DNA of 64,000 bases from an uncultured Myxococcales bacterium (lineage in GTDB: Bacteria; Myxococcota_A; Polyangia; Polyangiales; Polyangiaceae): NCBI GenBank assembly GCA_937872925.1, contig CALMUT010000129.1, positions 1-64,000 of the forward strand. Direction: 5' to 3'. Shown here one piece after another: positions 1-64,000 of the stretch; the stretch's first letter is position 1, and every line of letters begins with the position of its first letter. The notes under the pieces were generated by a model, which worked only from the letters and a program-made list of their open reading frames with translations, searched no databases and was not told the DNA's origin. The translations under genes and the position numbers were made by a program.

Positions 1-61
1 CGCCCTAACGTCGCCGTCGCCCAACGTCGCCGCCGCCCCAACGTCGCCGCCGCCCCCCGGT
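1..61. repeat. Short GC-rich tandem repeat at left edge
   Basis: A 17-18 bp unit of the type AACGTCGCCGCCGCCCC is repeated about three times, with a degenerate related copy just to its right. No gene covers it. It may be the tail of a longer array cut by the window edge. Confidence 0.6.
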
Positions 62-161
62 CGCCCAATTCACGCCGTCGCCCCGCGTCGTCCAACCGTT
101 GCCTCCGTGCGTCGTCCACTCTCATCGAGATTCTCTGGCGCCCTCGCGGTACGCTGCGCGG

Positions 162-908
162 ATGTTGGTCAGGGCGGCAATCGGTGCGGCGCTTTTCACG
201 GTTGGGATTGGGTGTGGGCCTCGAGCGGATCGTGGGCCTGCGCCGCCTCCGCCGGCGAGGGGGGCCGCACATGGCGCGGCCCGGCCGACGCCAAGTGCTG
301 CCACCGCGCCAGGCGACGCTGGTGCAAGTCGAGGGAGTAGCGGCACGGGTGCACTGGACGGTGGCGCGCTCGTCACTACCACCCAGGTCGATGCGGCGGC
401 TTCGCCGTCGGAGCCCGTTCGGGACCCGCGCCTGCCGGGCGCTTACCGCGACAACTCGGCGTCTACGGCGGTGCACACGCCGGACCGCAAGCTGTATATC
501 GCTGGACAAGACCGCCCTGCGCGCCACACCCACGGCGGCGCGCCCGCTCGCATTGGCAGCGTGACCTTCGCGGTGACCAACGATAGCAAGCAGGCGCGGA
601 AGATCAGCGTCCAGCGCATCGAGTTTCTGCGCGACCACGGTTGCGACGCGCCGCCCAGCACTGTGGTCTCCCGTCCCAAACTGGGTGCACTCATTTTCGA
701 AGAAGACGACGACGTTCGCAGCAAACCCAAACTCGAGATCGCACCGGGCACCAGTCGCGAAGTGCGTGTTGGCTTCCAGAGTGTCGATGCCTACTACGTC
801 TGGTGCGACCGCTTTGCGATTCGTGTGCACTTCTTGGTTGACGGTGTGCACAGCCTCGCACCGATCGCAGAACTGGTCGTGACTCGCGTGCAACCACTGC
901 GCCGCTAG
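162..908 (+). CDS. Predicted lipoprotein, unknown function
   Basis: A protein of about 248 residues. The start at 162 is chosen because it puts a typical lipoprotein signal at the N terminus (MLVRAAIGAALFTVGIGC, lipidated Cys at residue 18). An in-frame start at 99 would add a polar, non-signal extension. Residues 20-95 are an Ala/Gly/Pro-rich tether. The C-terminal 130 residues contain a compact beta-rich segment (GSVTFAVTNDS, then EIAPGTSREVRVGF) that resembles immunoglobulin-like envelope domains, but I cannot name a family. It converges on and overlaps by 4 bp the minus-strand gene ending at 905. Probably anchored to a membrane and exposed to the periplasm or surface. Confidence 0.7.
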   Translation: MLVRAAIGAALFTVGIGCGPRADRGPAPPPPARGAAHGAARPTPSAATAPGDAGASRGSSGTGALDGGALVTTTQVDAAASPSEPVRDPRLPGAYRDNSASTAVHTPDRKLYIAGQDRPARHTHGGAPARIGSVTFAVTNDSKQARKISVQRIEFLRDHGCDAPPSTVVSRPKLGALIFEEDDDVRSKPKLEIAPGTSREVRVGFQSVDAYYVWCDRFAIRVHFLVDGVHSLAPIAELVVTRVQPLRR

Positions 909-2032
909 CGCGGCGCCCCGCACTGCGTCAGCTTGCCCTTTTCGTTGATGCAACGCGGCGAAAACGTGTACGCGGCGTAGAGCCCCATGGTGCCCCAGCC
1001 AAACCGAAACGCGGTGTCACTGTTCGTGCGTTGGCGCGAGAACAACAGGCCAACGTGTGAACCGAATTGCCAGTGGTCCATCAGGTGCACGCCCATGTCG
1101 AAATGTGGCTCCAGCCAGGGGCCGGGAACGGGATTGCGCTCTAGCGGCTTCGGCGCCTCGTCGGCCGACAGCAGATAGCCACCGCTCGCGCCTAGGGCGA
1201 CGCGCAGTGGTCCCGCGTGCACCGCCCCTTCGGCCATCGCGCCCGGCGCAGCCAACACACCCACGTGCGTGAGCGCGAGCGGCACGGCAGCGCCGACGCG
1301 TAGCTCCCAATTCGGGCCACAAGGCTTCGAAATCAATGCGCGCGGGCGCAAGGCTTGCCCGAAGCGTGACTTGCCGTCGTCCTTCGGCGACAGCCACGCT
1401 TCCCAGCCCACTCCGAGCACGAAACCAGCCGCCGGGTATGCGTCGCACCAAGGCTCGTAGGTTTCGTCCGTGGCTTCGGCCAGCGGCATCGGATTATTGC
1501 CCTCGGGCAGTGGCATCGGGTTCTCTCGTTGGCCTGCGTCGCGCTCCCGCTGTGCGTCGCGCTCCCGCTGTGCGTCGCGCTCCCGCTGTGCGTCACGCTC
1601 CCGCTGCTCTTCGATGAGTCCCTCGCGTTCCGCGGCTTCACGCGCGGCGACCGCTGACTCCGCCGCCGCGATGTTTGCGAGCAGTGTACTCACACGCTGC
1701 CGGGTGGCGTCGTCCGCGGCGCAGTTGCGCACCTGTTGCATGAACCTCCGCGCTTCCGCGATGCGTTCATGGCTGATGGCGATCGGCACGTAGTCCTCGA
1801 AGGCCTTGGAGCGCGGGTCCAAGAAGTACGCGTCGCGGAACATCTTTAGCGCTGCGTCGACCTGTCCTGCGTCGCTGATCTCCCGTGCGCGCAGCACCAA
1901 GTTCGCTGCTCGCTCCGCTTCTGCTCTTGCAGGCTTTGCACTGGGGCACGCTGCCGCGAGCACCTGCGCGCTTCCATGCCCGCTAAACAGAGTCGCGAAT
2001 GCGAATACGCTGATGGCAGCGAAAAGCATCAT
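905..2032 (-). CDS. Secreted/outer-membrane protein with QRERDA repeats
   Basis: About 375 residues from the ATG at 2032, which precedes a good signal peptide (MMLFAAISVFAFATLFSGHG, cleavage near SAQ-VLA). The frame stays open to 2131, but the extra 33 residues are not signal-like. The segment after the signal (ERAANLVLRAREISDAGQVDAALKMF) reads as a TPR-like helical repeat. Residues about 141-165 are tandem QRERDA hexapeptides, probably coiled coil. The C-terminal 170 residues are rich in Gly, aromatics and alternating hydrophobics and end in YTFSPRC, suggesting a beta-barrel or outer-membrane-associated domain. Role unknown. It is divergent from the lipoprotein at 2155. Confidence 0.7.
   Translation of the reverse strand: MMLFAAISVFAFATLFSGHGSAQVLAAACPSAKPARAEAERAANLVLRAREISDAGQVDAALKMFRDAYFLDPRSKAFEDYVPIAISHERIAEARRFMQQVRNCAADDATRQRVSTLLANIAAAESAVAAREAAEREGLIEEQRERDAQRERDAQRERDAQRERDAGQRENPMPLPEGNNPMPLAEATDETYEPWCDAYPAAGFVLGVGWEAWLSPKDDGKSRFGQALRPRALISKPCGPNWELRVGAAVPLALTHVGVLAAPGAMAEGAVHAGPLRVALGASGGYLLSADEAPKPLERNPVPGPWLEPHFDMGVHLMDHWQFGSHVGLLFSRQRTNSDTAFRFGWGTMGLYAAYTFSPRCINEKGKLTQCGAPR
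1538..1612. repeat. 18-bp coding tandem repeat (QRERDA units)
   Basis: An 18-bp unit of the type TGCGTCGCGCTCCCGCTG is repeated four to five times in tandem. It encodes the minus-strand hexapeptide QRERDA in frame. The copies are nearly identical at DNA level, which suggests recent slippage or recombination. Confidence 0.75.
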
Positions 2033-2154
2033 GGCTTCAGCGCAGCGTACAGCAACGCCCGTGCGCGCCCGACCTAGCTTGACTGCGGGATCCTCGCTTC
2101 TAAAGTGCATTGCAAGTGCGTGCCGACCCATTCGAATTCGAGTAGTCTACGTGC

Positions 2155-3279
2155 ATGCGTGCGTGGATTTGTCTCGGAGCTTGTTTGGCCCTCGGTTGTT
2201 CCGGATCGGATGGTGGCGGCGGGGCAACCGGCGGCGCTGCGGGGGGCGGCGGTTTCGGGGCGTTTGGCGCTTTCGGCGGAACGGCCGGGGCAGCGGGCGG
2301 CGCGGGCGTTGGTGCGACGGGAGGCATTGGCGCCGCTGCGGGGGCGGGCGGTGGTTCCGGCGGCACAGTCAATCCCAGTCCGCTGGTGGACCCGAATTGC
2401 ACCGACGGAAAGTACAGTGAAGTGCTTCCGAACCTGAGCGCGGATATCAACGGTGTGGCGTTCAATCCGGGCAGTCTCAACGACTACTACCTAGGCGTGC
2501 TGGGCCTGCGCTACCCCATCGGCAAAGACCTAGTGGAGGGGGGACTCAAGAGCTCGCTCATCTCTGGCGGCTGCGTGAACGCCTTTGCCGGCGGCCCCAC
2601 GACCACCGACGCCGCCATCAAACGCATGGGCACCGTCGTGCACGAGTGCGGCCATATCTATGACTTGGACTTGGGCAAGTCACCCAACAGCGTCTACGTG
2701 ATCCGTTCTGACGTGCAATTCACCTGTACCAAAGGGAACGCAACTGGCCTTGGTGGAGACACTTTCGCGCGCAGCTTGTTGAACACGGATGCCTACAGTG
2801 CACTTCGACCGCCCTGTGCCGGCACATCAGGCGCAGGTTGCGATACCTACGCAAAGATCTATCTCAATGGAGATCCGAACAATGGCAGCTTCGAAAGCGG
2901 GGACCAAGGTTACAGCCTGCTCTTGGAAGAAACCGTGCAGTACGTCAACTCACTGGCCAGCGGTTATGCGTTCTCGGACAAACTAAAAGCCGGCACGAAG
3001 ATCAGCGAGAAGGACGGGATCTTGACCTTCCTTTGGTACACGGAGCGCTACCTAAAGCTGGCGCGCGAGAAGTACCCCACGGCCTACGCCCGCATCAGCG
3101 GCGACGCCTGTTGGCGAGACGCGACTCTGACCACTTGGGGCCGCGCCTGGCTGTACCTCGAGCAGACCAAGAACATCCCGGGCCTCGGCATCAACGACCA
3201 GGTCCTCGAAGCCCTGGTGCTCGATCCGGATTTGCTCGACGAGATCGATCGCCTGCGTCAGTTGTCCGGCTGCCCTTAG
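2155..3279 (+). CDS. Lipoprotein with HExxH motif, putative zinc metallopeptidase
   Basis: 374 residues. The N terminus is a lipoprotein signal (MRAWICLGACLALGCSGSDG) followed by a Gly/Ala tether to about residue 80. The folded part contains VVHECGHIYDLDLG, an HExxH zinc-binding and catalytic motif at residues 163-167. LLLEETVQYVNS around residue 258 offers Glu residues as possible third zinc ligands, as in gluzincins. I do not recognise the peptidase family, and there is no HExxHxxGxxH metzincin extension. Several Cys residues suggest disulfides and extracytoplasmic location. If active, it is a membrane-anchored secreted protease. The family assignment is inference from the motif only. Confidence 0.75.
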   Translation: MRAWICLGACLALGCSGSDGGGGATGGAAGGGGFGAFGAFGGTAGAAGGAGVGATGGIGAAAGAGGGSGGTVNPSPLVDPNCTDGKYSEVLPNLSADINGVAFNPGSLNDYYLGVLGLRYPIGKDLVEGGLKSSLISGGCVNAFAGGPTTTDAAIKRMGTVVHECGHIYDLDLGKSPNSVYVIRSDVQFTCTKGNATGLGGDTFARSLLNTDAYSALRPPCAGTSGAGCDTYAKIYLNGDPNNGSFESGDQGYSLLLEETVQYVNSLASGYAFSDKLKAGTKISEKDGILTFLWYTERYLKLAREKYPTAYARISGDACWRDATLTTWGRAWLYLEQTKNIPGLGINDQVLEALVLDPDLLDEIDRLRQLSGCP

Positions 3280-3669
3280 ATTCACAACAACCATCAGCGC
3301 ACAGGCCGCCGCCGTGGCGCCTCCGGCACCACACGAGCCACCAGAAGCCGACCCGAGCAGGAGGCAGAGATGGATCGCATCATCCCGTCCGCGTTTCTGC
3401 CAAAGGCAGCGTCGCGCCATCTACGCCGACGGCGGGCGTGAGGTCCGTCGTATTGCCGGCGTATCCCGCGCGCCCACCGCCAAGTTGTGCCGATCTTGCA
3501 CAACCGATCGTTCAGCCCTGGGGACGCACGGCTGGCCCTGTTTTGTTCTCTGTAGACGCCAGCGGTTGACGCTATCCTGAGCGATGCTGGGAGATCCCGG
3601 AGTGCGACCGGATCCGTCGCATGTGGCGAGTAGCGTGGCGTTCGACCAGCTCCACGCGGGCCGGGGGAC
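3280..3669. other. Intergenic region without recognised gene
   Basis: About 390 bp between the HExxH lipoprotein and the WYL-type regulator. Frames open on both strands here lack plausible starts, signals or family motifs. I see no RNA gene, strong hairpin or repeat. The promoter of the downstream regulator probably lies in the right half. Confidence 0.5.
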
Positions 3670-4233
3670 ATGGCGGATACCTTTCTTCGTTACTTAGTAC
3701 TTCTGGGTGAGATCCCTCGCGCCCCGCGCCGCATCGGCGCCGGCGATCTCACCTTGCGACTGGAGAGTCACGGCATCCGCGTGACGCGACGCACGGTGCA
3801 ACGCGACCTGGAGCGCCTGTCCAGCATCTTGCCCATCGGCTGCAACGACAAGACGAAACCCTTCGGTTGGGCGTGGCTTGCAAACGCCGCAGCAGACGCG
3901 CCGCAAGAGGCGGGCCTGTTGCGATTGCGCAAGGACTTCCCCCAGTTCGAACGCCCGCGTGCGGGCACCCTCTTGCTGGCGGTGCGCTTCACCCAGCCCG
4001 CGGAACACGTCCTGCGAGCCCTGCCCCCTCCCCGTCGCGTCGAGCGCTGCGCGGAGCACTTGTATCTAGAAGTCTCCGTCGCCGACACCCTCGAGTTGCG
4101 GACTTGGCTGCTTGGCTTCGGCACTCGCGCCGAAGTTCTCGCACCTTCTAAGCTCCGGAGCGAGTTCCGGCGCATCACGAAGCGCCTAGCAGCCATGTAC
4201 GCGCAGGAGGCCAGACCGATAGCGGCGCGTTGA
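3670..4233 (+). CDS. Short HTH/WYL-type transcriptional regulator
   Basis: 187 residues. An N-terminal winged-helix segment contains a DeoR/WYL-style recognition helix (VTRRTVQRDLERLSSI, residues about 38-53). The C-terminal segment (LYLEVSVADTLELRTWLLGFGTRAEVLAPSKLRSEFRRITKRLAAMY) matches the WCX dimerisation extension that ends WYL-domain regulators. The usual central WYL domain is missing or strongly reduced: such proteins are commonly about 300 residues, and here only some 70 residues separate the two ends. A transcription factor is the best reading, with effector and targets unknown. The ATG at 3670 is preceded by GGGGGAC, a usable ribosome-binding site. Confidence 0.75.
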   Translation: MADTFLRYLVLLGEIPRAPRRIGAGDLTLRLESHGIRVTRRTVQRDLERLSSILPIGCNDKTKPFGWAWLANAAADAPQEAGLLRLRKDFPQFERPRAGTLLLAVRFTQPAEHVLRALPPPRRVERCAEHLYLEVSVADTLELRTWLLGFGTRAEVLAPSKLRSEFRRITKRLAAMYAQEARPIAAR

Positions 4234-4311
4234 GCCACGGGTCACCTGAGCGCGCCACGGAAAAGAATCGTCGCCACTGCGAGCTTCTTTTGTTTTGGTT
4301 GCTGTCCGTGG

Positions 4312-5667
4312 TCAATCGCAATGCGGAACCACTTGCACGCTCAGTGCAGGGTCCGTCAGCAACCACTCACAGGTGGCGGGGCACAGTTCCAGGCGTGTGG
4401 TATCGGACCCTGCATCGCCGGTTAGGAAGTAGCCGCTGGATTGGGCGGAACAAAGTGGTGCCGCCGACACGGGATCGAGGGCGACGGTCTCAGCGCCTCC
4501 AACGACGCGCACCACCATGCCTGCGGTATTCAGGGGAGCGCCGCCTGGCTGCGGCAGCGGAAACGAGCAACGCAGAGCGTTCTCTCGGATCGCATTGAGA
4601 GCTTCGAGCAATCGGCTTGCGACATTCTGCTGCGTTGTGATGATGAAGGCCTGCTCGGTGCCGCCGGCCTTGGCCACGGCGTCCAAGTTGCTCTGCGCGA
4701 CGCTGGCCTCTTCCAAAGCAAAGACTCCAACTACGAAGGTCTTCACCCCTTTCGCGAGCCCAGTCTGAGCTGCTTGCGCCACTTTTGGGATCCCGGCAGG
4801 AGAGATGTGTTCGTCCTCAGGAATGGCCGCGTCGCACTGCGTGGGCAAGCCGTCGGTTGCCAGGACCACGACGGACTTGCGTTCAACCCGCTTGGCGGCC
4901 GCGGTGATGGCGCCGGTCAACGCCGGCAAGGTGGGAGTGCCGCCCAACGCGGCGTGCGTGGACATCGCGTTCACCAGGCTCTGGGCGCCGGCGGGTAACG
5001 AACTGGGGAGCTGTTTCGGCTCGTAGCTCGCCGCATTGCAGTCTGTATGGTTGGAGCAGACTGCCTTCGGAACACAAGCCGAGGCACCGCACCCGCCGAG
5101 AGACAGCAGGCAGGAAACGGACGGATCGCCTTCGCAATGGCCAAGCACATCGCAGATCCCCGCAGACGGACAATCCGCATTGGTCTGGCACGCCGCGCCG
5201 CCGAGCGTGCACCTTCGGAGCGCGGTGCAAGTCGTGACGGTCCCGCAGTCGACCGAGTGGGTGCATGCGACTGGCAGGATCGGAAAGCTGGTGGCATTCA
5301 CGGAGATCCCGGCGGAGGCAGGGTCGAATAGGAACTGCGCGAGCGCGCCACGCAGGGCATCGAGCTTGGTTTCGCCGTCGCTTGTGGGTTCGCGCATGGA
5401 CCCAGAGGTGTCGAGCACGAGCGTCACGTCCAGGTCCTTGGGATCCGGCTTCAAGAGAAACGTCTGTGCGCACCAAGACTGCGGACCGGTTGTGCCATCT
5501 GGAGATGCGCTATGGCCCGCGTCCACTACAGCGCTTGCGTTGCCACCGGATCCGCCCGTTCCGCCGTTGGAGTCGTATTCAGTGCCAACCAGTAGGCCGG
5601 TCTTCGCGCCGCACGCCGTGACCCACGCCAACACGAGGCTCGTTGCTACCGAGGTGGGTCGCTGCAT
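4312..5667 (-). CDS. Lipoprotein with von Willebrand factor A domain
   Basis: 451 residues. The lipobox ends VTAC with Cys19, followed by a Gly/Ser tether to about residue 60. The vWA domain starts at DVTLVLDTSGSMREP, a complete MIDAS DxSxS motif near residue 86. It continues with the threonine loop (ALGGTPTLPALTGA) and VVVLATDGLPTQC. A Cys-rich insert between the first strand and the threonine loop has about 15 Cys in the pattern C-x5-C-x5-C, typical of disulfide-knotted surface modules. vWA domains bind protein ligands through a metal ion. A surface adhesion or assembly role is inferred. It converges with the WYL-type regulator to its left. Confidence 0.8.
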   Translation of the reverse strand: MQRPTSVATSLVLAWVTACGAKTGLLVGTEYDSNGGTGGSGGNASAVVDAGHSASPDGTTGPQSWCAQTFLLKPDPKDLDVTLVLDTSGSMREPTSDGETKLDALRGALAQFLFDPASAGISVNATSFPILPVACTHSVDCGTVTTCTALRRCTLGGAACQTNADCPSAGICDVLGHCEGDPSVSCLLSLGGCGASACVPKAVCSNHTDCNAASYEPKQLPSSLPAGAQSLVNAMSTHAALGGTPTLPALTGAITAAAKRVERKSVVVLATDGLPTQCDAAIPEDEHISPAGIPKVAQAAQTGLAKGVKTFVVGVFALEEASVAQSNLDAVAKAGGTEQAFIITTQQNVASRLLEALNAIRENALRCSFPLPQPGGAPLNTAGMVVRVVGGAETVALDPVSAAPLCSAQSSGYFLTGDAGSDTTRLELCPATCEWLLTDPALSVQVVPHCD

Positions 5668-5769
5668 TCAAGGGCGAGTTCTGCAAAGCACGTGCCTCGC
5701 CCAAACACGCAGCTTCCGGCCCAATCCGTTTCAGATCGACGCCTCGGGTGTAGTCACCGGGGAACACGT

Positions 5770-5820
5770 GTGAACGACGGCCGTGAACGACGACCATGAA
5801 CGCCGGCCGCGAACGACGCC
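5770..5820. repeat. 13-bp intergenic tandem repeat
   Basis: Four tandem copies of a 13-bp unit of the type GTGAACGACGGCC lie upstream of the vWA lipoprotein gene, on the 5' side of its start at 5667. They could sit in its promoter region. No function is apparent. Confidence 0.65.
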
Positions 5821-5860
5821 ACGGGAGGTCCCCATGGGCGTGGCGCTGCGCTCAGCGTCA

Positions 5861-7021
5861 CTAACGGTCAGCGCCTAGCGGCTTTGACGCCCCAAAGTCT
5901 TCGATGAGCGCGACCAAGAGCCGTTCGATCGCGTCGTGGTCGACGTCGTCGGGGAGGGTGCAGTGGGCAGTGGCGTCGGCCATCTCGGCGCTGAGGGCTT
6001 CGGCGGATTCGAGCAGTGCCTCGTAGCTCAGGGCGCCGTCGCGGATGGCCGCGAGTTCGTCAGCGTCGGGGCGGCGGACCTGCAAGTCGCCGCTGCGCAA
6101 GGTCTCGAGTCCGGTGCGCATCAGGCGAATCAAGTGCATGGCGTGTTTGGTGTCGTAGCCGAACCGCGTTTCGAGCGCCGCACGGTCCGGGTTGCGCTCG
6201 TCCTTCCAGCGCTCGTAGGACTCCCAGTGTTTGACGGCTGCGCGGTATCGTCGTTCGGCTCCAAGGGTCGCGATCATCGCGTCGGATAGCTCGAGACTTT
6301 CCGCGGCCACCGTGCGCAATCGCCCGTCCATGTCGTCGTCGCTGCTGCCCAGGGTGTCGCACCAGAATTCTTGCAGGCGCTGCGCGAGGGCGATGCGCGT
6401 GGCCCGCGGCATCTCCAGGGAATCTAGATCCCAGCTTCGCAGCTTTTCGGCGACTGCCTGTTCGATGCGGTTGCGGTCGTCGTGACTGATGGTGGGTCGA
6501 TCCGGTAGTTGGAACTCGCTGCGCGCGGGACGGGCCTTGGGCGGGTTCAGGAGCCAAGAGCGGTGGGTGCGAATCCGCTTCAGCTGCGCCATGGCGTAGC
6601 CCAAGTAAGTCTGCTGCACTTTGCGAGAGAGAAACAGCGCGCGTTGCGCGTAGAGCTTGGCCCAGTGCTCGGTGTGGTGCATCCAGTCTGATTCGTCGGC
6701 GAAGAGTACTTCCAGCGCATTGGGGTTTGCGGCAGCGCAGAGCTTTACGAACTTTGCGACGTCGAAGATGACGGTTTCCACCTTCTCATCCAGCCCGCGA
6801 CTTGCGCTGGGGTGTGCACGCAAACGCGGGACGACCGCCTCCCACAGCGGTCCCGAAAGCACGCCCTCGTATTGCTCGAAGTGGTTGCGATACGAAACCC
6901 GCAGCGCCAGCGGCGCGATGCACACGCCCCGCAGGTCCACGTCCGAACCCGCGCGCGCAGTGCCATGGGCTTGGCTGCCAGCCAGGGTCAGGAAAATGGT
7001 CTGGGCATCCAGATCGAGCAC
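5861..7021 (-). CDS. Pol-beta-like nucleotidyltransferase (second of tandem pair)
   Basis: 386 residues from a GTG start at 7021, directly abutting the stop codon of the upstream gene. The N terminus holds the nucleotidyltransferase signature LAGSQAHGTARAGSDVDLRGV (G-S, then S-D-V-D at residues about 13-33), with a later acidic residue in VIFDVAKFV as candidate third metal ligand. The pattern and length fit the predicted nucleotidyltransferases grouped as COG3541. The C-terminal two thirds are helical and Arg-rich. It probably transfers a nucleotide to an RNA or protein; the substrate is not evident. It is the last gene of a three-gene operon with a paralogous nucleotidyltransferase and a tRNA-modifying enzyme. 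Confidence 0.8.
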   Translation of the reverse strand: MLDLDAQTIFLTLAGSQAHGTARAGSDVDLRGVCIAPLALRVSYRNHFEQYEGVLSGPLWEAVVPRLRAHPSASRGLDEKVETVIFDVAKFVKLCAAANPNALEVLFADESDWMHHTEHWAKLYAQRALFLSRKVQQTYLGYAMAQLKRIRTHRSWLLNPPKARPARSEFQLPDRPTISHDDRNRIEQAVAEKLRSWDLDSLEMPRATRIALAQRLQEFWCDTLGSSDDDMDGRLRTVAAESLELSDAMIATLGAERRYRAAVKHWESYERWKDERNPDRAALETRFGYDTKHAMHLIRLMRTGLETLRSGDLQVRRPDADELAAIRDGALSYEALLESAEALSAEMADATAHCTLPDDVDHDAIERLLVALIEDFGASKPLGADR

Positions 7022-7810
7022 TCAGGGATCCGTCTGCTTCAAACGCACACGCACGACGAAGTCATCGAGCGCTTGCCGGGACGTGGCCTCTTCGGGAAGT
7101 TGGCTCTGCTCGTAGGCGGCGAGCAGCTGCTTCTCGAGGTCGTCCAGATCGCTGTTGTGCTGCTGCAGTTCGTCCGCGGCTAGCAGGGTCTTCTCTTTGC
7201 CTGTGCTCTTGCGCGCGACGAGCTCGTCGATCCGTGGCAGTCGGAACTCCTGGTTCAGGATGCAGACGTTGGCTTCGATTTGTCCGGTGCGCAGAGCGCG
7301 GATCCCGGTCAAGTAGACGCGGTAAGCGTAGAGCAAATGCTTAACGGTCGGGTTCGGCTCCGAAAGCAGCTTGCGCCGCCCATGGGCAAAGCCGCGGTAG
7401 TGTCGAAAGATGCCGCGGGTGACGCAGCCGTGTCCGATCTGCTTCAGTTCGTCGTGTTGGTCGTCACCGATGACGACCAGGGGAGAAAACAACTGCTCCA
7501 GCACGTAGCCGTTGTGCTGCGTCATCATGCGCGCGAACTTGCGGATGTCATGCGCGACCCAGTCGAGCTCGACCCCGTCCCGAACCTCTTCGATGCTGAG
7601 GGTTTCTTTGGGTTGACTCAATCCCAGTAGGTCGCGCGCGCGCAACACAAACGCGCCGCGCAGGTCCACGTCGCTGTCGGGAGACGCAAACCCATACAAA
7701 TGCGCACCGCTGATGGTGGCAAAGAGCGGCGTCGGCCCGGAGCGGGCGATCGCTGAGAGCCAGTCGCGATTCAGACTGGTCCACACGGACTCTGGGTCAG
7801 ACGCGTTCAT
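7022..7810 (-). CDS. Pol-beta-like nucleotidyltransferase (first of tandem pair)
   Basis: 262 residues from the ATG at 7810 (MNASDPESVW). This ATG overlaps the TGA of the upstream DTW gene as ATGA, so translation is probably coupled. The signature is ISGAHLYGFASPDSDVDLRGAFV (residues about 27-49). GVELDWVAHDIRKFA supplies a likely third acidic residue. It is clearly paralogous to the next gene, sharing the G-x-x-x-x-G then SDVDLRG pattern, but is about 120 residues shorter. The closest class is COG3541. Two different copies in tandem suggest a heteromer or two steps on one substrate, which is inference. Confidence 0.8.
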   Translation of the reverse strand: MNASDPESVWTSLNRDWLSAIARSGPTPLFATISGAHLYGFASPDSDVDLRGAFVLRARDLLGLSQPKETLSIEEVRDGVELDWVAHDIRKFARMMTQHNGYVLEQLFSPLVVIGDDQHDELKQIGHGCVTRGIFRHYRGFAHGRRKLLSEPNPTVKHLLYAYRVYLTGIRALRTGQIEANVCILNQEFRLPRIDELVARKSTGKEKTLLAADELQQHNSDLDDLEKQLLAAYEQSQLPEEATSRQALDDFVVRVRLKQTDP

Positions 7811-8457
7811 TTCGTATCCATAACTTGGCCCCAGGGCACGTCGCGCCGGGTCCCCGGTGGCACGCGGTCGTTCAGATCCTTGAGCCCGATGCTGCCCCGG
7901 GACCACAAGGTGCGCTCGACCATGGCCCGGAACACGGCGAGCAGCGCGCGTTCGACGTCTGGGCCCGCGTCCCCTTCCAAGAGCCGAAGCGCCCGCGCGA
8001 TCGCCTCGAGGGTCGACAGGCCCGTCCGATGCGCTTCGAAGCGCAGCCGATACGCCGAGCGCTCGCCGATGGGTAGCGTGACGTAGGGCACGTCGCGCAG
8101 CCCCGCCACTCGCTGACGTACTTTGGACGCTTGTCGCCAGTTGCCGTCCGGCACGATCAGCGTCACTGGGCGATCGTCACCCACGACCTGTGCCAGGGAC
8201 GCGAGCGGCAACGCGTCTTCGTGGGGAAAAAGCAATAGCGGCCGTGTGTCCGGACTCCAACTCAGCGCGTCGTCGGGCGCGCCTTTGCGGCCGCGCACGA
8301 TGCGTTTGCTGTTGGGCAGCGCTTCCGTCGCGAGCCGTCCGGTATTGGTCGACTTGCGCGCCTCACAGCGGTGCATCACCAGCACTACGCGTGTCCGCGT
8401 CTGCAACGTAGGAATGAGCGTGCACACACAAAGCCTCATGTGCATATGACGCCGCAC
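7807..8457 (-). CDS. DTW-domain tRNA-uridine aminocarboxypropyltransferase
   Basis: Up to 216 residues. The start is uncertain: GTG at 8457, ATG at 8445 or ATG at 8439. The family transfers the 3-amino-3-carboxypropyl group from S-adenosylmethionine to a tRNA uridine, giving acp3U. Diagnostic pieces are RTRVVLVMHRCEARKSTNTGR near the N terminus and PDGNWRQASKV, the region naming the DTW family (here D-G-N-W). Homologues usually begin with a Cys pair about 10-15 residues before the CxC. Here only CVC is present and no in-frame upstream Cys exists, so the zinc-binding N terminus looks shortened. First gene of an operon with two nucleotidyltransferases. Confidence 0.75.
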   Translation of the reverse strand: MRRHMHMRLCVCTLIPTLQTRTRVVLVMHRCEARKSTNTGRLATEALPNSKRIVRGRKGAPDDALSWSPDTRPLLLFPHEDALPLASLAQVVGDDRPVTLIVPDGNWRQASKVRQRVAGLRDVPYVTLPIGERSAYRLRFEAHRTGLSTLEAIARALRLLEGDAGPDVERALLAVFRAMVERTLWSRGSIGLKDLNDRVPPGTRRDVPWGQVMDTK

Positions 8458-8556
8458 GCGGCGGCTGGCGCTTTTGGCTCGCGGGCTCAGGAGCCGGGGA
8501 GTAGCACCGAGCCGTAATCATCGGCGAGGGCGCCAAAGGTGCTCGGTTTTCGGCTC

Positions 8557-8940
8557 TTACCGTTCGACGCGTGTGCAATGCGGACGTTGCGAGATCTTGC
8601 TCTCGTCTTGGGGGTCCACTTGATAGGCGACGCATGCTCCGGCTTCGCAGCGCGGAGGCGCGGAGATTTGGTTCGCGCACCCGTCGTTGCACTCTCGGAA
8701 GTCCGGTTCCTTCTCGGCTCGCGCGTACCAGCTCGCACTGACTGCGCCCCAGCGGCAGGAGTTGCTACAGTCCGCGTCGGTCTTGCAGTCGAAGCGTCGC
8801 GGATCGCGCAGCACCGGGTTCGGCGCGCTTGCCGTCGCTCGCGGCGCCGGGGCGGATGCCGGTGCCGTCGGGCTGGGAACCTTGTCGGGACAGCCCGCCA
8901 GAAGCGCCACCGACGTGAGGGCAACACCAAGTCGTTTCAT
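8557..8940 (-). CDS. Small Cys-rich predicted lipoprotein
   Basis: 127 residues. A clear lipoprotein signal (MKRLGVALTSVALLAGC) is followed by an Ala/Pro/Thr-rich linker to about residue 40. The rest carries eight Cys in a pattern (DCKTDADCSNSC, then ECNDGCANQ, then CEAGAC) suggesting a disulfide-stabilised extracytoplasmic module. Similar Cys-rich modules occur in many myxobacterial lipoproteins. Function unknown. It lies 14 bp downstream of the end of nothing coding on its own strand; its nearest same-strand upstream neighbour is the barrel-like protein that ends at 8955. Confidence 0.7.
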   Translation of the reverse strand: MKRLGVALTSVALLAGCPDKVPSPTAPASAPAPRATASAPNPVLRDPRRFDCKTDADCSNSCRWGAVSASWYARAEKEPDFRECNDGCANQISAPPRCEAGACVAYQVDPQDESKISQRPHCTRVER

Positions 8941-8954
8941 GGGGGTTCAGCAGT

Positions 8955-10022
8955 CTAAAACTCGACTCCCGCCGTTAGCATGAAGCGCGTGCCGGCAGAA
9001 CTGAGCGTTTCTTCCGCGGTGCCGGTCCCGGTCCCGGTGTCGCCTTCTACGCGCAGCGTGCGCACGCCGTAGTACTGGAACAACAAGCCCGCCCGTAGCC
9101 CCACGTTGCCAACGCTGAACAGTCCGCCACCTCCGACGCCGAAGGTGTAGCCGACGAACGGGCCGTCGCTGACGTCGCAGCTCGGGCACCTTGCTTTCAC
9201 GCTATCGATCGCGTCTTCCAAGTCCTTGCCAGGAAACAGGAACAGCGGTCCGCCCATGCCACGCAACGTCAGCGCTGTCGTCGGCGCTACGTCAAAGACC
9301 CCTTCGCCAATGATCACGGCAGAGAGCTCGCTTCCGAACTTGGCATCACGGCTCGCGCCGTCGACCTTGACCTTCGCCGACGGCAAGAACAGCAAGCCGC
9401 CACCCAAGCGAAACTGCGGAGACACATGACCGAGGAGGTCTGCGCCCAGCGCAAATTCGGATTCTTCGTCGTAGTCGTCCGCCACCCGCGTGTACGTGCA
9501 CGCGGAGCCGCTGCATTCACTCTCCAACTCCCCGCCACCCGCAAAGATGAAGCCCGCGTACAGTCCGAAGACCATCCCTGAGCGTGGCGGAGGCGGAGGC
9601 GGCGGTGGAGCTGCTGGCGCGCCCCAGGGTTGCGGTTGACCGGGTTGCATGGGCTGCCCCGGTTGACCGGGCTGCATGGGCTGTCCCGGTTGCATGGGTT
9701 GTGCGGGCTGCATGGGTTGTCCGGGCGGCATGGGCTGTCCCGGCTGCATGGGCTGCCCCGGTTGCATGGGTTGCCCCGGTTGCATGGGTTGCCCGGGTTG
9801 CGGCTGCATGGGTTGCCCGGGTTGCGGCTGCGTGGGTTGTCCGGGCTGCGGCTGCGCCCCGGGGGCTGGTTGTCCCGGCTGGGGCGCAGGCTGTCCCGGT
9901 TGGGTTGGCTGTCCGGGTTGTGGAACCGGCTCGGGATCCGCGCCCTGCGCAAAGGTCGGAGTTGCGAGGACCGTCACGAATGCGGCGCTCGCAGCGCACG
10001 CCAAACTCATCGAAGTTCGCAT
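8955..10022 (-). CDS. Secreted outer-membrane-type protein with Pro/Gln/Gly/Met repeats
   Basis: About 355 residues from the ATG at 10022 ([27 protein letters not shown]), a classical signal peptide with cleavage after TFA or AQG. The longer open frame to 10106 adds a non-signal extension. Residues about 30-140 are a low-complexity [11 protein letters not shown] repeat, a likely extended spacer. The C-terminal 210 residues alternate Gly, aromatic and hydrophobic residues ([33 protein letters not shown]) and end [13 protein letters not shown]. The terminal Phe is typical of outer-membrane beta-barrels. An outer-membrane protein with a periplasmic or surface spacer is likely; its role is unknown. 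Confidence 0.75.
9640..9940. repeat. Coding low-complexity repeat (QPGQPM units)
   Basis: Many tandem copies of 15- to 18-bp units encode the Gln-Pro-Gly-Gln-Pro-Met repeat of the overlapping minus-strand gene. On the plus strand they read as TGCATGGGTTGTCCGGGC-type units. Copy number and exact sequence vary along the array. Confidence 0.75.
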
Positions 10023-10306
10023 TGTGCACCGAATACCAAGCGTGAAGTGCCACGGCAACGGGCGGACGGCGCGTCGCCTAAACGGCGCCGACGGCGTCGC
10101 GTGCACGGCGGGCAGCGCGTTGGGTAACCGGCGCGGACAGCGTGTCGTGAATCGCGAGTGCAGTTGTGCAGAATCTGCCCAATCGATCGTTCAGCTTGTG
10201 TGCAAACTCGGCTTCTTGCGTCAACGAGACGTTGCCCATGGGTCCTCGTAGCGCTGGTGATGTTGCGCCACGACTGCGATAGTCTTGGAGTGCTTTGGGG
10301 GTGGCG

Positions 10307-13300
10307 ATGGACGAGGTAGAGGCCGCAACAGCCGCATTCGAGGAAATCAGAGAGCTGCTGAATCATCCAGAGCTGGCTCCGGATCCCGAGCGGGCGGACT
10401 GGCGAGAGCGCAGCGTGCAGTTGGACGAAGTGGTCGCCGGCATGCAAACGCTGCTGCAACGCCTGGAGCCCGTGATGGCCCAGAGCGAAGAGGAAGCGGC
10501 GCAATGGGGATCTGCAGCGGTGGGCGTTGCGTGGCGTGCCGCCGGGCTGCTGCACGCCGGAGGTCGCGGCACGCAGGCCCGCGAGGTCCTGACGAAGTGT
10601 GAACCACTGCCCTGCGACGACGAAGACCGCGCTCTGCTGGCTGCGGGTCGGAGCGAAATCGTCTCCCTCACGCGGTTGGCCAAGGTCTACTGGCTGTGGG
10701 CGAACGACCGCATCCCCGAGGCGCAGACCCTGGCTCGGTCGTTCAAAGAGCAGCCGTTCTCCATCTTGGCGCAGCGTGTGCTGGAGATCCCAGATGCCAT
10801 CAAAGCTGCGCCAACGATGTTCACTTGGAACGGCTGTGGCCTCTCGATCTACGGCTCGCGGGATGCATGGGCCGACGGCTCATTCGTCACGACGCGCTAC
10901 GTGACCCTCGTGTTCTTGCCGATCATCCCCGTGGACGCGTACCGCGTATTCGACTGCGGCGGTGGCAGCTACAGTTTTGTCGGCAAGGTGCCGCTGAAGT
11001 CCGCCTGGCGCGTATGGCAAATCGCGGTCGCCGCCCTCGTCGTGGTCGGCGGCTTGGGCTGGGGAGTTTCCGAGTATCTCAGCTCACCGTCCCGGCAGAT
11101 CGCCGTGGCGCTCTCGGCATTGCAGAAGAACGACGCGAAGGATCCGGCGGCACGTGAAGAACTCATTCGCAGCTATCAGGATGTGATTGGCGAGTGGGAA
11201 GGCAAAGTGAACCACGTGGCGTTACAGCCCGCGGCGGAGGCCGTTGCACGCCTCGCCTTGGAGGGCGTTCCGGAGCCCTTCGGGCCTGCGCATGTGGACG
11301 CCGGCATTGCGGCGCTGGCACAGGTTGCGGCGCTGCCGGAAGATCTGCGCGAAGGCGTTGTGTCCAAGCGCGTCGTTGCGCGGGTTGAGGCCTGGCTGCA
11401 GAGCCTGGGGAGCGGGAGCGAGTCAAACGCCGTGCTGGCGCTGCGACTCGCGGCGGCGGCGCCGGACGCGATGGGCGCGGCAGATGCCAAAACCTACTTG
11501 GACAAAAAGGAGGCGCTCGAACTCGCGTTTGCGGATCGGATGTCGAAAGACTTTCCCGCTGCCGCGGTGCGCATCACTGCGGGGCTGCTGCAACGCCCAG
11601 AAGCGCTCGCCAAAACCTCTGCTCTATTCGAAACCATCGCAGACGAGCCTTCTTTGCTGCTCGAACTCGAACCCGAAATCAAGAGCTTTGCCGCTGTTGC
11701 TCAAGGCTCGGCTACAGCAAGGAAGCTGGAGCAAGCCTTAGCGGATGCCAAGTCGCTCACGGAAACCGAAGAGAGAAAAGCGCTGCTCGCTGAGCCGGAA
11801 GAAAAGGCGCTTCGGGAAGCGTCGGCCCAGGCCCCAAAGGATCAGGGACTGGCGGTTGCACTGGCAGAGTTGTTGATTGGCCAGGGCGAAGCGGCGAAGG
11901 CGAAAGAGGTGCTCCGGCCTTTGGGTACACCGGGGCGCATGGTGCTCTCCGCGCAGCTGGCGTTGGTGCGGGCGCACGTCGAGCTAGGAGAGGACTCAGC
12001 GGCGGAAGGCATGCTCACACGCATGCTGGCGGTGCGCCTACCGGCGTATGAGGCCGCGGCCAGCGCATACTCCCGCTTGATACGCGTGCGGCGGGATCAG
12101 TACTTCGACGACGTGAACTCGGACAACATCTCCGAAGCCCTGAAAAGGCGTCTCGAAGCGGTGCCGGAAGCGGACCGTCTGGGCAGCTTCAACGAGTGGA
12201 TCTCGGAGCAGCTGGAGGCAGATCCGGTCGTGACCGAGGCGCGAGAACGGTTCACCCGCATGTCGGACGTCGTGCCGGTTGCCATCATGCTCGGTACTGT
12301 CAACTTGAGGCGCGCCAGCAATGCAACGGGCAGCGAACGTCAGGATCTACTGGCCGCCGCTGAGCGGGCCTTCTTGGCCATCCAGGGCGCGGGCGCGGGA
12401 TACGCCAGTTACCACTTGGGCTTGGGACAGGTGTACCACCGCCTTGGCAAGACCGAAGATGGCGAGGCAGAACTCGGTGCGCTCTTGGAGAAAAGCGATC
12501 CCGATCTGAGCCTGGACGTGGCGCGCGCCTATCGGGAGCTCGGGATGGAGTCGCGCACTCGCGAGGTATGCAAACAGGTCTTTGATGCCGGTGACGAAAG
12601 CACCAAGCAAAAGGCGGCGATCCTGCTTTCGCTGATCGCCCGGACGCGGGCAGAGCGCGTCGAGTGGCTTCGCCGTGCCGACCAGAAGGACGACTTCGTG
12701 CGTACTGGATTGCTGTCGGCAGAAGGCGACGCGCTCTTGGCCCAGGGCAAGTTGGAGGAGGCCGACGCGAAGTTTGCAGTCACTGTGGCCGGGTACGAGA
12801 AGAATGCGACGCTGATTGGTTCTGCTGCGAACAACGCGGCACTGGCCCTCGGTAGCCGCTACGAATGCACTGGCGACCGGCGCCACATCGATCGAGCTGT
12901 CGTGCTGATGGAGCGTGCGCGTGGGCTCGCTCCGGACAACGCCGTGATGCAGATCAACACGGCCGGACTCCTAGAGCACCGCGGGCTTGTGAAGGTGCTG
13001 TCGGGCTTCGTCGACGAACGGGCGACCCGACTCGATACCTACGACGCGCAGAGTGTTACGGATGCAATGCTGGGCGGTCCGCTGCGCGAGCGCGTCCTGG
13101 CGGCGTTGAAGGCTTCACCGGACATCCGTCGCGCTTTGGATGTGCGTCGTCAAGTTGAGGTGCTCAGTCCCGGCGCCGCGCATGCCTACCTGGGACAGTC
13201 CGACTGGTTCGAGCGGCTGGAAGACCGACCGGCGCTCTCGGCGCTGCGGGATCGCCTGGCGGCAGTGAAATCCATCGATGCGGAAGCGTCGCTGGCAGAA

Positions 13301-13960
13301 CGAAAGCGTTTCGTTGCTGGAGAACTCGATGCGGAGCGCAAGGAAACTCTGCTGGGCTCGTTGGAGCGCGCCAAGTTGCTGCAAGCGCCCCGCAATACCG
13401 GCGGCGACAAGAAGTCGCTCGCCGTCTTGCGCTTCTTGGAAGCTGGCACCCGCCGCGGGCTGTCGACCTTGGCCAAAGCCAGCGAAGCCGAAGAACACGC
13501 GCGCCTGGAAGTAGAAGCACTACGTAATGCGGACGAACTGTGGCCTGAGCTAGGCGCACGGCGCTTGTTGGTTCCAGCGCTTTTGCGCGTTGCCCTGCTA
13601 CGCACTCAAGCCAAGTCGCCGGCGCTGCTGCCCGACTTGCACGTGCAGCTTCGAGAGCTCGATGCAGAATCCGTGCTCGTCAAGTTGTGTCGAGACCAAT
13701 CGGTGTCGGCCCTTGCCGCCCTGGCGGCAGAGCCACAACTTGCGGAAGTCCTGACCCTGCGCAAGGAGCAGGCGCAAGCGCATCCCCGTCTAGTGGACTT
13801 CGCCGTGGCGAAGGCCCTAGACGATTCCGCGCTACTTGATCTTGCGAAGCCGGCCCTGAAGTCGAGTAGGGCGCTGGTCATCGAAATCGACGAGCGCGTT
13901 ATCCCAACGGGCCTGGCCAAAGCGCGCGTGCTTGGGCTCGCTTGGGCGCGGACGCTCTAG
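10307..13960 (+). CDS. Large single-span membrane TPR protein
   Basis: 1217 residues from the ATG at 10307, preceded by GGGGGTGG. In-frame TTG (10295) and GTG (10301) also exist. Residues about 170-220 form a small domain (NGCGLSIYGSRDAWADGSFVTTRYVTLVFLPIIPVDAYRV) of the kind found next to membrane segments. One transmembrane helix follows (WQIAVAALVVVGGLGWGV, near residue 240). The remaining 950 residues are Ala/Leu/Glu-rich helices with TPR character, for example YHLGLGQVYHRLGKTEDGEAELGALLEKSDPDLSLDVARAYRELGM read in segments. There are no catalytic motifs. A scaffold for protein complexes at the membrane is inferred. It converges with the gluconolactonase-like gene, leaving 13 bp between stops. 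Confidence 0.8.
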   Translation: MDEVEAATAAFEEIRELLNHPELAPDPERADWRERSVQLDEVVAGMQTLLQRLEPVMAQSEEEAAQWGSAAVGVAWRAAGLLHAGGRGTQAREVLTKCEPLPCDDEDRALLAAGRSEIVSLTRLAKVYWLWANDRIPEAQTLARSFKEQPFSILAQRVLEIPDAIKAAPTMFTWNGCGLSIYGSRDAWADGSFVTTRYVTLVFLPIIPVDAYRVFDCGGGSYSFVGKVPLKSAWRVWQIAVAALVVVGGLGWGVSEYLSSPSRQIAVALSALQKNDAKDPAAREELIRSYQDVIGEWEGKVNHVALQPAAEAVARLALEGVPEPFGPAHVDAGIAALAQVAALPEDLREGVVSKRVVARVEAWLQSLGSGSESNAVLALRLAAAAPDAMGAADAKTYLDKKEALELAFADRMSKDFPAAAVRITAGLLQRPEALAKTSALFETIADEPSLLLELEPEIKSFAAVAQGSATARKLEQALADAKSLTETEERKALLAEPEEKALREASAQAPKDQGLAVALAELLIGQGEAAKAKEVLRPLGTPGRMVLSAQLALVRAHVELGEDSAAEGMLTRMLAVRLPAYEAAASAYSRLIRVRRDQYFDDVNSDNISEALKRRLEAVPEADRLGSFNEWISEQLEADPVVTEARERFTRMSDVVPVAIMLGTVNLRRASNATGSERQDLLAAAERAFLAIQGAGAGYASYHLGLGQVYHRLGKTEDGEAELGALLEKSDPDLSLDVARAYRELGMESRTREVCKQVFDAGDESTKQKAAILLSLIARTRAERVEWLRRADQKDDFVRTGLLSAEGDALLAQGKLEEADAKFAVTVAGYEKNATLIGSAANNAALALGSRYECTGDRRHIDRAVVLMERARGLAPDNAVMQINTAGLLEHRGLVKVLSGFVDERATRLDTYDAQSVTDAMLGGPLRERVLAALKASPDIRRALDVRRQVEVLSPGAAHAYLGQSDWFERLEDRPALSALRDRLAAVKSIDAEASLAERKRFVAGELDAERKETLLGSLERAKLLQAPRNTGGDKKSLAVLRFLEAGTRRGLSTLAKASEAEEHARLEVEALRNADELWPELGARRLLVPALLRVALLRTQAKSPALLPDLHVQLRELDAESVLVKLCRDQSVSALAALAAEPQLAEVLTLRKEQAQAHPRLVDFAVAKALDDSALLDLAKPALKSSRALVIEIDERVIPTGLAKARVLGLAWARTL

Positions 13961-13973
13961 ACGAAACGCAGCG

Positions 13974-15062
13974 CTAAGGTTTGCCAGGTACATTCAGCAC
14001 GACGCTGTAGAGCGACTTTCGTGCCGTGATGTAGAGCGTCTTGCGATCGCTGCCCCCGAAGGTGCAGTTGGCGGGTTGCTCGGGGACTTTCAAGGTGTCG
14101 TGCAGCGTGCCGCTTGGGGTGTAGACCTCGACGCCGGCGCTGGTGGTGATGTAGAGGTAGCCTTGGTCGTCGACAGCCATGCCGTCCGGGCCGTTGGACG
14201 TGTCCATGAGTTTTTTGGGTGGGTCGGTGCTGCCGTCATTTTTGACGGGGTGGCTGCGCACGTAGTGCTGCTCGGAGTCAGTGACATAGAGCGTCTTTTC
14301 ATCCGGCGAGAGCGCGATGCCGTTGGGGCGGAACATGTCGCTACTCACGAGGTGCAAGGTTTGGCTCGGGTCGATGCGGAACACGCCCTGAAAACCTAGG
14401 ACGTTCGGATTGCCGCCGTAGGGCGGATCTGTGAAGTAGATCGTGCCGTCGCTGCGCACGATCACGTCGTTGGGCGAGTTGAGTTGCTTGCCGGTATAGG
14501 TCGTGGCCAGGGGGCTGACCTGCCCACCTGCCGCAGTACGCGACACCCGACGACCCGCATGTTCGCATGCGATAAGCAGCCCCTGGGTGTCGACGCCGAG
14601 CCCGTTGGCTTGACCACTGGGCTCGCGGAACACCGTGACCGTTGTGGACGGTGGCGTCAGCTCGTGAATGCGGCTGTTGGGGATGTCGGTGAACAAGAGC
14701 TTGCCCGTCGCCGCCATCCACACTGGGCCTTCGGTGAAGTTGAACCCGCCGGCGACCTTCTGCACGGCGCTGACGCCCTGAGTGGGATCTACGAATGGCG
14801 CACCGCTGCTGCCTCCGCTGCCCGCACTCGCGCCGCTGCCCGCCGCGCCCCCAGTGGCCACGCCCGCTGTGCCGCCGCTGCCGAGGCCGCCACTCCCGCC
14901 GGTGTTGGCGCCAGCGCTGGCACCGCTTCCGGCGCTTCCGGCGCTTCCGCTGCTGCCCGCGGCGCCGCCGGTCGCCGTTGATGCGGCGTCGTCGCTGCCG
15001 CAGGCGCAGAGCAGCGCCAGTGCCACGAGTGGAGAGAAAAGGGATCGCAACATGAACATCAT
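13974..15062 (-). CDS. SMP-30/gluconolactonase-like lipoprotein
   Basis: About 362 residues from the ATG at 15062; in-frame ATGs at 15059 and 15053 are alternatives. The signal ends LALLCAC and the Cys is lipidated. A Gly/Ala/Ser tether of about 80 residues follows. The catalytic part is a six-bladed beta-propeller of the SMP-30/gluconolactonase/LRE type, with metal-ligand positions visible: Glu in FNFTEGPVW, Asn in QLNSPNDVIV and Asp in LYVTDSEQHYV. Such enzymes hydrolyse lactones such as gluconolactone, or related esters. Attachment outside the cytoplasm suggests action on extracellular sugars. The substrate is not predictable. Confidence 0.85.
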   Translation of the reverse strand: MMFMLRSLFSPLVALALLCACGSDDAASTATGGAAGSSGSAGSAGSGASAGANTGGSGGLGSGGTAGVATGGAAGSGASAGSGGSSGAPFVDPTQGVSAVQKVAGGFNFTEGPVWMAATGKLLFTDIPNSRIHELTPPSTTVTVFREPSGQANGLGVDTQGLLIACEHAGRRVSRTAAGGQVSPLATTYTGKQLNSPNDVIVRSDGTIYFTDPPYGGNPNVLGFQGVFRIDPSQTLHLVSSDMFRPNGIALSPDEKTLYVTDSEQHYVRSHPVKNDGSTDPPKKLMDTSNGPDGMAVDDQGYLYITTSAGVEVYTPSGTLHDTLKVPEQPANCTFGGSDRKTLYITARKSLYSVVLNVPGKP

Positions 15063-15237
15063 TCGCACCTTAGCAGTGTTGTCTGAGCCGACGCCCGGTC
15101 CGCGCAACTTTGCCGCATGGAGCGCTGCGCTTCTTCTTCTGCACGTTCCGCAGTCTATCAGGTGTCAACACAGCGGCAATTCGCCGATGCGGACCGATCG
15201 AATGCGCGTGCAGCGGTTCCAGCGTCGCCCGCAGTGG

Positions 15238-16854
15238 TCATGGCTTTGATGAGTTCTGCAGCGCTCGCGAGGCGCTTGTCCGATCCGGCTTGCCGAGGCG
15301 GGTTCGGGGCAACTCACCGACGATGCAGTACACGCGCGGCAACTTGAAGCCGGCAAGTTCATGAGCCGCGGCACCCAGCACGGCTTCGGCATCCACGCCG
15401 GACTCGAGCACCAAGAGTGCCCCAACTCGCTGACCCCACTCCGCGTCAGGCACACCACAGACCAGGGCGTCGCGCACGCCGGTCGCTTGGCGCAGTGCGT
15501 TTTCGACCTCGAGGGGCTGCACGTTTTCTCCGCCCGTCACGATCACGTCGTCGCTGCGTCCCAGTACATAAAGCCGTCCTGAGTCGTCGGTGCTTCCCAG
15601 GTCGCCGGTATCGAACCAAGCGTTCGGCGCCAACTCGGCTTCTCCGACGTACCCACGCATGCGCATGGGGCCGCGCACCAAGATGGGCCCCGCTCTCGAT
15701 TTGTACCCACCCCGGGGTGGGTCACTTTGTCGGCGGGTTGCGCGGTGAGTTGCGTCATCGTCTTCGTCGCTTCCGCCAATGCGTACTTCCACGCCGCCGA
15801 GGGGAACCCCGGAGTCCGCGCCGCCGAGGGGAACCCCGGAGTCCGAGCCGCCGAGGGGAACCCCGGAGTCCACGCCTTGGGGAACCCCGGAGTCCGAGCC
15901 GCCGAGGGGAACCCCGGAGTCCGGGCCGCCGAGGGGAACCCCGGAGTCGGCGACGCCCCCGCCCGCGCTGCGTGGATCTTGCGCATCGCTTGGGCGTTGC
16001 GTCGTGATTTGTGATGCCATCTCCGTGCAGCCGTAGGTAGCGAGCACGCGCAGCTTGCGTGCGCGGGCTTCCTGTCGGAGCGCCGGGTCGAACGCCGCAC
16101 CGCCGACCAAGATCACGCGCAGCTGCGTTAGCGCCGCGCTGCGGGGATGCCGCATCAGGGTTGAGAGCATGGTCGGCACCACCGACAGCAGCGTCGCGCG
16201 CTTGGTCTCGATGGCGTGGAACACAGCGTCCGGGTCGAAGCTGGGCAAGACCACGATGGGCTTTCGTGCGACGAGACAGCGCGTCACGATCGACAGCCCA
16301 CCGACGTGCGCCAGGGGTATGCATAAGAGCCAGCGATCGTCGGCTTGAAAACCCAGGTGCGCATTGCTGGCAAGGGCGGCGGCGAGCAGCGCGTGATGAT
16401 CCAAGACGGCAAGCTTGGGCGCGCCACTCGTGCCCGATGTCGCGATCAACGCGGCAGGAGCGCCGCGATAGCCCGCGGCCAGCTTGATCAGCGCGTCCGC
16501 TTCCCTCGAAGTGAGCTTCGGGTGCAGTGGCAAGAACGTGCGCCTTGCTTCGAGAGCTGCGAGCACCTGGACGAGGGTCTCCAGTTCCGTCTGCACCCGG
16601 AAGTGCCATACGGCTTCGCCATCCGCCGCTTCGCCCCGCGCGGGCTCCGCCGAGCCGCGCCGAGCCACTCCGGGTGTGCCGTCGCCGCTGGGAACTACGC
16701 CGCCGCGCCGCGCCGTTGCCAGCGCGAGTTCCGCGAGCTCCGCGAACGGCAGCAGCCGCGGTCCGCTAACCAACGCGAGGCGATCCGGCGCTTCGAGGGC
16801 TGCTGCGTGCACGCTCAGGGACGCGACCGCGCCCGGACTCAGCTCGCCGTCCAT
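15238..16854 (-). CDS. menE: o-succinylbenzoate-CoA ligase MenE with repeat insertion
   Basis: 538 residues, longer than the usual 450-490. It activates o-succinylbenzoate with ATP and CoA to OSB-CoA in menaquinone synthesis. ANL-superfamily motifs are present: P-loop ALIATSGTSGAPKLA (near residue 135), VLATYGCTEMAS (near 270), WFDTGDLG, GRSDDVIVTGGENV and the catalytic C-terminal Lys in RTRLGKPDR. Between YGCTEMAS and the VRGP strand are two insertions. One is six copies of DSGVPLGG-x (residues about 302-354). The other is a charged stretch ending KSRAG (about 361-388). Both lie in a surface loop of the N-terminal domain, so activity may survive. The start at 16854 overlaps the end of menC by 16 bp. 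Last gene of the men operon. Confidence 0.9.
   Translation of the reverse strand: MDGELSPGAVASLSVHAAALEAPDRLALVSGPRLLPFAELAELALATARRGGVVPSGDGTPGVARRGSAEPARGEAADGEAVWHFRVQTELETLVQVLAALEARRTFLPLHPKLTSREADALIKLAAGYRGAPAALIATSGTSGAPKLAVLDHHALLAAALASNAHLGFQADDRWLLCIPLAHVGGLSIVTRCLVARKPIVVLPSFDPDAVFHAIETKRATLLSVVPTMLSTLMRHPRSAALTQLRVILVGGAAFDPALRQEARARKLRVLATYGCTEMASQITTQRPSDAQDPRSAGGGVADSGVPLGGPDSGVPLGGSDSGVPQGVDSGVPLGGSDSGVPLGGADSGVPLGGVEVRIGGSDEDDDATHRATRRQSDPPRGGYKSRAGPILVRGPMRMRGYVGEAELAPNAWFDTGDLGSTDDSGRLYVLGRSDDVIVTGGENVQPLEVENALRQATGVRDALVCGVPDAEWGQRVGALLVLESGVDAEAVLGAAAHELAGFKLPRVYCIVGELPRTRLGKPDRTSASRALQNSSKP
15705..15722. repeat. 18-bp perfect palindrome inside menE
   Basis: ACCCACCCCGGGGTGGGT is a perfect inverted repeat within the second, charged insertion of menE. 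It could form a hairpin in DNA or mRNA. It may mark a small inserted palindromic element. Confidence 0.7.
15794..15948. repeat. 27-bp coding tandem repeat inside menE (6 copies)
   Basis: Six tandem copies of a 27-bp unit (one copy 24 bp) encode DSGVPLGG plus one variable residue on the minus strand. The last copy runs straight into VEVRI, the conserved loop of acyl-CoA ligases. The unit therefore appears derived from the gene's own sequence. Confidence 0.85.
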
Positions 16855-17954
16855 AGCTCCTCACCGAGCGTGACGCCGTGGCCGTGCACCGCGGCAGCAT
16901 CGACTTGTAGAGCGTCGCCCACGGCCGCATCTGGCAGCTGGGGTACGCGCGCCGAAGGAAACGCGCTCAGGGCGCCGTGTAGGTCCAGTCCGGCTGCCTC
17001 TGCGGCGTCATTTTCAAGGGCGAGGGCCAGTTCGGCACATGCCGCCAGGGCGACCGGCCCCTCGAAGGCGTGCGTCACGATACAGCGTTTGCCGCCTCGC
17101 GCCGCGAGGGTTGCCAAGGACAGGCAGCGTGTCACACCGCCCAGCAACGTTGGTTTGAGCACCACGCCGCTGGCCGCGGACTTTTCGATGAGCGCGCCGC
17201 GCAGATCCGCTTGTAGCAGAGACTCATCCACAAACCATGGCACAGCGCACTCGCCGAGATCGAGCAGCGCTGCTCCGCGGGTCGGCTCTTCCACGAGCTC
17301 CAGTTCAGCGCGCTGGTAACACGCAAGCGCGTCGCGAGCGGCAGCGACGTCGAGACCGCCGTTGAGATCCAGGCGCAGCCGTAGCGGAGAACCACAGGCC
17401 CGGCGCACCTCGATCAGACGCGAGGCTTCGACGTCGGGATCGCGCCCGGTCGCTTTGAATTTCAAGTGGCGCGCGCCGCGTGCGACGGCACGCTCCGCTC
17501 GCTGCAAAATGTCTCCGTCGTCCAGGTGTCCCACCAGCACGCTACGCGGGCCACTAATCCGTGTGCCCAGCAACTGCCCCAGAGCGACGCCCCGCCGGCG
17601 CCCGAGGGCGTCGAGCAAGGCCGTCTCCAGCGCAAAGCGCGCGCTTGGGGAACTCAGCTCAAATTCGTCGCAGAGCCGCGCGACGTCCTCTGCGCTCTCC
17701 GGCAGCTCCCCCAGATGGCCCAGCGCTCGGAGTTCTTGCCGCGCGCCGTCGGCAGTGTCCGTTGCCCAGCTATCTCCCGCGGAGCGCGCGTCGGCTCCGA
17801 AGCCCGGCAGCGGCGAAGCTTCCCCCAGCCCAAGCAGAGTCTCCCCGTTGAAAAGTCCGGCGAGCAGTCCGTCTCGGCGCGTCCAACCGCTTTGCGCGCT
17901 GATGGCGCCCGATGTGGCGCCGCCGACGGCGATCACGCGCAGCGATAGTGGCAT
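16839..17954 (-). CDS. menC: o-succinylbenzoate synthase MenC
   Basis: 371 residues. It dehydrates SHCHC to o-succinylbenzoate. It belongs to the enolase superfamily and all catalytic positions are visible: KFK in HLKFKATG (catalytic Lys), metal ligands Asp in LRLDLNGG, Glu in LVEEPT and Asp in WFVDES, and the second Lys in VVLKPTLLGG. The N-terminal capping domain is Gly/Ala-rich. It lies between menA, 52 bp upstream, and menE, which it overlaps by 16 bp, fitting a single transcript. Confidence 0.92.
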   Translation of the reverse strand: MPLSLRVIAVGGATSGAISAQSGWTRRDGLLAGLFNGETLLGLGEASPLPGFGADARSAGDSWATDTADGARQELRALGHLGELPESAEDVARLCDEFELSSPSARFALETALLDALGRRRGVALGQLLGTRISGPRSVLVGHLDDGDILQRAERAVARGARHLKFKATGRDPDVEASRLIEVRRACGSPLRLRLDLNGGLDVAAARDALACYQRAELELVEEPTRGAALLDLGECAVPWFVDESLLQADLRGALIEKSAASGVVLKPTLLGGVTRCLSLATLAARGGKRCIVTHAFEGPVALAACAELALALENDAAEAAGLDLHGALSAFPSARVPQLPDAAVGDALQVDAAAVHGHGVTLGEELWTAS

Positions 17955-18006
17955 CTACGCCTCTTCGCCGATCTCTGCGGCGACCCGGCACAACGCGCGC
18001 GTCATT

Positions 18007-18966
<960 letters not shown>

Positions 18967-18984
18967 GCGAACGATGACGCGCGC

Positions 18985-19806
18985 TCAGGGCAGGCGCGGG
19001 AACTTGCCAAAGTTCGGTGGGCGCTTTTCCAAGAAAGCGTTCTTCCCTTCTTGACCCTCTTCGGTCATGTAGAAGAGCAACGTCGCGTTGCCCGCGAGCT
19101 CTTGCAGCCCCGCCTGACCGTCGCAATCCGCATTCAAGGAAGCCTTCAAGCATCGGAGCGCCAAGGGACTGTTCTGTAAGATCTCCCGGCACCATTGAAC
19201 AGTCTCGCTTTCGAGCTGCGCGAGCGGCACCACGCGATTGACCAAGCCCATGTCGAGGGCGTCCTGTGCCGAGTACTGTCGGCACAGAAACCAGATCTCG
19301 CGGGCCTTCTTCTGACCCACGATGCGGGCCATATAGGAAGCGCCGTAGCCGCCATCGAAGCTCCCGACTTTCGGGCCCGTTTGGCCGAAGCGCGCGTTGT
19401 CGGCGGCGATGGTCAAGTCGCAGACCAGGTGCAGCACGTGGCCGCCGCCAATGGCGTAGCCGGCGACCATGGCGATCACGGGCTTAGGCAAAGTGCGGAT
19501 CTGCCGCTGCAGGTCGAGCACGTTCAGGCGCGGCACCCCGTCGCCACCGACGTAGCCCGCATGTCCGCGGACGCGCTGGTCGCCACCGGAGCAGAACGCT
19601 TTGTCGCCGACGCCGCACAAGATGACGACGCCAACGTTGGCGTCGTCGCGTGCGTCTGCGAAGGCGTGGGTCATTTCCTTCACGGTCTGCGGGCGAAAGG
19701 CGTTGTGCACTTCCGGACGGTTGATGCTGATCTTCGCGATGCCTTCGGCCTTTTGGTACAGAATGTCTTCAAAGCCGGGAACGTTTTCATACTGGGGCAC
19801 GGTCAT
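18985..19806 (-). CDS. menB: 1,4-dihydroxy-2-naphthoyl-CoA synthase MenB
   Basis: 273 residues. Crotonase-fold enzyme that closes the naphthoquinone ring from OSB-CoA. MenB-specific features are [11 protein letters not shown] (oxyanion-hole region), [41 protein letters not shown] with the catalytic Asp, and the C-terminal [16 protein letters not shown] that reaches over the neighbouring subunit. Length is normal. The start overlaps the end of menH by 20 bp. Confidence 0.95.
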
Positions 19807-20599
19807 GGGTCTGCTCTCCTCGAGTCAGGCTGGGGTGGTGGGCGCGGGCCAAAATGCGCGCGAGTTGTTTGGGGGTCTCTAAAGTGAGGTTGTGTCCGGC
19901 ATCTGGGACCAAGTGCACGTATGCACCGGGGATCTGGCGCGCCGCCGCGTTGGCATGGGCGGCGTACTTGTTGTCGAGGCCGCCAGCGACGAAGTGCAGC
20001 GGGACACGCCCGACAGCGAGGCGCGCCGCCAGTTCGGGCATCTCGCCACTGCCGAGTTCGACCAGGGCCCGCGCGATGTTGAGGGCGTCGTGCCCCAGGC
20101 GCTGCGCGCGCTGGGTGCTGAGGGTTTCCCTGTCGAGGCGAGTCTGACTCGCAAAGAGGGGCAGGGCCTCGAATTGATCGACAAACTCCACCAAGCCACG
20201 GCGCAGCAATACGTCCAGCTGCGCGCGTTCCCAGAGCATGCGCTCGTTGCGCGCCGTCACGTCGAGGCCCGTGTGGGCGCTCACCGCCGTCAACGCTAGG
20301 AGCCGATCAGGAGTAAAAGCTGCGAGCCCAAGGGCCAGACGCCCGCCCATGGAATAGCCCACGACGTGGCTGGGCTGTGGGATGCGCGCTGCAAGGGCGC
20401 GCACATTGGCTTCGAAGCCGTCGGCCACGGGCAGCGCGGGCCGTCCATGTCCGGGCAGGGGCAGCGCCCACACGGCCCCCGGGTAGTCGAGCTCGGCGAC
20501 GACTGCGCGCCATGCCTCGGGCGCCCCGAGCATGCCGTGCAACAGCACCATGGGCGCAGCGCTGTTGTCCTGCGCAGCACGCAGCAGCGTCGCGTTCAT
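19787..20599 (-). CDS. menH: SHCHC synthase MenH-like alpha/beta hydrolase
   Basis: 270 residues. In the menaquinone pathway MenH eliminates pyruvate from SEPHCHC to give SHCHC. The alpha/beta-hydrolase triad is visible: Ser in VVGYSMGGR (near residue 84), Asp in VAGGLDNKY and His in VPDAGHNL. The oxyanion segment is [12 protein letters not shown]. The MenH assignment rests on position between menD and menB as much as on sequence, because the fold is widespread. It overlaps menD by 4 bp and menB by 20 bp. Confidence 0.88.
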
Positions 20600-22386
20600 G
20601 GCGCACCGCCGGCATTGGGAACGGCCCCTTGAGTCGCGCGCGTCCCTTGAGCCGCATCCCGCGCGCGTACTTCTTGGGTCGCCTCCGCCCTGGGGCAGAC
20701 TTCGATCACGCTGGCGCGGGGTGTGTGCAGCGCGCCGTGGAGCGCATCACTCAGTGCCTGCGCCGTGTCCGCGCGCGCGTGTGAGATCTGAAACGCAGCG
20801 CATGCGCCCGCGAGAAACTCTGTAGGCGGCGTGAGGAACAAGCGTTCCAAATTCGTCGCCGAAATCTGGGCGGCGATGGGCAGCTGCTCGAAGATGCGCC
20901 CGCCGCCGTTGTTCACCACGACGATCAAAAGCGGCGCGCTGGCGTTTGCGGCCAGGGCCAAAGAGCCTACGTCGTGCAGCGCGCTCACGTCGCCCAGCAG
21001 CACGACGACGGCGCGACTTGCGTCGACCACCGAACGCGCCCCGGCCGCTCCGGCGATCAGTCCGTCAATGCCACTGACGCCGCGTTGGTGCAGCACAGAG
21101 AGCGACTGGTTGCGGCGTCCGCCATAGCGTTCGACGTCGCGGACGACTTGGCTATTGCCGACCAAAAGCGTCGCGCCGGCGGGTAGCGCTGCGACGACGG
21201 TGTGCGCGATGGCCGGCTCCGACAGTGCGTCGCCGCTGAGCGGTGTGTCGGCGGTGGTGGCCAACGCGAGCACGTGCTCGCGATAGGCGGCATCCCGCGG
21301 GCGTCCGGCGAGGCGTTCGCTCAGGCTGCCGAGCAGCTCCGTGGCGTCACACACCACGGCGTCGGTTGTCGCAGCGCTTGGGTCGACGATATCGTGAGGT
21401 GCAACGGCGATCACCGTGGCGGGGGCCTGCGCGCGGGCGATTCGCGGCCAAGCGGCAGACGTCGGGGGTGCGCCCAAGCACAGCACGACGTCCGGTGGCC
21501 GGCTTTCGAAGAGCGCCACCAACCATGCGTCGAGGGCACCGGCACACAGCCCGCTCAGCTCCGGACCGTGGAGCACGTCGCTGGCTGCTTCCGCGCCGCA
21601 CGCGAAGCCCGACGTGCGCAGGAAGTCCGCCAAAGCCTGACGCAATGCGGGCGCGGATTTGTCTCGCGCTTGGCCTGCGTTGCCCCACGCCGGTCCGACC
21701 AGCACGAGGCCACGGCGCGCAGACGCACACAGCTGCGTGACGCGTTCCAGCGCATCGACGGACGGCAAGACGCGCCCGGCAAAAGCGCGCGGCGCGCCGC
21801 GCTGATCACAGCGCTGCAACTCGCCACGCCACGGTTCGTCACCCGCGCTAGCGACGGGTTCGAGTGGTTTGCGGAAGCGCGCGTTGACGTGCACGGGGCC
21901 GGGCACTGGAAACTGCGCACGCAGCACGGCTTGTGCGGCAATGCGCGGCACGGCGCGCAGCGCTGCCGGATCGGGCTCGCCCAGCTCAAAGTAGGCACGC
22001 ACGTGGCCGCCGAAGAGCTTGGTTTGGTCCACGGTTTGGTTTTCGTGCGCTTGGGTCAGCTCCCAGGGGCGATCCGCGGTCAGCGCGATCAGGGGTAGGA
22101 GCGCGCGTTCGGCTTCAAGCACCGCGGGAAAGTAGTGCGCGCCCGCGCTGCCTGAGGTGCACAACAGCACACTGGGCCGGCCGGTGACGCGCGCTTGGCC
22201 CAGGGCGAAGAACGCCGCACCGCGCTCGTCGATGCAGGTGCTCACCTGCATGCCGTCGGTTGCGTCGGCGGCCAGGGCCAAAGGTGTGGAGCGAGAACCG
22301 GGACTGAGCACGACGTGTTCCACGCCAGAGGCGTGAAGCGCGCGCATGAACAACCGCGCCCACTCGCTGTGCAGATCTCCGTTCAC
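20596..22386 (-). CDS. menD: SEPHCHC synthase MenD
   Basis: 596 residues. Thiamine-diphosphate enzyme that joins 2-oxoglutarate to isochorismate. The N-terminal half starts with HVVLSPGSRSTPLALAA and has the cofactor-activating Glu in CIDERGAAFFALG. The C-terminal half carries the ThDP/Mg motif GDVSALHDVGSLALAA followed by VVVNNGGGRIFEQLP. It follows menF with a 4-bp overlap and precedes menH with a 4-bp overlap, so translation is coupled along the operon. Confidence 0.95.
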   Translation of the reverse strand: MNGDLHSEWARLFMRALHASGVEHVVLSPGSRSTPLALAADATDGMQVSTCIDERGAAFFALGQARVTGRPSVLLCTSGSAGAHYFPAVLEAERALLPLIALTADRPWELTQAHENQTVDQTKLFGGHVRAYFELGEPDPAALRAVPRIAAQAVLRAQFPVPGPVHVNARFRKPLEPVASAGDEPWRGELQRCDQRGAPRAFAGRVLPSVDALERVTQLCASARRGLVLVGPAWGNAGQARDKSAPALRQALADFLRTSGFACGAEAASDVLHGPELSGLCAGALDAWLVALFESRPPDVVLCLGAPPTSAAWPRIARAQAPATVIAVAPHDIVDPSAATTDAVVCDATELLGSLSERLAGRPRDAAYREHVLALATTADTPLSGDALSEPAIAHTVVAALPAGATLLVGNSQVVRDVERYGGRRNQSLSVLHQRGVSGIDGLIAGAAGARSVVDASRAVVVLLGDVSALHDVGSLALAANASAPLLIVVVNNGGGRIFEQLPIAAQISATNLERLFLTPPTEFLAGACAAFQISHARADTAQALSDALHGALHTPRASVIEVCPRAEATQEVRARDAAQGTRATQGAVPNAGGAP

Positions 22387-23741
22387 GCGACGCCGTCCAG
22401 GTGCAGCGGCGCCGGCGCAGGATCGGGAACGACGCCCAGCGTGCCGCGCATACTGGCCAACTTGGCCTCGGTTTCGGCTAGCTCAAACTCAACTTCGGAG
22501 CCCCGCACCAGTCCCGCGCCCGCAAATAGATGCGCGCCGCCCGGCACGAGCAACGCCGAGCGCAACGCCACGGCAAACTGTCCACGCCCTTGCGCGTCGA
22601 ACCAGCCCACAGGTGCCGCGAACCAGCCGCGATCGAAGCGCTCGTTTGCAAGCAAGAACGAGAGTGCTTCTCGACGCGGTACGCCGCAGACCGCAGGCGT
22701 TGGGTGCAGCGCATCGACCCAGTCGAGCACGTGGCTGTCCGGAGCGCTGGCGACGATGGGCGTGGCCAAATGGTGCACGTGTCGCAAGGTGCGCACATGT
22801 CGCTCTGCTTGTGACACGATGCGCGCGCCGGCATTGGCGAGGGCGGTCTCGATGGCGCGTACGACGTAGCGGTGCTCGCGCTCGTCTTTGTCTGACGCGA
22901 GTAGCGCGTCGATCTCTTGGGCGTCGTTACCACGGCGGGGCAGCGTTCCAGCGACGGCTTCGCTGCGTAGCGCCTGACCGTCGAAGGCCACGAGTAGCTC
23001 GGGGCTGGCGCCAACGAAGGTGTGCGTGCCTGCGCTAATGGCAAAGTGTGCCGCTGCGGTTTCTGCGGAAAGACGGCGCAAAGTCGCCGCAACAGAAACC
23101 TGTCCGGATGCTCGGGCCGCGCGCACCACAACGACCTTTTCCAGTGCACCCTGTGCAATTTGCTCTAGCGCCGCCCTTGCCGCCGCGCAGTATTCCGGTG
23201 CGCCGCTCGCTTCGAGGCAAAGAGGGCTCGTGACGCGATTGGCTTGCAACTGATTGGCAAACACCGCGTGCGCTTCGGCCTGCAGCAGCCGTGGGATCTC
23301 GAGTTCCGTGCGGGATACGACCAGCTCCGCGCGCACAGAATTGCCGGAGCGCACGAAGGACCAGCGTGGCAACACGAAACGCGCGTCGCCGAAGTGGTGG
23401 AATACGCCCAAGCGTCCCGGCGCGAAGGAAAGCCCGCCGAGTAGCCGCGGGGCGGCGCTGCCCACGACCTCTAGGTCTGCGAACAGCTCGCATGCGCTCT
23501 GCCGCACGGTAGCGATGGCGTCGGCGCCTTCCGCTTTCAACAGCGCGGCGCAGCCAAAAGCCACCATGGGAGAGCCCAGGGCACCCATGCCTTCGTCGCT
23601 GTTCCAGAAGAACAGCTCGCGCTCGTCGCTGAGCTGCGTGAAGGGATCCAGGTCGACCTCGCCACCAATGGCGAAAAGGCGCGCTGTGGCGCCATGAGTC
23701 GCGCGGTGCGTCGCTTCCGCCAGTGCGGCTTCGAACTTCAT
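22383..23741 (-). CDS. menF: Isochorismate synthase MenF
   Basis: 452 residues from the ATG at 23741. This ATG overlaps the menG stop as ATGA; the frame is open further to 23903 but that part is antisense to and shadowed by menG. It converts chorismate to isochorismate, the committed step. The chorismate-binding domain is recognised from FVGASPELLVAF, SEAVAGTLPRRG, LHPTPAVCGVPR and AGAGLVRGSEVEFELAETEAK, containing the Glu residues that bind Mg2+. The N-terminal 120 residues are variable, as in the family. Confidence 0.93.
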   Translation of the reverse strand: MKFEAALAEATHRATHGATARLFAIGGEVDLDPFTQLSDERELFFWNSDEGMGALGSPMVAFGCAALLKAEGADAIATVRQSACELFADLEVVGSAAPRLLGGLSFAPGRLGVFHHFGDARFVLPRWSFVRSGNSVRAELVVSRTELEIPRLLQAEAHAVFANQLQANRVTSPLCLEASGAPEYCAAARAALEQIAQGALEKVVVVRAARASGQVSVAATLRRLSAETAAAHFAISAGTHTFVGASPELLVAFDGQALRSEAVAGTLPRRGNDAQEIDALLASDKDEREHRYVVRAIETALANAGARIVSQAERHVRTLRHVHHLATPIVASAPDSHVLDWVDALHPTPAVCGVPRREALSFLLANERFDRGWFAAPVGWFDAQGRGQFAVALRSALLVPGGAHLFAGAGLVRGSEVEFELAETEAKLASMRGTLGVVPDPAPAPLHLDGVA

Positions 23742-24451
23742 GGCGCCGTGCCCACAAAGAGGTTCGCCGCGCCGAAGGTAAGAGCGGTAGCCTCGACGTT
23801 GATCAGTCCGACGTCCTGCATCATCTGTCGGAACTCGGCGCGGGGCGGGAACGCCGCGATCGACGACTGCAAGTAGCGGTACTCGCGGTTGCCGGAGAGC
23901 CACCCGCCGACTGCGGGCACCACCGTGCGGATGTGAAAGCGTGCCAAGCCGCGCAGGAGTCCCTCTTCCGGTTCGCCCAACTCCAAGATTGCCAAGCGTC
24001 CGCCGGGGCGCGTCACCCTTGCCATTTCCCCGAGACCTTTGGCGCGGTCGACGGCGTTGCGGATCCCGAAGGCGATGGTCACGCCGTCGAAGCTCGCGTC
24101 GTCGTAGGGCAGGGCCTCGACAGTTCCCGTATCAAAGTGCACGCGGTCACTGAATCCGGCGCGCTCGACCTTCTGCGTGCCAATGGCCAGCATCTTGCGC
24201 GAAGGATCGATGCCAACCACTTGGCTTTCGGGCAGTTTGCGCGCGATGCCCAGGGCGAGGTCCGCCGTGCCCGTTGCTACGTCCAGCACGCGACAGGCAC
24301 CCGAGAGCTGCAGTGCCGCGACGGTCTTGCGACGCCAACCCTGGTCGATGCCGAGGGACAGCACACGATTCAAGAAGTCATAGCGCTCGGCAATGCCATC
24401 GAACATCTGCCCACTGCCGGGGCGCACGGGTGCGGGCGCTGCGTTGTTCAT
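23738..24451 (-). CDS. menG: Demethylmenaquinone methyltransferase MenG/UbiE
   Basis: 237 residues. Class I SAM methyltransferase performing the last step, methylation of demethylmenaquinone. Motifs: MFDGIAERYDFLNRVLSLGIDQGWRR at the N terminus (UbiE signature), SAM loop VLDVATGTADLALG, VTIAFGIRNAVDRAKGLGEMARVTRPGGRL, and SIAAFPPRAEFRQMM near the end. It lies between the DAHP synthase and menF with 4-bp overlaps on both sides. As the window has no ubiquinone genes, menG is the better name than ubiE. Confidence 0.93.
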   Translation of the reverse strand: MNNAAPAPVRPGSGQMFDGIAERYDFLNRVLSLGIDQGWRRKTVAALQLSGACRVLDVATGTADLALGIARKLPESQVVGIDPSRKMLAIGTQKVERAGFSDRVHFDTGTVEALPYDDASFDGVTIAFGIRNAVDRAKGLGEMARVTRPGGRLAILELGEPEEGLLRGLARFHIRTVVPAVGGWLSGNREYRYLQSSIAAFPPRAEFRQMMQDVGLINVEATALTFGAANLFVGTAP

Positions 24452-25443
24452 GTTGTTTCCCTTTGCTTTGGTTCGAATGCGTCGAGCGCTCCCAGAGCGT
24501 CCAGGGCTTCGGGTGGAAGTGCCTGGGCGCCGTCGCTGCGTGCTTGCTCGGGTTCGTCATGCACTTCGAGCAACAGCCCTGCGGCGCCCGCTGCCAGCGA
24601 TGCCTGCGCCAAGGGCACGACCAAGTCGCGCCGCCCGCAGGCGTGGGACGGGTCGACGATAACCGGCAGCTTGTGCACGTGCGCTAGCAGTGCCACCGCG
24701 CCAACGTCGAGCAGGTTGCGGGTGCTCTGGTCGAAGCCACGGATGCCACGCTCGCAGAACAGCACCCCGTGCGCGCCATGCGCCAAGAGGTACTCGCCCG
24801 CGTGCAGCCAGTCTTCGATACTGGCGCTCATGCTGCGCTTGAGCAGCGCTGGGCGCCGGGTATTGCCAACGGCCTTCAGCAGCGCAAAGTTTTGCATGTT
24901 GCGCGAGCCGACCTGCATGATGTCCGCGTATTCGGCTACCAGCGGCACGTCGACTTCGCTCATCACCTCGGTGACGACGGACATCAGGTTCGCGTCTGCC
25001 GCCATGCGCAGCCAGCGCAGAGCGTCGGCCCCCACGCCCTGGAAGTCATAGGGGCTCGTGCGCGGCTTGAAGGCGCCACCCCGCAAAAATCGAATGCCGC
25101 GGTGGCCTAGCTTTTCCGCGATGCGATGGATCTGACTCTCCGACTCCACTGCACACGGGCCAGCCATCAACATGGGGCTTTGCTTGGAGATCCGCAGTGG
25201 CCCGACCATCAGTTCTGGACCGTGGGCGTCGATGCGCGGCCGCGTGCTCTTGGGACTGGTGACAGCCTGTACGCCCGGCAAAGCTTCCACGGCGCTCGGC
25301 GCGACCTGGGCCGACCCGCGCGCGATCATCAGATGAACATCGCCGGACGAGTTTTGTTCGATGCTTTCGACCCACAAACCCAGTCCTGCCAAGCCGCTTC
25401 GGGCTCGGTCGATATCGGCTTGCTGTTTCAACGTGACGATCAT
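24448..25443 (-). CDS. 3-deoxy-7-phosphoheptulonate synthase (type I-beta)
   Basis: 331 residues. It condenses phosphoenolpyruvate and erythrose 4-phosphate, the first step of the shikimate pathway leading to chorismate. An N-terminal ferredoxin-like regulatory domain (MIVTLKQQADIDRARSGLAGLG, about 75 residues) precedes a KDO8P/DAHP-type barrel with GPCAVESESQ, RGGAFKPRTSPYDFQG, CERGIRGF and VDPSHACGRRD. This is the Thermotoga/Bacillus-like arrangement, in which the N-terminal domain mediates feedback control. Placed ahead of menG, it can supply chorismate for menaquinone. Overlaps menG by 4 bp. Confidence 0.93.
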   Translation of the reverse strand: MIVTLKQQADIDRARSGLAGLGLWVESIEQNSSGDVHLMIARGSAQVAPSAVEALPGVQAVTSPKSTRPRIDAHGPELMVGPLRISKQSPMLMAGPCAVESESQIHRIAEKLGHRGIRFLRGGAFKPRTSPYDFQGVGADALRWLRMAADANLMSVVTEVMSEVDVPLVAEYADIMQVGSRNMQNFALLKAVGNTRRPALLKRSMSASIEDWLHAGEYLLAHGAHGVLFCERGIRGFDQSTRNLLDVGAVALLAHVHKLPVIVDPSHACGRRDLVVPLAQASLAAGAAGLLLEVHDEPEQARSDGAQALPPEALDALGALDAFEPKQRETT

Positions 25444-25452
25444 GCGTTCTCC

Positions 25453-25989
25453 TCAAGCGCGACGTTTGGTCGCCAGATCCAGCAAGCTGCCGAATTTCTG
25501 AAAGTCCGCCGTCTGTGAGCGCACGAAGGAGTCGATCACGGTTTGCGCCACTACCGAGAACGACACCAACTGCTGCAAGCGACTGAGCACGTGTGCTTGC
25601 TCCGCGTCCGCGTTGGCTGCCCTGGCGAGCTCCACGGCGTCTTGCAGTCGCTTGCCCACGGACTCAGCCAAGAAACGTTCGCGCTCGTTGACGACCCGCG
25701 AAATCATCTTCCAGAAGTCCGTCTCGGCTTCGTAGAACTCCTTACGTTCCCCGGGTCGCCACACGCGACGCACCACGCCCCAGCGCAAGAGCTCCGCGAG
25801 GGTGGTCGACACGGTGCCCGCGGATACTCGCAGCGCCTTGGCGATTTCCGCTGCGGAGCGCGGCCCCAGATCGAGGTACAGCACCGTCCACACGCGTCCG
25901 AGGGCGGCCCGAAAACCCCAGTGCGCGATCACATCCCCAATCGCGTCTGCCGCTAGGATTTTTGCCCGTTTCAGCTGCAGTTCTGCCAT
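25453..25989 (-). CDS. GbsR/MarR-type transcriptional regulator
   Basis: 178 residues. The winged helix is at residues about 38-85 (GPRSAAEIAKALRVSAGTVSTTLAELLRWGVVRRVWRPGERKEFYEAE). It follows a GbsR-like N terminus (AIGDVIAHWGFRAALGRVWTVLYL) and precedes a helical dimerisation tail. It starts the men operon, 9 bp before the DAHP synthase, and two adjacent palindromes lie just upstream of its ATG. Autoregulation and control of the operon are inferred. The effector is unknown. Confidence 0.85.
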   Translation of the reverse strand: MAELQLKRAKILAADAIGDVIAHWGFRAALGRVWTVLYLDLGPRSAAEIAKALRVSAGTVSTTLAELLRWGVVRRVWRPGERKEFYEAETDFWKMISRVVNERERFLAESVGKRLQDAVELARAANADAEQAHVLSRLQQLVSFSVVAQTVIDSFVRSQTADFQKFGSLLDLATKRRA

Positions 25990-25996
25990 GGGATAG

Positions 25997-26018
25997 AACT
26001 TTCAAAAGTTTCTGAAAC
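25997..26018. promoter_or_regulatory. Two overlapping palindromes, probable operator of the men operon
   Basis: AACTTTCAAAAGTT (25997-26010, 6-bp arms) and GTTTCTGAAAC (26008-26018, 5-bp arms) overlap by 3 bp and lie 8-29 bp upstream of the gbsR-like start on the minus strand. The A+T content stands out from the GC-rich surroundings. MarR/GbsR proteins typically bind such palindromes and block transcription. The same spacer also separates the men operon from the divergent kinase gene. Confidence 0.55.
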
Positions 26019-26148
26019 CTTTGTAGGTCCTGATTCGGACGCGGTCAAGGCGTCGCCTCCGCTTTGTGCCAGCGGGCAACGGAGCAGCGCATTTTCAGCC
26101 CATGCAGCGACCTGGCGCACGGCGGCGGAGCCTGACACTCTGATCGCC

Positions 26149-27996
<1,848 letters not shown>

Positions 27997-28267
27997 TGAC
28001 GACTCACCTGACGAGCCGCGCAAGCGGGCACCCTGTAGACAGCCACCGGGCTGCGAGTGGTTGTGTTGGTGGGCTGCGTTTGATGCTCCGGTTTCCGCCG
28101 TCGCAACGCATTCCGCGTCCGCCGATCTGAATTTGGTATTGTGGCCAGGGGGCGGCGTTCGCGGGAGATCTTGAGCAAAACTCCGGGCTGGGGTCAGCAA
28201 GTGGAGGGTCTCCGCGGGTTGATCTAGACTTTCCCCCAACGACCACCAGGGGCGAGTTCAATAGGTC

Positions 28268-29695
28268 ATGCAGACATCCCGTCTTTTCACCAAGCTGGGG
28301 CAAACGCTTTTTGCGTTGGCCGGACTCGCTGCAGGCTGCAGCGTGTTCGAGCCCCCCGGCGCAACGTCGGACGGCGGATCGACGTCGGATGCCGCGCTCG
28401 GTGGTGCGGCGGGAGTGGGCGGCTCGCTCGGAGGCGGAGGCGGTCAGAGCGGTTCCGGCGGCACCGCAGGCACACCGGACGCGGGGCCCACGGGACCCTG
28501 GTGGAACACCAAGAGCACAGACGGTTGCGACAGCGTCGGGGTACCGACCAACGCCGATCGACCCTCCGTCACGGATCCGGGCGCACCCTTAGCGCCGATC
28601 TATCTCGCCACCACGCGCTTGCGCTTCGGTAGCGCGAGCGACGACGCTGCGCTCACGGCCAACGACAAAGCATGGTTGGACATCGGTTTGGACATCGACC
28701 TGTCCTGCACGAACTCATCCACTTGCGCCGTCAACGGCACCAACGTCGAAGAGCACGCCTGCAAGAACGACTTGCTGGTGCCCTTCGACGGGACCAACTG
28801 TCGCGACAACCAGATCGGCAAGCTTTATCCCGTGGCGGCTCTGTCGCCCTTTGTGGGGCCGCTCTTTGGCATCACCGAGCCGAACTGGAATTGCGCGCTT
28901 CACCGCGGTGAGTTTGGCCTCATCTTCAAGCTCAGCGAATACAACGGCGAACTCAATGACGCGTCGGTGCGCGTGGATTTGTATACCTCGATGGGCCTAC
29001 AGACACTGCAGAATTGGACGTGCACGAGCGGTTCGGGGGGCGGCGTGCCGGACGATTGGTTCAAGCAGGCGCCCTGGCTGCACACCGCGCACTGGAAGAT
29101 TGCCGATAGTTCCTTGGACCCCACCGGCACCCCCTCCGGCAACGAAGTCCCTCCGTCCAAGTACGCCGACCCCGCGGCCTTCGTGCGGGACGGCTACCTA
29201 TTTGCCAGCTTGCCTCCGGCAACAGAGTTCTGGCTCGATGGCGAACGCGCGCACGTTCCGGGGTTTCGTCTGTTGCTGCACCGCTCGGTGTTGATCGGCA
29301 AGATCGAGAAAGCCCAGGATGGAACCTGGAAGCTGCTTGAAGGCACCATGGCCGGAGTCGTCCTGCCAAACGAGATCCTGGGTGCCTTCCGGGAGCTCGG
29401 CTTCTGCCAAAATATGTGTGTCGCTTACGACAACGTCGTGGCCTACCTGAACACCAACCAGGACGCGCTCAGCAATACCAGCGCCAAGCTACCCAACACC
29501 GCCTGCAATGCCCTCAGCATTGGAATCGGGTTGGAAGCACGCCAGGCGACGGCGACGGCAAAGGACGTGGACAAGGCGAAGAAGCCCGTGGACTGCCCCG
29601 CTCCCCAGCACCCGCTGGCTCCGCAGCACGGATGTGTCTGCCCGGATCCGAAAGTTGGCGGGCCTTGCGTGGTGCTAGACGGCGGAGCCGACTGA
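28268..29695 (+). CDS. Predicted lipoprotein upstream of a kinase operon
   Basis: 475 residues. Lipoprotein signal MQTSRLFTKLGQTLFALAGLAAGC, then a Gly/Ser tether to about residue 75. The folded part has about 14 Cys (CTNSSTCAVNGTNVEEHACKN and others) and a central beta-rich domain. I do not recognise a family. Its TGA overlaps the ATG of the next gene (TGATG), and that gene in turn overlaps a Ser/Thr kinase, so the three are probably one transcript and may form a surface-to-cytoplasm signalling set (inference). Confidence 0.8.
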   Translation: MQTSRLFTKLGQTLFALAGLAAGCSVFEPPGATSDGGSTSDAALGGAAGVGGSLGGGGGQSGSGGTAGTPDAGPTGPWWNTKSTDGCDSVGVPTNADRPSVTDPGAPLAPIYLATTRLRFGSASDDAALTANDKAWLDIGLDIDLSCTNSSTCAVNGTNVEEHACKNDLLVPFDGTNCRDNQIGKLYPVAALSPFVGPLFGITEPNWNCALHRGEFGLIFKLSEYNGELNDASVRVDLYTSMGLQTLQNWTCTSGSGGGVPDDWFKQAPWLHTAHWKIADSSLDPTGTPSGNEVPPSKYADPAAFVRDGYLFASLPPATEFWLDGERAHVPGFRLLLHRSVLIGKIEKAQDGTWKLLEGTMAGVVLPNEILGAFRELGFCQNMCVAYDNVVAYLNTNQDALSNTSAKLPNTACNALSIGIGLEARQATATAKDVDKAKKPVDCPAPQHPLAPQHGCVCPDPKVGGPCVVLDGGAD

Positions 29696-30654
29696 TGAGC
29701 AAGGTCCACGGATTGTGCGCTGCCGCACTGGCGTTGCTCGTGTCTCAAGGGGCCCTGGCTGGGGATGATCGCGCCGCTGCGGCCAACGCTTTCGGCCGCG
29801 CTCAAAAGGCCGCATTGGCGGGGGAGTATGCAGAGGCGGCAGAGCTGTTCGAACTCGCTGACAGCTTGGCCCCTGCGCCGGAAGCGCTGCGCAGTGCTGT
29901 AGCAGCCCGGCGCCAAGCCGGACAATGGGCCACTGCCGCCGCCAGAGCCGAACAGCTCAAAGCGCGTTATCCTGAAGACGCCGAGTCGAAGAAGCTTGCC
30001 GATGAAGTACTCTCTCGCGCGCGCAAGAGCCTCGGTTGGGTCGTTGTCAGTTGCCTGAGTGCGCCGTGTCAGGTCAAAGTAGACAGCGAGCCCATCGGTG
30101 CGCTGGCCGAAAGCCGTCACGTGGTCTATCTGAAGCCGGGCAGTCACGCTGTGGTGGCGGTGTTCGGGCGTCGTCGCAGCCCATCTCAGTCGTTGCAAAC
30201 CGCGGCGGGTGCGGAGCAGAATTTGGAGTTTGTGCCGCCGCCGGTTGCAACGAAGAAGACGAAGCCGACCGCTGCCGCAAAAAAGGGGTCGGCCGACGTG
30301 ACCGCGGACGCCGCGGCGACCTCGGACGGACTCTCGCCGTGGGTCTTTGGCACTGCCGTCGGCGTGACCGTCGTATTGGCGGGGGTAACGACTTGGTCCG
30401 GTCTCGACACGCTTTCTGAGCGGGACAGCTACGACCAGAACCGCACCCAAGACGGCTACGAGCATGGCCAAGCTTTGGAGCGGCGCACGAATGTGCTCCT
30501 TGCTGCCACGGGGGTTTCAGCCGCTGCCACAGTTGTTCTCGGATTCCTCACGGACTTCGGCGGCGGCGCACAGAGCAGCGGCGCAGGGAGTGCGAGGCTT
30601 GGCGCGACGATGCAACGCGGTGGCGCTGCCCTGAGTATGACCGGGAGCTTCTAA
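29695..30654 (+). CDS. Signal-peptide TPR/PEGA-like membrane protein
   Basis: 319 residues from the ATG at 29695, which overlaps the preceding stop. Signal peptide MSKVHGLCAAALALLVSQGALAG. Residues 25-105 form TPR-like helices (ANAFGRAQKAALAGEYAEAAELFELADSL). Residues about 115-180 resemble a PEGA-type beta domain (WVVVSCLSAPCQVKVDSEPIG). Two hydrophobic helices follow (WVFGTAVGVTVVLAGVTTW and VLLAATGVSAAATVVLGFL). Such TPR-PEGA proteins commonly neighbour Ser/Thr kinases in myxobacteria. Its TAA overlaps the ATG of the kinase gene (TAATG), indicating translational coupling. Confidence 0.85.
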   Translation: MSKVHGLCAAALALLVSQGALAGDDRAAAANAFGRAQKAALAGEYAEAAELFELADSLAPAPEALRSAVAARRQAGQWATAAARAEQLKARYPEDAESKKLADEVLSRARKSLGWVVVSCLSAPCQVKVDSEPIGALAESRHVVYLKPGSHAVVAVFGRRRSPSQSLQTAAGAEQNLEFVPPPVATKKTKPTAAAKKGSADVTADAAATSDGLSPWVFGTAVGVTVVLAGVTTWSGLDTLSERDSYDQNRTQDGYEHGQALERRTNVLLAATGVSAAATVVLGFLTDFGGGAQSSGAGSARLGATMQRGGAALSMTGSF

Positions 30655-32237
30655 TGGCCGGCTCCGGGCAAGACACGGACGAAGCCTTCCTGCCCGCTCC
30701 CCGCCAGCTGGGCCAATACGAGGTGATCGCGGAGATCGCCCGGGGCGGCATGGGCGTCGTCTATCTGGCGCGGCGGGTGAGCGAAGCGGGGTTTGCGCGG
30801 CTTTTTGCCGTGAAAGTCCTGCACGCGCATTTGGCTCTCGAGCACGCCTTCATCGAGATGCTTCACGACGAGGCCCGCATCGCGGCACGCGTGCACCATC
30901 CTCACGTGGTGCCCATCGTGGATCTGGGTGAGGCCGACGGATTCCACTACGTGGTGATGGAGTATGTGGACGGTTGCGCCCTGTCCGCACTCATGGCGCG
31001 CAACAAGGCTTCGCGATCACCGGAGCTTGTGGGTGCCATCATGCTCGACGCGCTGGAAGGGCTGCACAGCGCTCACACCTTGCTCGACGACGCAGGCGTG
31101 CCCCTGGCCCTCGTGCACCGCGACGTCACGCCCCAAAACATTCTGGTCGGTGCAGACGGAGCCGCGCGCATCACGGACTTCGGGATCGCCAAGGCGGAAG
31201 CGCGAGTCACGACGACCCAACCGGGAACGTGGAAGGGCAAGTTCTCCTACATTGCTCCCGAGGCTCTGACCGGAGATGCCGAAAAGGTCGACTTGCGCGC
31301 AGACATCTTCTCTGCAGGCGCGGTGCTGTGGAGCGCCCTGACGGGTCGCAGCCTGTTCCGGGCTGAAACGGATGGGGCAACGCTCCACAACGTACTGAAT
31401 AAGGAGGTCCCGAAAGCCAGCCAAACGGGGCTGTGTCCTCCCGAGTCCCTCGACGCGGTGTGCTCGAAGGCGCTAGAGCGTAATCCCGATCGGCGCTTCC
31501 AGAGTGCGTTGGAAATGGCGGAAGCTCTGCGCGCGGCGTTGCCGCGGGTCGGGCGCCGAGCAGAGGTGGCCGAATGGGTTAGTGCTTCGTTCGAGGGGGA
31601 GTTAGCCCGCCGCCGCGCCGCCATTCGCGCCGCAGCCAGCAAGCCTGGCGCAACCTTGCCGCCACCGCTGCCGAGCCTTGGCCCGGAATCCATGAGGACG
31701 GACTCTTGGCCCGTGCCAGGCTCGAGCGAGCACGTATCCGGTCCCGGGCTCGCGGTCACCACCCTCAGTCCCCACGCAGATACGACGCCCATTGTCGCGT
31801 CGCGTCCCTCCAGGCGCCGCCTGCTCGCCATCGCGACGGGGATCCTCGCGCTGACCGCGGTTGCGGTCGTGATCGGTTTCTCGGTGGCCGGCACGGAAGA
31901 CCCAGCTTCAGATCTTCCGAGCGCGGCCACCCGGGCCGGGGCGCCGCCCGCGCAGGAAGCGAGCGATCCGGCGCCGACGGCGGAGCCGGCGCCAAGGGCG
32001 ATCGCGACGCCCAGCGCACTGCCCCTGGAGAGCGTCCGGCCAACTCCTCGGCGCAGCGCTCCCGCTGTCCGTGCAGCGCTCCCGTCTCCCGGGCCGCCCC
32101 CAAGCACGGCCAGCGAACCCAAGGCGCCTTTTCCCGTCGCGACCCCCAAACCGAGCGCTCCGCCTGCGTCCACCAAGGGCACGCCGCCCGCACCGGAGAT
32201 GGTTTACGAGAAGAATCCGTATCTGAAACGAAACTGA
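30654..32237 (+). CDS. Ser/Thr protein kinase, membrane anchored
   Basis: 527 residues. The kinase domain is at residues about 18-300: RGGMGVVYLARR, FAVKVLH, catalytic loop LVHRDVTPQNIL (Val-Thr in place of the more usual Leu-Lys, a variant common among myxobacterial kinases), DFGIAKAE and APEAL. A transmembrane helix near residue 390 (LLAIATGILALTAVAVVIGFSV) is followed by an Ala/Pro/Ser-rich tail without a recognisable sensor domain. The lack of Lys in the HRDxxxxN loop differs from the kinase at 26149, yet such proteins are often active. Last gene of the lipoprotein/TPR/kinase operon. Confidence 0.9.
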   Translation: MAGSGQDTDEAFLPAPRQLGQYEVIAEIARGGMGVVYLARRVSEAGFARLFAVKVLHAHLALEHAFIEMLHDEARIAARVHHPHVVPIVDLGEADGFHYVVMEYVDGCALSALMARNKASRSPELVGAIMLDALEGLHSAHTLLDDAGVPLALVHRDVTPQNILVGADGAARITDFGIAKAEARVTTTQPGTWKGKFSYIAPEALTGDAEKVDLRADIFSAGAVLWSALTGRSLFRAETDGATLHNVLNKEVPKASQTGLCPPESLDAVCSKALERNPDRRFQSALEMAEALRAALPRVGRRAEVAEWVSASFEGELARRRAAIRAAASKPGATLPPPLPSLGPESMRTDSWPVPGSSEHVSGPGLAVTTLSPHADTTPIVASRPSRRRLLAIATGILALTAVAVVIGFSVAGTEDPASDLPSAATRAGAPPAQEASDPAPTAEPAPRAIATPSALPLESVRPTPRRSAPAVRAALPSPGPPPSTASEPKAPFPVATPKPSAPPASTKGTPPAPEMVYEKNPYLKRN

Positions 32238-32316
32238 GCGATCCGGGGCTCAGAGTTGTTTCTGGGAGTTCATCATTTTCGTCGCCACGAGGGATCGATG
32301 GCCTCGGTACGCGAGT

Positions 32317-33390
32317 TCACCTCGAGGGCGAGCCGACGTTTCCGTCCACGCCCAATACCAACTGAAGCATGAAGCGCACGTCGCCCTCGGGCGATGCACT
32401 GACGTCCATGCCACCTCCGAGGGCCGGGGCGAGTCCCCAGCTACCAAGGGCGTCGCCAAGCATCGGCAAGTAGCGCGCGCCGACAAAGAGCTGCTCGTCG
32501 TCGTCAACGGGCAAGCTGACGAGGGGTCCGAAGCCGATGCCGATGCCGACGAAGAAGTACCGAAACAAGAGCGCGGTTTGGACGGACGTTGGTGCGGCGA
32601 ACTCCGGATATGCATTGGGCCCGGCCATGAGTGCGAACTCTGTGCGCAGCGACGTTCGCAACGAAAGCTCAAGGGCGGCGCTCCAGCCAACGCCCAGGGC
32701 GGAGTCGTCGAAATTCGTCTTGCCGATGTGCGCGCCGCCGAGCACGCGGTAGCCCACCGGAGTGAGCAGGCGCGCTTCGGGATGGGAATGCGTTGCGCCC
32801 AGTGCTGCGGCGTCGGCTGCGGAAAAGTCCGATTTCCCTCCAGGACCGTATTCAAGCACCGTGGTGGTCCAACGCATGTCGCCCACGACCAGGAGCACGT
32901 CGCGCAGGCACAAGCCGCGCTCCGTCATCACGGGATAACCATAGGCGCGAACGAAGTGCGGGGTCTCGTCCCTGAAACGGGCGCTGTTTTTTTCGGGCAG
33001 GCCCAATAGACAGAAGCGACCCTCGCCCCAGGGAGACAGCCACACGCCGCCGCCGCCTTCCACGACGCCGTCGAAGTAGTGATGCTCCACCATTGCCGTG
33101 CCGCCTTCGACGCCGTCGGTGACGCCGGTCCAGAAGACCATGCTGGCGGCGTGGGAACTCGGGCTCTGCCGCACGGCATTCGGAAGCAGCTCTGACTCAG
33201 CCTTGTCAAATCGCGCCCGCTCGGCCGCGGCCTGCGGTGCGAATTTGCGCGACCACATGGATTGCGCCTGCGCCGTACCTTCAAGGGCGACGACAGCGAG
33301 CAGGGTCATGAGCACACGTCGCCGGCACCAGGACACGCGCGTCACTCGTCTTGCGCATCGCATCGGCGCGGACTGGGTCAAAGGTCGCAT
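32317..33390 (-). CDS. Secreted protein, probable outer-membrane component
   Basis: About 357 residues from the ATG at 33390. The alternative ATG at 33363 also leaves the signal peptide (RRVLMTLLAVVALEGTAQAQ) intact. The frame extends to 33600 but the extra residues are not signal-like. The mature part is Gly-rich and beta-rich with amphipathic strands (FRYFFVGIGIGFGPLVSLPV; VGARYLPMLGDALGSWGLAPALGGGMDV) and ends VLGVDGNVGSPSR. A beta-barrel or barrel-like fold is likely. No family is recognised. It converges with the kinase to its left. Confidence 0.7.
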   Translation of the reverse strand: MRPLTQSAPMRCARRVTRVSWCRRRVLMTLLAVVALEGTAQAQSMWSRKFAPQAAAERARFDKAESELLPNAVRQSPSSHAASMVFWTGVTDGVEGGTAMVEHHYFDGVVEGGGGVWLSPWGEGRFCLLGLPEKNSARFRDETPHFVRAYGYPVMTERGLCLRDVLLVVGDMRWTTTVLEYGPGGKSDFSAADAAALGATHSHPEARLLTPVGYRVLGGAHIGKTNFDDSALGVGWSAALELSLRTSLRTEFALMAGPNAYPEFAAPTSVQTALLFRYFFVGIGIGFGPLVSLPVDDDEQLFVGARYLPMLGDALGSWGLAPALGGGMDVSASPEGDVRFMLQLVLGVDGNVGSPSR

Positions 33391-33655
33391 CGCAGGCTGA
33401 GGGCAGGCAGACACAAACCACAGCTTACACTGCCGCCCCCCTGCGCTCGCGCGGCCCGGTGCCGAGGGCACCTTGGATCGGTTCTCGCGAGTGCGCATGG
33501 CATGGTCCGGTGTCAGAGTCAGCAAAGCCAAACGGTTGGCGGACATCGGCCTCCAAACGCGCGCCGAGCACACGACCTTACGCGTCGGTTGCCCACGCAC
33601 CGCTCTGACCGCGCAGCACTGGCGCCCTACAGACCCGGTGACTGGTGTTCACGCG

Positions 33656-34885
33656 CTACTTGTTGCCGCGCAGGATCTTGCCCTTGTTGGGATCCACCGC
33701 GAAGTACTCGGTCCAATACAGGTAGCTGCCGTCCACGCGCATGTGCATCGCGGGCGAGTAGTAGATGGTGGACCTGCCTAGGCCCGCGACGGTGCTGCGG
33801 AAGATGCCGATGGGGGAGCCGTAGTAGAGGTTGTTGCCGTTGACTTCTATGCCGTTGACGTTGGTGGCGTTGCCCACCTGTTCGGCTATCCCACCGCTCG
33901 TGCCGACGCGCCAGACTTTGCCGCCGGCTTGGTCGGAGTAGTAGACGAAGCCGCCGGACACGAGCATGTTCGTCACTGCGGCGTTGCTCGTGAGCAGCAT
34001 TGGCGTGTCGAATCCGACGATTTTTCGGCTGTAGATCCCCGTTCCGGATGGGTAGTACGCGTTCGTACCGTCGACCGCCACGGCGGTAATGTTCGTGCCC
34101 GTTGCGATTTGCGACGGCGTGCCGCCGGACTTGGAGACTCGCATCACCGTGGTACCGGTGGTGAACACGACGTCCGTCGTGGTGAGTGCAAGGCCCAACG
34201 CGCCGCTTTGCCCCGTCGCGACATTCTGCGCGCTGCCGCCGCTGATCGCGATGCGGCGCACGGCCTTGTCGGTGGAGCAGGTCCAGTACACGTGTGTGCT
34301 GTCGTCGTCGATCTCCCACGCGCCGCCCTGCGCGGAGGCAACCGTCGATGCGGTGCCGCCACCTTTGGCCACCCGGCGCACTTTGTTGTACTTAGTGCTC
34401 GTCCAGTACACGTAGCTGGATGTCAGCGTGAGGTCGAAGGGCAGATCCTCTTCTTCCCCCGTCATGTCCAAGGGGCCGCCGCCGGTTCCGCCGCCGCCCG
34501 TGCCGCCCGTGCCGCCGCCGCCGGTTCCAGCGCTACCCGTGCCACCGTTGGCGCCCGTGCCCGAGCCGCCCGTGCCGCTGCCCCCCGCCCCTTTGCCTGC
34601 CGCCCCCGCGTCCGCCCCGAACCCCGCCGAGCCCGCATTGGCACCAAAGCCAGCGCTGCCCCCGTATCCCGCGTTGCCGCCATAGCCAGCGTTGCCGCCG
34701 TAACCCGCGCCGGCTCCGTAACCCGCTGCGCCTGCGTATCCCGCGCTACCACCGTTGGCGCCGGTGCCTCCTCCTTTGGCGCCGGTGCCGAGCTGCGGAT
34801 TCGGTGGCCCCTTGCCGGGTTCGCCGGAACAGCCCGCCAAGAGCAGCACACTTGCCGAGAGGGAGAACCAGGATCGAAGCCGCAT
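33656..34885 (-). CDS. Lipoprotein with beta-propeller repeats
   Basis: 409 residues from the ATG at 34885. Signal MRLRSWFSLSASVLLLAGC, then about 130 residues of Gly/Ala tether with GYGGNA repeats. The rest is a repeat of about 45 residues of the form VYWT...VRRVAKGGG...V, seen at least six times (VYWTSTKYNKVRRVAKGGG; VYWTCSTDKAVRRIAISGG; VYYSDQAGGKVWRVGTSGG). This is a beta-propeller architecture widespread among myxobacterial lipoproteins. No catalytic residues are visible. A binding or structural role is inferred. Confidence 0.85.
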   Translation of the reverse strand: MRLRSWFSLSASVLLLAGCSGEPGKGPPNPQLGTGAKGGGTGANGGSAGYAGAAGYGAGAGYGGNAGYGGNAGYGGSAGFGANAGSAGFGADAGAAGKGAGGSGTGGSGTGANGGTGSAGTGGGGTGGTGGGGTGGGPLDMTGEEEDLPFDLTLTSSYVYWTSTKYNKVRRVAKGGGTASTVASAQGGAWEIDDDSTHVYWTCSTDKAVRRIAISGGSAQNVATGQSGALGLALTTTDVVFTTGTTVMRVSKSGGTPSQIATGTNITAVAVDGTNAYYPSGTGIYSRKIVGFDTPMLLTSNAAVTNMLVSGGFVYYSDQAGGKVWRVGTSGGIAEQVGNATNVNGIEVNGNNLYYGSPIGIFRSTVAGLGRSTIYYSPAMHMRVDGSYLYWTEYFAVDPNKGKILRGNK

Positions 34886-34949
34886 GAAACAAAGCATGCC
34901 TGAAGTTTCGCCAAATTCCAGAGCTACCCCGAAGCCTGGAGCGGGGCGC

Positions 34950-35834
34950 CTACTCAATCTTAGAAAACGTGGGGCTACCGCCGCGTAGATACAGCCGATA
35001 AGCGCGGCCCAGGATCGCGTCGGTGGGCACGGTACCCACGCTGCGGCTGTCGGCGGAATTGGGGCGATTGTCGCCCAGCACGAAGACGTGTCCGGCCGGC
35101 ACCCGCAGTTTGGCGGTCAACCCGCCGCTGTCGGCGTCGCCGAGTACGACCTGATGTGGCGTGCCGACGACTTCCGTGTGGGTCACGGCGCCGCCACAAG
35201 CGGTTTCCTTTGTCGCTTCGAGCTTTGCGGCCTCGCCGTTGACTGTGACCCGACCCTTTTCGTCCACGGCTACTTCCTGCCCGGCCACCGCGACCACGCG
35301 GTGCACGAAGTCATTGCCCTCGTTTTCGTAGACGACGACGTCTCCTCGGGCTGGGGAGTCACCTCGGTACGCGGTCTTGTCTACGAACATATGATCCCCC
35401 ACTTCTAAGGTGGGGCACATGCTCGCGCCGGGCACGCTGAAGGCTTCGACGGAAACGACGCGGATCACTGCACTCATCAAGAGCGGCGCGATCAACCAAG
35501 TTGCGCCCGCCACGCCGGCAAATATGAACCAGGCCTTGGCGGGTTGCTCGCGCTTCTGCAGTCGATAAGCGTCAAATGCGCATACCGAAAACCAAGCGAT
35601 GGTCGCTACGAATGCGCCGGGCACCGCGACCATCCACCAAGCGCTCAGGACAGTGAAGAGCAGCCAGAGCGCGCACAATACGAGCAAGAAATAGACGCCA
35701 CGCATGGCGTGGCCGCGTAGTGCGTGGCCCAGCCCCGGCAACAGCACCGTGGCCACCACCGCCCACACCGAGCGTTCTTTTGGCGCCGGAGGTTCCTGGG
35801 GTGCCCCGGGTGCGCTTTCGTTCGGGCTGTCCAT
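34950..35834 (-). CDS. lepB: Signal peptidase I with fused membrane domain and Ser/His site
   Basis: 294 residues from the ATG at 35834. Residues 20-115 form an extra membrane domain beginning VVATVLLPGLGHALRGHAMRG with three or four helices. A further helix (LIAPLLMSAVIRVVSVEAF) leads to the peptidase. The nucleophile is Ser138 in SVPGASMCPTLEVGD and box E is VLGDNRPNSADSR, both bacterial. The usual catalytic Lys of the K-R-V box is His178 in NDFVHRVVAVAGQEV; the codon is CAC and unambiguous. His at this position is known from the archaeal/ER and SipW-type enzymes, so a Ser/His mechanism is likely. It follows the M23 peptidase by 13 bp. It cleaves signal peptides at the outer face of the inner membrane. 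Confidence 0.9.
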   Translation of the reverse strand: MDSPNESAPGAPQEPPAPKERSVWAVVATVLLPGLGHALRGHAMRGVYFLLVLCALWLLFTVLSAWWMVAVPGAFVATIAWFSVCAFDAYRLQKREQPAKAWFIFAGVAGATWLIAPLLMSAVIRVVSVEAFSVPGASMCPTLEVGDHMFVDKTAYRGDSPARGDVVVYENEGNDFVHRVVAVAGQEVAVDEKGRVTVNGEAAKLEATKETACGGAVTHTEVVGTPHQVVLGDADSGGLTAKLRVPAGHVFVLGDNRPNSADSRSVGTVPTDAILGRAYRLYLRGGSPTFSKIE

Positions 35835-35847
35835 GCGCGCGTCGGCT

Positions 35848-36789
35848 TCAGTCGGGGAAGACGATACCGCGGAAGTCTTTGGATCTAAAAGGCAAATCAA
35901 GCCGCGGTCGGCGCGGGTGTTTGACCCGAATGATGTCCGGTCGGCGCGAAAAGCGTGTGGGGTAGACGTTGTAGAAAAAGAGAACGTCCACGCCGGGTTC
36001 AGGACTGTCTGCAAGCTCGCGCTGCAACACCGGGTCGATACAGGCATCGATGGCTGCTTCGATGGCTTCTTCGTCGAACTGTGTGGGCGTGATGTATTCG
36101 TCGCTCTGCAGTGGACCGGCGCTGGGCACAGGCGCGTTGCCGTTTTGCCAAAGCGAGACTTCGTTTCCGGATGCAAACGGGTCGACCAGCTTGCCGTTGT
36201 GCCAAACGTTGTAGTGCACGTGGGGCGTGCTCCAAGGGAACATCGAAAGCATGTCGATGCCCGACGCGCCACTCAGAGCGATGGGCTGTCCGCGCTGCAC
36301 CATGTCCCCGTGTTCGACCAGGGAACGCGCCAGGTGATTGGAGGAAGTGAACAGCGTATCGCCGTGATCCAAAAGCACCTTTAGGCCACCGCGGTTGAAC
36401 TCACTTGAGATGCGCGCCACTCGACCGGGGGCGGCCGCGACCACGACGGTACCCACTGGCACCGCAAAGTCAGTACCATTGTGGCTGTCGTAGGTCAGCT
36501 TCTTGCCGCGAAAGTCCCGGGCTTGGGTCACGCGTACGGACCAGCCCAGATCTGGATCCGTCTGAGTGTGGTTGAATAGATTGTAGATCGGCACCAGGCG
36601 ATCCGCGCGAGCGCGACGCATCCAGGTGGACAGCGCCAGCCCCGGCTTGAGCAAGCGCAGGCTGGAGAGTCCGAAGCGGCTTTTGGGCGTCAGGGGATCG
36701 CCGCGCAGAGTCAGCGAGACCTCGCGCAAGGTCTTGGACAAGGGCGCAAAGCCGAAGACTTCCGAGAGGCGTAGGGGGGGATGGGGCAC
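35848..36789 (-). CDS. M23-family (LytM-like) metallopeptidase
   Basis: 313 residues. The M23 domain lies at residues about 95-200. Zinc ligands are His and Asp in DSHNGTDFAVPVG and the first His-x-His in TPHVHYNVW, all present, so it should be active on peptidoglycan cross-bridges or peptides. I see no clear signal peptide at either in-frame Met, so export is unresolved; the long N terminus (about 90 residues) is not recognised. It is upstream of and probably co-transcribed with signal peptidase I. It is divergent from the small lipoprotein at 36934. Confidence 0.85.
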   Translation of the reverse strand: MPHPPLRLSEVFGFAPLSKTLREVSLTLRGDPLTPKSRFGLSSLRLLKPGLALSTWMRRARADRLVPIYNLFNHTQTDPDLGWSVRVTQARDFRGKKLTYDSHNGTDFAVPVGTVVVAAAPGRVARISSEFNRGGLKVLLDHGDTLFTSSNHLARSLVEHGDMVQRGQPIALSGASGIDMLSMFPWSTPHVHYNVWHNGKLVDPFASGNEVSLWQNGNAPVPSAGPLQSDEYITPTQFDEEAIEAAIDACIDPVLQRELADSPEPGVDVLFFYNVYPTRFSRRPDIIRVKHPRRPRLDLPFRSKDFRGIVFPD

Positions 36790-36933
36790 GGGGCAGGCGT
36801 CACGCTTTGGCGCAGCGTCGTCAAGCCGCTCGGCAGCCCCTGCGTTTTTGGGTTTGTTTCGGCCGGCTTTCGCAGTGCCCGCGTTGCGCTGAGGGCACGC
36901 CTGCCCGCCCGAGGCATGTTATTCCTGAAGAGC

Positions 36934-37227
36934 ATGACCGCGCGATGGCTCAGCATTTTCGGCGCGCTTGCCTTGAGTGGCTGCGTTGTTGGCGCCGAGC
37001 GCCCGGCTTCGTTGGCAGAGAGGCGCGCGTCCCCGCCACCACCGGACGGCCACAAGAGTGCCGGCGACCTGCTTGTTCCTGGGCCGAATGAGCCACGGCG
37101 TGAGCCGCGCCCGGCGCCGCCCACTGCCGACTCCGTGTGGGTCGCCGGCTCGTGGAATTGGGACGGAGTTCGCTACGTCTGGCAGCCCGGGCACTGGGAG
37201 CCGGCACACCCGAGCTGGTTGCCCTAG
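36934..37227 (+). CDS. Small lipoprotein with YXWGXW-type repeat
   Basis: About 97 residues from the ATG at 36934 (ATG at 36916 is an alternative). Signal MTARWLSIFGALALSGC. A Pro-rich linker follows. The C terminus (VWVAGSWNWDGVRYVWQPGHWE) is a single copy of the aromatic YXWGXW-like repeat that occurs in many proteobacterial envelope proteins. Its function is unknown. Confidence 0.75.
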   Translation: MTARWLSIFGALALSGCVVGAERPASLAERRASPPPPDGHKSAGDLLVPGPNEPRREPRPAPPTADSVWVAGSWNWDGVRYVWQPGHWEPAHPSWLP

Positions 37228-37243
37228 ATGCGTCGCCGCGGGA

Positions 37244-38077
37244 TCAGAGATCCGTCGTGCCGCGGATACCGAGCATGAGCCACTGGTGCATGCCGGTTTG
37301 TTCGATGTCGCCGTCGCTGGACTGGTTCGCGATGCTGGCCTTGAATTTGTCGAACTGGCCCACGGTGATGGCTGCGAAGGGGCCGATGGCGGTGTTGTCC
37401 CCGCTGGCGAAATCCAGACCGAGCTGTCCGTTGATGTACTCGAAGCCTCGCACCTGAGAATCCGAACTCTCAACGCTGACGCTGAACCATTCGTAGCCAA
37501 ATCCGCCGCCGAGCCAGAAGCTGGTGGGGCCGCCGGGATTCGTGAAGTAGTGCAGCTGTGCGCCGAGGCGCACATCGGTCCCCGAGCAATCCGCGCCGTC
37601 CGGGCAGCCCGAGTCACCGGGTGCACTAGCGGATTCGAAGATCAGGAACCCTACCGACGCGTACAACCCGATCAGAACCTTGGGGGACACCTTGTATCCG
37701 ACGTCGAGCCAGAGTGGGATCTGCCCGATGAGGCCGTCGCCCAGGTCGTTGTTCTTGGAGGCCTCGCCCAGGGGCAGGCCGAATCCAAGCCGGAGTCCTA
37801 CCTGGACCGAACCTGCACCGCCATCGTTGCCCCAACTCCCGCTTGAGCTCGCGCTGTAGTCCCATTCGGCGGAATCGTCTGAGTCTTGGCCCGGGTTTTC
37901 TTCGGGCGCGTCGGTTTCGCCGTCCTCTTTGGGCGGCAGGACTTCGATGATCTCGCCATCCGCCGTTTGGGCGGCAGCGGGCAGAGCGAGGGTCAGTCCA
38001 AGGACGAAGCAAATGATGCCGGGGCGGCGCACTTCGAAATCATCGCCGGCCCGAGACCAAAGCGCCAACTTTTGCAT
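37244..38077 (-). CDS. Outer-membrane beta-barrel-like protein
   Basis: About 277 residues from the ATG at 38077 (MQKLALWSRAG). The start precedes a signal peptide (ICFVLGLTLALPAAAQ). An acidic Glu/Asp-rich linker (about residues 40-75) precedes a C-terminal domain of alternating hydrophobic and aromatic strands (VGLRLGFGLPLGEAS; WLDVGYKVSPKVLIGLYASVGFLIF; FWLGGGFGYEWFSVSVE) typical of 8-stranded barrels of the OmpA/OmpW kind. The last residues (MLGIRGTTDL) do not end in Phe. Porin or structural role unknown. Confidence 0.75.
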   Translation of the reverse strand: MQKLALWSRAGDDFEVRRPGIICFVLGLTLALPAAAQTADGEIIEVLPPKEDGETDAPEENPGQDSDDSAEWDYSASSSGSWGNDGGAGSVQVGLRLGFGLPLGEASKNNDLGDGLIGQIPLWLDVGYKVSPKVLIGLYASVGFLIFESASAPGDSGCPDGADCSGTDVRLGAQLHYFTNPGGPTSFWLGGGFGYEWFSVSVESSDSQVRGFEYINGQLGLDFASGDNTAIGPFAAITVGQFDKFKASIANQSSDGDIEQTGMHQWLMLGIRGTTDL

Positions 38078-38276
38078 GGGTCTTGTTGGAGCGTGCGAGC
38101 GCGCGTCGCGGGATCCGGCCGGGGAAACCCCGGCGCAGCTGACAAAATGCCGAGATTCTGCCGCCGAACGCCGGTTGCCGCCGACCGCGGAATTCGCCGC
38201 GCCGGGCGCCCTTTTCTGCCGGGGCATGCGGGGAGCAGGGCTCGCGATCGGCGGTCCAGCGCGCTAGCCTCTCTGC

Positions 38277-39926
38277 GTGCAGCCGAGCAAAGTCATGGCC
38301 TGTCTGGCGGCCGTCGCCTGCGTCACAGGCGTGGCCGCAGCCGCCGGCCCCGTGCTGCACACTTTCTTCGAACCACAGCCCGAAGAAGATCTCGCTCTGC
38401 GGGCCACCACGGCGGGCGGCAAGATGCCCGCGGCCCTGGATACGCCGAGCGGCACCGTCCGCGCCCCGGACGTGGGCAAAGAGCCCGATCAGAGCGAAGT
38501 GGCTTACGGCGGAACGTCCACACCCAGCAGCGTGGACGCGAGCTACCGCATCGACAAGGACACCTCCCGCCCGGATCTCGTGCAATACGACGACCCCTTC
38601 ATCCCAGCCGTCACACCGTTCAAACGCCTGTACGCATACGATAGCGTCGACAGTTCCTTCGAGCTAGTCGTGCACGACAAGCGTCTCGAACGCATCACCG
38701 TGGGCGGTAACGTTGCTAGCGGCGACGACCAATTCTACGGCGACCTGGTGGTGGACCTAGCGGAAGACACTGCGGTGCGGATCCCGAGTGTCGGACCGCG
38801 AGCACGCATTCTTGCGGCCAGCACCAAGCCGGAAGTGAAGTTCGAAATATTGCGCGACGGCGCGGACAACTGGTTCGTGCGCGCGCCAACGCGCAAGCGC
38901 GTTCGGTTGGTGCTGCAGTTGGCGATTTCGCGCGCCACGTTCGGCAGCGACTTTGCCAATGTGGGTTGGTCCGCCCTCGCACGCCACGTTCCACTCTTGC
39001 CGCCTTCCGCCACGCCGGCCGCTTCTGAAGTTCTGGCCAAGCTCGGCGTGTCGAAGGCGCTCAGCCCACGGCAAGCACTCTCGCTTCTGGTCCAGCACTT
39101 CCGGGGCTTTTCGCCCTCTACGGCGCGACCGGGTGCCACGGGCATCGAGCTCTACAAGGAACTGGCGTTGGAGCAGAAGGGTGTCTGCCGGCACCGCGCC
39201 TACGCCTTCGTGATCACGGCGCTGGCGCTGGGGTTGCCGTCACGCATGGCGCGAAACGAGGCACACGCCTGGGTTGAGGTTTACGACGGCTCCTTGTGGC
39301 ACCGCGTGGATCTGGGCGGTGCTGCGGGGGAGATGCAGACGGACTTTGACCCCAGTCAGCCCGTGCACCAACCACCGGAAGATCCCTTTGCGTGGCCGGA
39401 GGGATCCGAGAGCGGTTCCGATATGGCCAACCGTGCACTCGGCAGCAGTGGCGGTGGCAACGGTTCCGGAAGCGGCAGCAGCGGCGGTGGTTCTGGCGCG
39501 TCTGGGCCGAATGCGCCTACGCCAGCCAGCTCCGGGGCTGTGCAGCCGGGCTTGGATGGTGGCCTCAGCGCCGCGCCGGGCGCCATCGGTCCCGACGGCG
39601 GAGGCGTCTCTTCCGAGGACGAACCCGACGACCGGCCCGAAGCGCGGGTTGCGGTTGCGGTGAGCACGCGCGAGTCGCGTCGCGGTGAACCGATCCCTGT
39701 GTCCGGTCGCATCGAAGCCGACGGCACAGGCTGCGGCGGCGTGCGAGTCGACTTCGCGTTGCGCGGCGAAAACGGGCAGACGATCCCCATCCAGTCCATC
39801 GCAGCCGGGGCGGACGGATCCTACTCGGGCTCCGTCGTGGTCCCTCCCAGTGTGGACGTCGGCGACTACGAGTTGGTGGTGTCGACGCCCGGGGATCAAC
39901 GTTGCGGCAGGGGATCTGCGGAATGA
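38277..39926 (+). CDS. Transglutaminase-like domain protein
   Basis: 549 residues from GTG at 38277; ATG at 38295 gives MACLAAVACVTGVAAAAG, also a good signal-like helix. The transglutaminase-like core has a full Cys-His-Asp triad: Cys304 in KGVCRHRA, His330 in NEAHAWVEVY and Asp345 in HRVDLG. A Gly/Ser/Ala-rich spacer and a C-terminal Ig-like beta domain (about residues 460-545, RGEPIPVSGRIEADG) follow. The enzyme probably hydrolyses or cross-links peptide amides outside the cytoplasm. Its TGA overlaps the ATG of the next gene as ATGA, so it is coupled to a VWA protein. Confidence 0.85.
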   Translation: MQPSKVMACLAAVACVTGVAAAAGPVLHTFFEPQPEEDLALRATTAGGKMPAALDTPSGTVRAPDVGKEPDQSEVAYGGTSTPSSVDASYRIDKDTSRPDLVQYDDPFIPAVTPFKRLYAYDSVDSSFELVVHDKRLERITVGGNVASGDDQFYGDLVVDLAEDTAVRIPSVGPRARILAASTKPEVKFEILRDGADNWFVRAPTRKRVRLVLQLAISRATFGSDFANVGWSALARHVPLLPPSATPAASEVLAKLGVSKALSPRQALSLLVQHFRGFSPSTARPGATGIELYKELALEQKGVCRHRAYAFVITALALGLPSRMARNEAHAWVEVYDGSLWHRVDLGGAAGEMQTDFDPSQPVHQPPEDPFAWPEGSESGSDMANRALGSSGGGNGSGSGSSGGGSGASGPNAPTPASSGAVQPGLDGGLSAAPGAIGPDGGGVSSEDEPDDRPEARVAVAVSTRESRRGEPIPVSGRIEADGTGCGGVRVDFALRGENGQTIPIQSIAAGADGSYSGSVVVPPSVDVGDYELVVSTPGDQRCGRGSAE

Positions 39927-41122
39927 GCGAACTGGTCGTCCCGTTCATCTATGCCCTGCGCGAGCGACAACTGAAGGTAGGCGCGCAAGAAGCGGTGCAG
40001 CTCTCTCGTGCGCTCTCGCTGGGTCTGCACCAGAACAGCTTGGACGGTTTCTACTACGTGGCGCGCGCTTTGTTGGTTCACCGCGAGAGCGATCTGGACA
40101 AATTCGATGAAGCCTTCCTGAGCCATTTCAAAGGCGTGGTGATCGAAACGGTCAGCGCCCTCTCCGAGCTGGAAGAGTGGCTCAAAGATCCCAAGGTGCT
40201 CGAAGGACTGACGGACGCAGAAAAGGCGGCGATCCAAGAACTTTCGCCGGAAGAACTGCGGGAACTCTTGGAGCAGCGCCTGCGCGAGCAGACCGAACGG
40301 CACGAGGGTGGCAATCGTTGGATCGGAACCGGCGGTACTAGCCCGTTTGGGACGGGCGGCTATCACCCCAGCGGCATCAGCATGCGCGCCGGCAGCAAGG
40401 GCAAGGGTGGACGCAGTGCCATGGGCATGGCCGACGCCCGGCGCTACCGTCCGTACCGCTCGGACATCGTGCTCGACGTGCGTCAGATCCAGGTAGCCTT
40501 GCGCAAGCTTCGCAGCTTCACCCGGGAAGGCGTCGAAGAAGAGCTAGATATCGACGCCACCATCGATGCAACCGCTAGCAACGGCGGCGAGCTCGAGATC
40601 GTGCTGCGGCGTCCGCGTCGCTCCAACACGCGCGTACTCTTGATGATGGACGTGGGTGGGTCCATGGACCCCTACGCACACACTTGCTCGCAGCTATTTT
40701 CGGCGGCGCGTCGCGCGTCGAACTTCCGCGAGCTGCGCACGTTCTACTTTCACAACACCATCTATGGTCGGGTCTACGGCACGGATTCCTTGATGGAGCC
40801 CACGGAGCTGCCGCATCTGCTGGACCAACTCAATGGGCGATGGAAAGTGGTGATGGTCGGCGACGCCGCCATGGCTCCGGGGGAGCTGCTCGGTACCGGG
40901 CCCTGGGGCACCCCGGGCGCAGTCAGTGGCTTGGACTGGCTCAACCTCGTTGCGCATCGCTTCGAGCGCTGCGTGTGGCTGAATCCGGATCCGCCGAACT
41001 ATTGGGGTGGCGGCACCTGCAAGGCGATCGGCGAAGTGTTCCCCATGTTCCCGCTGACCCTGGAAGGACTGAGCGAGGCCATGGCCAGCCTGTCCCAGGC
41101 TCGCGGGCGCCGCGGCCGGTAA
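39923..41122 (+). CDS. VWA domain protein of the CoxE-like type
   Basis: 399 residues from the ATG at 39923, which overlaps the preceding stop as ATGA. No signal peptide is visible, so it is probably cytoplasmic. The MIDAS is MMDVGGSMDPY, with Gly in place of the middle Ser, which is the usual form in this CoxE-related family. It is followed by LRTFYFHNTIYGRVYGTD. N-terminal helices (KAAIQELSPEELRELLEQRLREQTE) and a Gly-rich linker precede it. Relatives usually partner a MoxR-type AAA+ ATPase, and none is in the window. Pairing with a transglutaminase instead is noted in the findings. Confidence 0.85.
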   Translation: MSELVVPFIYALRERQLKVGAQEAVQLSRALSLGLHQNSLDGFYYVARALLVHRESDLDKFDEAFLSHFKGVVIETVSALSELEEWLKDPKVLEGLTDAEKAAIQELSPEELRELLEQRLREQTERHEGGNRWIGTGGTSPFGTGGYHPSGISMRAGSKGKGGRSAMGMADARRYRPYRSDIVLDVRQIQVALRKLRSFTREGVEEELDIDATIDATASNGGELEIVLRRPRRSNTRVLLMMDVGGSMDPYAHTCSQLFSAARRASNFRELRTFYFHNTIYGRVYGTDSLMEPTELPHLLDQLNGRWKVVMVGDAAMAPGELLGTGPWGTPGAVSGLDWLNLVAHRFERCVWLNPDPPNYWGGGTCKAIGEVFPMFPLTLEGLSEAMASLSQARGRRGR

Positions 41123-41198
41123 CGCGAACAGGAAACGGGCTGTTGGCGTCACGTTCGGGAGCCGGAGGGTGACGCAAAACGCGCGGCTGCCCGCTGTC

Positions 41199-43112
41199 AT
41201 GCTGCAGCGCATCTGGCTTCTGGCCACGCTTCTTGCGTGCGGGACGTTTGCGGCGACGGCGCGTGCCCAGACGCCGGGCTGTCCGCCGGACTTACCCGCG
41301 TGGGTCGAGAACTGCGCTCAGACCGAGCGGTTCGATCTGCGGCTGATGCGCTGTCCCGAGCGTCGCGCGGTGGTGCAAATGAACGCAGAGCTCGATGTCG
41401 AATTGAGCGCCAACTCGGAGCAGGGTTTTCGTCGCGTGGGTGACATCACGCTTTCACCCATCGCCGAAATAGACGACTGGTCACAGGAGTCTGAGGCACG
41501 TCGCCGTGGGTTGGATGCATTGACGGCCTGTGTCGCTCGCGGACCACCACCGCTGCCCGCTGCCGCGCAGTCCCACGCCGGCATCAGAGTGCCCTGGCTC
41601 TGTTTGGCGGTGCTCGTGCTGCTGCTGCTCGCGGCGGGGAAGCCGAAAGCGGGCGACGCAGCGAGACTGCTGCGCGGGCTGCTCATCGCGGCGTCGTGCG
41701 TCGTGGCGACTCTGTTGCTTCGCAGCGCGCTCTTTCCGGCGGCGTTCTTTCACCAGAACGGCCATGGAGCGCGCTGGGTCCAGATCGCGCTTGCCGGCGC
41801 ATCGGAATACGGCCCTGGCTTTTCGGAGCTGTTCGGCTGGGCGGCAGCGCTGACAGGCCCCAGGGCGGAGCGCGGCGTGTTTGCGTTGCAGGCCGTGCTT
41901 GGCGCGATCACGCCCGTGGCAGTCTATTGCACTGCCCGCGCTGTGGGTGGCGCACGCGTGCTTTCCGCAGCCGCTGCGGCTTCTGTGGCGCTGGAGCCAG
42001 TGCTTGCGCGCATCGCACGCAGTGAGTCGTACTTTTCGGTGGGTGCGTCATTGGCCTTTATTGCGGTGGCGCTGCTGTGCGTCGGGTTCGCACGCGCCAA
42101 GCTGGATCGCCGCGCTGCGCTCTTCGCGCTGGCTGCAGGTGCCGTCCTGGCCCAGGGCGTGCGCGTGCATCCTTTGGCTTGGGTGCCCCTCAGCCTGGCG
42201 CCTGGCGTGGTGCTCTTCGGCCTTGGTAGTCTGCGACGCAGAGCCAAGTGCGCACTCTTCGCCTACGTCATCGTCGGCGCGGTCACTTTGGTCACGAGCG
42301 GCGGCGAATTGCTGCAGGTGATGGGTGGTGGTTTGGGCCGCAGCTGGTTGCCGCGTGCAGGATTTCGAAGTGACGCGCTGGGCTCGGGGATCGTTGTCGC
42401 TGGCTTGCTCCTGTCGTCCATTCCCCTGGTAGTGCTGCGCAGCGCTCGCGGCCTGGCGTATTCGGTCTATGGCGCGCTGCTATGCACCGTGGCGGCGGGC
42501 ACCGACATGCTCAGCGCGCCGAACCCCGCCGTCGATGCTGCGTCGGTGCGCTGGTACTTCCCCCCTGCGCTCTGCGCATTCGTGGCCAGTGCGGCAGCCC
42601 TGACGCGGATTTGGAAGCGCCGCCTCGTGCTTGGGCGTGCCGGTTCCCTCGCCAAACGTGTGGTCGCCGTGCCGGTCTTGGCCCTCGGTATCGGGGTCGC
42701 GCTTTCTTGGAGCCAGTACGGCGGGGTCCTGAGACAAATGCCGACGGACGCCCTCGAGACGATGCACTTCATGCTCTGGCGCGAGCAGCTGCCCCAAGAC
42801 GCCGACGTTGCCTACCTCGGGCGCGCGGAGTCGTCGCTGTTGGTGCTGCCTTTGTACAATCTGCACGACGCGCCGCGCGCCCGCGTCATTGAAGTGGACG
42901 GGCACATCCCGAAACAAGGAGACCGCCCGTTGTTCTACTACCGCTCCAGCCTGTGTTCGACGCCAGGGGGTGCATCGGCGTGCGCGGGGTTCGAAAGCGC
43001 CGCACGGCTCCGACTCGTGAGCGCGATGGACCTACCCGCCCGCAGCAGCATGCGCTGGGCCAAATACCAGACGCCCAAGGTGCACGTGGCACTCTACGAA
43101 GTGATGCCCTGA
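41199..43112 (+). CDS. Polytopic membrane protein, GT-C glycosyltransferase-like
   Basis: About 637 residues from the ATG at 41199, which begins a signal peptide (MLQRIWLLATLLACGTFAATARAQ). GTG at 41169 is an alternative. A Cys-containing soluble domain (residues about 25-125) is followed by nine to eleven hydrophobic helices. FHQNGHGARWVQIALAGASEYGPGFSELFGW in pieces resembles the first periplasmic loop of GT-C/PMT-type glycosyltransferases. The assignment is tentative: no lipid-sugar synthesis genes are near. The soluble C-terminal tail has RVIEVDGHIPKQGDRPLFYYR. Confidence 0.65.
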   Translation: MLQRIWLLATLLACGTFAATARAQTPGCPPDLPAWVENCAQTERFDLRLMRCPERRAVVQMNAELDVELSANSEQGFRRVGDITLSPIAEIDDWSQESEARRRGLDALTACVARGPPPLPAAAQSHAGIRVPWLCLAVLVLLLLAAGKPKAGDAARLLRGLLIAASCVVATLLLRSALFPAAFFHQNGHGARWVQIALAGASEYGPGFSELFGWAAALTGPRAERGVFALQAVLGAITPVAVYCTARAVGGARVLSAAAAASVALEPVLARIARSESYFSVGASLAFIAVALLCVGFARAKLDRRAALFALAAGAVLAQGVRVHPLAWVPLSLAPGVVLFGLGSLRRRAKCALFAYVIVGAVTLVTSGGELLQVMGGGLGRSWLPRAGFRSDALGSGIVVAGLLLSSIPLVVLRSARGLAYSVYGALLCTVAAGTDMLSAPNPAVDAASVRWYFPPALCAFVASAAALTRIWKRRLVLGRAGSLAKRVVAVPVLALGIGVALSWSQYGGVLRQMPTDALETMHFMLWREQLPQDADVAYLGRAESSLLVLPLYNLHDAPRARVIEVDGHIPKQGDRPLFYYRSSLCSTPGGASACAGFESAARLRLVSAMDLPARSSMRWAKYQTPKVHVALYEVMP

Positions 43113-43121
43113 CGCGCCACC

Positions 43122-44933
43122 GTGCTATGGATGCCTGCGGTGCAACGGCTCGCGCTTTTTGCCCTAGCCAGGGGGGTAGACCAAGGGCAAACGCAGCACG
43201 CTTACGCTGCGTTGAAAGGATTTGATCCGCTGCTGCGACTCAGCGCGCGACGCAAGCTGCGCCGGTCGCTTTCGCGCGCGCGCTTGATGACGAATCAGCA
43301 AGACGAAACCCACCACATGCGTCTTGCGTTCATCGAGCTGTCCGGGCGCACCCTCAGTGCGGATTTCGACGACGTCGAGGCGGTTCGAGCGGAACAAGCC
43401 AGCGCCGCGGTTGGCCTGCAGCCGCCGCGGCGCGGTCCTTGGCTCAGCCTGGGCGGGAGCTGCTTCGTCGTATTCGCTGTTGTCGCTGCGGTTGTGGCGT
43501 TCCGGATCACGCGCCCCTTCGACCCCCGAGCGACTGTCGCGGGACAGGTCTTCGCCAAGGATGTGCCGGACTTCGTCGTTGCGCTTTCCCATGACGACTC
43601 GGCGAAGGTCGAAGCGGCGCGGGCGCGGGCGACGGGTGCGGCTGCAAAAAAAGCGCTGGGCGACCCCGTGGTGCAGAGCCTCGGCGAATTGCTGGTGGCC
43701 ACGGAGGGCTTTCGCACTGCGGGCCTGGAAGACCGTAAAGCACGTGATCACTACGAGCTAAACACCGCAGGCCTCAACCGGGCACTTGCGCAGCAAGGCA
43801 AGCCATACTTCGTGGACGCTGATTTCGTCGGCACCGCCCAAGTGGTTTCTCCGATCCTGCTCGGGTTCTACGTGCAGAGCGAAGCCCAAGTACAAAGCGG
43901 AACCGCAAGCGATCGCGTTGTGCACTTGTGGCGCCTCGATAAGCTCAATTTGAACCAAAACTACTACGGCTATACGCGACCCAGCACGCCTGCGGCGATC
44001 GTCCTGCTCGATCAGATTGAGAGCGATTTGGTGCGTGACGTCCTGCCCGCCCTGCCCGCAACCGAGACCATGCACCTGGTCGACGAAGAAACCGAGATCA
44101 AGAACCCGCCCTGGGTGGAAAAGCTGAATCTGCGCGGCGCAAAGCTGGTGCGAGAGTACTTCGCCGCGGTGCCCGAGGGCCGAGATGCGTCGGTCCAAAA
44201 GGTCGGCGAGCTTCTGGCACGCCGTCGCGCGCTGGTGGCCAAGTGGCGCACGGAGCTGGCAGGTCTTGGGCACGTCTTGGTCGTGCCCGAGCGCCTCGTC
44301 CCCGAAGCGGACTACGCCGAGGAACTATCCTTGCGAGTGCCGCGCGCGGGACTGCACGAATGGGATGCGCTGCACGACGAACTCCTGACGCGCGGGCATC
44401 TGGCCGCTTTTGAGCGACTGCGGGATCATTATGTGGCCAGCGTGGAGCGCCACGAGGTGCAGCACCGTTTAGATTACCGTCGGGATCTTGTGCCTGTCCC
44501 GCTCCTGCTCGCCGAGTTGCTTGGCGTGGACAATCCTCTGGATGCGCCCTACGGAACCCGTGCCGCTCGGGCGCGTGATGAGATGAGCGCCTTCTTGGCG
44601 AGCGTGATTGACTCGGGTCCCTCGCCGGCACTGGAACTCGCGCTGATGGCGCGCCATGCCTTCGCGAAACACTCCCTGGGCAATGCCTACTCCTACGCCG
44701 TGCTCGCCGCATTCATCGGCATCGCTCGAGAACTGAAGATCGACACCGAAGAGCTGTTGCGGGGTCGTCGCATCCGCCGGGAGCACACCGCCGCACTGTT
44801 CTTGGCGCTTACGGCGCGCCCGCCAGAACAAATCCGCGAAGCGGCGCGGCGCTTCTACAAAGAGAGCTACGGGCAAGCGTTGCCGGCCGTGAAAACGACT
44901 TCGTCAAAGAAGAACACCCCATGGCGCCACTGA
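43122..44933 (+). CDS. Single-span membrane protein with HExxH motif
   Basis: 603 residues from GTG at 43122. ATG at 43131 or ATG at 43287 (MTNQQDETHH) are alternatives. A transmembrane helix (SCFVVFAVVAAVVAFRI, near residue 115) follows a cytoplasmic N terminus. The C-terminal 450 residues are helical. VERHEVQHRLDYRRD puts HExxH at residues 444-448, and a Glu at residue 487 (RARDEMSAFL) sits where gluzincins place a third ligand. I know no named family with this layout, so a zinc peptidase role is inferred from the motif. It lies 9 bp after the GT-C-like gene and overlaps the next gene by 13 bp, suggesting one transcript. Confidence 0.7.
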   Translation: MLWMPAVQRLALFALARGVDQGQTQHAYAALKGFDPLLRLSARRKLRRSLSRARLMTNQQDETHHMRLAFIELSGRTLSADFDDVEAVRAEQASAAVGLQPPRRGPWLSLGGSCFVVFAVVAAVVAFRITRPFDPRATVAGQVFAKDVPDFVVALSHDDSAKVEAARARATGAAAKKALGDPVVQSLGELLVATEGFRTAGLEDRKARDHYELNTAGLNRALAQQGKPYFVDADFVGTAQVVSPILLGFYVQSEAQVQSGTASDRVVHLWRLDKLNLNQNYYGYTRPSTPAAIVLLDQIESDLVRDVLPALPATETMHLVDEETEIKNPPWVEKLNLRGAKLVREYFAAVPEGRDASVQKVGELLARRRALVAKWRTELAGLGHVLVVPERLVPEADYAEELSLRVPRAGLHEWDALHDELLTRGHLAAFERLRDHYVASVERHEVQHRLDYRRDLVPVPLLLAELLGVDNPLDAPYGTRAARARDEMSAFLASVIDSGPSPALELALMARHAFAKHSLGNAYSYAVLAAFIGIARELKIDTEELLRGRRIRREHTAALFLALTARPPEQIREAARRFYKESYGQALPAVKTTSSKKNTPWRH

Positions 44934-45469
44934 CGCGACGTGGGTTCTGCAGGCTGCTGCCACAGTGCGCCGCCCTCGCTCTCTTGGCGCAACGGGCGCT
45001 GGCCGCGGCACCCGTCATCGCGGCTGGGCGCGAGAAGGAGGTGATGGCGCTGTTCGCGCCTTTTGCCCTGGGTGCTGCGGTGACACCGGAGATGAAGCTA
45101 TGGAACGTGCGTGTGGCGCCCGAGCACATCACCGTAGAATTGACGGGCGCTGCGACGGCCACGCTGCGTCTGGAACACCCGGAGCGGAGCCAGAGCAGCG
45201 AGCGCAGCAAGAGCTTCGCGTTCCAGCGGGATGCTGCAGCCGCATCTGGCGCCGGCAAGATCGCGGCGGACGCACTGGTGGCAAGCGTGCGAGGGAACGA
45301 TGCGGGGGATTTTTGGGACGATGCGCCGGAGCCCGCGCCGATGACGGAGGCGCCGCAGGCAGCGTCACAGCAGGGATTCGAGGCCATGTGGCTTCCCGCG
45401 GTGGTCACCGTGGTTGCCGGCGCCGGAGCCCTGTGGCTGGCGCGTCGATCGGCCGACTCGGGCGCATGA
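44921..45469 (+). CDS. Membrane protein with Tat-like signal
   Basis: 182 residues. The N terminus (MAPLTRRGFCRLLPQCAALALLAQRALAAA) has a twin Arg before the hydrophobic stretch, compatible with a Tat signal. A beta-rich segment (MKLWNVRVAPEHITVELTGAATATLRLEHPE) follows. A C-terminal transmembrane helix (WLPAVVTVVAGAGALWLARR) anchors it. No family is recognised. It overlaps the upstream HExxH gene by 13 bp and probably functions with it. Confidence 0.65.
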   Translation: MAPLTRRGFCRLLPQCAALALLAQRALAAAPVIAAGREKEVMALFAPFALGAAVTPEMKLWNVRVAPEHITVELTGAATATLRLEHPERSQSSERSKSFAFQRDAAAASGAGKIAADALVASVRGNDAGDFWDDAPEPAPMTEAPQAASQQGFEAMWLPAVVTVVAGAGALWLARRSADSGA

Positions 45470-45659
45470 CGCGCGCACGTTGCGAGGGGCCGCGCCGCGC
45501 GCTACACGCTGAGCTGCGCCGCGAACGGAGACGCCATGCGGTCAGCCTCGTCCCCGGCGGGCCGACGGGGTGTGACGCGCATCGCGGAGAGCCGAAGGGT
45601 GTGACGCTGCGGAAGGTATTGGCGCAGGATCTGCTGGACCGGCGCCTGCCGAGATTTCG

Positions 45660-46406
45660 GTGTACAGTGTGTCCGTGACTTATCGGAATGCTTGGCTTGC
45701 TTTGGTGGTGGGGTGCGCGGTTTCGTGCGCATGGGCGTGCGATCTGAATCCGCAGCCGGAAGTGCCGAGCGGCGCAGCAGCAGCGGCAGGCGCGGGTGGT
45801 TTTGGCGGCACGGCCGCCGGATCGGGCCTCGGGGGATCCGCTGGCGCGGGCATCGGCGGCTACGGTGGCGGCGCCGGTGCGGGCGCGACCAGTGGCCCCG
45901 GTGGTAGCGGCGGCGGCAGCGGCGGCGGCACCGGCATCACGGACTGTCTGCCTGCGTGCAATGCGGGCGAAGTTTGCAACCTGGGCAAGTGCGTCGACGA
46001 TCCCTGCGAGCCAAACTCCTGCGACGCGAAACAAGCCTGCAAGCCAAACGCGGACTTCTCCGCCGCAGGCTGCTTCGATTCCTGCGCTAGCGTGAACTGT
46101 GCCGCCGCCGAGCAATGCGATGACGGCAAGTGCGCGCCCACGGGCTGCAGCGTGACCTGCGCCGCTGGCGAGGTGTGTCTGCCTGGCGGCGACGGCGGAT
46201 ACGCCTGTGTGCCGGATCCCTGCACAACCGAAGCCGGCGTTCTATGCGGCGCGAACCAGGCTTGTGATCCGCTGACCCTGGGCTGCGTGCTCGACCCGTG
46301 CATTGGCGTGAAGTGCCCGGCGGGACAGACTTGCAACGCGGGACAGTGTGTTTACGCCGCGGACGCGGGCGGCGACGCTGGCGGTTCTGACGCAGCAAAC
46401 GACTGA
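45660..46406 (+). CDS. Cys-rich predicted lipoprotein
   Basis: About 248 residues from GTG at 45660; GTG at 45675 gives MTYRNAWLALVVGC. The signal ends near CAWAC with the lipidated Cys. A Gly/Ala tether of about 60 residues is followed by some 24 Cys in repeated short modules (CNAGEVCNLGKCVDDPCEPNSCD; CGANQACDPLTLGC), similar to EGF-like or TIL-like modules. A disulfide-rich surface protein; function unknown. Confidence 0.75.
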   Translation: MYSVSVTYRNAWLALVVGCAVSCAWACDLNPQPEVPSGAAAAAGAGGFGGTAAGSGLGGSAGAGIGGYGGGAGAGATSGPGGSGGGSGGGTGITDCLPACNAGEVCNLGKCVDDPCEPNSCDAKQACKPNADFSAAGCFDSCASVNCAAAEQCDDGKCAPTGCSVTCAAGEVCLPGGDGGYACVPDPCTTEAGVLCGANQACDPLTLGCVLDPCIGVKCPAGQTCNAGQCVYAADAGGDAGGSDAAND

Positions 46407-46513
46407 GTGCATCGCTCCAACGCAATGGTGCCGCGCGGAAAACGACGCGCTGGCGCTATTGCGATCATGGGCTGCCCGCGGTACTTGGAGTGAGCTCAGG
46501 AAGGGGACACTCG

Positions 46514-47248
46514 ATGACACGTCGCACTCGGTGGAATGAAACGATCGCGCTCTCGGCAGTCGTGCTTGCACTTTTGGCCTGCAAACGCAGCGCAGAACAA
46601 GAACAAGCGCCGCCCGCACCCGCAGCACCCGCCGCGCCCGCCGCGGCCGCTGGCAACCACGCTGGAACGTACACCATCAGTGCCGCCGCCAATCCCGGTG
46701 GTGGAGGCGGCTACAAAGGCAGCGTGGACATCAGTGCTGTCGGCAGCGCATTCAAGTTGAAGTGGACCCTCGAAGGGCAGCCCGGCTACAGCGGCGTGGG
46801 CATCGACCAAGACGGGATCCTTGGGGTCGGCTGGGGCACTGGCGAGCGCTATGGCGTCGTGGTGTATCAGGTCGACGGAGGAACTCTGAAGGGGCGCTGG
46901 GCCACCAGCGCCGCGGAGCAGGGCGTGGGCCTAGAGACGGCGACCGGTCCCGAGGGATTGAGCGGTACCTATCAGGTTGTGGGTACGAACCCCGTCGGTG
47001 GCAACAGCTACAAGGGCGCACTGGCGATCGCGCCGGCTGGCTCCATCTACACCGTGGCATGGTCACTGACGAGCGGAGAGAAGTACTCCGGCATCGGCAT
47101 CCTCGAAGGCAAGACCTTCGTCGTCGGCTGGGGCATCGGAGGCAGTGCCGGCGTGGTGCTCTACAAGAGTTCTGGCACTGGCCTGGACGGCAAATGGGCG
47201 ACGCCGGGCAACACCGCCGTCGGCACCGAGACGCTCGCGAGGAACTAA
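46514..47248 (+). CDS. Lipoprotein with two internal repeats
   Basis: About 244 residues from the ATG at 46514. Signal MTRRTRWNETIALSAVVLALLAC. An Ala/Pro tether precedes two homologous units of about 85-90 residues: GTYTISAAANPGGGGGYKGSVDI ... VGVGIDQDGILGVGWG, then GTYQVVGTNPVGGNSYKGALAI ... GIGILEGKTFVVGWG. They share Gly and aromatic positions and each probably forms an antiparallel beta unit. Function unknown. Confidence 0.8.
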   Translation: MTRRTRWNETIALSAVVLALLACKRSAEQEQAPPAPAAPAAPAAAAGNHAGTYTISAAANPGGGGGYKGSVDISAVGSAFKLKWTLEGQPGYSGVGIDQDGILGVGWGTGERYGVVVYQVDGGTLKGRWATSAAEQGVGLETATGPEGLSGTYQVVGTNPVGGNSYKGALAIAPAGSIYTVAWSLTSGEKYSGIGILEGKTFVVGWGIGGSAGVVLYKSSGTGLDGKWATPGNTAVGTETLARN

Positions 47249-47538
47249 CGCGCCGCGCGCGAGCCCGACGATCCGGGCGGGGCGAGGGGATCGCGGTAAA
47301 CGTCCGCGAGCTCGAGCCGACAGTCCAAAAAAGAAAACGCACTGGTAGCGGAACGCACCGCTTCGGCCGGCAAAAAAACGATCAGCATACAAACTGATTT
47401 CTTCGAGCCCTCACCCCCATACCCCGGGCGCCTCCTTGTCCCGGCGCCCCAATGCCCGGCGCCCCAATGCCCGCCCCAATGCCCGGCGCCCCCGCGCACA
47501 TGGTGGCCAAACGACTGCCGCCGCCTCTCCAGCACGCC
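47249..47538. repeat. Intergenic region with 15-bp tandem repeat
   Basis: At 47440-47493 the 15-bp unit CCCGGCGCCCCAATG occurs two full times plus a 12-bp copy and a partial copy. The rest of this 290-bp convergent spacer shows no gene I can support; the short frames there are repeat-derived. Confidence 0.6.
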
Positions 47539-48054
47539 TCAGAGACCCACAGGAACGCGCACCTGGGTCTCCGTCTTGATCAAGCGACGCTTCAGATCAC
47601 CAAGCACGGCCTTCTTCATGTCGTCGCTGACGGCTTCGGCACTCGGGCGTGGCTGCACCACGTAGAGCGAGAAGTGCTCACTAGACGCGGGAGCGCGGCG
47701 TGTGTCGGCGCCCTTGCGCATCAGCCAGACGCGAAAGCCGACGTCACCGCGCTCGACGTCGATGATCACGCGCTTTTCCTCCGGTGCGCTGATGCCACGC
47801 ACCGAAAACCCGCCGTCCAAGTTGGCGCCGCGCACCAGACCGTCGAGCAACAAAGTGACGTCGGGGGGTGCGGGACCTTTGTACGGATTGGGGTAGCGCT
47901 CCGGCGCTGCGACTGGTGGCGTCGTTGGCTTGGGCTCGCTGCGCGGCCAGTTTGCAATGGCGATCAAGGCAGCTCCACCCACAACCAGCAGCGCGCAGCC
48001 CGCGCGACGTCCCAGGCGAGCGCTCAGGGCGTGGGACGTACCAGGCGCACTCAC
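47539..48054 (-). CDS. Membrane-anchored protein, unknown function
   Basis: About 171 residues from GTG at 48054 (MSAPGTSHALSARLG); the frame is open to 48243 but the upstream part overlaps the next gene. A transmembrane helix (AGCALLVVGGAALIAIANW) is near the N terminus. A Pro-rich linker and a C-terminal domain of about 110 residues (DVTLLLDGLVRGANLDGGFSVRGIS ... LIKTETQVRVPVGL) follow. The latter has an alternating pattern of a small alpha/beta domain. It lies 40 bp downstream of the GT-C-like gene on the same strand, so the pair may be co-transcribed. Confidence 0.65.
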   Translation of the reverse strand: MSAPGTSHALSARLGRRAGCALLVVGGAALIAIANWPRSEPKPTTPPVAAPERYPNPYKGPAPPDVTLLLDGLVRGANLDGGFSVRGISAPEEKRVIIDVERGDVGFRVWLMRKGADTRRAPASSEHFSLYVVQPRPSAEAVSDDMKKAVLGDLKRRLIKTETQVRVPVGL

Positions 48055-48094
48055 GGTGAGGCTCCGCGGTTGTGCATCTCGAAGACTCGAGTCG

Positions 48095-49693
48095 TCATTG
48101 CTCGGGTGCCTCACAGCGATACAGACGTGCGCTCTCGTCGTGGCCGTCGAGGGAGCAGGACGGGGGCCCCGCCACGGCTTGGCCGCGCACCAGCACGAAT
48201 ACACGACCCAGCTCTGCTCGTAGCTTGGGGAAGCGCGCGTCAAACTCGTCTGCGTCTAGTCCGAACATGGCGCGCTGATCGTTTTCCACACACAAGCGCG
48301 CCGGGCAATCGCGCCGGGAGTCGCGTCCAGGAAACTTGTGGATCAAGCGGTAACAGGGCTCGGCAATGGACCAGCTGGGCACAACGACGACGGGCGCGCG
48401 CGGGTGACGCTGCAATCCGGCGAGGGTTGCGCTGAGAGGCGTTCCGCGGGCGATCTCCGACGCTGCACAGCTCTGCCGCAGATAGCAGGGCAAAAGCGCG
48501 GCGTGGCTCAGGAAGAGTAGCGCGGCACCGAGCATTGCCAGGGCGCCAAGTCGGCGGGCCAAGGCGAGCGTGCGCGCTACGCCACTGTGCGCAAGTCGTG
48601 CAGCGCCAGGGCTCGCGGCCGCAGCGCAGGCGACAATCAGCAGAGGAAGGACCGGCAGCACGTAACGCGCGCGCATGGCCGTGATGAGTCCGCCCACGGC
48701 GAGCAGCGCCACCCCGCACAGTGTCGCCACGCCGGCGCGCCATGCAGCTGCCCGCGCGGCGTTTGATGACGACGGAGCGCGCAGTACCACTAGCGGCAAG
48801 AGCACGCCGATGGCGCCCAATGCCGCGCCGCCCGCGCCACCGAACATTTCCAGACCTTGTCGCAGCGCTGGCCAGGGGCCGTCGGGCGCCCGGGGTGGGC
48901 CGCCCACGCCCAGGTGAAACGTAGAAAGTGCAAAGGGCACGAAACACGCACTGATCGCCAGCATGCTGCCAAGACTCGTGACCACGCCCAGGCGCGCGGC
49001 GCGCTTTGAGCTGCGCGACGCAAGCACGAGCACCGCTTCGACGCAGATGGGCACGAGGGTCACGTATTCCGTGAACAGACTGAGGGTGCCGACGGCGGTG
49101 TACGCGATCCACGCAGCGTGGGAGCCGTGACGCAGCGCTCGCGACAAGAGCACATGCGTGCCGAGCACCAGGGCCGCAGCGAGGGCATAGCCCCGGGCGA
49201 GTTGGGAAGCGTGCAGCATGGCGGGGGAAAACGCCGCGAACGCTGCAGCCAACGTCGCTGTGGTCCGACCGTGGGGACGGAGCGCGGCGAATACCAGGAC
49301 CACCGTGAGGATCCCAGCCACGACGCTGACGCTCCGCGCATCCGACATCAGCGCGCGCGCGCTAAATGCTGCACTCATCAAGAGCGGAGACAGCGGCGGA
49401 TGCAGGCGCGCGTCGCTTTCACGCGCCCAGCTTTCAAAACCCGTAAACCCAAAGCTCGCCGGTTCGTCGTTGTCGATCACGCGGGCTTCGAGGTTCCACA
49501 GCCGCAGCGCCAGTGCCGCGAAGACGAACACCAAGACGAGACTGACGTCGCGGACATGCCAACGCCGATGGTCGGCATGCGCGGCGCCTCCAGGGCGTGC
49601 TGCCAGCCGCCCGTTACGGGTCAGATGCCCGCGTAGTAGCGCCAGCGCGGTTGCGCCCACTACGCCGACCGCCAGTGTTCCCCAGGGAAACAC
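48095..49693 (-). CDS. Polytopic membrane protein, GT-C glycosyltransferase-like
   Basis: 532 residues with 11-12 hydrophobic helices. The first periplasmic loop contains ARVIDNDEPASFGF and RLHPPLSPLL. An acidic D-x-E pair and a His-Pro-Pro-Leu motif at these places are typical of GT-C glycosyltransferases that use polyprenyl-phosphate sugars (ArnT/PMT type). A soluble C-terminal tail of about 100 residues carries several Cys. The substrate is unknown. It is not obviously in an operon with other glycan genes. Confidence 0.75.
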   Translation of the reverse strand: MFPWGTLAVGVVGATALALLRGHLTRNGRLAARPGGAAHADHRRWHVRDVSLVLVFVFAALALRLWNLEARVIDNDEPASFGFTGFESWARESDARLHPPLSPLLMSAAFSARALMSDARSVSVVAGILTVVLVFAALRPHGRTTATLAAAFAAFSPAMLHASQLARGYALAAALVLGTHVLLSRALRHGSHAAWIAYTAVGTLSLFTEYVTLVPICVEAVLVLASRSSKRAARLGVVTSLGSMLAISACFVPFALSTFHLGVGGPPRAPDGPWPALRQGLEMFGGAGGAALGAIGVLLPLVVLRAPSSSNAARAAAWRAGVATLCGVALLAVGGLITAMRARYVLPVLPLLIVACAAAASPGAARLAHSGVARTLALARRLGALAMLGAALLFLSHAALLPCYLRQSCAASEIARGTPLSATLAGLQRHPRAPVVVVPSWSIAEPCYRLIHKFPGRDSRRDCPARLCVENDQRAMFGLDADEFDARFPKLRAELGRVFVLVRGQAVAGPPSCSLDGHDESARLYRCEAPEQ

Positions 49694-49704
49694 GTGGGGT
49701 CCGC

Positions 49705-51309
49705 TCAGTGCACGGCTTTGCGCAGGCGCTCAGCGTTGGTGATCAGGTCGCGCAGCGCGGCGTCTTGGCGGCGGGCGGCGTCTTCGATGCGCTGGGAAGC
49801 GCCGAGGGCCTGCTCGATGCTGCGCGTCTGCTGTCGGTGCGATGCATTGAGCTGGTTGACCATGTGGCTGATGCTTTCGATGGCCTGGGTGATCTGGCGG
49901 CCGCCGCGAGCCTGCTCTTGGCTGGAGCGCTCCACCTGCTGGCTGATGGCGCGCATCTTCTCGCTGCTCTTCATGATCAGCTCGCTGCCGCGGGCTTGCT
50001 GCGCGGTTGCCGCGGCGATCTGTTGCACCGTCTCGGCGATGCGCCCAATGGCGTCCGTGACCTGCTTGCTGCCCTTAGCCTGCTCCACCGTGGCCCGGGC
50101 AATGGCGCGCACCATGTTGGTGCTCTTTTGCGAACTCTCTAGGATCTTCTTGAGGGCGCGCTCGGCTTCGTTGGAAACCTCGACGCCGCGGTCGACGTTC
50201 TGCGCGCCTCGCTCCACCGCTTGGATCGCGTTCCGGCTCTCGGCTTGGATCGTCTTGATCAAGTCAGCGATCTCTTTGGTGCTCGCGCCGGCGCGCTCCG
50301 CCAGGTCTTTGATCTCGTCGGCGACGACGGCGAAGCCTTTGCCGTGCTCGCCGGCTTGAGCCGCGATGATGGCCGCGTTGAGGGCGAGCAGGTTGGTCTG
50401 CTCCGCGACTTCGTCGATCACGTTCAGGATCTGCCCGATGGCGTCGATGCGGGAACCCAGGTTCGAGATCACCGCGACGGCTTCCTGGCTGCTCTCCTTA
50501 ATGCGGTAGATCTCGCCGATGGTCTTGAGAATCGACTCCGCACCGCGCTCGGCGTCTTGAGCCACTTCTTCGGACAGCCGCGCCGTCTCGTTGGCGTTCG
50601 ACTGCACTTGGTCAATCGAGACGTCCATCTCGTTCATGCTGGAGCTGGTCTCTTCCGCAGTGAGCGAAAGGGCGTCCACGTTCTTGGCGACCTCTTTGAT
50701 CGAAAACGCCATCTCCTCGATGGACGCGACGGACTCGCGCACGCTGGAAGCCAGCTCGACGATGTTCTCCGCCACCTCGTCGTTGGTTGCGGTCATCTCC
50801 AGGATCGACGAGCTGGACTCTTCGGCACTCGCCGCCAGAACTTCCACGTGCTGCGCGATCTCGCGCAGCGAGTTGGTCATGGCTTTGACCGTACGGGTGG
50901 CTTCTTCGCTGGACTCCAGCTGCGCGGCGATGCCGTCCGTAAGCCCACGCAAGCTTTCGTTCACGGACTTGTTGGCGTCGTCTACGGCGCCGGAGCGCTG
51001 CTCGTCGCGTTCGGATAGTTCGTTCAGCGCGCCGAGTACTTCTTCCAGTTCTGCGTAGACACGCTTCACTTCTGGGCTGGCGTCCGCGGGGGGCGTGGGC
51101 ACTTTGCCCTCGAGCAGCCTTCGTACGGACTCCACAAGGTGCTCTTGGCTGTCGGGGGCTGCGCCGCTACCGAACAACACAGCCGCGAGCGCACCGGCGG
51201 TGACGATGCCGACGGCCACCGGGTCGGCCTTCATTCCAGCGATCACCAGGATCGCCAAGACGACGATGCCGAGAAGTGCGAGTACCTGGCGCTGGCTAAG
51301 TCGGGTCAT
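49705..51309 (-). CDS. Methyl-accepting chemotaxis protein without sensor domain
   Basis: 534 residues. A hydrophobic hairpin ([16 protein letters not shown] and [18 protein letters not shown], residues 9-48) inserts in the membrane with almost no periplasmic loop, so no external ligand domain exists. The rest is a long coiled coil of the MCP signalling kind. The tip reads [31 protein letters not shown] near residue 310, where the canonical AAIEAARAGE has become [10 protein letters not shown]. Gln/Glu pairs for methylation are present. CheA/CheW are not in the window; it is probably an orphan receptor. Confidence 0.9.
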
Positions 51310-51418
51310 TGAGGCGGGCTCGAGCGCCAGAATGAATCCCCCGCGCGCGTGAGCCGCCTGAGGTTACTTTTCCCGTCGGCCTGGGAACAAGCCTATTGTC
51401 GACCGTAGGGCAGCAATA

Positions 51419-52198
51419 TCAGCGCGGATTTGCCCGCTCCATGCCGCCGGGCAGGCAGCGTTTGAAGGCGCAGGGACCGGGCTTGGGAGGGGCTTTTCGG
51501 CCCGGAATCGTCGGATTCGCGTGGGGCCGCCCGGGCTGGGAAGTCGGCAGGGTGCTGGCCCATCCGGGCTGGCCGGGCCGGGTCGAGCGCCCCGAGGTGG
51601 CGCCAGAATTCGCTCCACTGCCCGGCCGCGCGAGGCGATCTGGGGTGGCGCGGCCCGCGCTGGCTGTGGTCTGTGCGCCCCGGCCAGGTCGTGCCGTTCC
51701 TGTAGACTGTGGGGGACGCGCCGTGCCGGCGCCGCGGCCAGGCGTGCGGGGCGACGTCGTCGAAGCGTGCCCGGGGTTCGGGTATTGCGGCGCCCGGGGT
51801 GACGTCGTGGAGGCGTGTCCAGGCGTTGGGAACTGCGGCGCGCGAGGTGACGTTGTCGAAGGGTGTCCGGGCTGGGGAGTGCGCGCGGCGCCCGCGTTGT
51901 TCGGCAAGCTCGCCATGCCGGAGCCCTGTGCGGGGCGCGGCGTACCGGTGTTGCCGGTGAATGTCGTGCCGGGTCTGCTCGGCGTGTGCGCCGTGGGACT
52001 GCCCGTTGGCGTGTGCGCCGTGGGACTGCCCGTCCCCGGGGACGCTGGAGTGCGAGCGGTGGGGGAAGCGCCCGTGCGGGCCCCGTGCCAACCGACGTTG
52101 GCGCCGGCGTGGTAGTTCGTGGTGTGGTCACCGACGGAGTGCATCGTCATCGTGCAGCCCGTCATCAAGGGGAGGATCGCGAGGAGGGAGAGGCGCAT
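51419..52198 (-). CDS. Pro/Thr/Ser-rich lipoprotein
   Basis: 259 residues. The signal is MRLSLLAILPLMTGC. Almost all the mature part is low-complexity Pro/Thr/Ser/Gly with repeats such as PGHASTTSPRAPQ (about 18 residues, three copies). No globular domain is visible. Two other frames over the same DNA are similarly open because the sequence is repetitive, but only this one has a lipoprotein signal. It may be a surface spacer or glycosylated stalk. Confidence 0.6.
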   Translation of the reverse strand: MRLSLLAILPLMTGCTMTMHSVGDHTTNYHAGANVGWHGARTGASPTARTPASPGTGSPTAHTPTGSPTAHTPSRPGTTFTGNTGTPRPAQGSGMASLPNNAGAARTPQPGHPSTTSPRAPQFPTPGHASTTSPRAPQYPNPGHASTTSPRTPGRGAGTARPPQSTGTARPGRGAQTTASAGRATPDRLARPGSGANSGATSGRSTRPGQPGWASTLPTSQPGRPHANPTIPGRKAPPKPGPCAFKRCLPGGMERANPR

Positions 52199-52298
52199 GT
52201 CATCTCATTATCCGCGGTCGGCGTGCGGATCCTTCCCGCCAGCTGCCCCGCAGCAGGGCTAACTCACGAACTTCATTCGTTTTTCGTTCAGTTTCCCC

Positions 52299-53984
52299 CT
52301 AGCTGAGGGTGGTCGTTTCCGGCGCGACGGTGAGCAAAGAGGGGCCCTTGATGGGCAGCACGACTCGGAACATCGCCCCACCGTCGGGCGGGTCGGAATG
52401 CACGATCTCACCGCCGTGTTCGATCACGATGCGCTGCACGATCGCGAGGCCCAGCCCGGTGCCCTCGGACTTGTTGGTGGCATAGGGCTCGAACAACTTA
52501 TCCCGCATTTCCGCTGCCACCCCTGGGCCGTTGTCGCGCACAGTGATTTCGATCCGTGAGCGACCCTCCGGTTTCAGCGCGACCCAGACGCGCGGAGCCT
52601 GGTTGCTGCGCGCGGCGTCGACGGCGTTTTGAATCAAATTGGTCAGGACTTGCACCAGCTGATCTTTGTCGGCGTTGATGTTGGAGACGTCTGGCGCCTC
52701 GAGGCTGATCGGCACTTCGTCGCTGCTGTGCAATCCGACCACCCGACGCACCGTCTCGGCCGCGTCCATCGGCGCCGGGTTCGGCGGCGGCAAGCGTGCG
52801 AAACGCGTGAACTCACTGACGATATTGGTGATGCGCGTGACTTCTTCCAGCACCGTGCGGGTGGCTTCGTCGAAATATTCGTCAAAAGCCGGGTCATTGC
52901 GGGCGCGCAAGCGCCGCAGGGTCTCCACCGCCGCTCGGATTGGCGCGAGGGGGTTTTTGATCTCGTGGGCTACGCGCCGGGCGATCTCTCTGCGCGCCGC
53001 GATGCGCTCGGTTGCGGCGAGCCGTTTGCGCATCGCGGACAGATCCAGGATTGCTTGGTTGAAGGCGTTGGCCAACTCCTTCAGCTCGCGTCCGCCGCCC
53101 GCTTGTACCGGCTTTGGGTCTTCGCGACTGATGCCGCGCGCTTGCTTGGCAAGGGAAACGATCGGACGCGCCAAACCACGCGAAAGCAAGAACGACAGCA
53201 TCAGCGCGACGAGCAACGTGCCGGTGCCAATGGCACCGATGGTGTAGTCCAGGCGGCGCAACGCGCTCGTCAGAGGCACTCGTGATCGCGCCGCGTAGAG
53301 GGTCACGCCCAAATCCGCAAAGGGCATGGTGGAGACCATTTCCTCCGCGGACACCTGCGGCGCGGTCAGCGTTAGCGACAGATCGTGGGCTTCGGCTACA
53401 GAGGCCAAGGTGGCCTCGACATGGCGCGCCGCGTAGAGGCCGACCCAAAGGTTTGGGCGTGTCCGATCCCGGCGCAGGCACCAGGCTTCCACCGCCAGCG
53501 GTGCGTTTGGGCGCAAGCGCGCGTTGGCAGCCGCCGCATCGCGACCCGCGGGATCTGCCATGCGCGCCGCACGCTTGGTGTCTTTGGTTCCCGTGAGCCC
53601 TTCGTCGTGTCCCGCGCCCAGGATTTCCCCTCGGCTCGTGATCAGCAGCAGTTCGTCGAGGCGCAGCGCCTTTTGCAGCTCCGGAATGCGCAGGCTCATC
53701 GAGAGTCGGCGCGAATCCAAGTCGCCGGATTTGAGTCCGACCAGTGCGCTATCGACGACCGGATCATGCGCGCACAGTGGGCCGATCAAATCCGGCAGTT
53801 CCCGGGTCTGGGATTGGATCGCCGCCTGCGCGCGTTGGGACGCTGCGATGCCTTGTTCCCGAAAGCGCTCATCTTCGGTGCGTCGCCAGGCCTCACGCAC
53901 GCCAAACCCGAGCGACGCCGTCGTCGCGATGGTCAGGATGGCGATGGCGAGTGCCATGCGTTGGGCCAGCGTCACGGCGGCCAT
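52299..53984 (-). CDS. NtrY-like sensor histidine kinase
   Basis: 561 residues. Two transmembrane helices (MALAIAILTIATTASLGFGV at 10-29 and GTLLVALMLSFLLSRGL near 240) flank a periplasmic domain of about 210 residues with some Cys. HAMP-like helices follow, then HisKA with the phospho-acceptor in ARRVAHEIKNPLAPI (His near residue 339), N box NLIQNAVDA, G1 DNGPGV, G2 GTGLGLAIV. It therefore is a complete kinase. No response regulator is adjacent. It is divergent from the repeat-bounded module at 54.0-56.9 kb. Confidence 0.9.
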   Translation of the reverse strand: MAAVTLAQRMALAIAILTIATTASLGFGVREAWRRTEDERFREQGIAASQRAQAAIQSQTRELPDLIGPLCAHDPVVDSALVGLKSGDLDSRRLSMSLRIPELQKALRLDELLLITSRGEILGAGHDEGLTGTKDTKRAARMADPAGRDAAAANARLRPNAPLAVEAWCLRRDRTRPNLWVGLYAARHVEATLASVAEAHDLSLTLTAPQVSAEEMVSTMPFADLGVTLYAARSRVPLTSALRRLDYTIGAIGTGTLLVALMLSFLLSRGLARPIVSLAKQARGISREDPKPVQAGGGRELKELANAFNQAILDLSAMRKRLAATERIAARREIARRVAHEIKNPLAPIRAAVETLRRLRARNDPAFDEYFDEATRTVLEEVTRITNIVSEFTRFARLPPPNPAPMDAAETVRRVVGLHSSDEVPISLEAPDVSNINADKDQLVQVLTNLIQNAVDAARSNQAPRVWVALKPEGRSRIEITVRDNGPGVAAEMRDKLFEPYATNKSEGTGLGLAIVQRIVIEHGGEIVHSDPPDGGAMFRVVLPIKGPSLLTVAPETTTLS

Positions 53985-54002
53985 CGTAGTCCATCCCTCT
54001 TG

Positions 54003-54071
54003 GCTCGGGCTTGCGCGCCGCGGCCCGCGCTATTAGGGTTCCGATTTCGATGGAATCTAGCGAAAGGCAAG
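54003..54071. repeat. Left copy of 69-bp imperfect direct repeat
   Basis: 62 of 69 bp match the right copy at 56823-56891 in the same orientation, exactly 2820 bp away. It contains ATGGAATCTAGCGAAAGGCAAG, here quoted in parts ATGGAATCTAGCG and AAAGGCAAG, the duplicated 5' end of the lipoprotein gene whose real start lies in the right copy; here the frame ends after about 20 codons. It marks the left border of the accessory module. Confidence 0.85.
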
Positions 54072-54130
54072 CGGGTTCCCGGTTGCCCCTGAACGAGTGC
54101 CACAGCCTCGAGTGAAGCCGCCGGAAGCGT

Positions 54131-54542
54131 CTACGTGCCAGGGAGTCGACTCTTGATGGCGGTCAGTTCCGCGACATCAAGAAGGTCCTGAGGCCGCCCA
54201 GCGGCACGCTTCATTTTCAATCAGATCGTTAAGGGAGACGACAAGGAACTCCGTACCCCCAAACTCGATCTTCTTGGCGCGCGCCTTGAGTTGATCGAAC
54301 CGGTGACTCTGCTGGACGAGCAAGTCGATTTCGATGGCGCCGCTGTCTGAACGAAACGTCAGCGCCAACATCGCCTTTTCCTTCATCCACTTCTCGACGT
54401 TCCGGAGATCTTTGATCGCCTCGCGGGTCTCGGGAATGCGCGGGCGGCCTCCTGCATCCCAAATCGTGTCTACTAGTGAAGCCCAAGTCTCCTCATCGAA
54501 ACCACGAAACTCCGCACACCTGTCCGCGAACCGTGTTCTCAT
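54131..54542 (-). pseudogene. Frameshifted AbiEii-type nucleotidyltransferase-like gene
   Basis: As read, the frame from 54542 stops at 54177 after 121 residues, just past VSLNDLIENEA. Removing one A from the AAAA run (54217-54214) restores SLNDLIEMKRAAGRPQDLLDVAELTAIKSRLPGT and a stop at 54131, giving 136 codons. KRAAGRPQDLLDV is a hallmark ending of AbiEii/nucleotidyltransferase-type proteins, so the shift is convincing. The N-terminal GSxxxxxxD strand of active nucleotidyltransferases is not seen, though IEIDLLV could be a later acidic strand. Whether it is a sequencing error, a dead gene or programmed slippage is open. It starts 8 bp after the SUKH gene. Confidence 0.75.
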
Positions 54543-54550
54543 TGCCCACG

Positions 54551-55792
54551 TTAATGTGTGCGGCGGCGGTCCCCGTGCTGCTTGACCAGTGACGAGGGGG
54601 CGGCTTCCTGGCCGCTCAGAATGTCGCGCACAGCTCGCTTGGCGCGCGGCGTAGGTTCGCGCTCAAGAACCGCGCCGAGCGTTTCCTTGAGCTCCTCCAG
54701 TTCGACCTTGATCGGCGGCAGACGCGGATTGACTCGAAATGGCCAGGCAAGCGCGTCGAGGGCAATCCGGCGAAGCACGCCTCCATCTTCCAGCCACCGC
54801 TTCAAGCGGAACCACTCGATCTGGCAGCTATACACGACCGGACCCCACTCTGCGCGAGCTTCTAGTTCGTCGCGACACGCTTCGATACGCCCGAGCAGTT
54901 CCGGTAGCGCAAGTCTTGCGAAGCACTGGATGTCGCTACCGCTTGTTCGTCGCTGGCACCACGCCCATTCAACCGCGTCCTCCGCATCGAGACATAGGCG
55001 CGCGACATCGAACCGGAATTCGCCGAGTGTTTCATCGTTGAGCTGCGTTCTTGCCCAGGCTGGGTCTCTGTGGCCCATGCCTGCGGCGACAATTGCGACC
55101 GCACGCGTTCTAGCGCCGACGTCTTCTGCGAAGGCAGCCTGAGTAAGCGCGGCCACTAGGTCCTGAGTAGCAGCTCGCTTCAGCGGCTCAACGTCGTCGT
55201 CGAGGAGCGGGCGCCGCAATGCCACGAGCGCGGACAACTGCTTGCCTACCGGAGTCCCCTCGTCGCGTTCCGACGTTGGTCCGGGGCGACCAGGCTCCTC
55301 GTAGTCTCGATGAAGAATTCCGTCGACCGGGTCGACGACGTACCGGTTGGATTCGAGGTCTTGCGCCAGCTGCTCGAGGAAATCGTTCAACGATTCCGCG
55401 ACTCGTTCAGCATGGTCAACAGACTCACTTTTCCACACAACTCCCGTATGCACGTCAAGCGCATATACCTGGTCTCCAGACCCAGCGAACGGGAACCAGG
55501 TCTTTGGCTGCACAGCCACTTGCTCGAACTCTGGGATGAGTGCCAGCCAGGTTTCGCGCTCGTGGATCGCCTCCGTGAGTGAAAACCAATCCTCCCCAGC
55601 AATCGCCTCCGCCCCGCCATTGTGCAGGCTGTAGAACTGGAGCAGTGAGCCGTGCAGAGTCACTCCCCAAATCTGTTCAGCTCGGCTCCACTCCCTTTCC
55701 GTAGCGGGTGGCCGGAGCGTTTGCGCCACGTTGGACGCATGGCTCTCGAGCCACGTCTCAATCCTCATCCACGTAGCAGCGATTCCGGTCAC
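54551..55792 (-). CDS. SMI1/KNR4 (SUKH) family protein with helical C terminus
   Basis: 413 residues. The N-terminal 150 residues show the SUKH pattern: AEQIWGVTLHGSLLQFYSLHNGG, then FPFAGSGDQVYALDVHTGVVWKSES. SUKH proteins are widely found as immunity proteins beside polymorphic toxins, though also in other roles. The C-terminal 230 residues look like HEAT-type helices (LVAALTQAAFAEDVGARTRAVAIVAAGMGHRDPAWA). The next gene on this strand is the frameshifted nucleotidyltransferase-like gene. Its presence in a repeat-bounded module with vapBC suggests an accessory defence or competition role (inference). Confidence 0.8.
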   Translation of the reverse strand: MTGIAATWMRIETWLESHASNVAQTLRPPATEREWSRAEQIWGVTLHGSLLQFYSLHNGGAEAIAGEDWFSLTEAIHERETWLALIPEFEQVAVQPKTWFPFAGSGDQVYALDVHTGVVWKSESVDHAERVAESLNDFLEQLAQDLESNRYVVDPVDGILHRDYEEPGRPGPTSERDEGTPVGKQLSALVALRRPLLDDDVEPLKRAATQDLVAALTQAAFAEDVGARTRAVAIVAAGMGHRDPAWARTQLNDETLGEFRFDVARLCLDAEDAVEWAWCQRRTSGSDIQCFARLALPELLGRIEACRDELEARAEWGPVVYSCQIEWFRLKRWLEDGGVLRRIALDALAWPFRVNPRLPPIKVELEELKETLGAVLEREPTPRAKRAVRDILSGQEAAPSSLVKQHGDRRRTH

Positions 55793-55987
55793 TTCCCGCG
55801 TTTACGGCTCTCTCCGGGGTGGCCTTCCCGTGACGCGTAGGGGCCGGGCGTGCAGCGTGCGATTCACGCATCTCTCGGTTTCTCCGCGCTTTTGCTGGAT
55901 TTCAGCGCGTCCTCGCGGCCGCCCTGCCACTGAAAAGAGCCTAGCTGCCTGCTTGACTGCGCAAATATGATGTCATAGATTCACCGC

Positions 55988-56230
55988 ATGAGTCGGCAGC
56001 TCACCATCCGCAACGTGCCGCCAGAGGTCGCCGCCGCGCTGAAGAAGCTCAGCCAGGAGCGGAACGAGAGCGTCAACGCAACCGTTGTGCAGATCTTGAA
56101 ACAGGCTTTGGGCATCGACGAACGCCGTACGCGACTTCAGCGCTACACGACCTGGACCGCGGATGAGGCACAGGCCTTTGACGCTGCGCTCGCCGAGCAG
56201 CGCCGTGTGGATGAGCGCGATTGGTCGTGA
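55988..56230 (+). CDS. vapB: VapB/FitA-like ribbon-helix-helix antitoxin
   Basis: 80 residues. Residues 3-42 (LTIRNVPPEVAAALKKLSQERNESVNATVVQILKQAL) are a ribbon-helix-helix DNA-binding domain of the FitA/Arc type. The C-terminal tail (DERRTRLQRYTTWTADEAQAFDAALAEQ) is acidic and helical, the usual toxin-binding part. Its TGA overlaps the GTG start of the PIN toxin (GTGA). The complex usually represses its own promoter, which would lie in the AT-richer stretch just upstream. Confidence 0.9.
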   Translation: MSRQLTIRNVPPEVAAALKKLSQERNESVNATVVQILKQALGIDERRTRLQRYTTWTADEAQAFDAALAEQRRVDERDWS

Positions 56231-56631
56231 GGGTTTCGACCCTGGTGCTAGACACCTCAGCCTATTCCCACTTTCGCCGGGGTCACAAAGAGACTCTGGA
56301 CTGGATGAGCCGCGCGGAGAGCATCGTGATCCCGACTACGGTGCTGGGTGAGCTGCATGCGGGGTTTCACCTCGGCGGCCGGCTGGCGGACAATCAACGA
56401 GTGCTCGAAGATTTCTTGAACGAACCCTTCACCGTCGTGGCCGACGTTGGGCCGGCGGAAGCTCAGCGATACGGAAAGTTCTTCTCCGAACTCAAGCGCG
56501 CCGGCACTCCCATCCCCACCAACGATGTCTGGATTGCCGCCACCACCGTGACCCGCGGTGGACGGTTGCTCACCTTCGACGAAGACTTCTCACGCATTGC
56601 TGCACTCGACATGATCCTGCTGAGCGCGTGA
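56227..56631 (+). CDS. vapC: VapC PIN-domain toxin
   Basis: 134 residues from GTG at 56227, overlapping vapB by 4 bp. PIN-domain acidic residues are all present: Asp in LVLDTSAYSHF (Asp9), Glu in VLGELHAGF, Asp in PTNDVWIAATT and Asp in LLTFDEDF. PIN toxins are Mg2+-dependent ribonucleases that cut tRNA, rRNA or mRNA. An intact catalytic set makes it likely functional; the target is unknown. It is the last gene of the accessory module before the right repeat. Confidence 0.92.
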   Translation: MRVSTLVLDTSAYSHFRRGHKETLDWMSRAESIVIPTTVLGELHAGFHLGGRLADNQRVLEDFLNEPFTVVADVGPAEAQRYGKFFSELKRAGTPIPTNDVWIAATTVTRGGRLLTFDEDFSRIAALDMILLSA

Positions 56632-56822
56632 GTCACGACCATCCAGCGATGGCCGCCGGATCGCCGGATTCGGAGGTGCGCGCGTGCTCCGGTGTGGCGG
56701 ACTGGACTGCAAATGACGCCGATCCGAGCAGCCACTCAGGAGCAACCGAGGCATGCGATCTGGCCGGGCGGGGCGAAGACTGCGACCCCACGACAGAGGG
56801 ATTTCTTGACGCGATGGCGACC

Positions 56823-56891
56823 GCTCGGGCTTGCGCGCCGCAGCCCGCGCTGTAAGGGTCCCGCCTTCGATGGAATCTGGCGAAAGGCAAG
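56823..56891. repeat. Right copy of 69-bp imperfect direct repeat
   Basis: Same-orientation match (62/69) to 54003-54071. It covers the putative upstream region and first seven codons (MESGERQ) of the large lipoprotein at 56870. The two copies bound the SUKH/nucleotidyltransferase/vapBC module. Confidence 0.85.
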
Positions 56892-59461
56892 TGACTTTCG
56901 GGGCGATCCGGGCGGTGGGCGCCAGGGCGCTCTTGGGCGTGATCGTCGCGTGCGCCGCGTCCTGCGGACCCAAATCCGGCGAGCCCGCGCGTCAGCCGAA
57001 TCTGGGCAAGACCGCCAAGTCCAAAGACGAGGCACGCGCCGCGGCAGGCGCCGGGCTTTCGGCGGAACGCGTCGTGAGTGTGCCCGCGGGCACCTTCGGC
57101 CCGTATCTGGCGCGCCGTGGCGACAGTCGGATCCTGGTGTGGGCATCCATCGCTGGCGGCAAGCGCACTTGGCGCAGCGTCGTGCTGGATGCATTGGGCA
57201 AACCCAGTGCGCCCGTCGAGCTCGGCGCAGCGCCTGAGCGCGTTGGACTGGTCTCCCTCGAGGCCACGTCTTCCGGGTACGTGCTCTTGGCTTCATCCGA
57301 CACCCAACCGATGCGTTTGGAAGCCACTGTGCTCGATGCACAGGGCAAGAAAGTCTCGGGTCCGGAGACCATGGCAGAAGAGCCCGGGGACCTGCTGTGG
57401 GTGGACTGGGTCAGCACGGCGAAGGATCCCATTGCACTTTGGGCGTTGCGCAAAGAAAGCGTCAAATCCGATCGCGCGGATGTGTTTGCGCGTGGACTCG
57501 CGTCCGGCTCTGCGGTGCGCGTCGTTGAGCAAGTGCGCGCGTGGCAGACGGCGTCTTTCGGAGAAGGCGCGGCACTCGCTGTCGTGCGAGCCACGACCAC
57601 GGAACTCGGTCCCGTGGATCTTTTCCAACTGGGCGCCGACGGCAAAGTGCAAAAGACATTGCACATCACGTCGTCGGCGACTGCGGAACCCGACGTGGAC
57701 ATGGTGCGGCTCGGCGGCGGCCTCGTATTGGCGTGGACTGATCGGGCCGGTCTGGAAACCCGCGTTGTGTCAGCCGCCGTCGACGCCGCGGGCAAGTTGA
57801 CCGCAGCGCCCAAAGCCCTGGCCGCCCCCCGCGGGGATCAGGCGCTGGTGCGCCTAGTGCCACCTCAAGCCACGGACGCACGCAGCGCGTTTGCGGTCTG
57901 GGAAGACGCCATTGACCAACTCCCAGACACACGGCGGCTGCGTGTTGCCAGCCTCCACGCCGATGCACGCGCCGGCACCGCCCGCGCACTGCTCGACTTC
58001 GCCAGCGTGGAAGGTGGCGTGCCCGAGCTGGCGGGGAGTGCAGAGGGGCTCTCCGCCCTGACCTTAGCGAAGCCTTGCGAACGAGACGCCCCCTGCAGTG
58101 CTCCCGCGGTTGCGACCCTGGTGGAGCTCGACCAAAAGCTCAACCCAGTGCTCGCGACCCCGCTCAATCTTGCGCCCCTGGGCGGCAAGCCTGCGCCCTT
58201 GGCTTGGGGACTCAGCTGTGGGCCGTCACGCTGCTTGGTGTTGGCTGCAACCGACGGTGCGCCCGCAGAGGTCTACGCCGTGCGCCCTGACGGCGCGCAG
58301 AACCTGTGGAAACCCGCCGCCGAGCGGGAGCCCGTCAGCGTGCCGCCATCCCTGAGCGCGCTGTCGTCGGTTGCACGCGTGGACGCGCCGCTGTCGTCCG
58401 TTGCGGCAACGCAGCAGGGGGACAAGAGCCTGGTCGCGTGGCTGACGTTCTTTGATCCGAGCGCGCCGTGGACGCGCCTCAAGAAGCCCGCCAAGGACGG
58501 TCGCTTCGATCCGCCTCGCGCGTTGCTCGAGACCGCACAGCTGGGTTCGAGTGCAACGCATACGATTTCCTTTCGCGCGCGCTCTACCAGCGGCGTCGCG
58601 CTGGCCAGTGACGGCGGCGCCCATGGCGAGTCCATGCTCGTGTGGTCGGCGCTGGACAATCAGGTGCCGCAGCTCTTCACCACCGTGCTCGACGCCAGTG
58701 GCAAGAAGCTGCGCCAGCGCATGCTCACCCGCAGCAAGGGCGAGAAGTCCGACGTTGCGCTCGCGCAGGTGCCCGACGGCTGGGTCATCGCGTGGGTGGA
58801 CGAACGCAGCGGCGCGCCGGAAGTGTACAGCGCCAAGGTCAACCGCTTCCTGCAGCGCGTCGGGCCAGAGCACCGCGTGGGTGGCGCCGGAGTCACGCCG
58901 TCCGCGCTGGCCGTCGTGCGCGCTGGCAACGACGCCCTGGTGGCCTGGGTCGCCAAGGCGTCGTCCGGTCCGAGCGAGGTGCAGCTTCAGCGCGTCTCGG
59001 GGCAAGACGCTTCTGCGAAGGGGGATCCGAAGAGCATCAAGGGCAGTGGCGTCGTTACCTGCAGCTTGACGCCGACGGAAACCGGCGCGCTGCTCGGTTT
59101 CGTCGAGTCCTCCGGAAGCGACAGCAGGATGCTGCGACTCCTGCCCTTGGACGCCGAGGGCAACATCGCCGGATCCGCGCAGAGCGCGAGCTTGAAGACG
59201 GACGCGGTCGGCTTGGATCTCGCCTGCGCCTCGGGGGTGTGTCGCGTGGCGGTCATCGGCGCCGAGGGCGCACGCGGCGCGGTGTACGTGAGCAGTTGGT
59301 CAGTCGGGAAAGGCGCGCTGCCAGCGCTCAAGCGTATCGCCGCGCAGACCGGCGCTGCGGTGAGCAGCGCGAAACCCGTGATGGTGTCCGGCGGACTTGT
59401 GCTTGCGGATCAGAGCGCGGGGCGCGGCGTAGTGCGCTACGCCGAAGTGACGTGGAAGTGA
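56870..59461 (+). CDS. Large beta-rich lipoprotein
   Basis: 863 residues from the ATG at 56870, inside the right direct repeat; the frame is open to 56831. The signal is atypically long: about 18 residues precede a hydrophobic stretch (LLGVIVACAASC) ending in the lipid-carrying Cys. The mature protein has beta-strand repeats of about 50 residues with motifs like VLDASGKKL and VIAWVDERSGAPEVYSAKV, indicating one or two beta-propellers. No catalytic motif is visible. It converges with the GH5 gene, with a hairpin between the stops. Confidence 0.75.
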   Translation: MESGERQVTFGAIRAVGARALLGVIVACAASCGPKSGEPARQPNLGKTAKSKDEARAAAGAGLSAERVVSVPAGTFGPYLARRGDSRILVWASIAGGKRTWRSVVLDALGKPSAPVELGAAPERVGLVSLEATSSGYVLLASSDTQPMRLEATVLDAQGKKVSGPETMAEEPGDLLWVDWVSTAKDPIALWALRKESVKSDRADVFARGLASGSAVRVVEQVRAWQTASFGEGAALAVVRATTTELGPVDLFQLGADGKVQKTLHITSSATAEPDVDMVRLGGGLVLAWTDRAGLETRVVSAAVDAAGKLTAAPKALAAPRGDQALVRLVPPQATDARSAFAVWEDAIDQLPDTRRLRVASLHADARAGTARALLDFASVEGGVPELAGSAEGLSALTLAKPCERDAPCSAPAVATLVELDQKLNPVLATPLNLAPLGGKPAPLAWGLSCGPSRCLVLAATDGAPAEVYAVRPDGAQNLWKPAAEREPVSVPPSLSALSSVARVDAPLSSVAATQQGDKSLVAWLTFFDPSAPWTRLKKPAKDGRFDPPRALLETAQLGSSATHTISFRARSTSGVALASDGGAHGESMLVWSALDNQVPQLFTTVLDASGKKLRQRMLTRSKGEKSDVALAQVPDGWVIAWVDERSGAPEVYSAKVNRFLQRVGPEHRVGGAGVTPSALAVVRAGNDALVAWVAKASSGPSEVQLQRVSGQDASAKGDPKSIKGSGVVTCSLTPTETGALLGFVESSGSDSRMLRLLPLDAEGNIAGSAQSASLKTDAVGLDLACASGVCRVAVIGAEGARGAVYVSSWSVGKGALPALKRIAAQTGAAVSSAKPVMVSGGLVLADQSAGRGVVRYAEVTWK

Positions 59462-59473
59462 GCTGCGGCGCGG

Positions 59474-59493
59474 CGGGGGCGATGCTGCCCCCG
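59474..59493. terminator. Hairpin between convergent genes
   Basis: CGGGGGC-GATGCT-GCCCCCG is a 7-bp perfect stem with a 6-nt loop in the 42-bp spacer between the stops of the large lipoprotein and GH5 genes. It has no T run, so a bidirectional intrinsic terminator is only probable. Confidence 0.45.
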
Positions 59494-59503
59494 GTGTCGC
59501 GCG

Positions 59504-60916
59504 CTACGGCTTGATCAGCGCCGTGGCTAGGGCCGCGTCTTCGCTGCAGTTCGCCAGCTTGATGGCGCTGAGCACTTCGGTCATGCCCTCTTGAGCAGCG
59601 CTGGCACTCGGGACCGGCACGCTGCCGCCTGCGGGTTGGGCGAGGTAGTTGGCAACCGCGTACCACTTGGGCATGTCGGCGATGCGCTGCAGCACAGGGT
59701 TCCAGAACAACGTCTGCTTGCGCTTCCATGGGTACAAGGCCCAGCCCACCTTGTTCGACTCCATTAGGTTCACCATCTTGACCTGCCAGTCTTGGGTCTG
59801 TTCGCCGAACTCTCCCAGCCAGATCGGGCGATTCTGGTTCTTGCGCAAGTCCAAATAGGGTTGCAGGTCTTGGGTCTCGGGGGTGGCCCAGTCCTCGAAT
59901 CCGGTCAGCGCATAGGCGTGGAACTCGTAGACCATGTTGGCGTCCAATGGTGCGCTGAACGCCGAGAAGTCGTGAGCGAGCTGGTCGCCCTCGATCATCA
60001 GCATGTGTTTCGAATCCACGGCGCGGATCTCAGAGACAATGCGCTGATACAGCGTGACCAGAGCGCTCTTTGGCACGCTCGTGGGCAAGCTGGGCTCGTT
60101 GAGGAGATCGTAAGCCGCGACCCACGGCTCGTCGCGATAGCGCTGGGCCAGGCCCTTCCACAGCGCGACGGTGGCGTCTTGGTTGGCGACCGTGTCGGAA
60201 CCTTCCCACAGCCGCGCCACCGCATCCGTGGAGGGCACGTCGGACACCGTCGGCACGGCGTTCTGTCCGCCCGGCACGGAGTGCAAGTCCAGCACCACGT
60301 ATACGCCGTGCTTCTTGCCCCAGCTCACGGCGGAGTCCACGTACGCGAGGCGCGTCTCATCGAAAGTGACGCTGCTGCCCGAGACGCTCGCAATGGCGCG
60401 GTGGTAGACCACGAGGCGCGCGCAGTTGAAACCCAAAGACGCCATGCGCTTGAAGTCCTCTTCGGTGATGAAAGCATCACGCCAGCTCTGCCAAAAGCTG
60501 GCCGCGGCGGACTTCCCGACCACGTCGTCCATACGGCTCTCGAACTCCGAGGGCGAGATCAACAGCGCGTTCCCCGCGTCGCTGACTAGGTACGGAATGG
60601 GTTTGAGCCAGCCGTCCACATTCACGCAGCGCAGCAGCAGCGGCGCGTTGTCTGGTCCCAAGATCTCGGTTCCGGAGCTGTGCACGAAGGCCGCGCCTCC
60701 CGCTGCGCCGCCGGACCCCGCACTGCCCCCCGCGCCGCCGCTGGCTCCCGCAACGCCGCCAGTCCCCGCGACACCACCCGTGCCGCCGCTTCCGGAGCTA
60801 CCCGCGACTCCTGCCGCACCTCCGGTGGCCGTGGCGTCCTCTTTGGTCGACGAGCACGCGCCGAGAGCAAACAGTGAAAGACTGGTGAGGGCGAGGATCC
60901 CAAGGGTGATTCGCAT
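59504..60916 (-). CDS. GH5-type glycoside hydrolase lipoprotein
   Basis: 470 residues from the ATG at 60916 (ATG at 60922 is 2 codons longer). Lipobox LGAC with Cys21, Gly/Ala tether to about residue 80, then a TIM-barrel. GH5 signatures: GFNCARLVVYHRA, VYVVLDLHSVPGGQN, acid/base Glu in WVAAYDLLNEPSLP, EFHAYALTGFED, and the nucleophile Glu in RPIWLGEFGEQTQ. It probably cleaves beta-linked glucans or related polysaccharides outside the cell. Exact specificity cannot be told. It is divergent from a TetR regulator with a perfect palindrome in the promoter region. Confidence 0.9.
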   Translation of the reverse strand: MRITLGILALTSLSLFALGACSSTKEDATATGGAAGVAGSSGSGGTGGVAGTGGVAGASGGAGGSAGSGGAAGGAAFVHSSGTEILGPDNAPLLLRCVNVDGWLKPIPYLVSDAGNALLISPSEFESRMDDVVGKSAAASFWQSWRDAFITEEDFKRMASLGFNCARLVVYHRAIASVSGSSVTFDETRLAYVDSAVSWGKKHGVYVVLDLHSVPGGQNAVPTVSDVPSTDAVARLWEGSDTVANQDATVALWKGLAQRYRDEPWVAAYDLLNEPSLPTSVPKSALVTLYQRIVSEIRAVDSKHMLMIEGDQLAHDFSAFSAPLDANMVYEFHAYALTGFEDWATPETQDLQPYLDLRKNQNRPIWLGEFGEQTQDWQVKMVNLMESNKVGWALYPWKRKQTLFWNPVLQRIADMPKWYAVANYLAQPAGGSVPVPSASAAQEGMTEVLSAIKLANCSEDAALATALIKP

Positions 60917-60980
60917 GATCATTCTCCGGCTCTGGCAGGGATGGTTGGACGTGGCAGCGGTGGGTCTTGTCCAAAAGTAA

Positions 60981-61000
60981 AAACTGACTATAGTCAGTTT
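60981..61000. promoter_or_regulatory. Perfect 20-bp palindrome, probable TetR-family operator
   Basis: AAACTGACTATAGTCAGTTT reads the same on both strands. It lies 65 bp upstream of the GH5 start and 166 bp upstream of the TetR start. Its A+T-rich character and TGACTxxAGTCA core suit a TetR-family dimer. Repression of the GH5 gene, and possibly of tetR, is inferred. Confidence 0.7.
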
Positions 61001-61037
61001 CTACCACCAAGTCACTTTCGCCAGGCAAAATAGTGTC

Positions 61038-61140
61038 TCTCGCGCGGGATTTGCCCCCGCGCCCCCTGTTTCGCGCGGGACCTGCTCCCCGCGCCCCCTC
61101 TTTCGCGCGGGATCTGCTCCCCGCGCCCCCTGTTTCGCAC
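61038..61140. repeat. 32-bp tandem repeat, three copies
   Basis: Three copies of a 31-32 bp unit (start TTTCGCGCGGGATCTGCTCC, end CCGCGCCCCCTG) plus the first 6 bp of a fourth. It sits between the palindrome and the TetR gene. Each unit has complementary CGCGCGGG/CCCCGCG halves and may form a hairpin. No gene lies here. Confidence 0.8.
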
Positions 61141-61165
61141 GCCCTGCGCGCCCCGCCGGATCCAA

Positions 61166-61846
61166 ATGCCGCCCCCCACTGAGACCCCCGCGCCCGCGCC
61201 CCTCGGCCGCCGCGCGCAGCAAAAACGGGACAAGAAGCGCCGCATCCGCGAGGCCGCGTGGCAGCTCTTCACGACCCAGGGCTACGACGCCACCACCACC
61301 TCGTCCGTCGCGAAGCGCGCACGCGTCGCGACCGGCACGCTGTTTCTCTACGCCAAGGACAAACCGGACCTGCTGTTCTTGGTGTTTCGCGATCGTCTGC
61401 GCAGCGCCGTGGACGCGCAGTTTGCCAGCATGCCCTGCGACGCCCCGTTGCTGGAGCAACTGCTGCATCTGTTCCGCGGGCTGTTCGAAATGTACGCGGA
61501 GCATCCGGCCGTGGCCGCGGAGTTCGTGCGCGCGCTTCCGGGCGCAGATGGGCCCAATGCCATGGCCGTAAACTCCTACAGCATGGTCTTCCTGCAACGC
61601 ATCGCCGGGTTAGTGCAGGCGGCACAAGCGCGCGGCGAAGTCGCCGCCGACATCTCGCCGTTTCAAGCCGCGAGCAACATCTTCTCGCTCTACTTCGGCG
61701 CGCTGCTAGTTTGGCTGAGCGGTTTCGGTGATCTCGCGTCCGCGCTGGACCCGGGACTCCGCGGCGCCCTCGAGCTGCAAATGTGCGGACTGCGCCGGCG
61801 CGATTGCGGCGAGGGCTGGTCGCCTACTCGTCCGCCTTCTTCTTGA
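61166..61846 (+). CDS. TetR-family transcriptional regulator
   Basis: 226 residues. An N-terminal Pro/Ala stretch precedes the TetR HTH at residues about 24-68 (IREAAWQLFTTQGYDATTTSSVAKRARVATGTLFLYAKDKPDLLFLVF). The helical ligand domain includes PFQAASNIFSLYFGALLVWLSG. It is divergent from the GH5 hydrolase, making that gene and itself likely targets. The effector is unknown. The end overlaps the convergent lipoprotein gene by 23 bp. Confidence 0.9.
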   Translation: MPPPTETPAPAPLGRRAQQKRDKKRRIREAAWQLFTTQGYDATTTSSVAKRARVATGTLFLYAKDKPDLLFLVFRDRLRSAVDAQFASMPCDAPLLEQLLHLFRGLFEMYAEHPAVAAEFVRALPGADGPNAMAVNSYSMVFLQRIAGLVQAAQARGEVAADISPFQAASNIFSLYFGALLVWLSGFGDLASALDPGLRGALELQMCGLRRRDCGEGWSPTRPPSS

Positions 61847-62258
61847 AGTACCACTGGCCGCCGTTCTTCTTGCTTTCGCCGAAGCCCCAGGTCCCAGTGA
61901 GGTCGCCGTTGTCTTTACGCTTCAGATGCGCCAGGCCGGAGCCCTCGCCGTCTTCTTCCCAGGTGCAGTCGAGCTCGTCGTCATCGGTGACTTTGCAGTC
62001 CGCGGATCCGGCCTGGCCTCGGTACAAACAATTGACGTTGCGTTTGACCTGCGTGCAACTCGCGACACCGTAGCTGGTCACGTACTTGCCACGGAAATCC
62101 GTGATGGGTTCTTCTTTCACCGGCTCCGGCGTCGGGACAGGCGCGGCGACCGGCGTTGGCACCGGCGCGGCCTCTTGCTTCGTTTCGTTCTGCCCCATCT
62201 TGCAGGCGAGCAGCGCGAGCGCGACGATCACGGTCGTCGCGGTCAGAGAACGTGACAT
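61824..62258 (-). CDS. Small predicted lipoprotein
   Basis: About 144 residues from the ATG at 62258 (frame open to 62318). Signal MSRSLTATTVIVALALLAC; a Pro/Thr/Val linker to about residue 50; then a beta-rich domain with four Cys (YGVASCTQVKRNVNCLYRGQAGSADCKVTDDDELDCTW) and a Gly/Lys-rich tail (GTWGFGESKKNGGQWYF). Function unknown. Converges with the TetR gene, 23-bp overlap. Confidence 0.75.
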   Translation of the reverse strand: MSRSLTATTVIVALALLACKMGQNETKQEAAPVPTPVAAPVPTPEPVKEEPITDFRGKYVTSYGVASCTQVKRNVNCLYRGQAGSADCKVTDDDELDCTWEEDGEGSGLAHLKRKDNGDLTGTWGFGESKKNGGQWYFKKKADE

Positions 62259-62515
62259 AGGTACCCTCCGCGGCCAGCAATGGACGCATTCTGAGTCGCG
62301 GTCAATAGGCGCGTTCACCCTTGCGAGTGACGGTCTAACCGTCGGAGATCACGCACAAATGCCGAACCTACACAGTATTCAAAGGTGCGTGGGACACCTA
62401 CATATGCTACATGCGCGCTCGCTTGCACCGCAAGGCGGCTGTCCCGGTGGGCGTCCAGAACGTGGACGCGGACTGTTTGGCAGTGCGACCTCAGTGAGTG
62501 GAGCCAGGTACGTCC

Positions 62516-64000
62516 GTGTTCAAAAAGGCAGTGTTCTTCGTTTCGCTCTTGGCCGTCGCGTGCGGCTCCGACTCTGACGCTCACATCGGCAGCGGTGGCC
62601 AGGGAGGCGGCGCGGCGAGTGCCGGCACCGGCGCCGCCGGTTTCGGTGGGGGTGGCACCGGTGCGGGTACTTCGGGAGGTGCCGGCGGCGCGGCAGGCGG
62701 CGGCGGCGTCGCGGGCGGCGCGGGCGCTGGTGGCGTCGCTGGTGGCGCGGGCGCTGGGGGTGCGCCGGCGTCCGGATTGGTCATCAGCGAGTTGATGGTG
62801 AACCCGAAAGCCACGCCCGACGCAGATGGCGAATACGTTGAGATCTACAACGCAAGCGCTGCGGCGGTGAACCTGAAAGGTTACAAGCTCAGCGACGACT
62901 TCAACAACTCCCACGTGATCAATTTGGAGCTCAATGTTGCTCCGGGCGCGTACGTCGTGCTTGCCCCCAAGGCGGATCTCAAGAGCAACGGCGGCGTGCC
63001 CGTCGACTATGTCTACGACAACTTCCTACTCGCCAACGCCGGCGACGCAGTGCTGCTCGACGATCCGCAGGGCAAGCGCGCCGCAGAGGTTCGCTACGAT
63101 TCAAAAGTGCCCTGGCCCGTGGGCGACGGTGCAGCGATTGAGCTCGTCAGCCTGGGCGCAGACGCCAGCAACGGTGCGAACTGGGCCCTCGCGCAGAACC
63201 GCTATGGCACTGGCGACTTGGGCACGCCGGGCGGCGAAAACGGCCTCGGTCCCCTGCCGTACACCCTGGACGCGGACCCAGGTTACGCAGACCCACTGCT
63301 CAAAGCGGGCCTGATCTTCTCGCATTTCGACGATCCGGAAGCGGCGATCTTGAAGGCGATCAACGCAGCGACCCAGTCCGTGCACATCGCCATGTTCAAC
63401 CTGCGTGAAAGCAGCATCATCAAGGCCTTGGGCGCGCTGAAGAGCAAGGGCGTGGACGTGCAGATCTTGCTCGACAAGAAGCAGATGGAGCTCTCCTACA
63501 ACCTGCCGAAGGTGCAAGAGATCATTGACGCTGGCATCACTCCGGTGGGCGTGTCCAACACCAGCGCCACAGATGCCACGATGCATGACAAGTTCACCAT
63601 CATCGACGGCGCTCGGGTGTTGACCGGCTCGGCCAACTATTCTTCGAATGCACTGAGCCTGAGTGACGAAGAGATGCTGCTTATCGACAATGCCTCGGTC
63701 GCCGCACTCTACGAAACCGAATTTGCTGAGCTGAAAGCCGGCACGGCCAACACGCCCACCGCGGCGACGTCAGCTCCGGTGCAGATCAAGTTCGGCAGCG
63801 AGGACAAGCTCTACGACACGGTCACGACGGAACTCAAAGCCGCGAAGACCAGCGTGCACATGGTCATGTTCTCTATCAATCAAACCGGCCTGATCAACGA
63901 GCTGATCGCCGCCAAGGCCCGCGGCGTGCACGTGGTCGTGGTGCTCGACAAGGTGCAAGCGGATAGCAGCACCGAGGACGAGAAGCTGGACACCGCAGGC
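62516..64000 (+). CDS. Lamin-tail/phospholipase-D-domain lipoprotein, 3' end missing
   Basis: 495 codons visible from GTG at 62516; the gene continues beyond the window. Signal MFKKAVFFVSLLAVAC, then a Gly/Ala tether to about residue 85. A lamin-tail domain (LVISELMVNPKATPDADGEYVEIYN ... PGAYVVLAPKAD) covers about residues 88-205. A phospholipase-D domain follows: SVHIAMFNLRESSIIKAL, then His357/Lys359/Asp364 in MHDKFTIIDGARVLTGSANYSS, one complete HKD motif. The repeat of SVHMVMFSINQTGLINELI near the edge suggests a second HKD half outside the window. Expected to be a surface phosphodiesterase, either lipase or nuclease. Confidence 0.88.
   Translation, partial: MFKKAVFFVSLLAVACGSDSDAHIGSGGQGGGAASAGTGAAGFGGGGTGAGTSGGAGGAAGGGGVAGGAGAGGVAGGAGAGGAPASGLVISELMVNPKATPDADGEYVEIYNASAAAVNLKGYKLSDDFNNSHVINLELNVAPGAYVVLAPKADLKSNGGVPVDYVYDNFLLANAGDAVLLDDPQGKRAAEVRYDSKVPWPVGDGAAIELVSLGADASNGANWALAQNRYGTGDLGTPGGENGLGPLPYTLDADPGYADPLLKAGLIFSHFDDPEAAILKAINAATQSVHIAMFNLRESSIIKALGALKSKGVDVQILLDKKQMELSYNLPKVQEIIDAGITPVGVSNTSATDATMHDKFTIIDGARVLTGSANYSSNALSLSDEEMLLIDNASVAALYETEFAELKAGTANTPTAATSAPVQIKFGSEDKLYDTVTTELKAAKTSVHMVMFSINQTGLINELIAAKARGVHVVVVLDKVQADSSTEDEKLDTAG

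Follow-up and report, generated by a model that had tools for sequence, protein, structure and literature searches.

A coding minisatellite apparently grown from the conserved motif of MenE itself in an uncultured Myxococcales bacterium

The menE gene studied here carries, directly ahead of the VEVRI strand of its product, six in-frame, head-to-tail units. We read them, at a probability of about 0.83, as a lineage-specific coding minisatellite in which 27 bp of the enzyme's own motif were amplified, unit 6 being the native copy and the other units a tolerated surface loop. If so, a protein loop would have been caught while being built from a conserved motif of the enzyme that houses it, with the ancestral copy still identifiable, and it would have grown within the body of a biosynthetic enzyme rather than in a linker. 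It would also offer a clean natural case for studying the number of additional loop residues that an adenylate-forming enzyme can bear, and the pace of change in such coding repeats. Coordinates (Table 1) refer to the window, i.e. the whole stretch of 64,000 nt that was analysed.

Table 1. Positions of menE, its repeat units, flanking elements and the neighbouring men genes in the window
Feature	Position	Strand	Remarks
menE (o-succinylbenzoate--CoA ligase)	15238..16854	minus	538 aa, ATG start
Unit 1	15948-15922	minus	DSGVPLGG-P, 27 bp
Unit 2	15921-15895	minus	DSGVPLGG-S, 27 bp
Unit 3	15894-15871	minus	DSGVPQGV, 24 bp, sole degenerate unit
Unit 4	15870-15844	minus	DSGVPLGG-S, DNA identical to unit 2
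Unit 5	15843-15817	minus	DSGVPLGG-A, 27 bp
Unit 6	15816-15793	minus	DSGVPLGG, at native position; profile of 22 relatives resumes here
VEVRI strand	15792-15778	minus	directly after unit 6, as after the native motif
Second insertion, ~26 residues (GGSDEDDDATHRATRRQSDPPRGGYK)	15700..15777	minus	acidic then basic; 26-residue gap in profile alignment after VEVRI
menC (o-succinylbenzoate synthase)	16839..17954	minus	overlaps menE start; NCBIfam profile, adjoins menE in relatives
menA, menB, menH, menD, menF	18007..23903	minus	upstream of menE, same orientation

Matches to Pfam AMP-binding and AMP-binding_C in the menE product were both over cut-off, the best PDB match was B. subtilis MenE (5buq) and the best NCBIfam match was TIGR01923 (9.4e-76, 255 bits, in two stretches). 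The protein resembles these MenE references in domain order, catalytic motifs and gene neighbourhood, but differs from them by a repeat insert of ~48 residues before VEVRI and another of ~26 residues after it, and scores below the curated TIGR01923 cut-off of 330 bits. Sequence and alignments revealed P-loop TSGTSG, YGCTE, TGDLG, GRSDD, GGEN and the C-terminal GK, so that the motifs by which adenylate-forming enzymes are recognised (P-loop, YGxTE, TGD, GGEN and C-terminal Lys) are all present. Thus the motifs for adenylation and thioesterification are all in place and the enzyme is, as judged from its motifs, intact apart from the array; catalytic activity would be retained. The N-terminal region of MenE (window 16600-16720) has an additional Arg/Ala/Gly-rich stretch, GTPGVARRGSAEPARGEAADGEA, which the aligned homologues lack.

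The gene is the last in the order menF-menD-menH-menB-menA-menC-menE. Four of these genes (menA, menB, menC and menH) were named by NCBIfam profile, menC and menH scoring below their cut-offs, while menD and menF were named by reading the ORFs. By its gene content this group is a classical and complete menaquinone cluster, and its context is shared with relatives: matches to menC, menA, menB and menH adjoin menE here, and menC adjoins menE in most relatives. Since no gene for MqnA/D of the alternative futalosine pathway was found in the genome, MenE is probably in use by the host, for which menE may be essential, although the same genome encodes further acyl-CoA ligases.

The array (15793-15948, residues 303-354 of MenE) has unit spacings of 27, 27, 24, 27 and 27 bp, all offsets being 0 mod 3. 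Five units are exact at the protein level (DSGVPLGG, then P, S, S, A or V). The original prediction of six DSGVPLGG-x copies before VEVRI was right as to place, number of units and the run into VEVRI, but not as to uniformity, as unit 3 is shortened and altered; its end, GGCGTGGA, resembles the passage from unit 6 into VEVRI. That the copies are nearly identical at the DNA level was borne out: units 1, 2, 4 and 5 differ at a single base, the first of codon 9 (CCG, TCG, TCG and GCG, respectively). Tandem Repeats Finder (TRF) scored the array 282 at period 78 (97%) and 256 at period 27, making it the top-scoring tandem array of the window. It is thus head-to-tail, with a period that is a multiple of 3 and near-identical DNA, as is typical of an in-frame coding minisatellite.

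Could an error of assembly or sequencing have made the copy number too high or too low? The assembly is fragmented (377 contigs) and the array, at ~156 bp, is near short-read length, so the true copy number could differ. However, the codon 9 differences and the altered unit 3 serve as anchors, the reading frame is unbroken across the array and the domain downstream of it matches the profile, which makes such an error highly improbable.

The units share not only their amino acids but also their codons. TCC, GGG and GTT are used in all six, and these are minority codons of menE, where they account elsewhere for 2/29 Ser, 6/47 Gly and 3/41 Val, respectively. With menE's own codon usage, the chance of five further copies repeating the D-S-G-V-P codons is ~1.6e-19. 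The minority codons common to all units show that the similarity is due to copying of DNA and not to convergent selection. This bears on a different explanation, in which the array would be a functional loop favoured by selection, e.g. a partner-binding or regulatory segment tethering MenE to other Men enzymes, with its length under selection. The five exact protein copies, and the acidic, proline- and glycine-rich character of a repeat lying inside the catalytic domain, would suit such a role, but DNA identity in minority codons speaks of recent copying rather than protein-level conservation and the array is absent from all relatives examined; we regard this explanation as very unlikely.

A search of the 9.39 Mb genome with the 16-mer unit core GACTCCGGGGTTCCCC returned six sites in the array and none elsewhere, the reversed pattern used as control gave no matches, and the core was absent from 58 relatives. 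A comparison with 183 genomes of the order brought up no counterpart array, the best matches being short GC-rich ones or an unrelated GADPTGVG-type array, none of them in a MenE frame; an array shared at the DNA level within the order was therefore rejected. Since the core is confined to menE in this genome and absent from the 58 relatives, and the array has no counterpart in those 183 genomes, it was not imported as a dispersed repeat or inserted as a mobile palindromic element. A perfect 18-bp palindrome, ACCCACCCCGGGGTGGGT, lies in menE ~70 bp from the array (window 15705-15722); as it has a single site in the genome, it was rejected as a repeated element.

MenE orthologues were collected from the same family and order, many of them from two independent searches that placed menE beside menC. 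The adjacency of menC and menE in most relatives supports their assignment as MenE orthologues. All 25 distinct relatives read, most of them encoded next to menC, carry a single G-x-G-x-PL-x-G-x-(E)VRI-like segment at the place of the array, after YGxTE and before the next strand. This agrees with the expectation that other MenE proteins hold one segment here, and relatives that match the copy number but have diverged units, which would have pointed to an old and stable domain, were not seen among these 25. DSG-x-PLPG-x-EVRI was read in two family members, and a member of another family of the order has DSGHPLAGVEVTI. In the two family members closest by sequence, G014 and G115, the segments are LDSGHPLPGAEVRI and LDSGPPLPGVEVRI, respectively. 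They read DSGHPLPGAEVRI in G014 and DSGPPLPGVEVRI in G115, which identifies the unit, at the level of sequence, as MenE's own conserved motif. When MenE was compared with a profile made from 22 relatives, the match ran up to residue ~298, broke off for ~48 residues and was taken up again precisely at unit 6, DSGVPLGGVEVRI, so that the native copy is the one adjoining VEVRI. Together with the single segment in relatives, this argues that the array expands the enzyme's own motif, and the single segment supports an expansion specific to this lineage. The duplicated segment had been described as a functional enzyme loop; conserved it is, but none of the known catalytic motifs, all of them intact, falls within it.

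The identity of the units alone suggests that the expansion is apparently recent, as had been claimed, though the support is indirect, the nearest MenE being ~50-55% identical to the array-bearing protein. No same-species or near relative was found for a comparison of copy number; the only MenE from the same genus, that of genome G001, is distant (34-42% identical) and has one GSGSPLPGVAVRL.

In the reading we prefer, the 27 bp that code for the DSG-x-PL-x-G-(V)EVRI segment, located past the YGxTE motif and ahead of the following beta strand, would have multiplied head-to-tail through replication slippage, unequal homologous recombination or both. Three units may have formed first, the 78-bp three-unit block being doubled afterwards, a history made plausible by the 97% fit of the 78-bp period and by the likeness of the unit 3 end to the point where unit 6 meets VEVRI. 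A hairpin explaining slippage was not found: single-strand folding of both DNA strands was no better than that of shuffles (z ~+2), and hairpin-driven slippage was rejected. Unit 6, beside VEVRI, would keep the ancestral structural role, while the remaining units would form a flexible Gly/Asp/Ser/Pro-rich surface loop, looped out and tolerated by the otherwise intact enzyme as a near-neutral addition. Modelling had been suggested as a check on this looping out. The AF2 model gave the array no structure (pLDDT ~23-30), which is compatible with an array looped out of the fold, but the model was poor as a whole (mean pLDDT 52, 4-row alignment). The second insertion flanks the same VEVRI strand, which suggests that the area around VEVRI may lie at the protein surface and admit additional sequence.

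Similar arrays are known from E. coli tolA and from L. pneumophila genes (PMC3477136, PMC2639597), which are likewise intragenic and head-to-tail with near-identical units of a multiple of 3 bp, and in which change of copy number is expected by recombination or slippage. In E. coli tolA, the in-frame array contracts by a RecA-dependent route at a rate of 6.9e-5 (PMC3477136), from which a variable copy number of the menE array, as originally proposed, is a reasonable expectation. The tolA array, however, lies in a long helical connector (PMC3477136), whereas that of menE interrupts a biosynthetic enzyme within its catalytic domain and would have been copied from the enzyme's own conserved motif. 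Short in-frame repeats within an enzyme are also found in ahpC, where a change from 4 to 5 TCT units alters enzyme activity, and in mutL, where 6-bp units switch function (PMC3477136, PMC2955026). In those genes the units are of 3 or 6 bp and the effect of one unit more or less was shown by experiment, while menE has a 27-bp unit, with the native unit 6 intact.

These precedents of in-frame repeats altering protein function in ahpC, mutL and tolA (PMC3477136, PMC2955026), and the high identity of the units, which makes recombination likely, are what would favour menE as a contingency locus, in which frequent changes of copy number tune or switch MenE activity, and hence the menaquinone supply, in the population. 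We consider this quite unlikely, since a unit length that is a multiple of three would give graded changes and no on/off switch, and unit 6 by itself accounts for the match to the profile, so that the five others appear dispensable. Equally doubtful is the array as a hypermutable length tuner, where recombination would shift the number of motif copies in the catalytic domain and menaquinone synthesis would vary between cells. Many similar in-frame arrays of these genomes lie in linkers, which also speaks against a contingency locus and for a general proneness to repeats. In a partial census covering 637 kb of the genome and the window, with ORFs picked mechanically, TRF found ~16-28 arrays per 100 kb in the genome sample, the window, G001 and G014. 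In-frame arrays are thus common in these genomes, and those read were mostly Gly/Ser/Pro/Ala-rich linkers or tails; among 20 array proteins scanned with Pfam, none had an array splitting an enzyme domain. The menE array is therefore of a known kind, a coding minisatellite, and is unusual by its place and not by its kind.

Other arrays were noted along the way. At window 1535-1606, four copies of an 18-bp unit (98%) encode RERDAQ repeats in a minus-strand ORF. The array at 61040-61138 (32-bp unit, 3.1 copies, 91%) is probably non-coding, since its period is not a multiple of three. In G014, a related 51-bp tandem unit of GGACAC/GTGTCC type is present at L115 9842-10326 and L119 17250-17388, and is possibly a dispersed intergenic repeat family.
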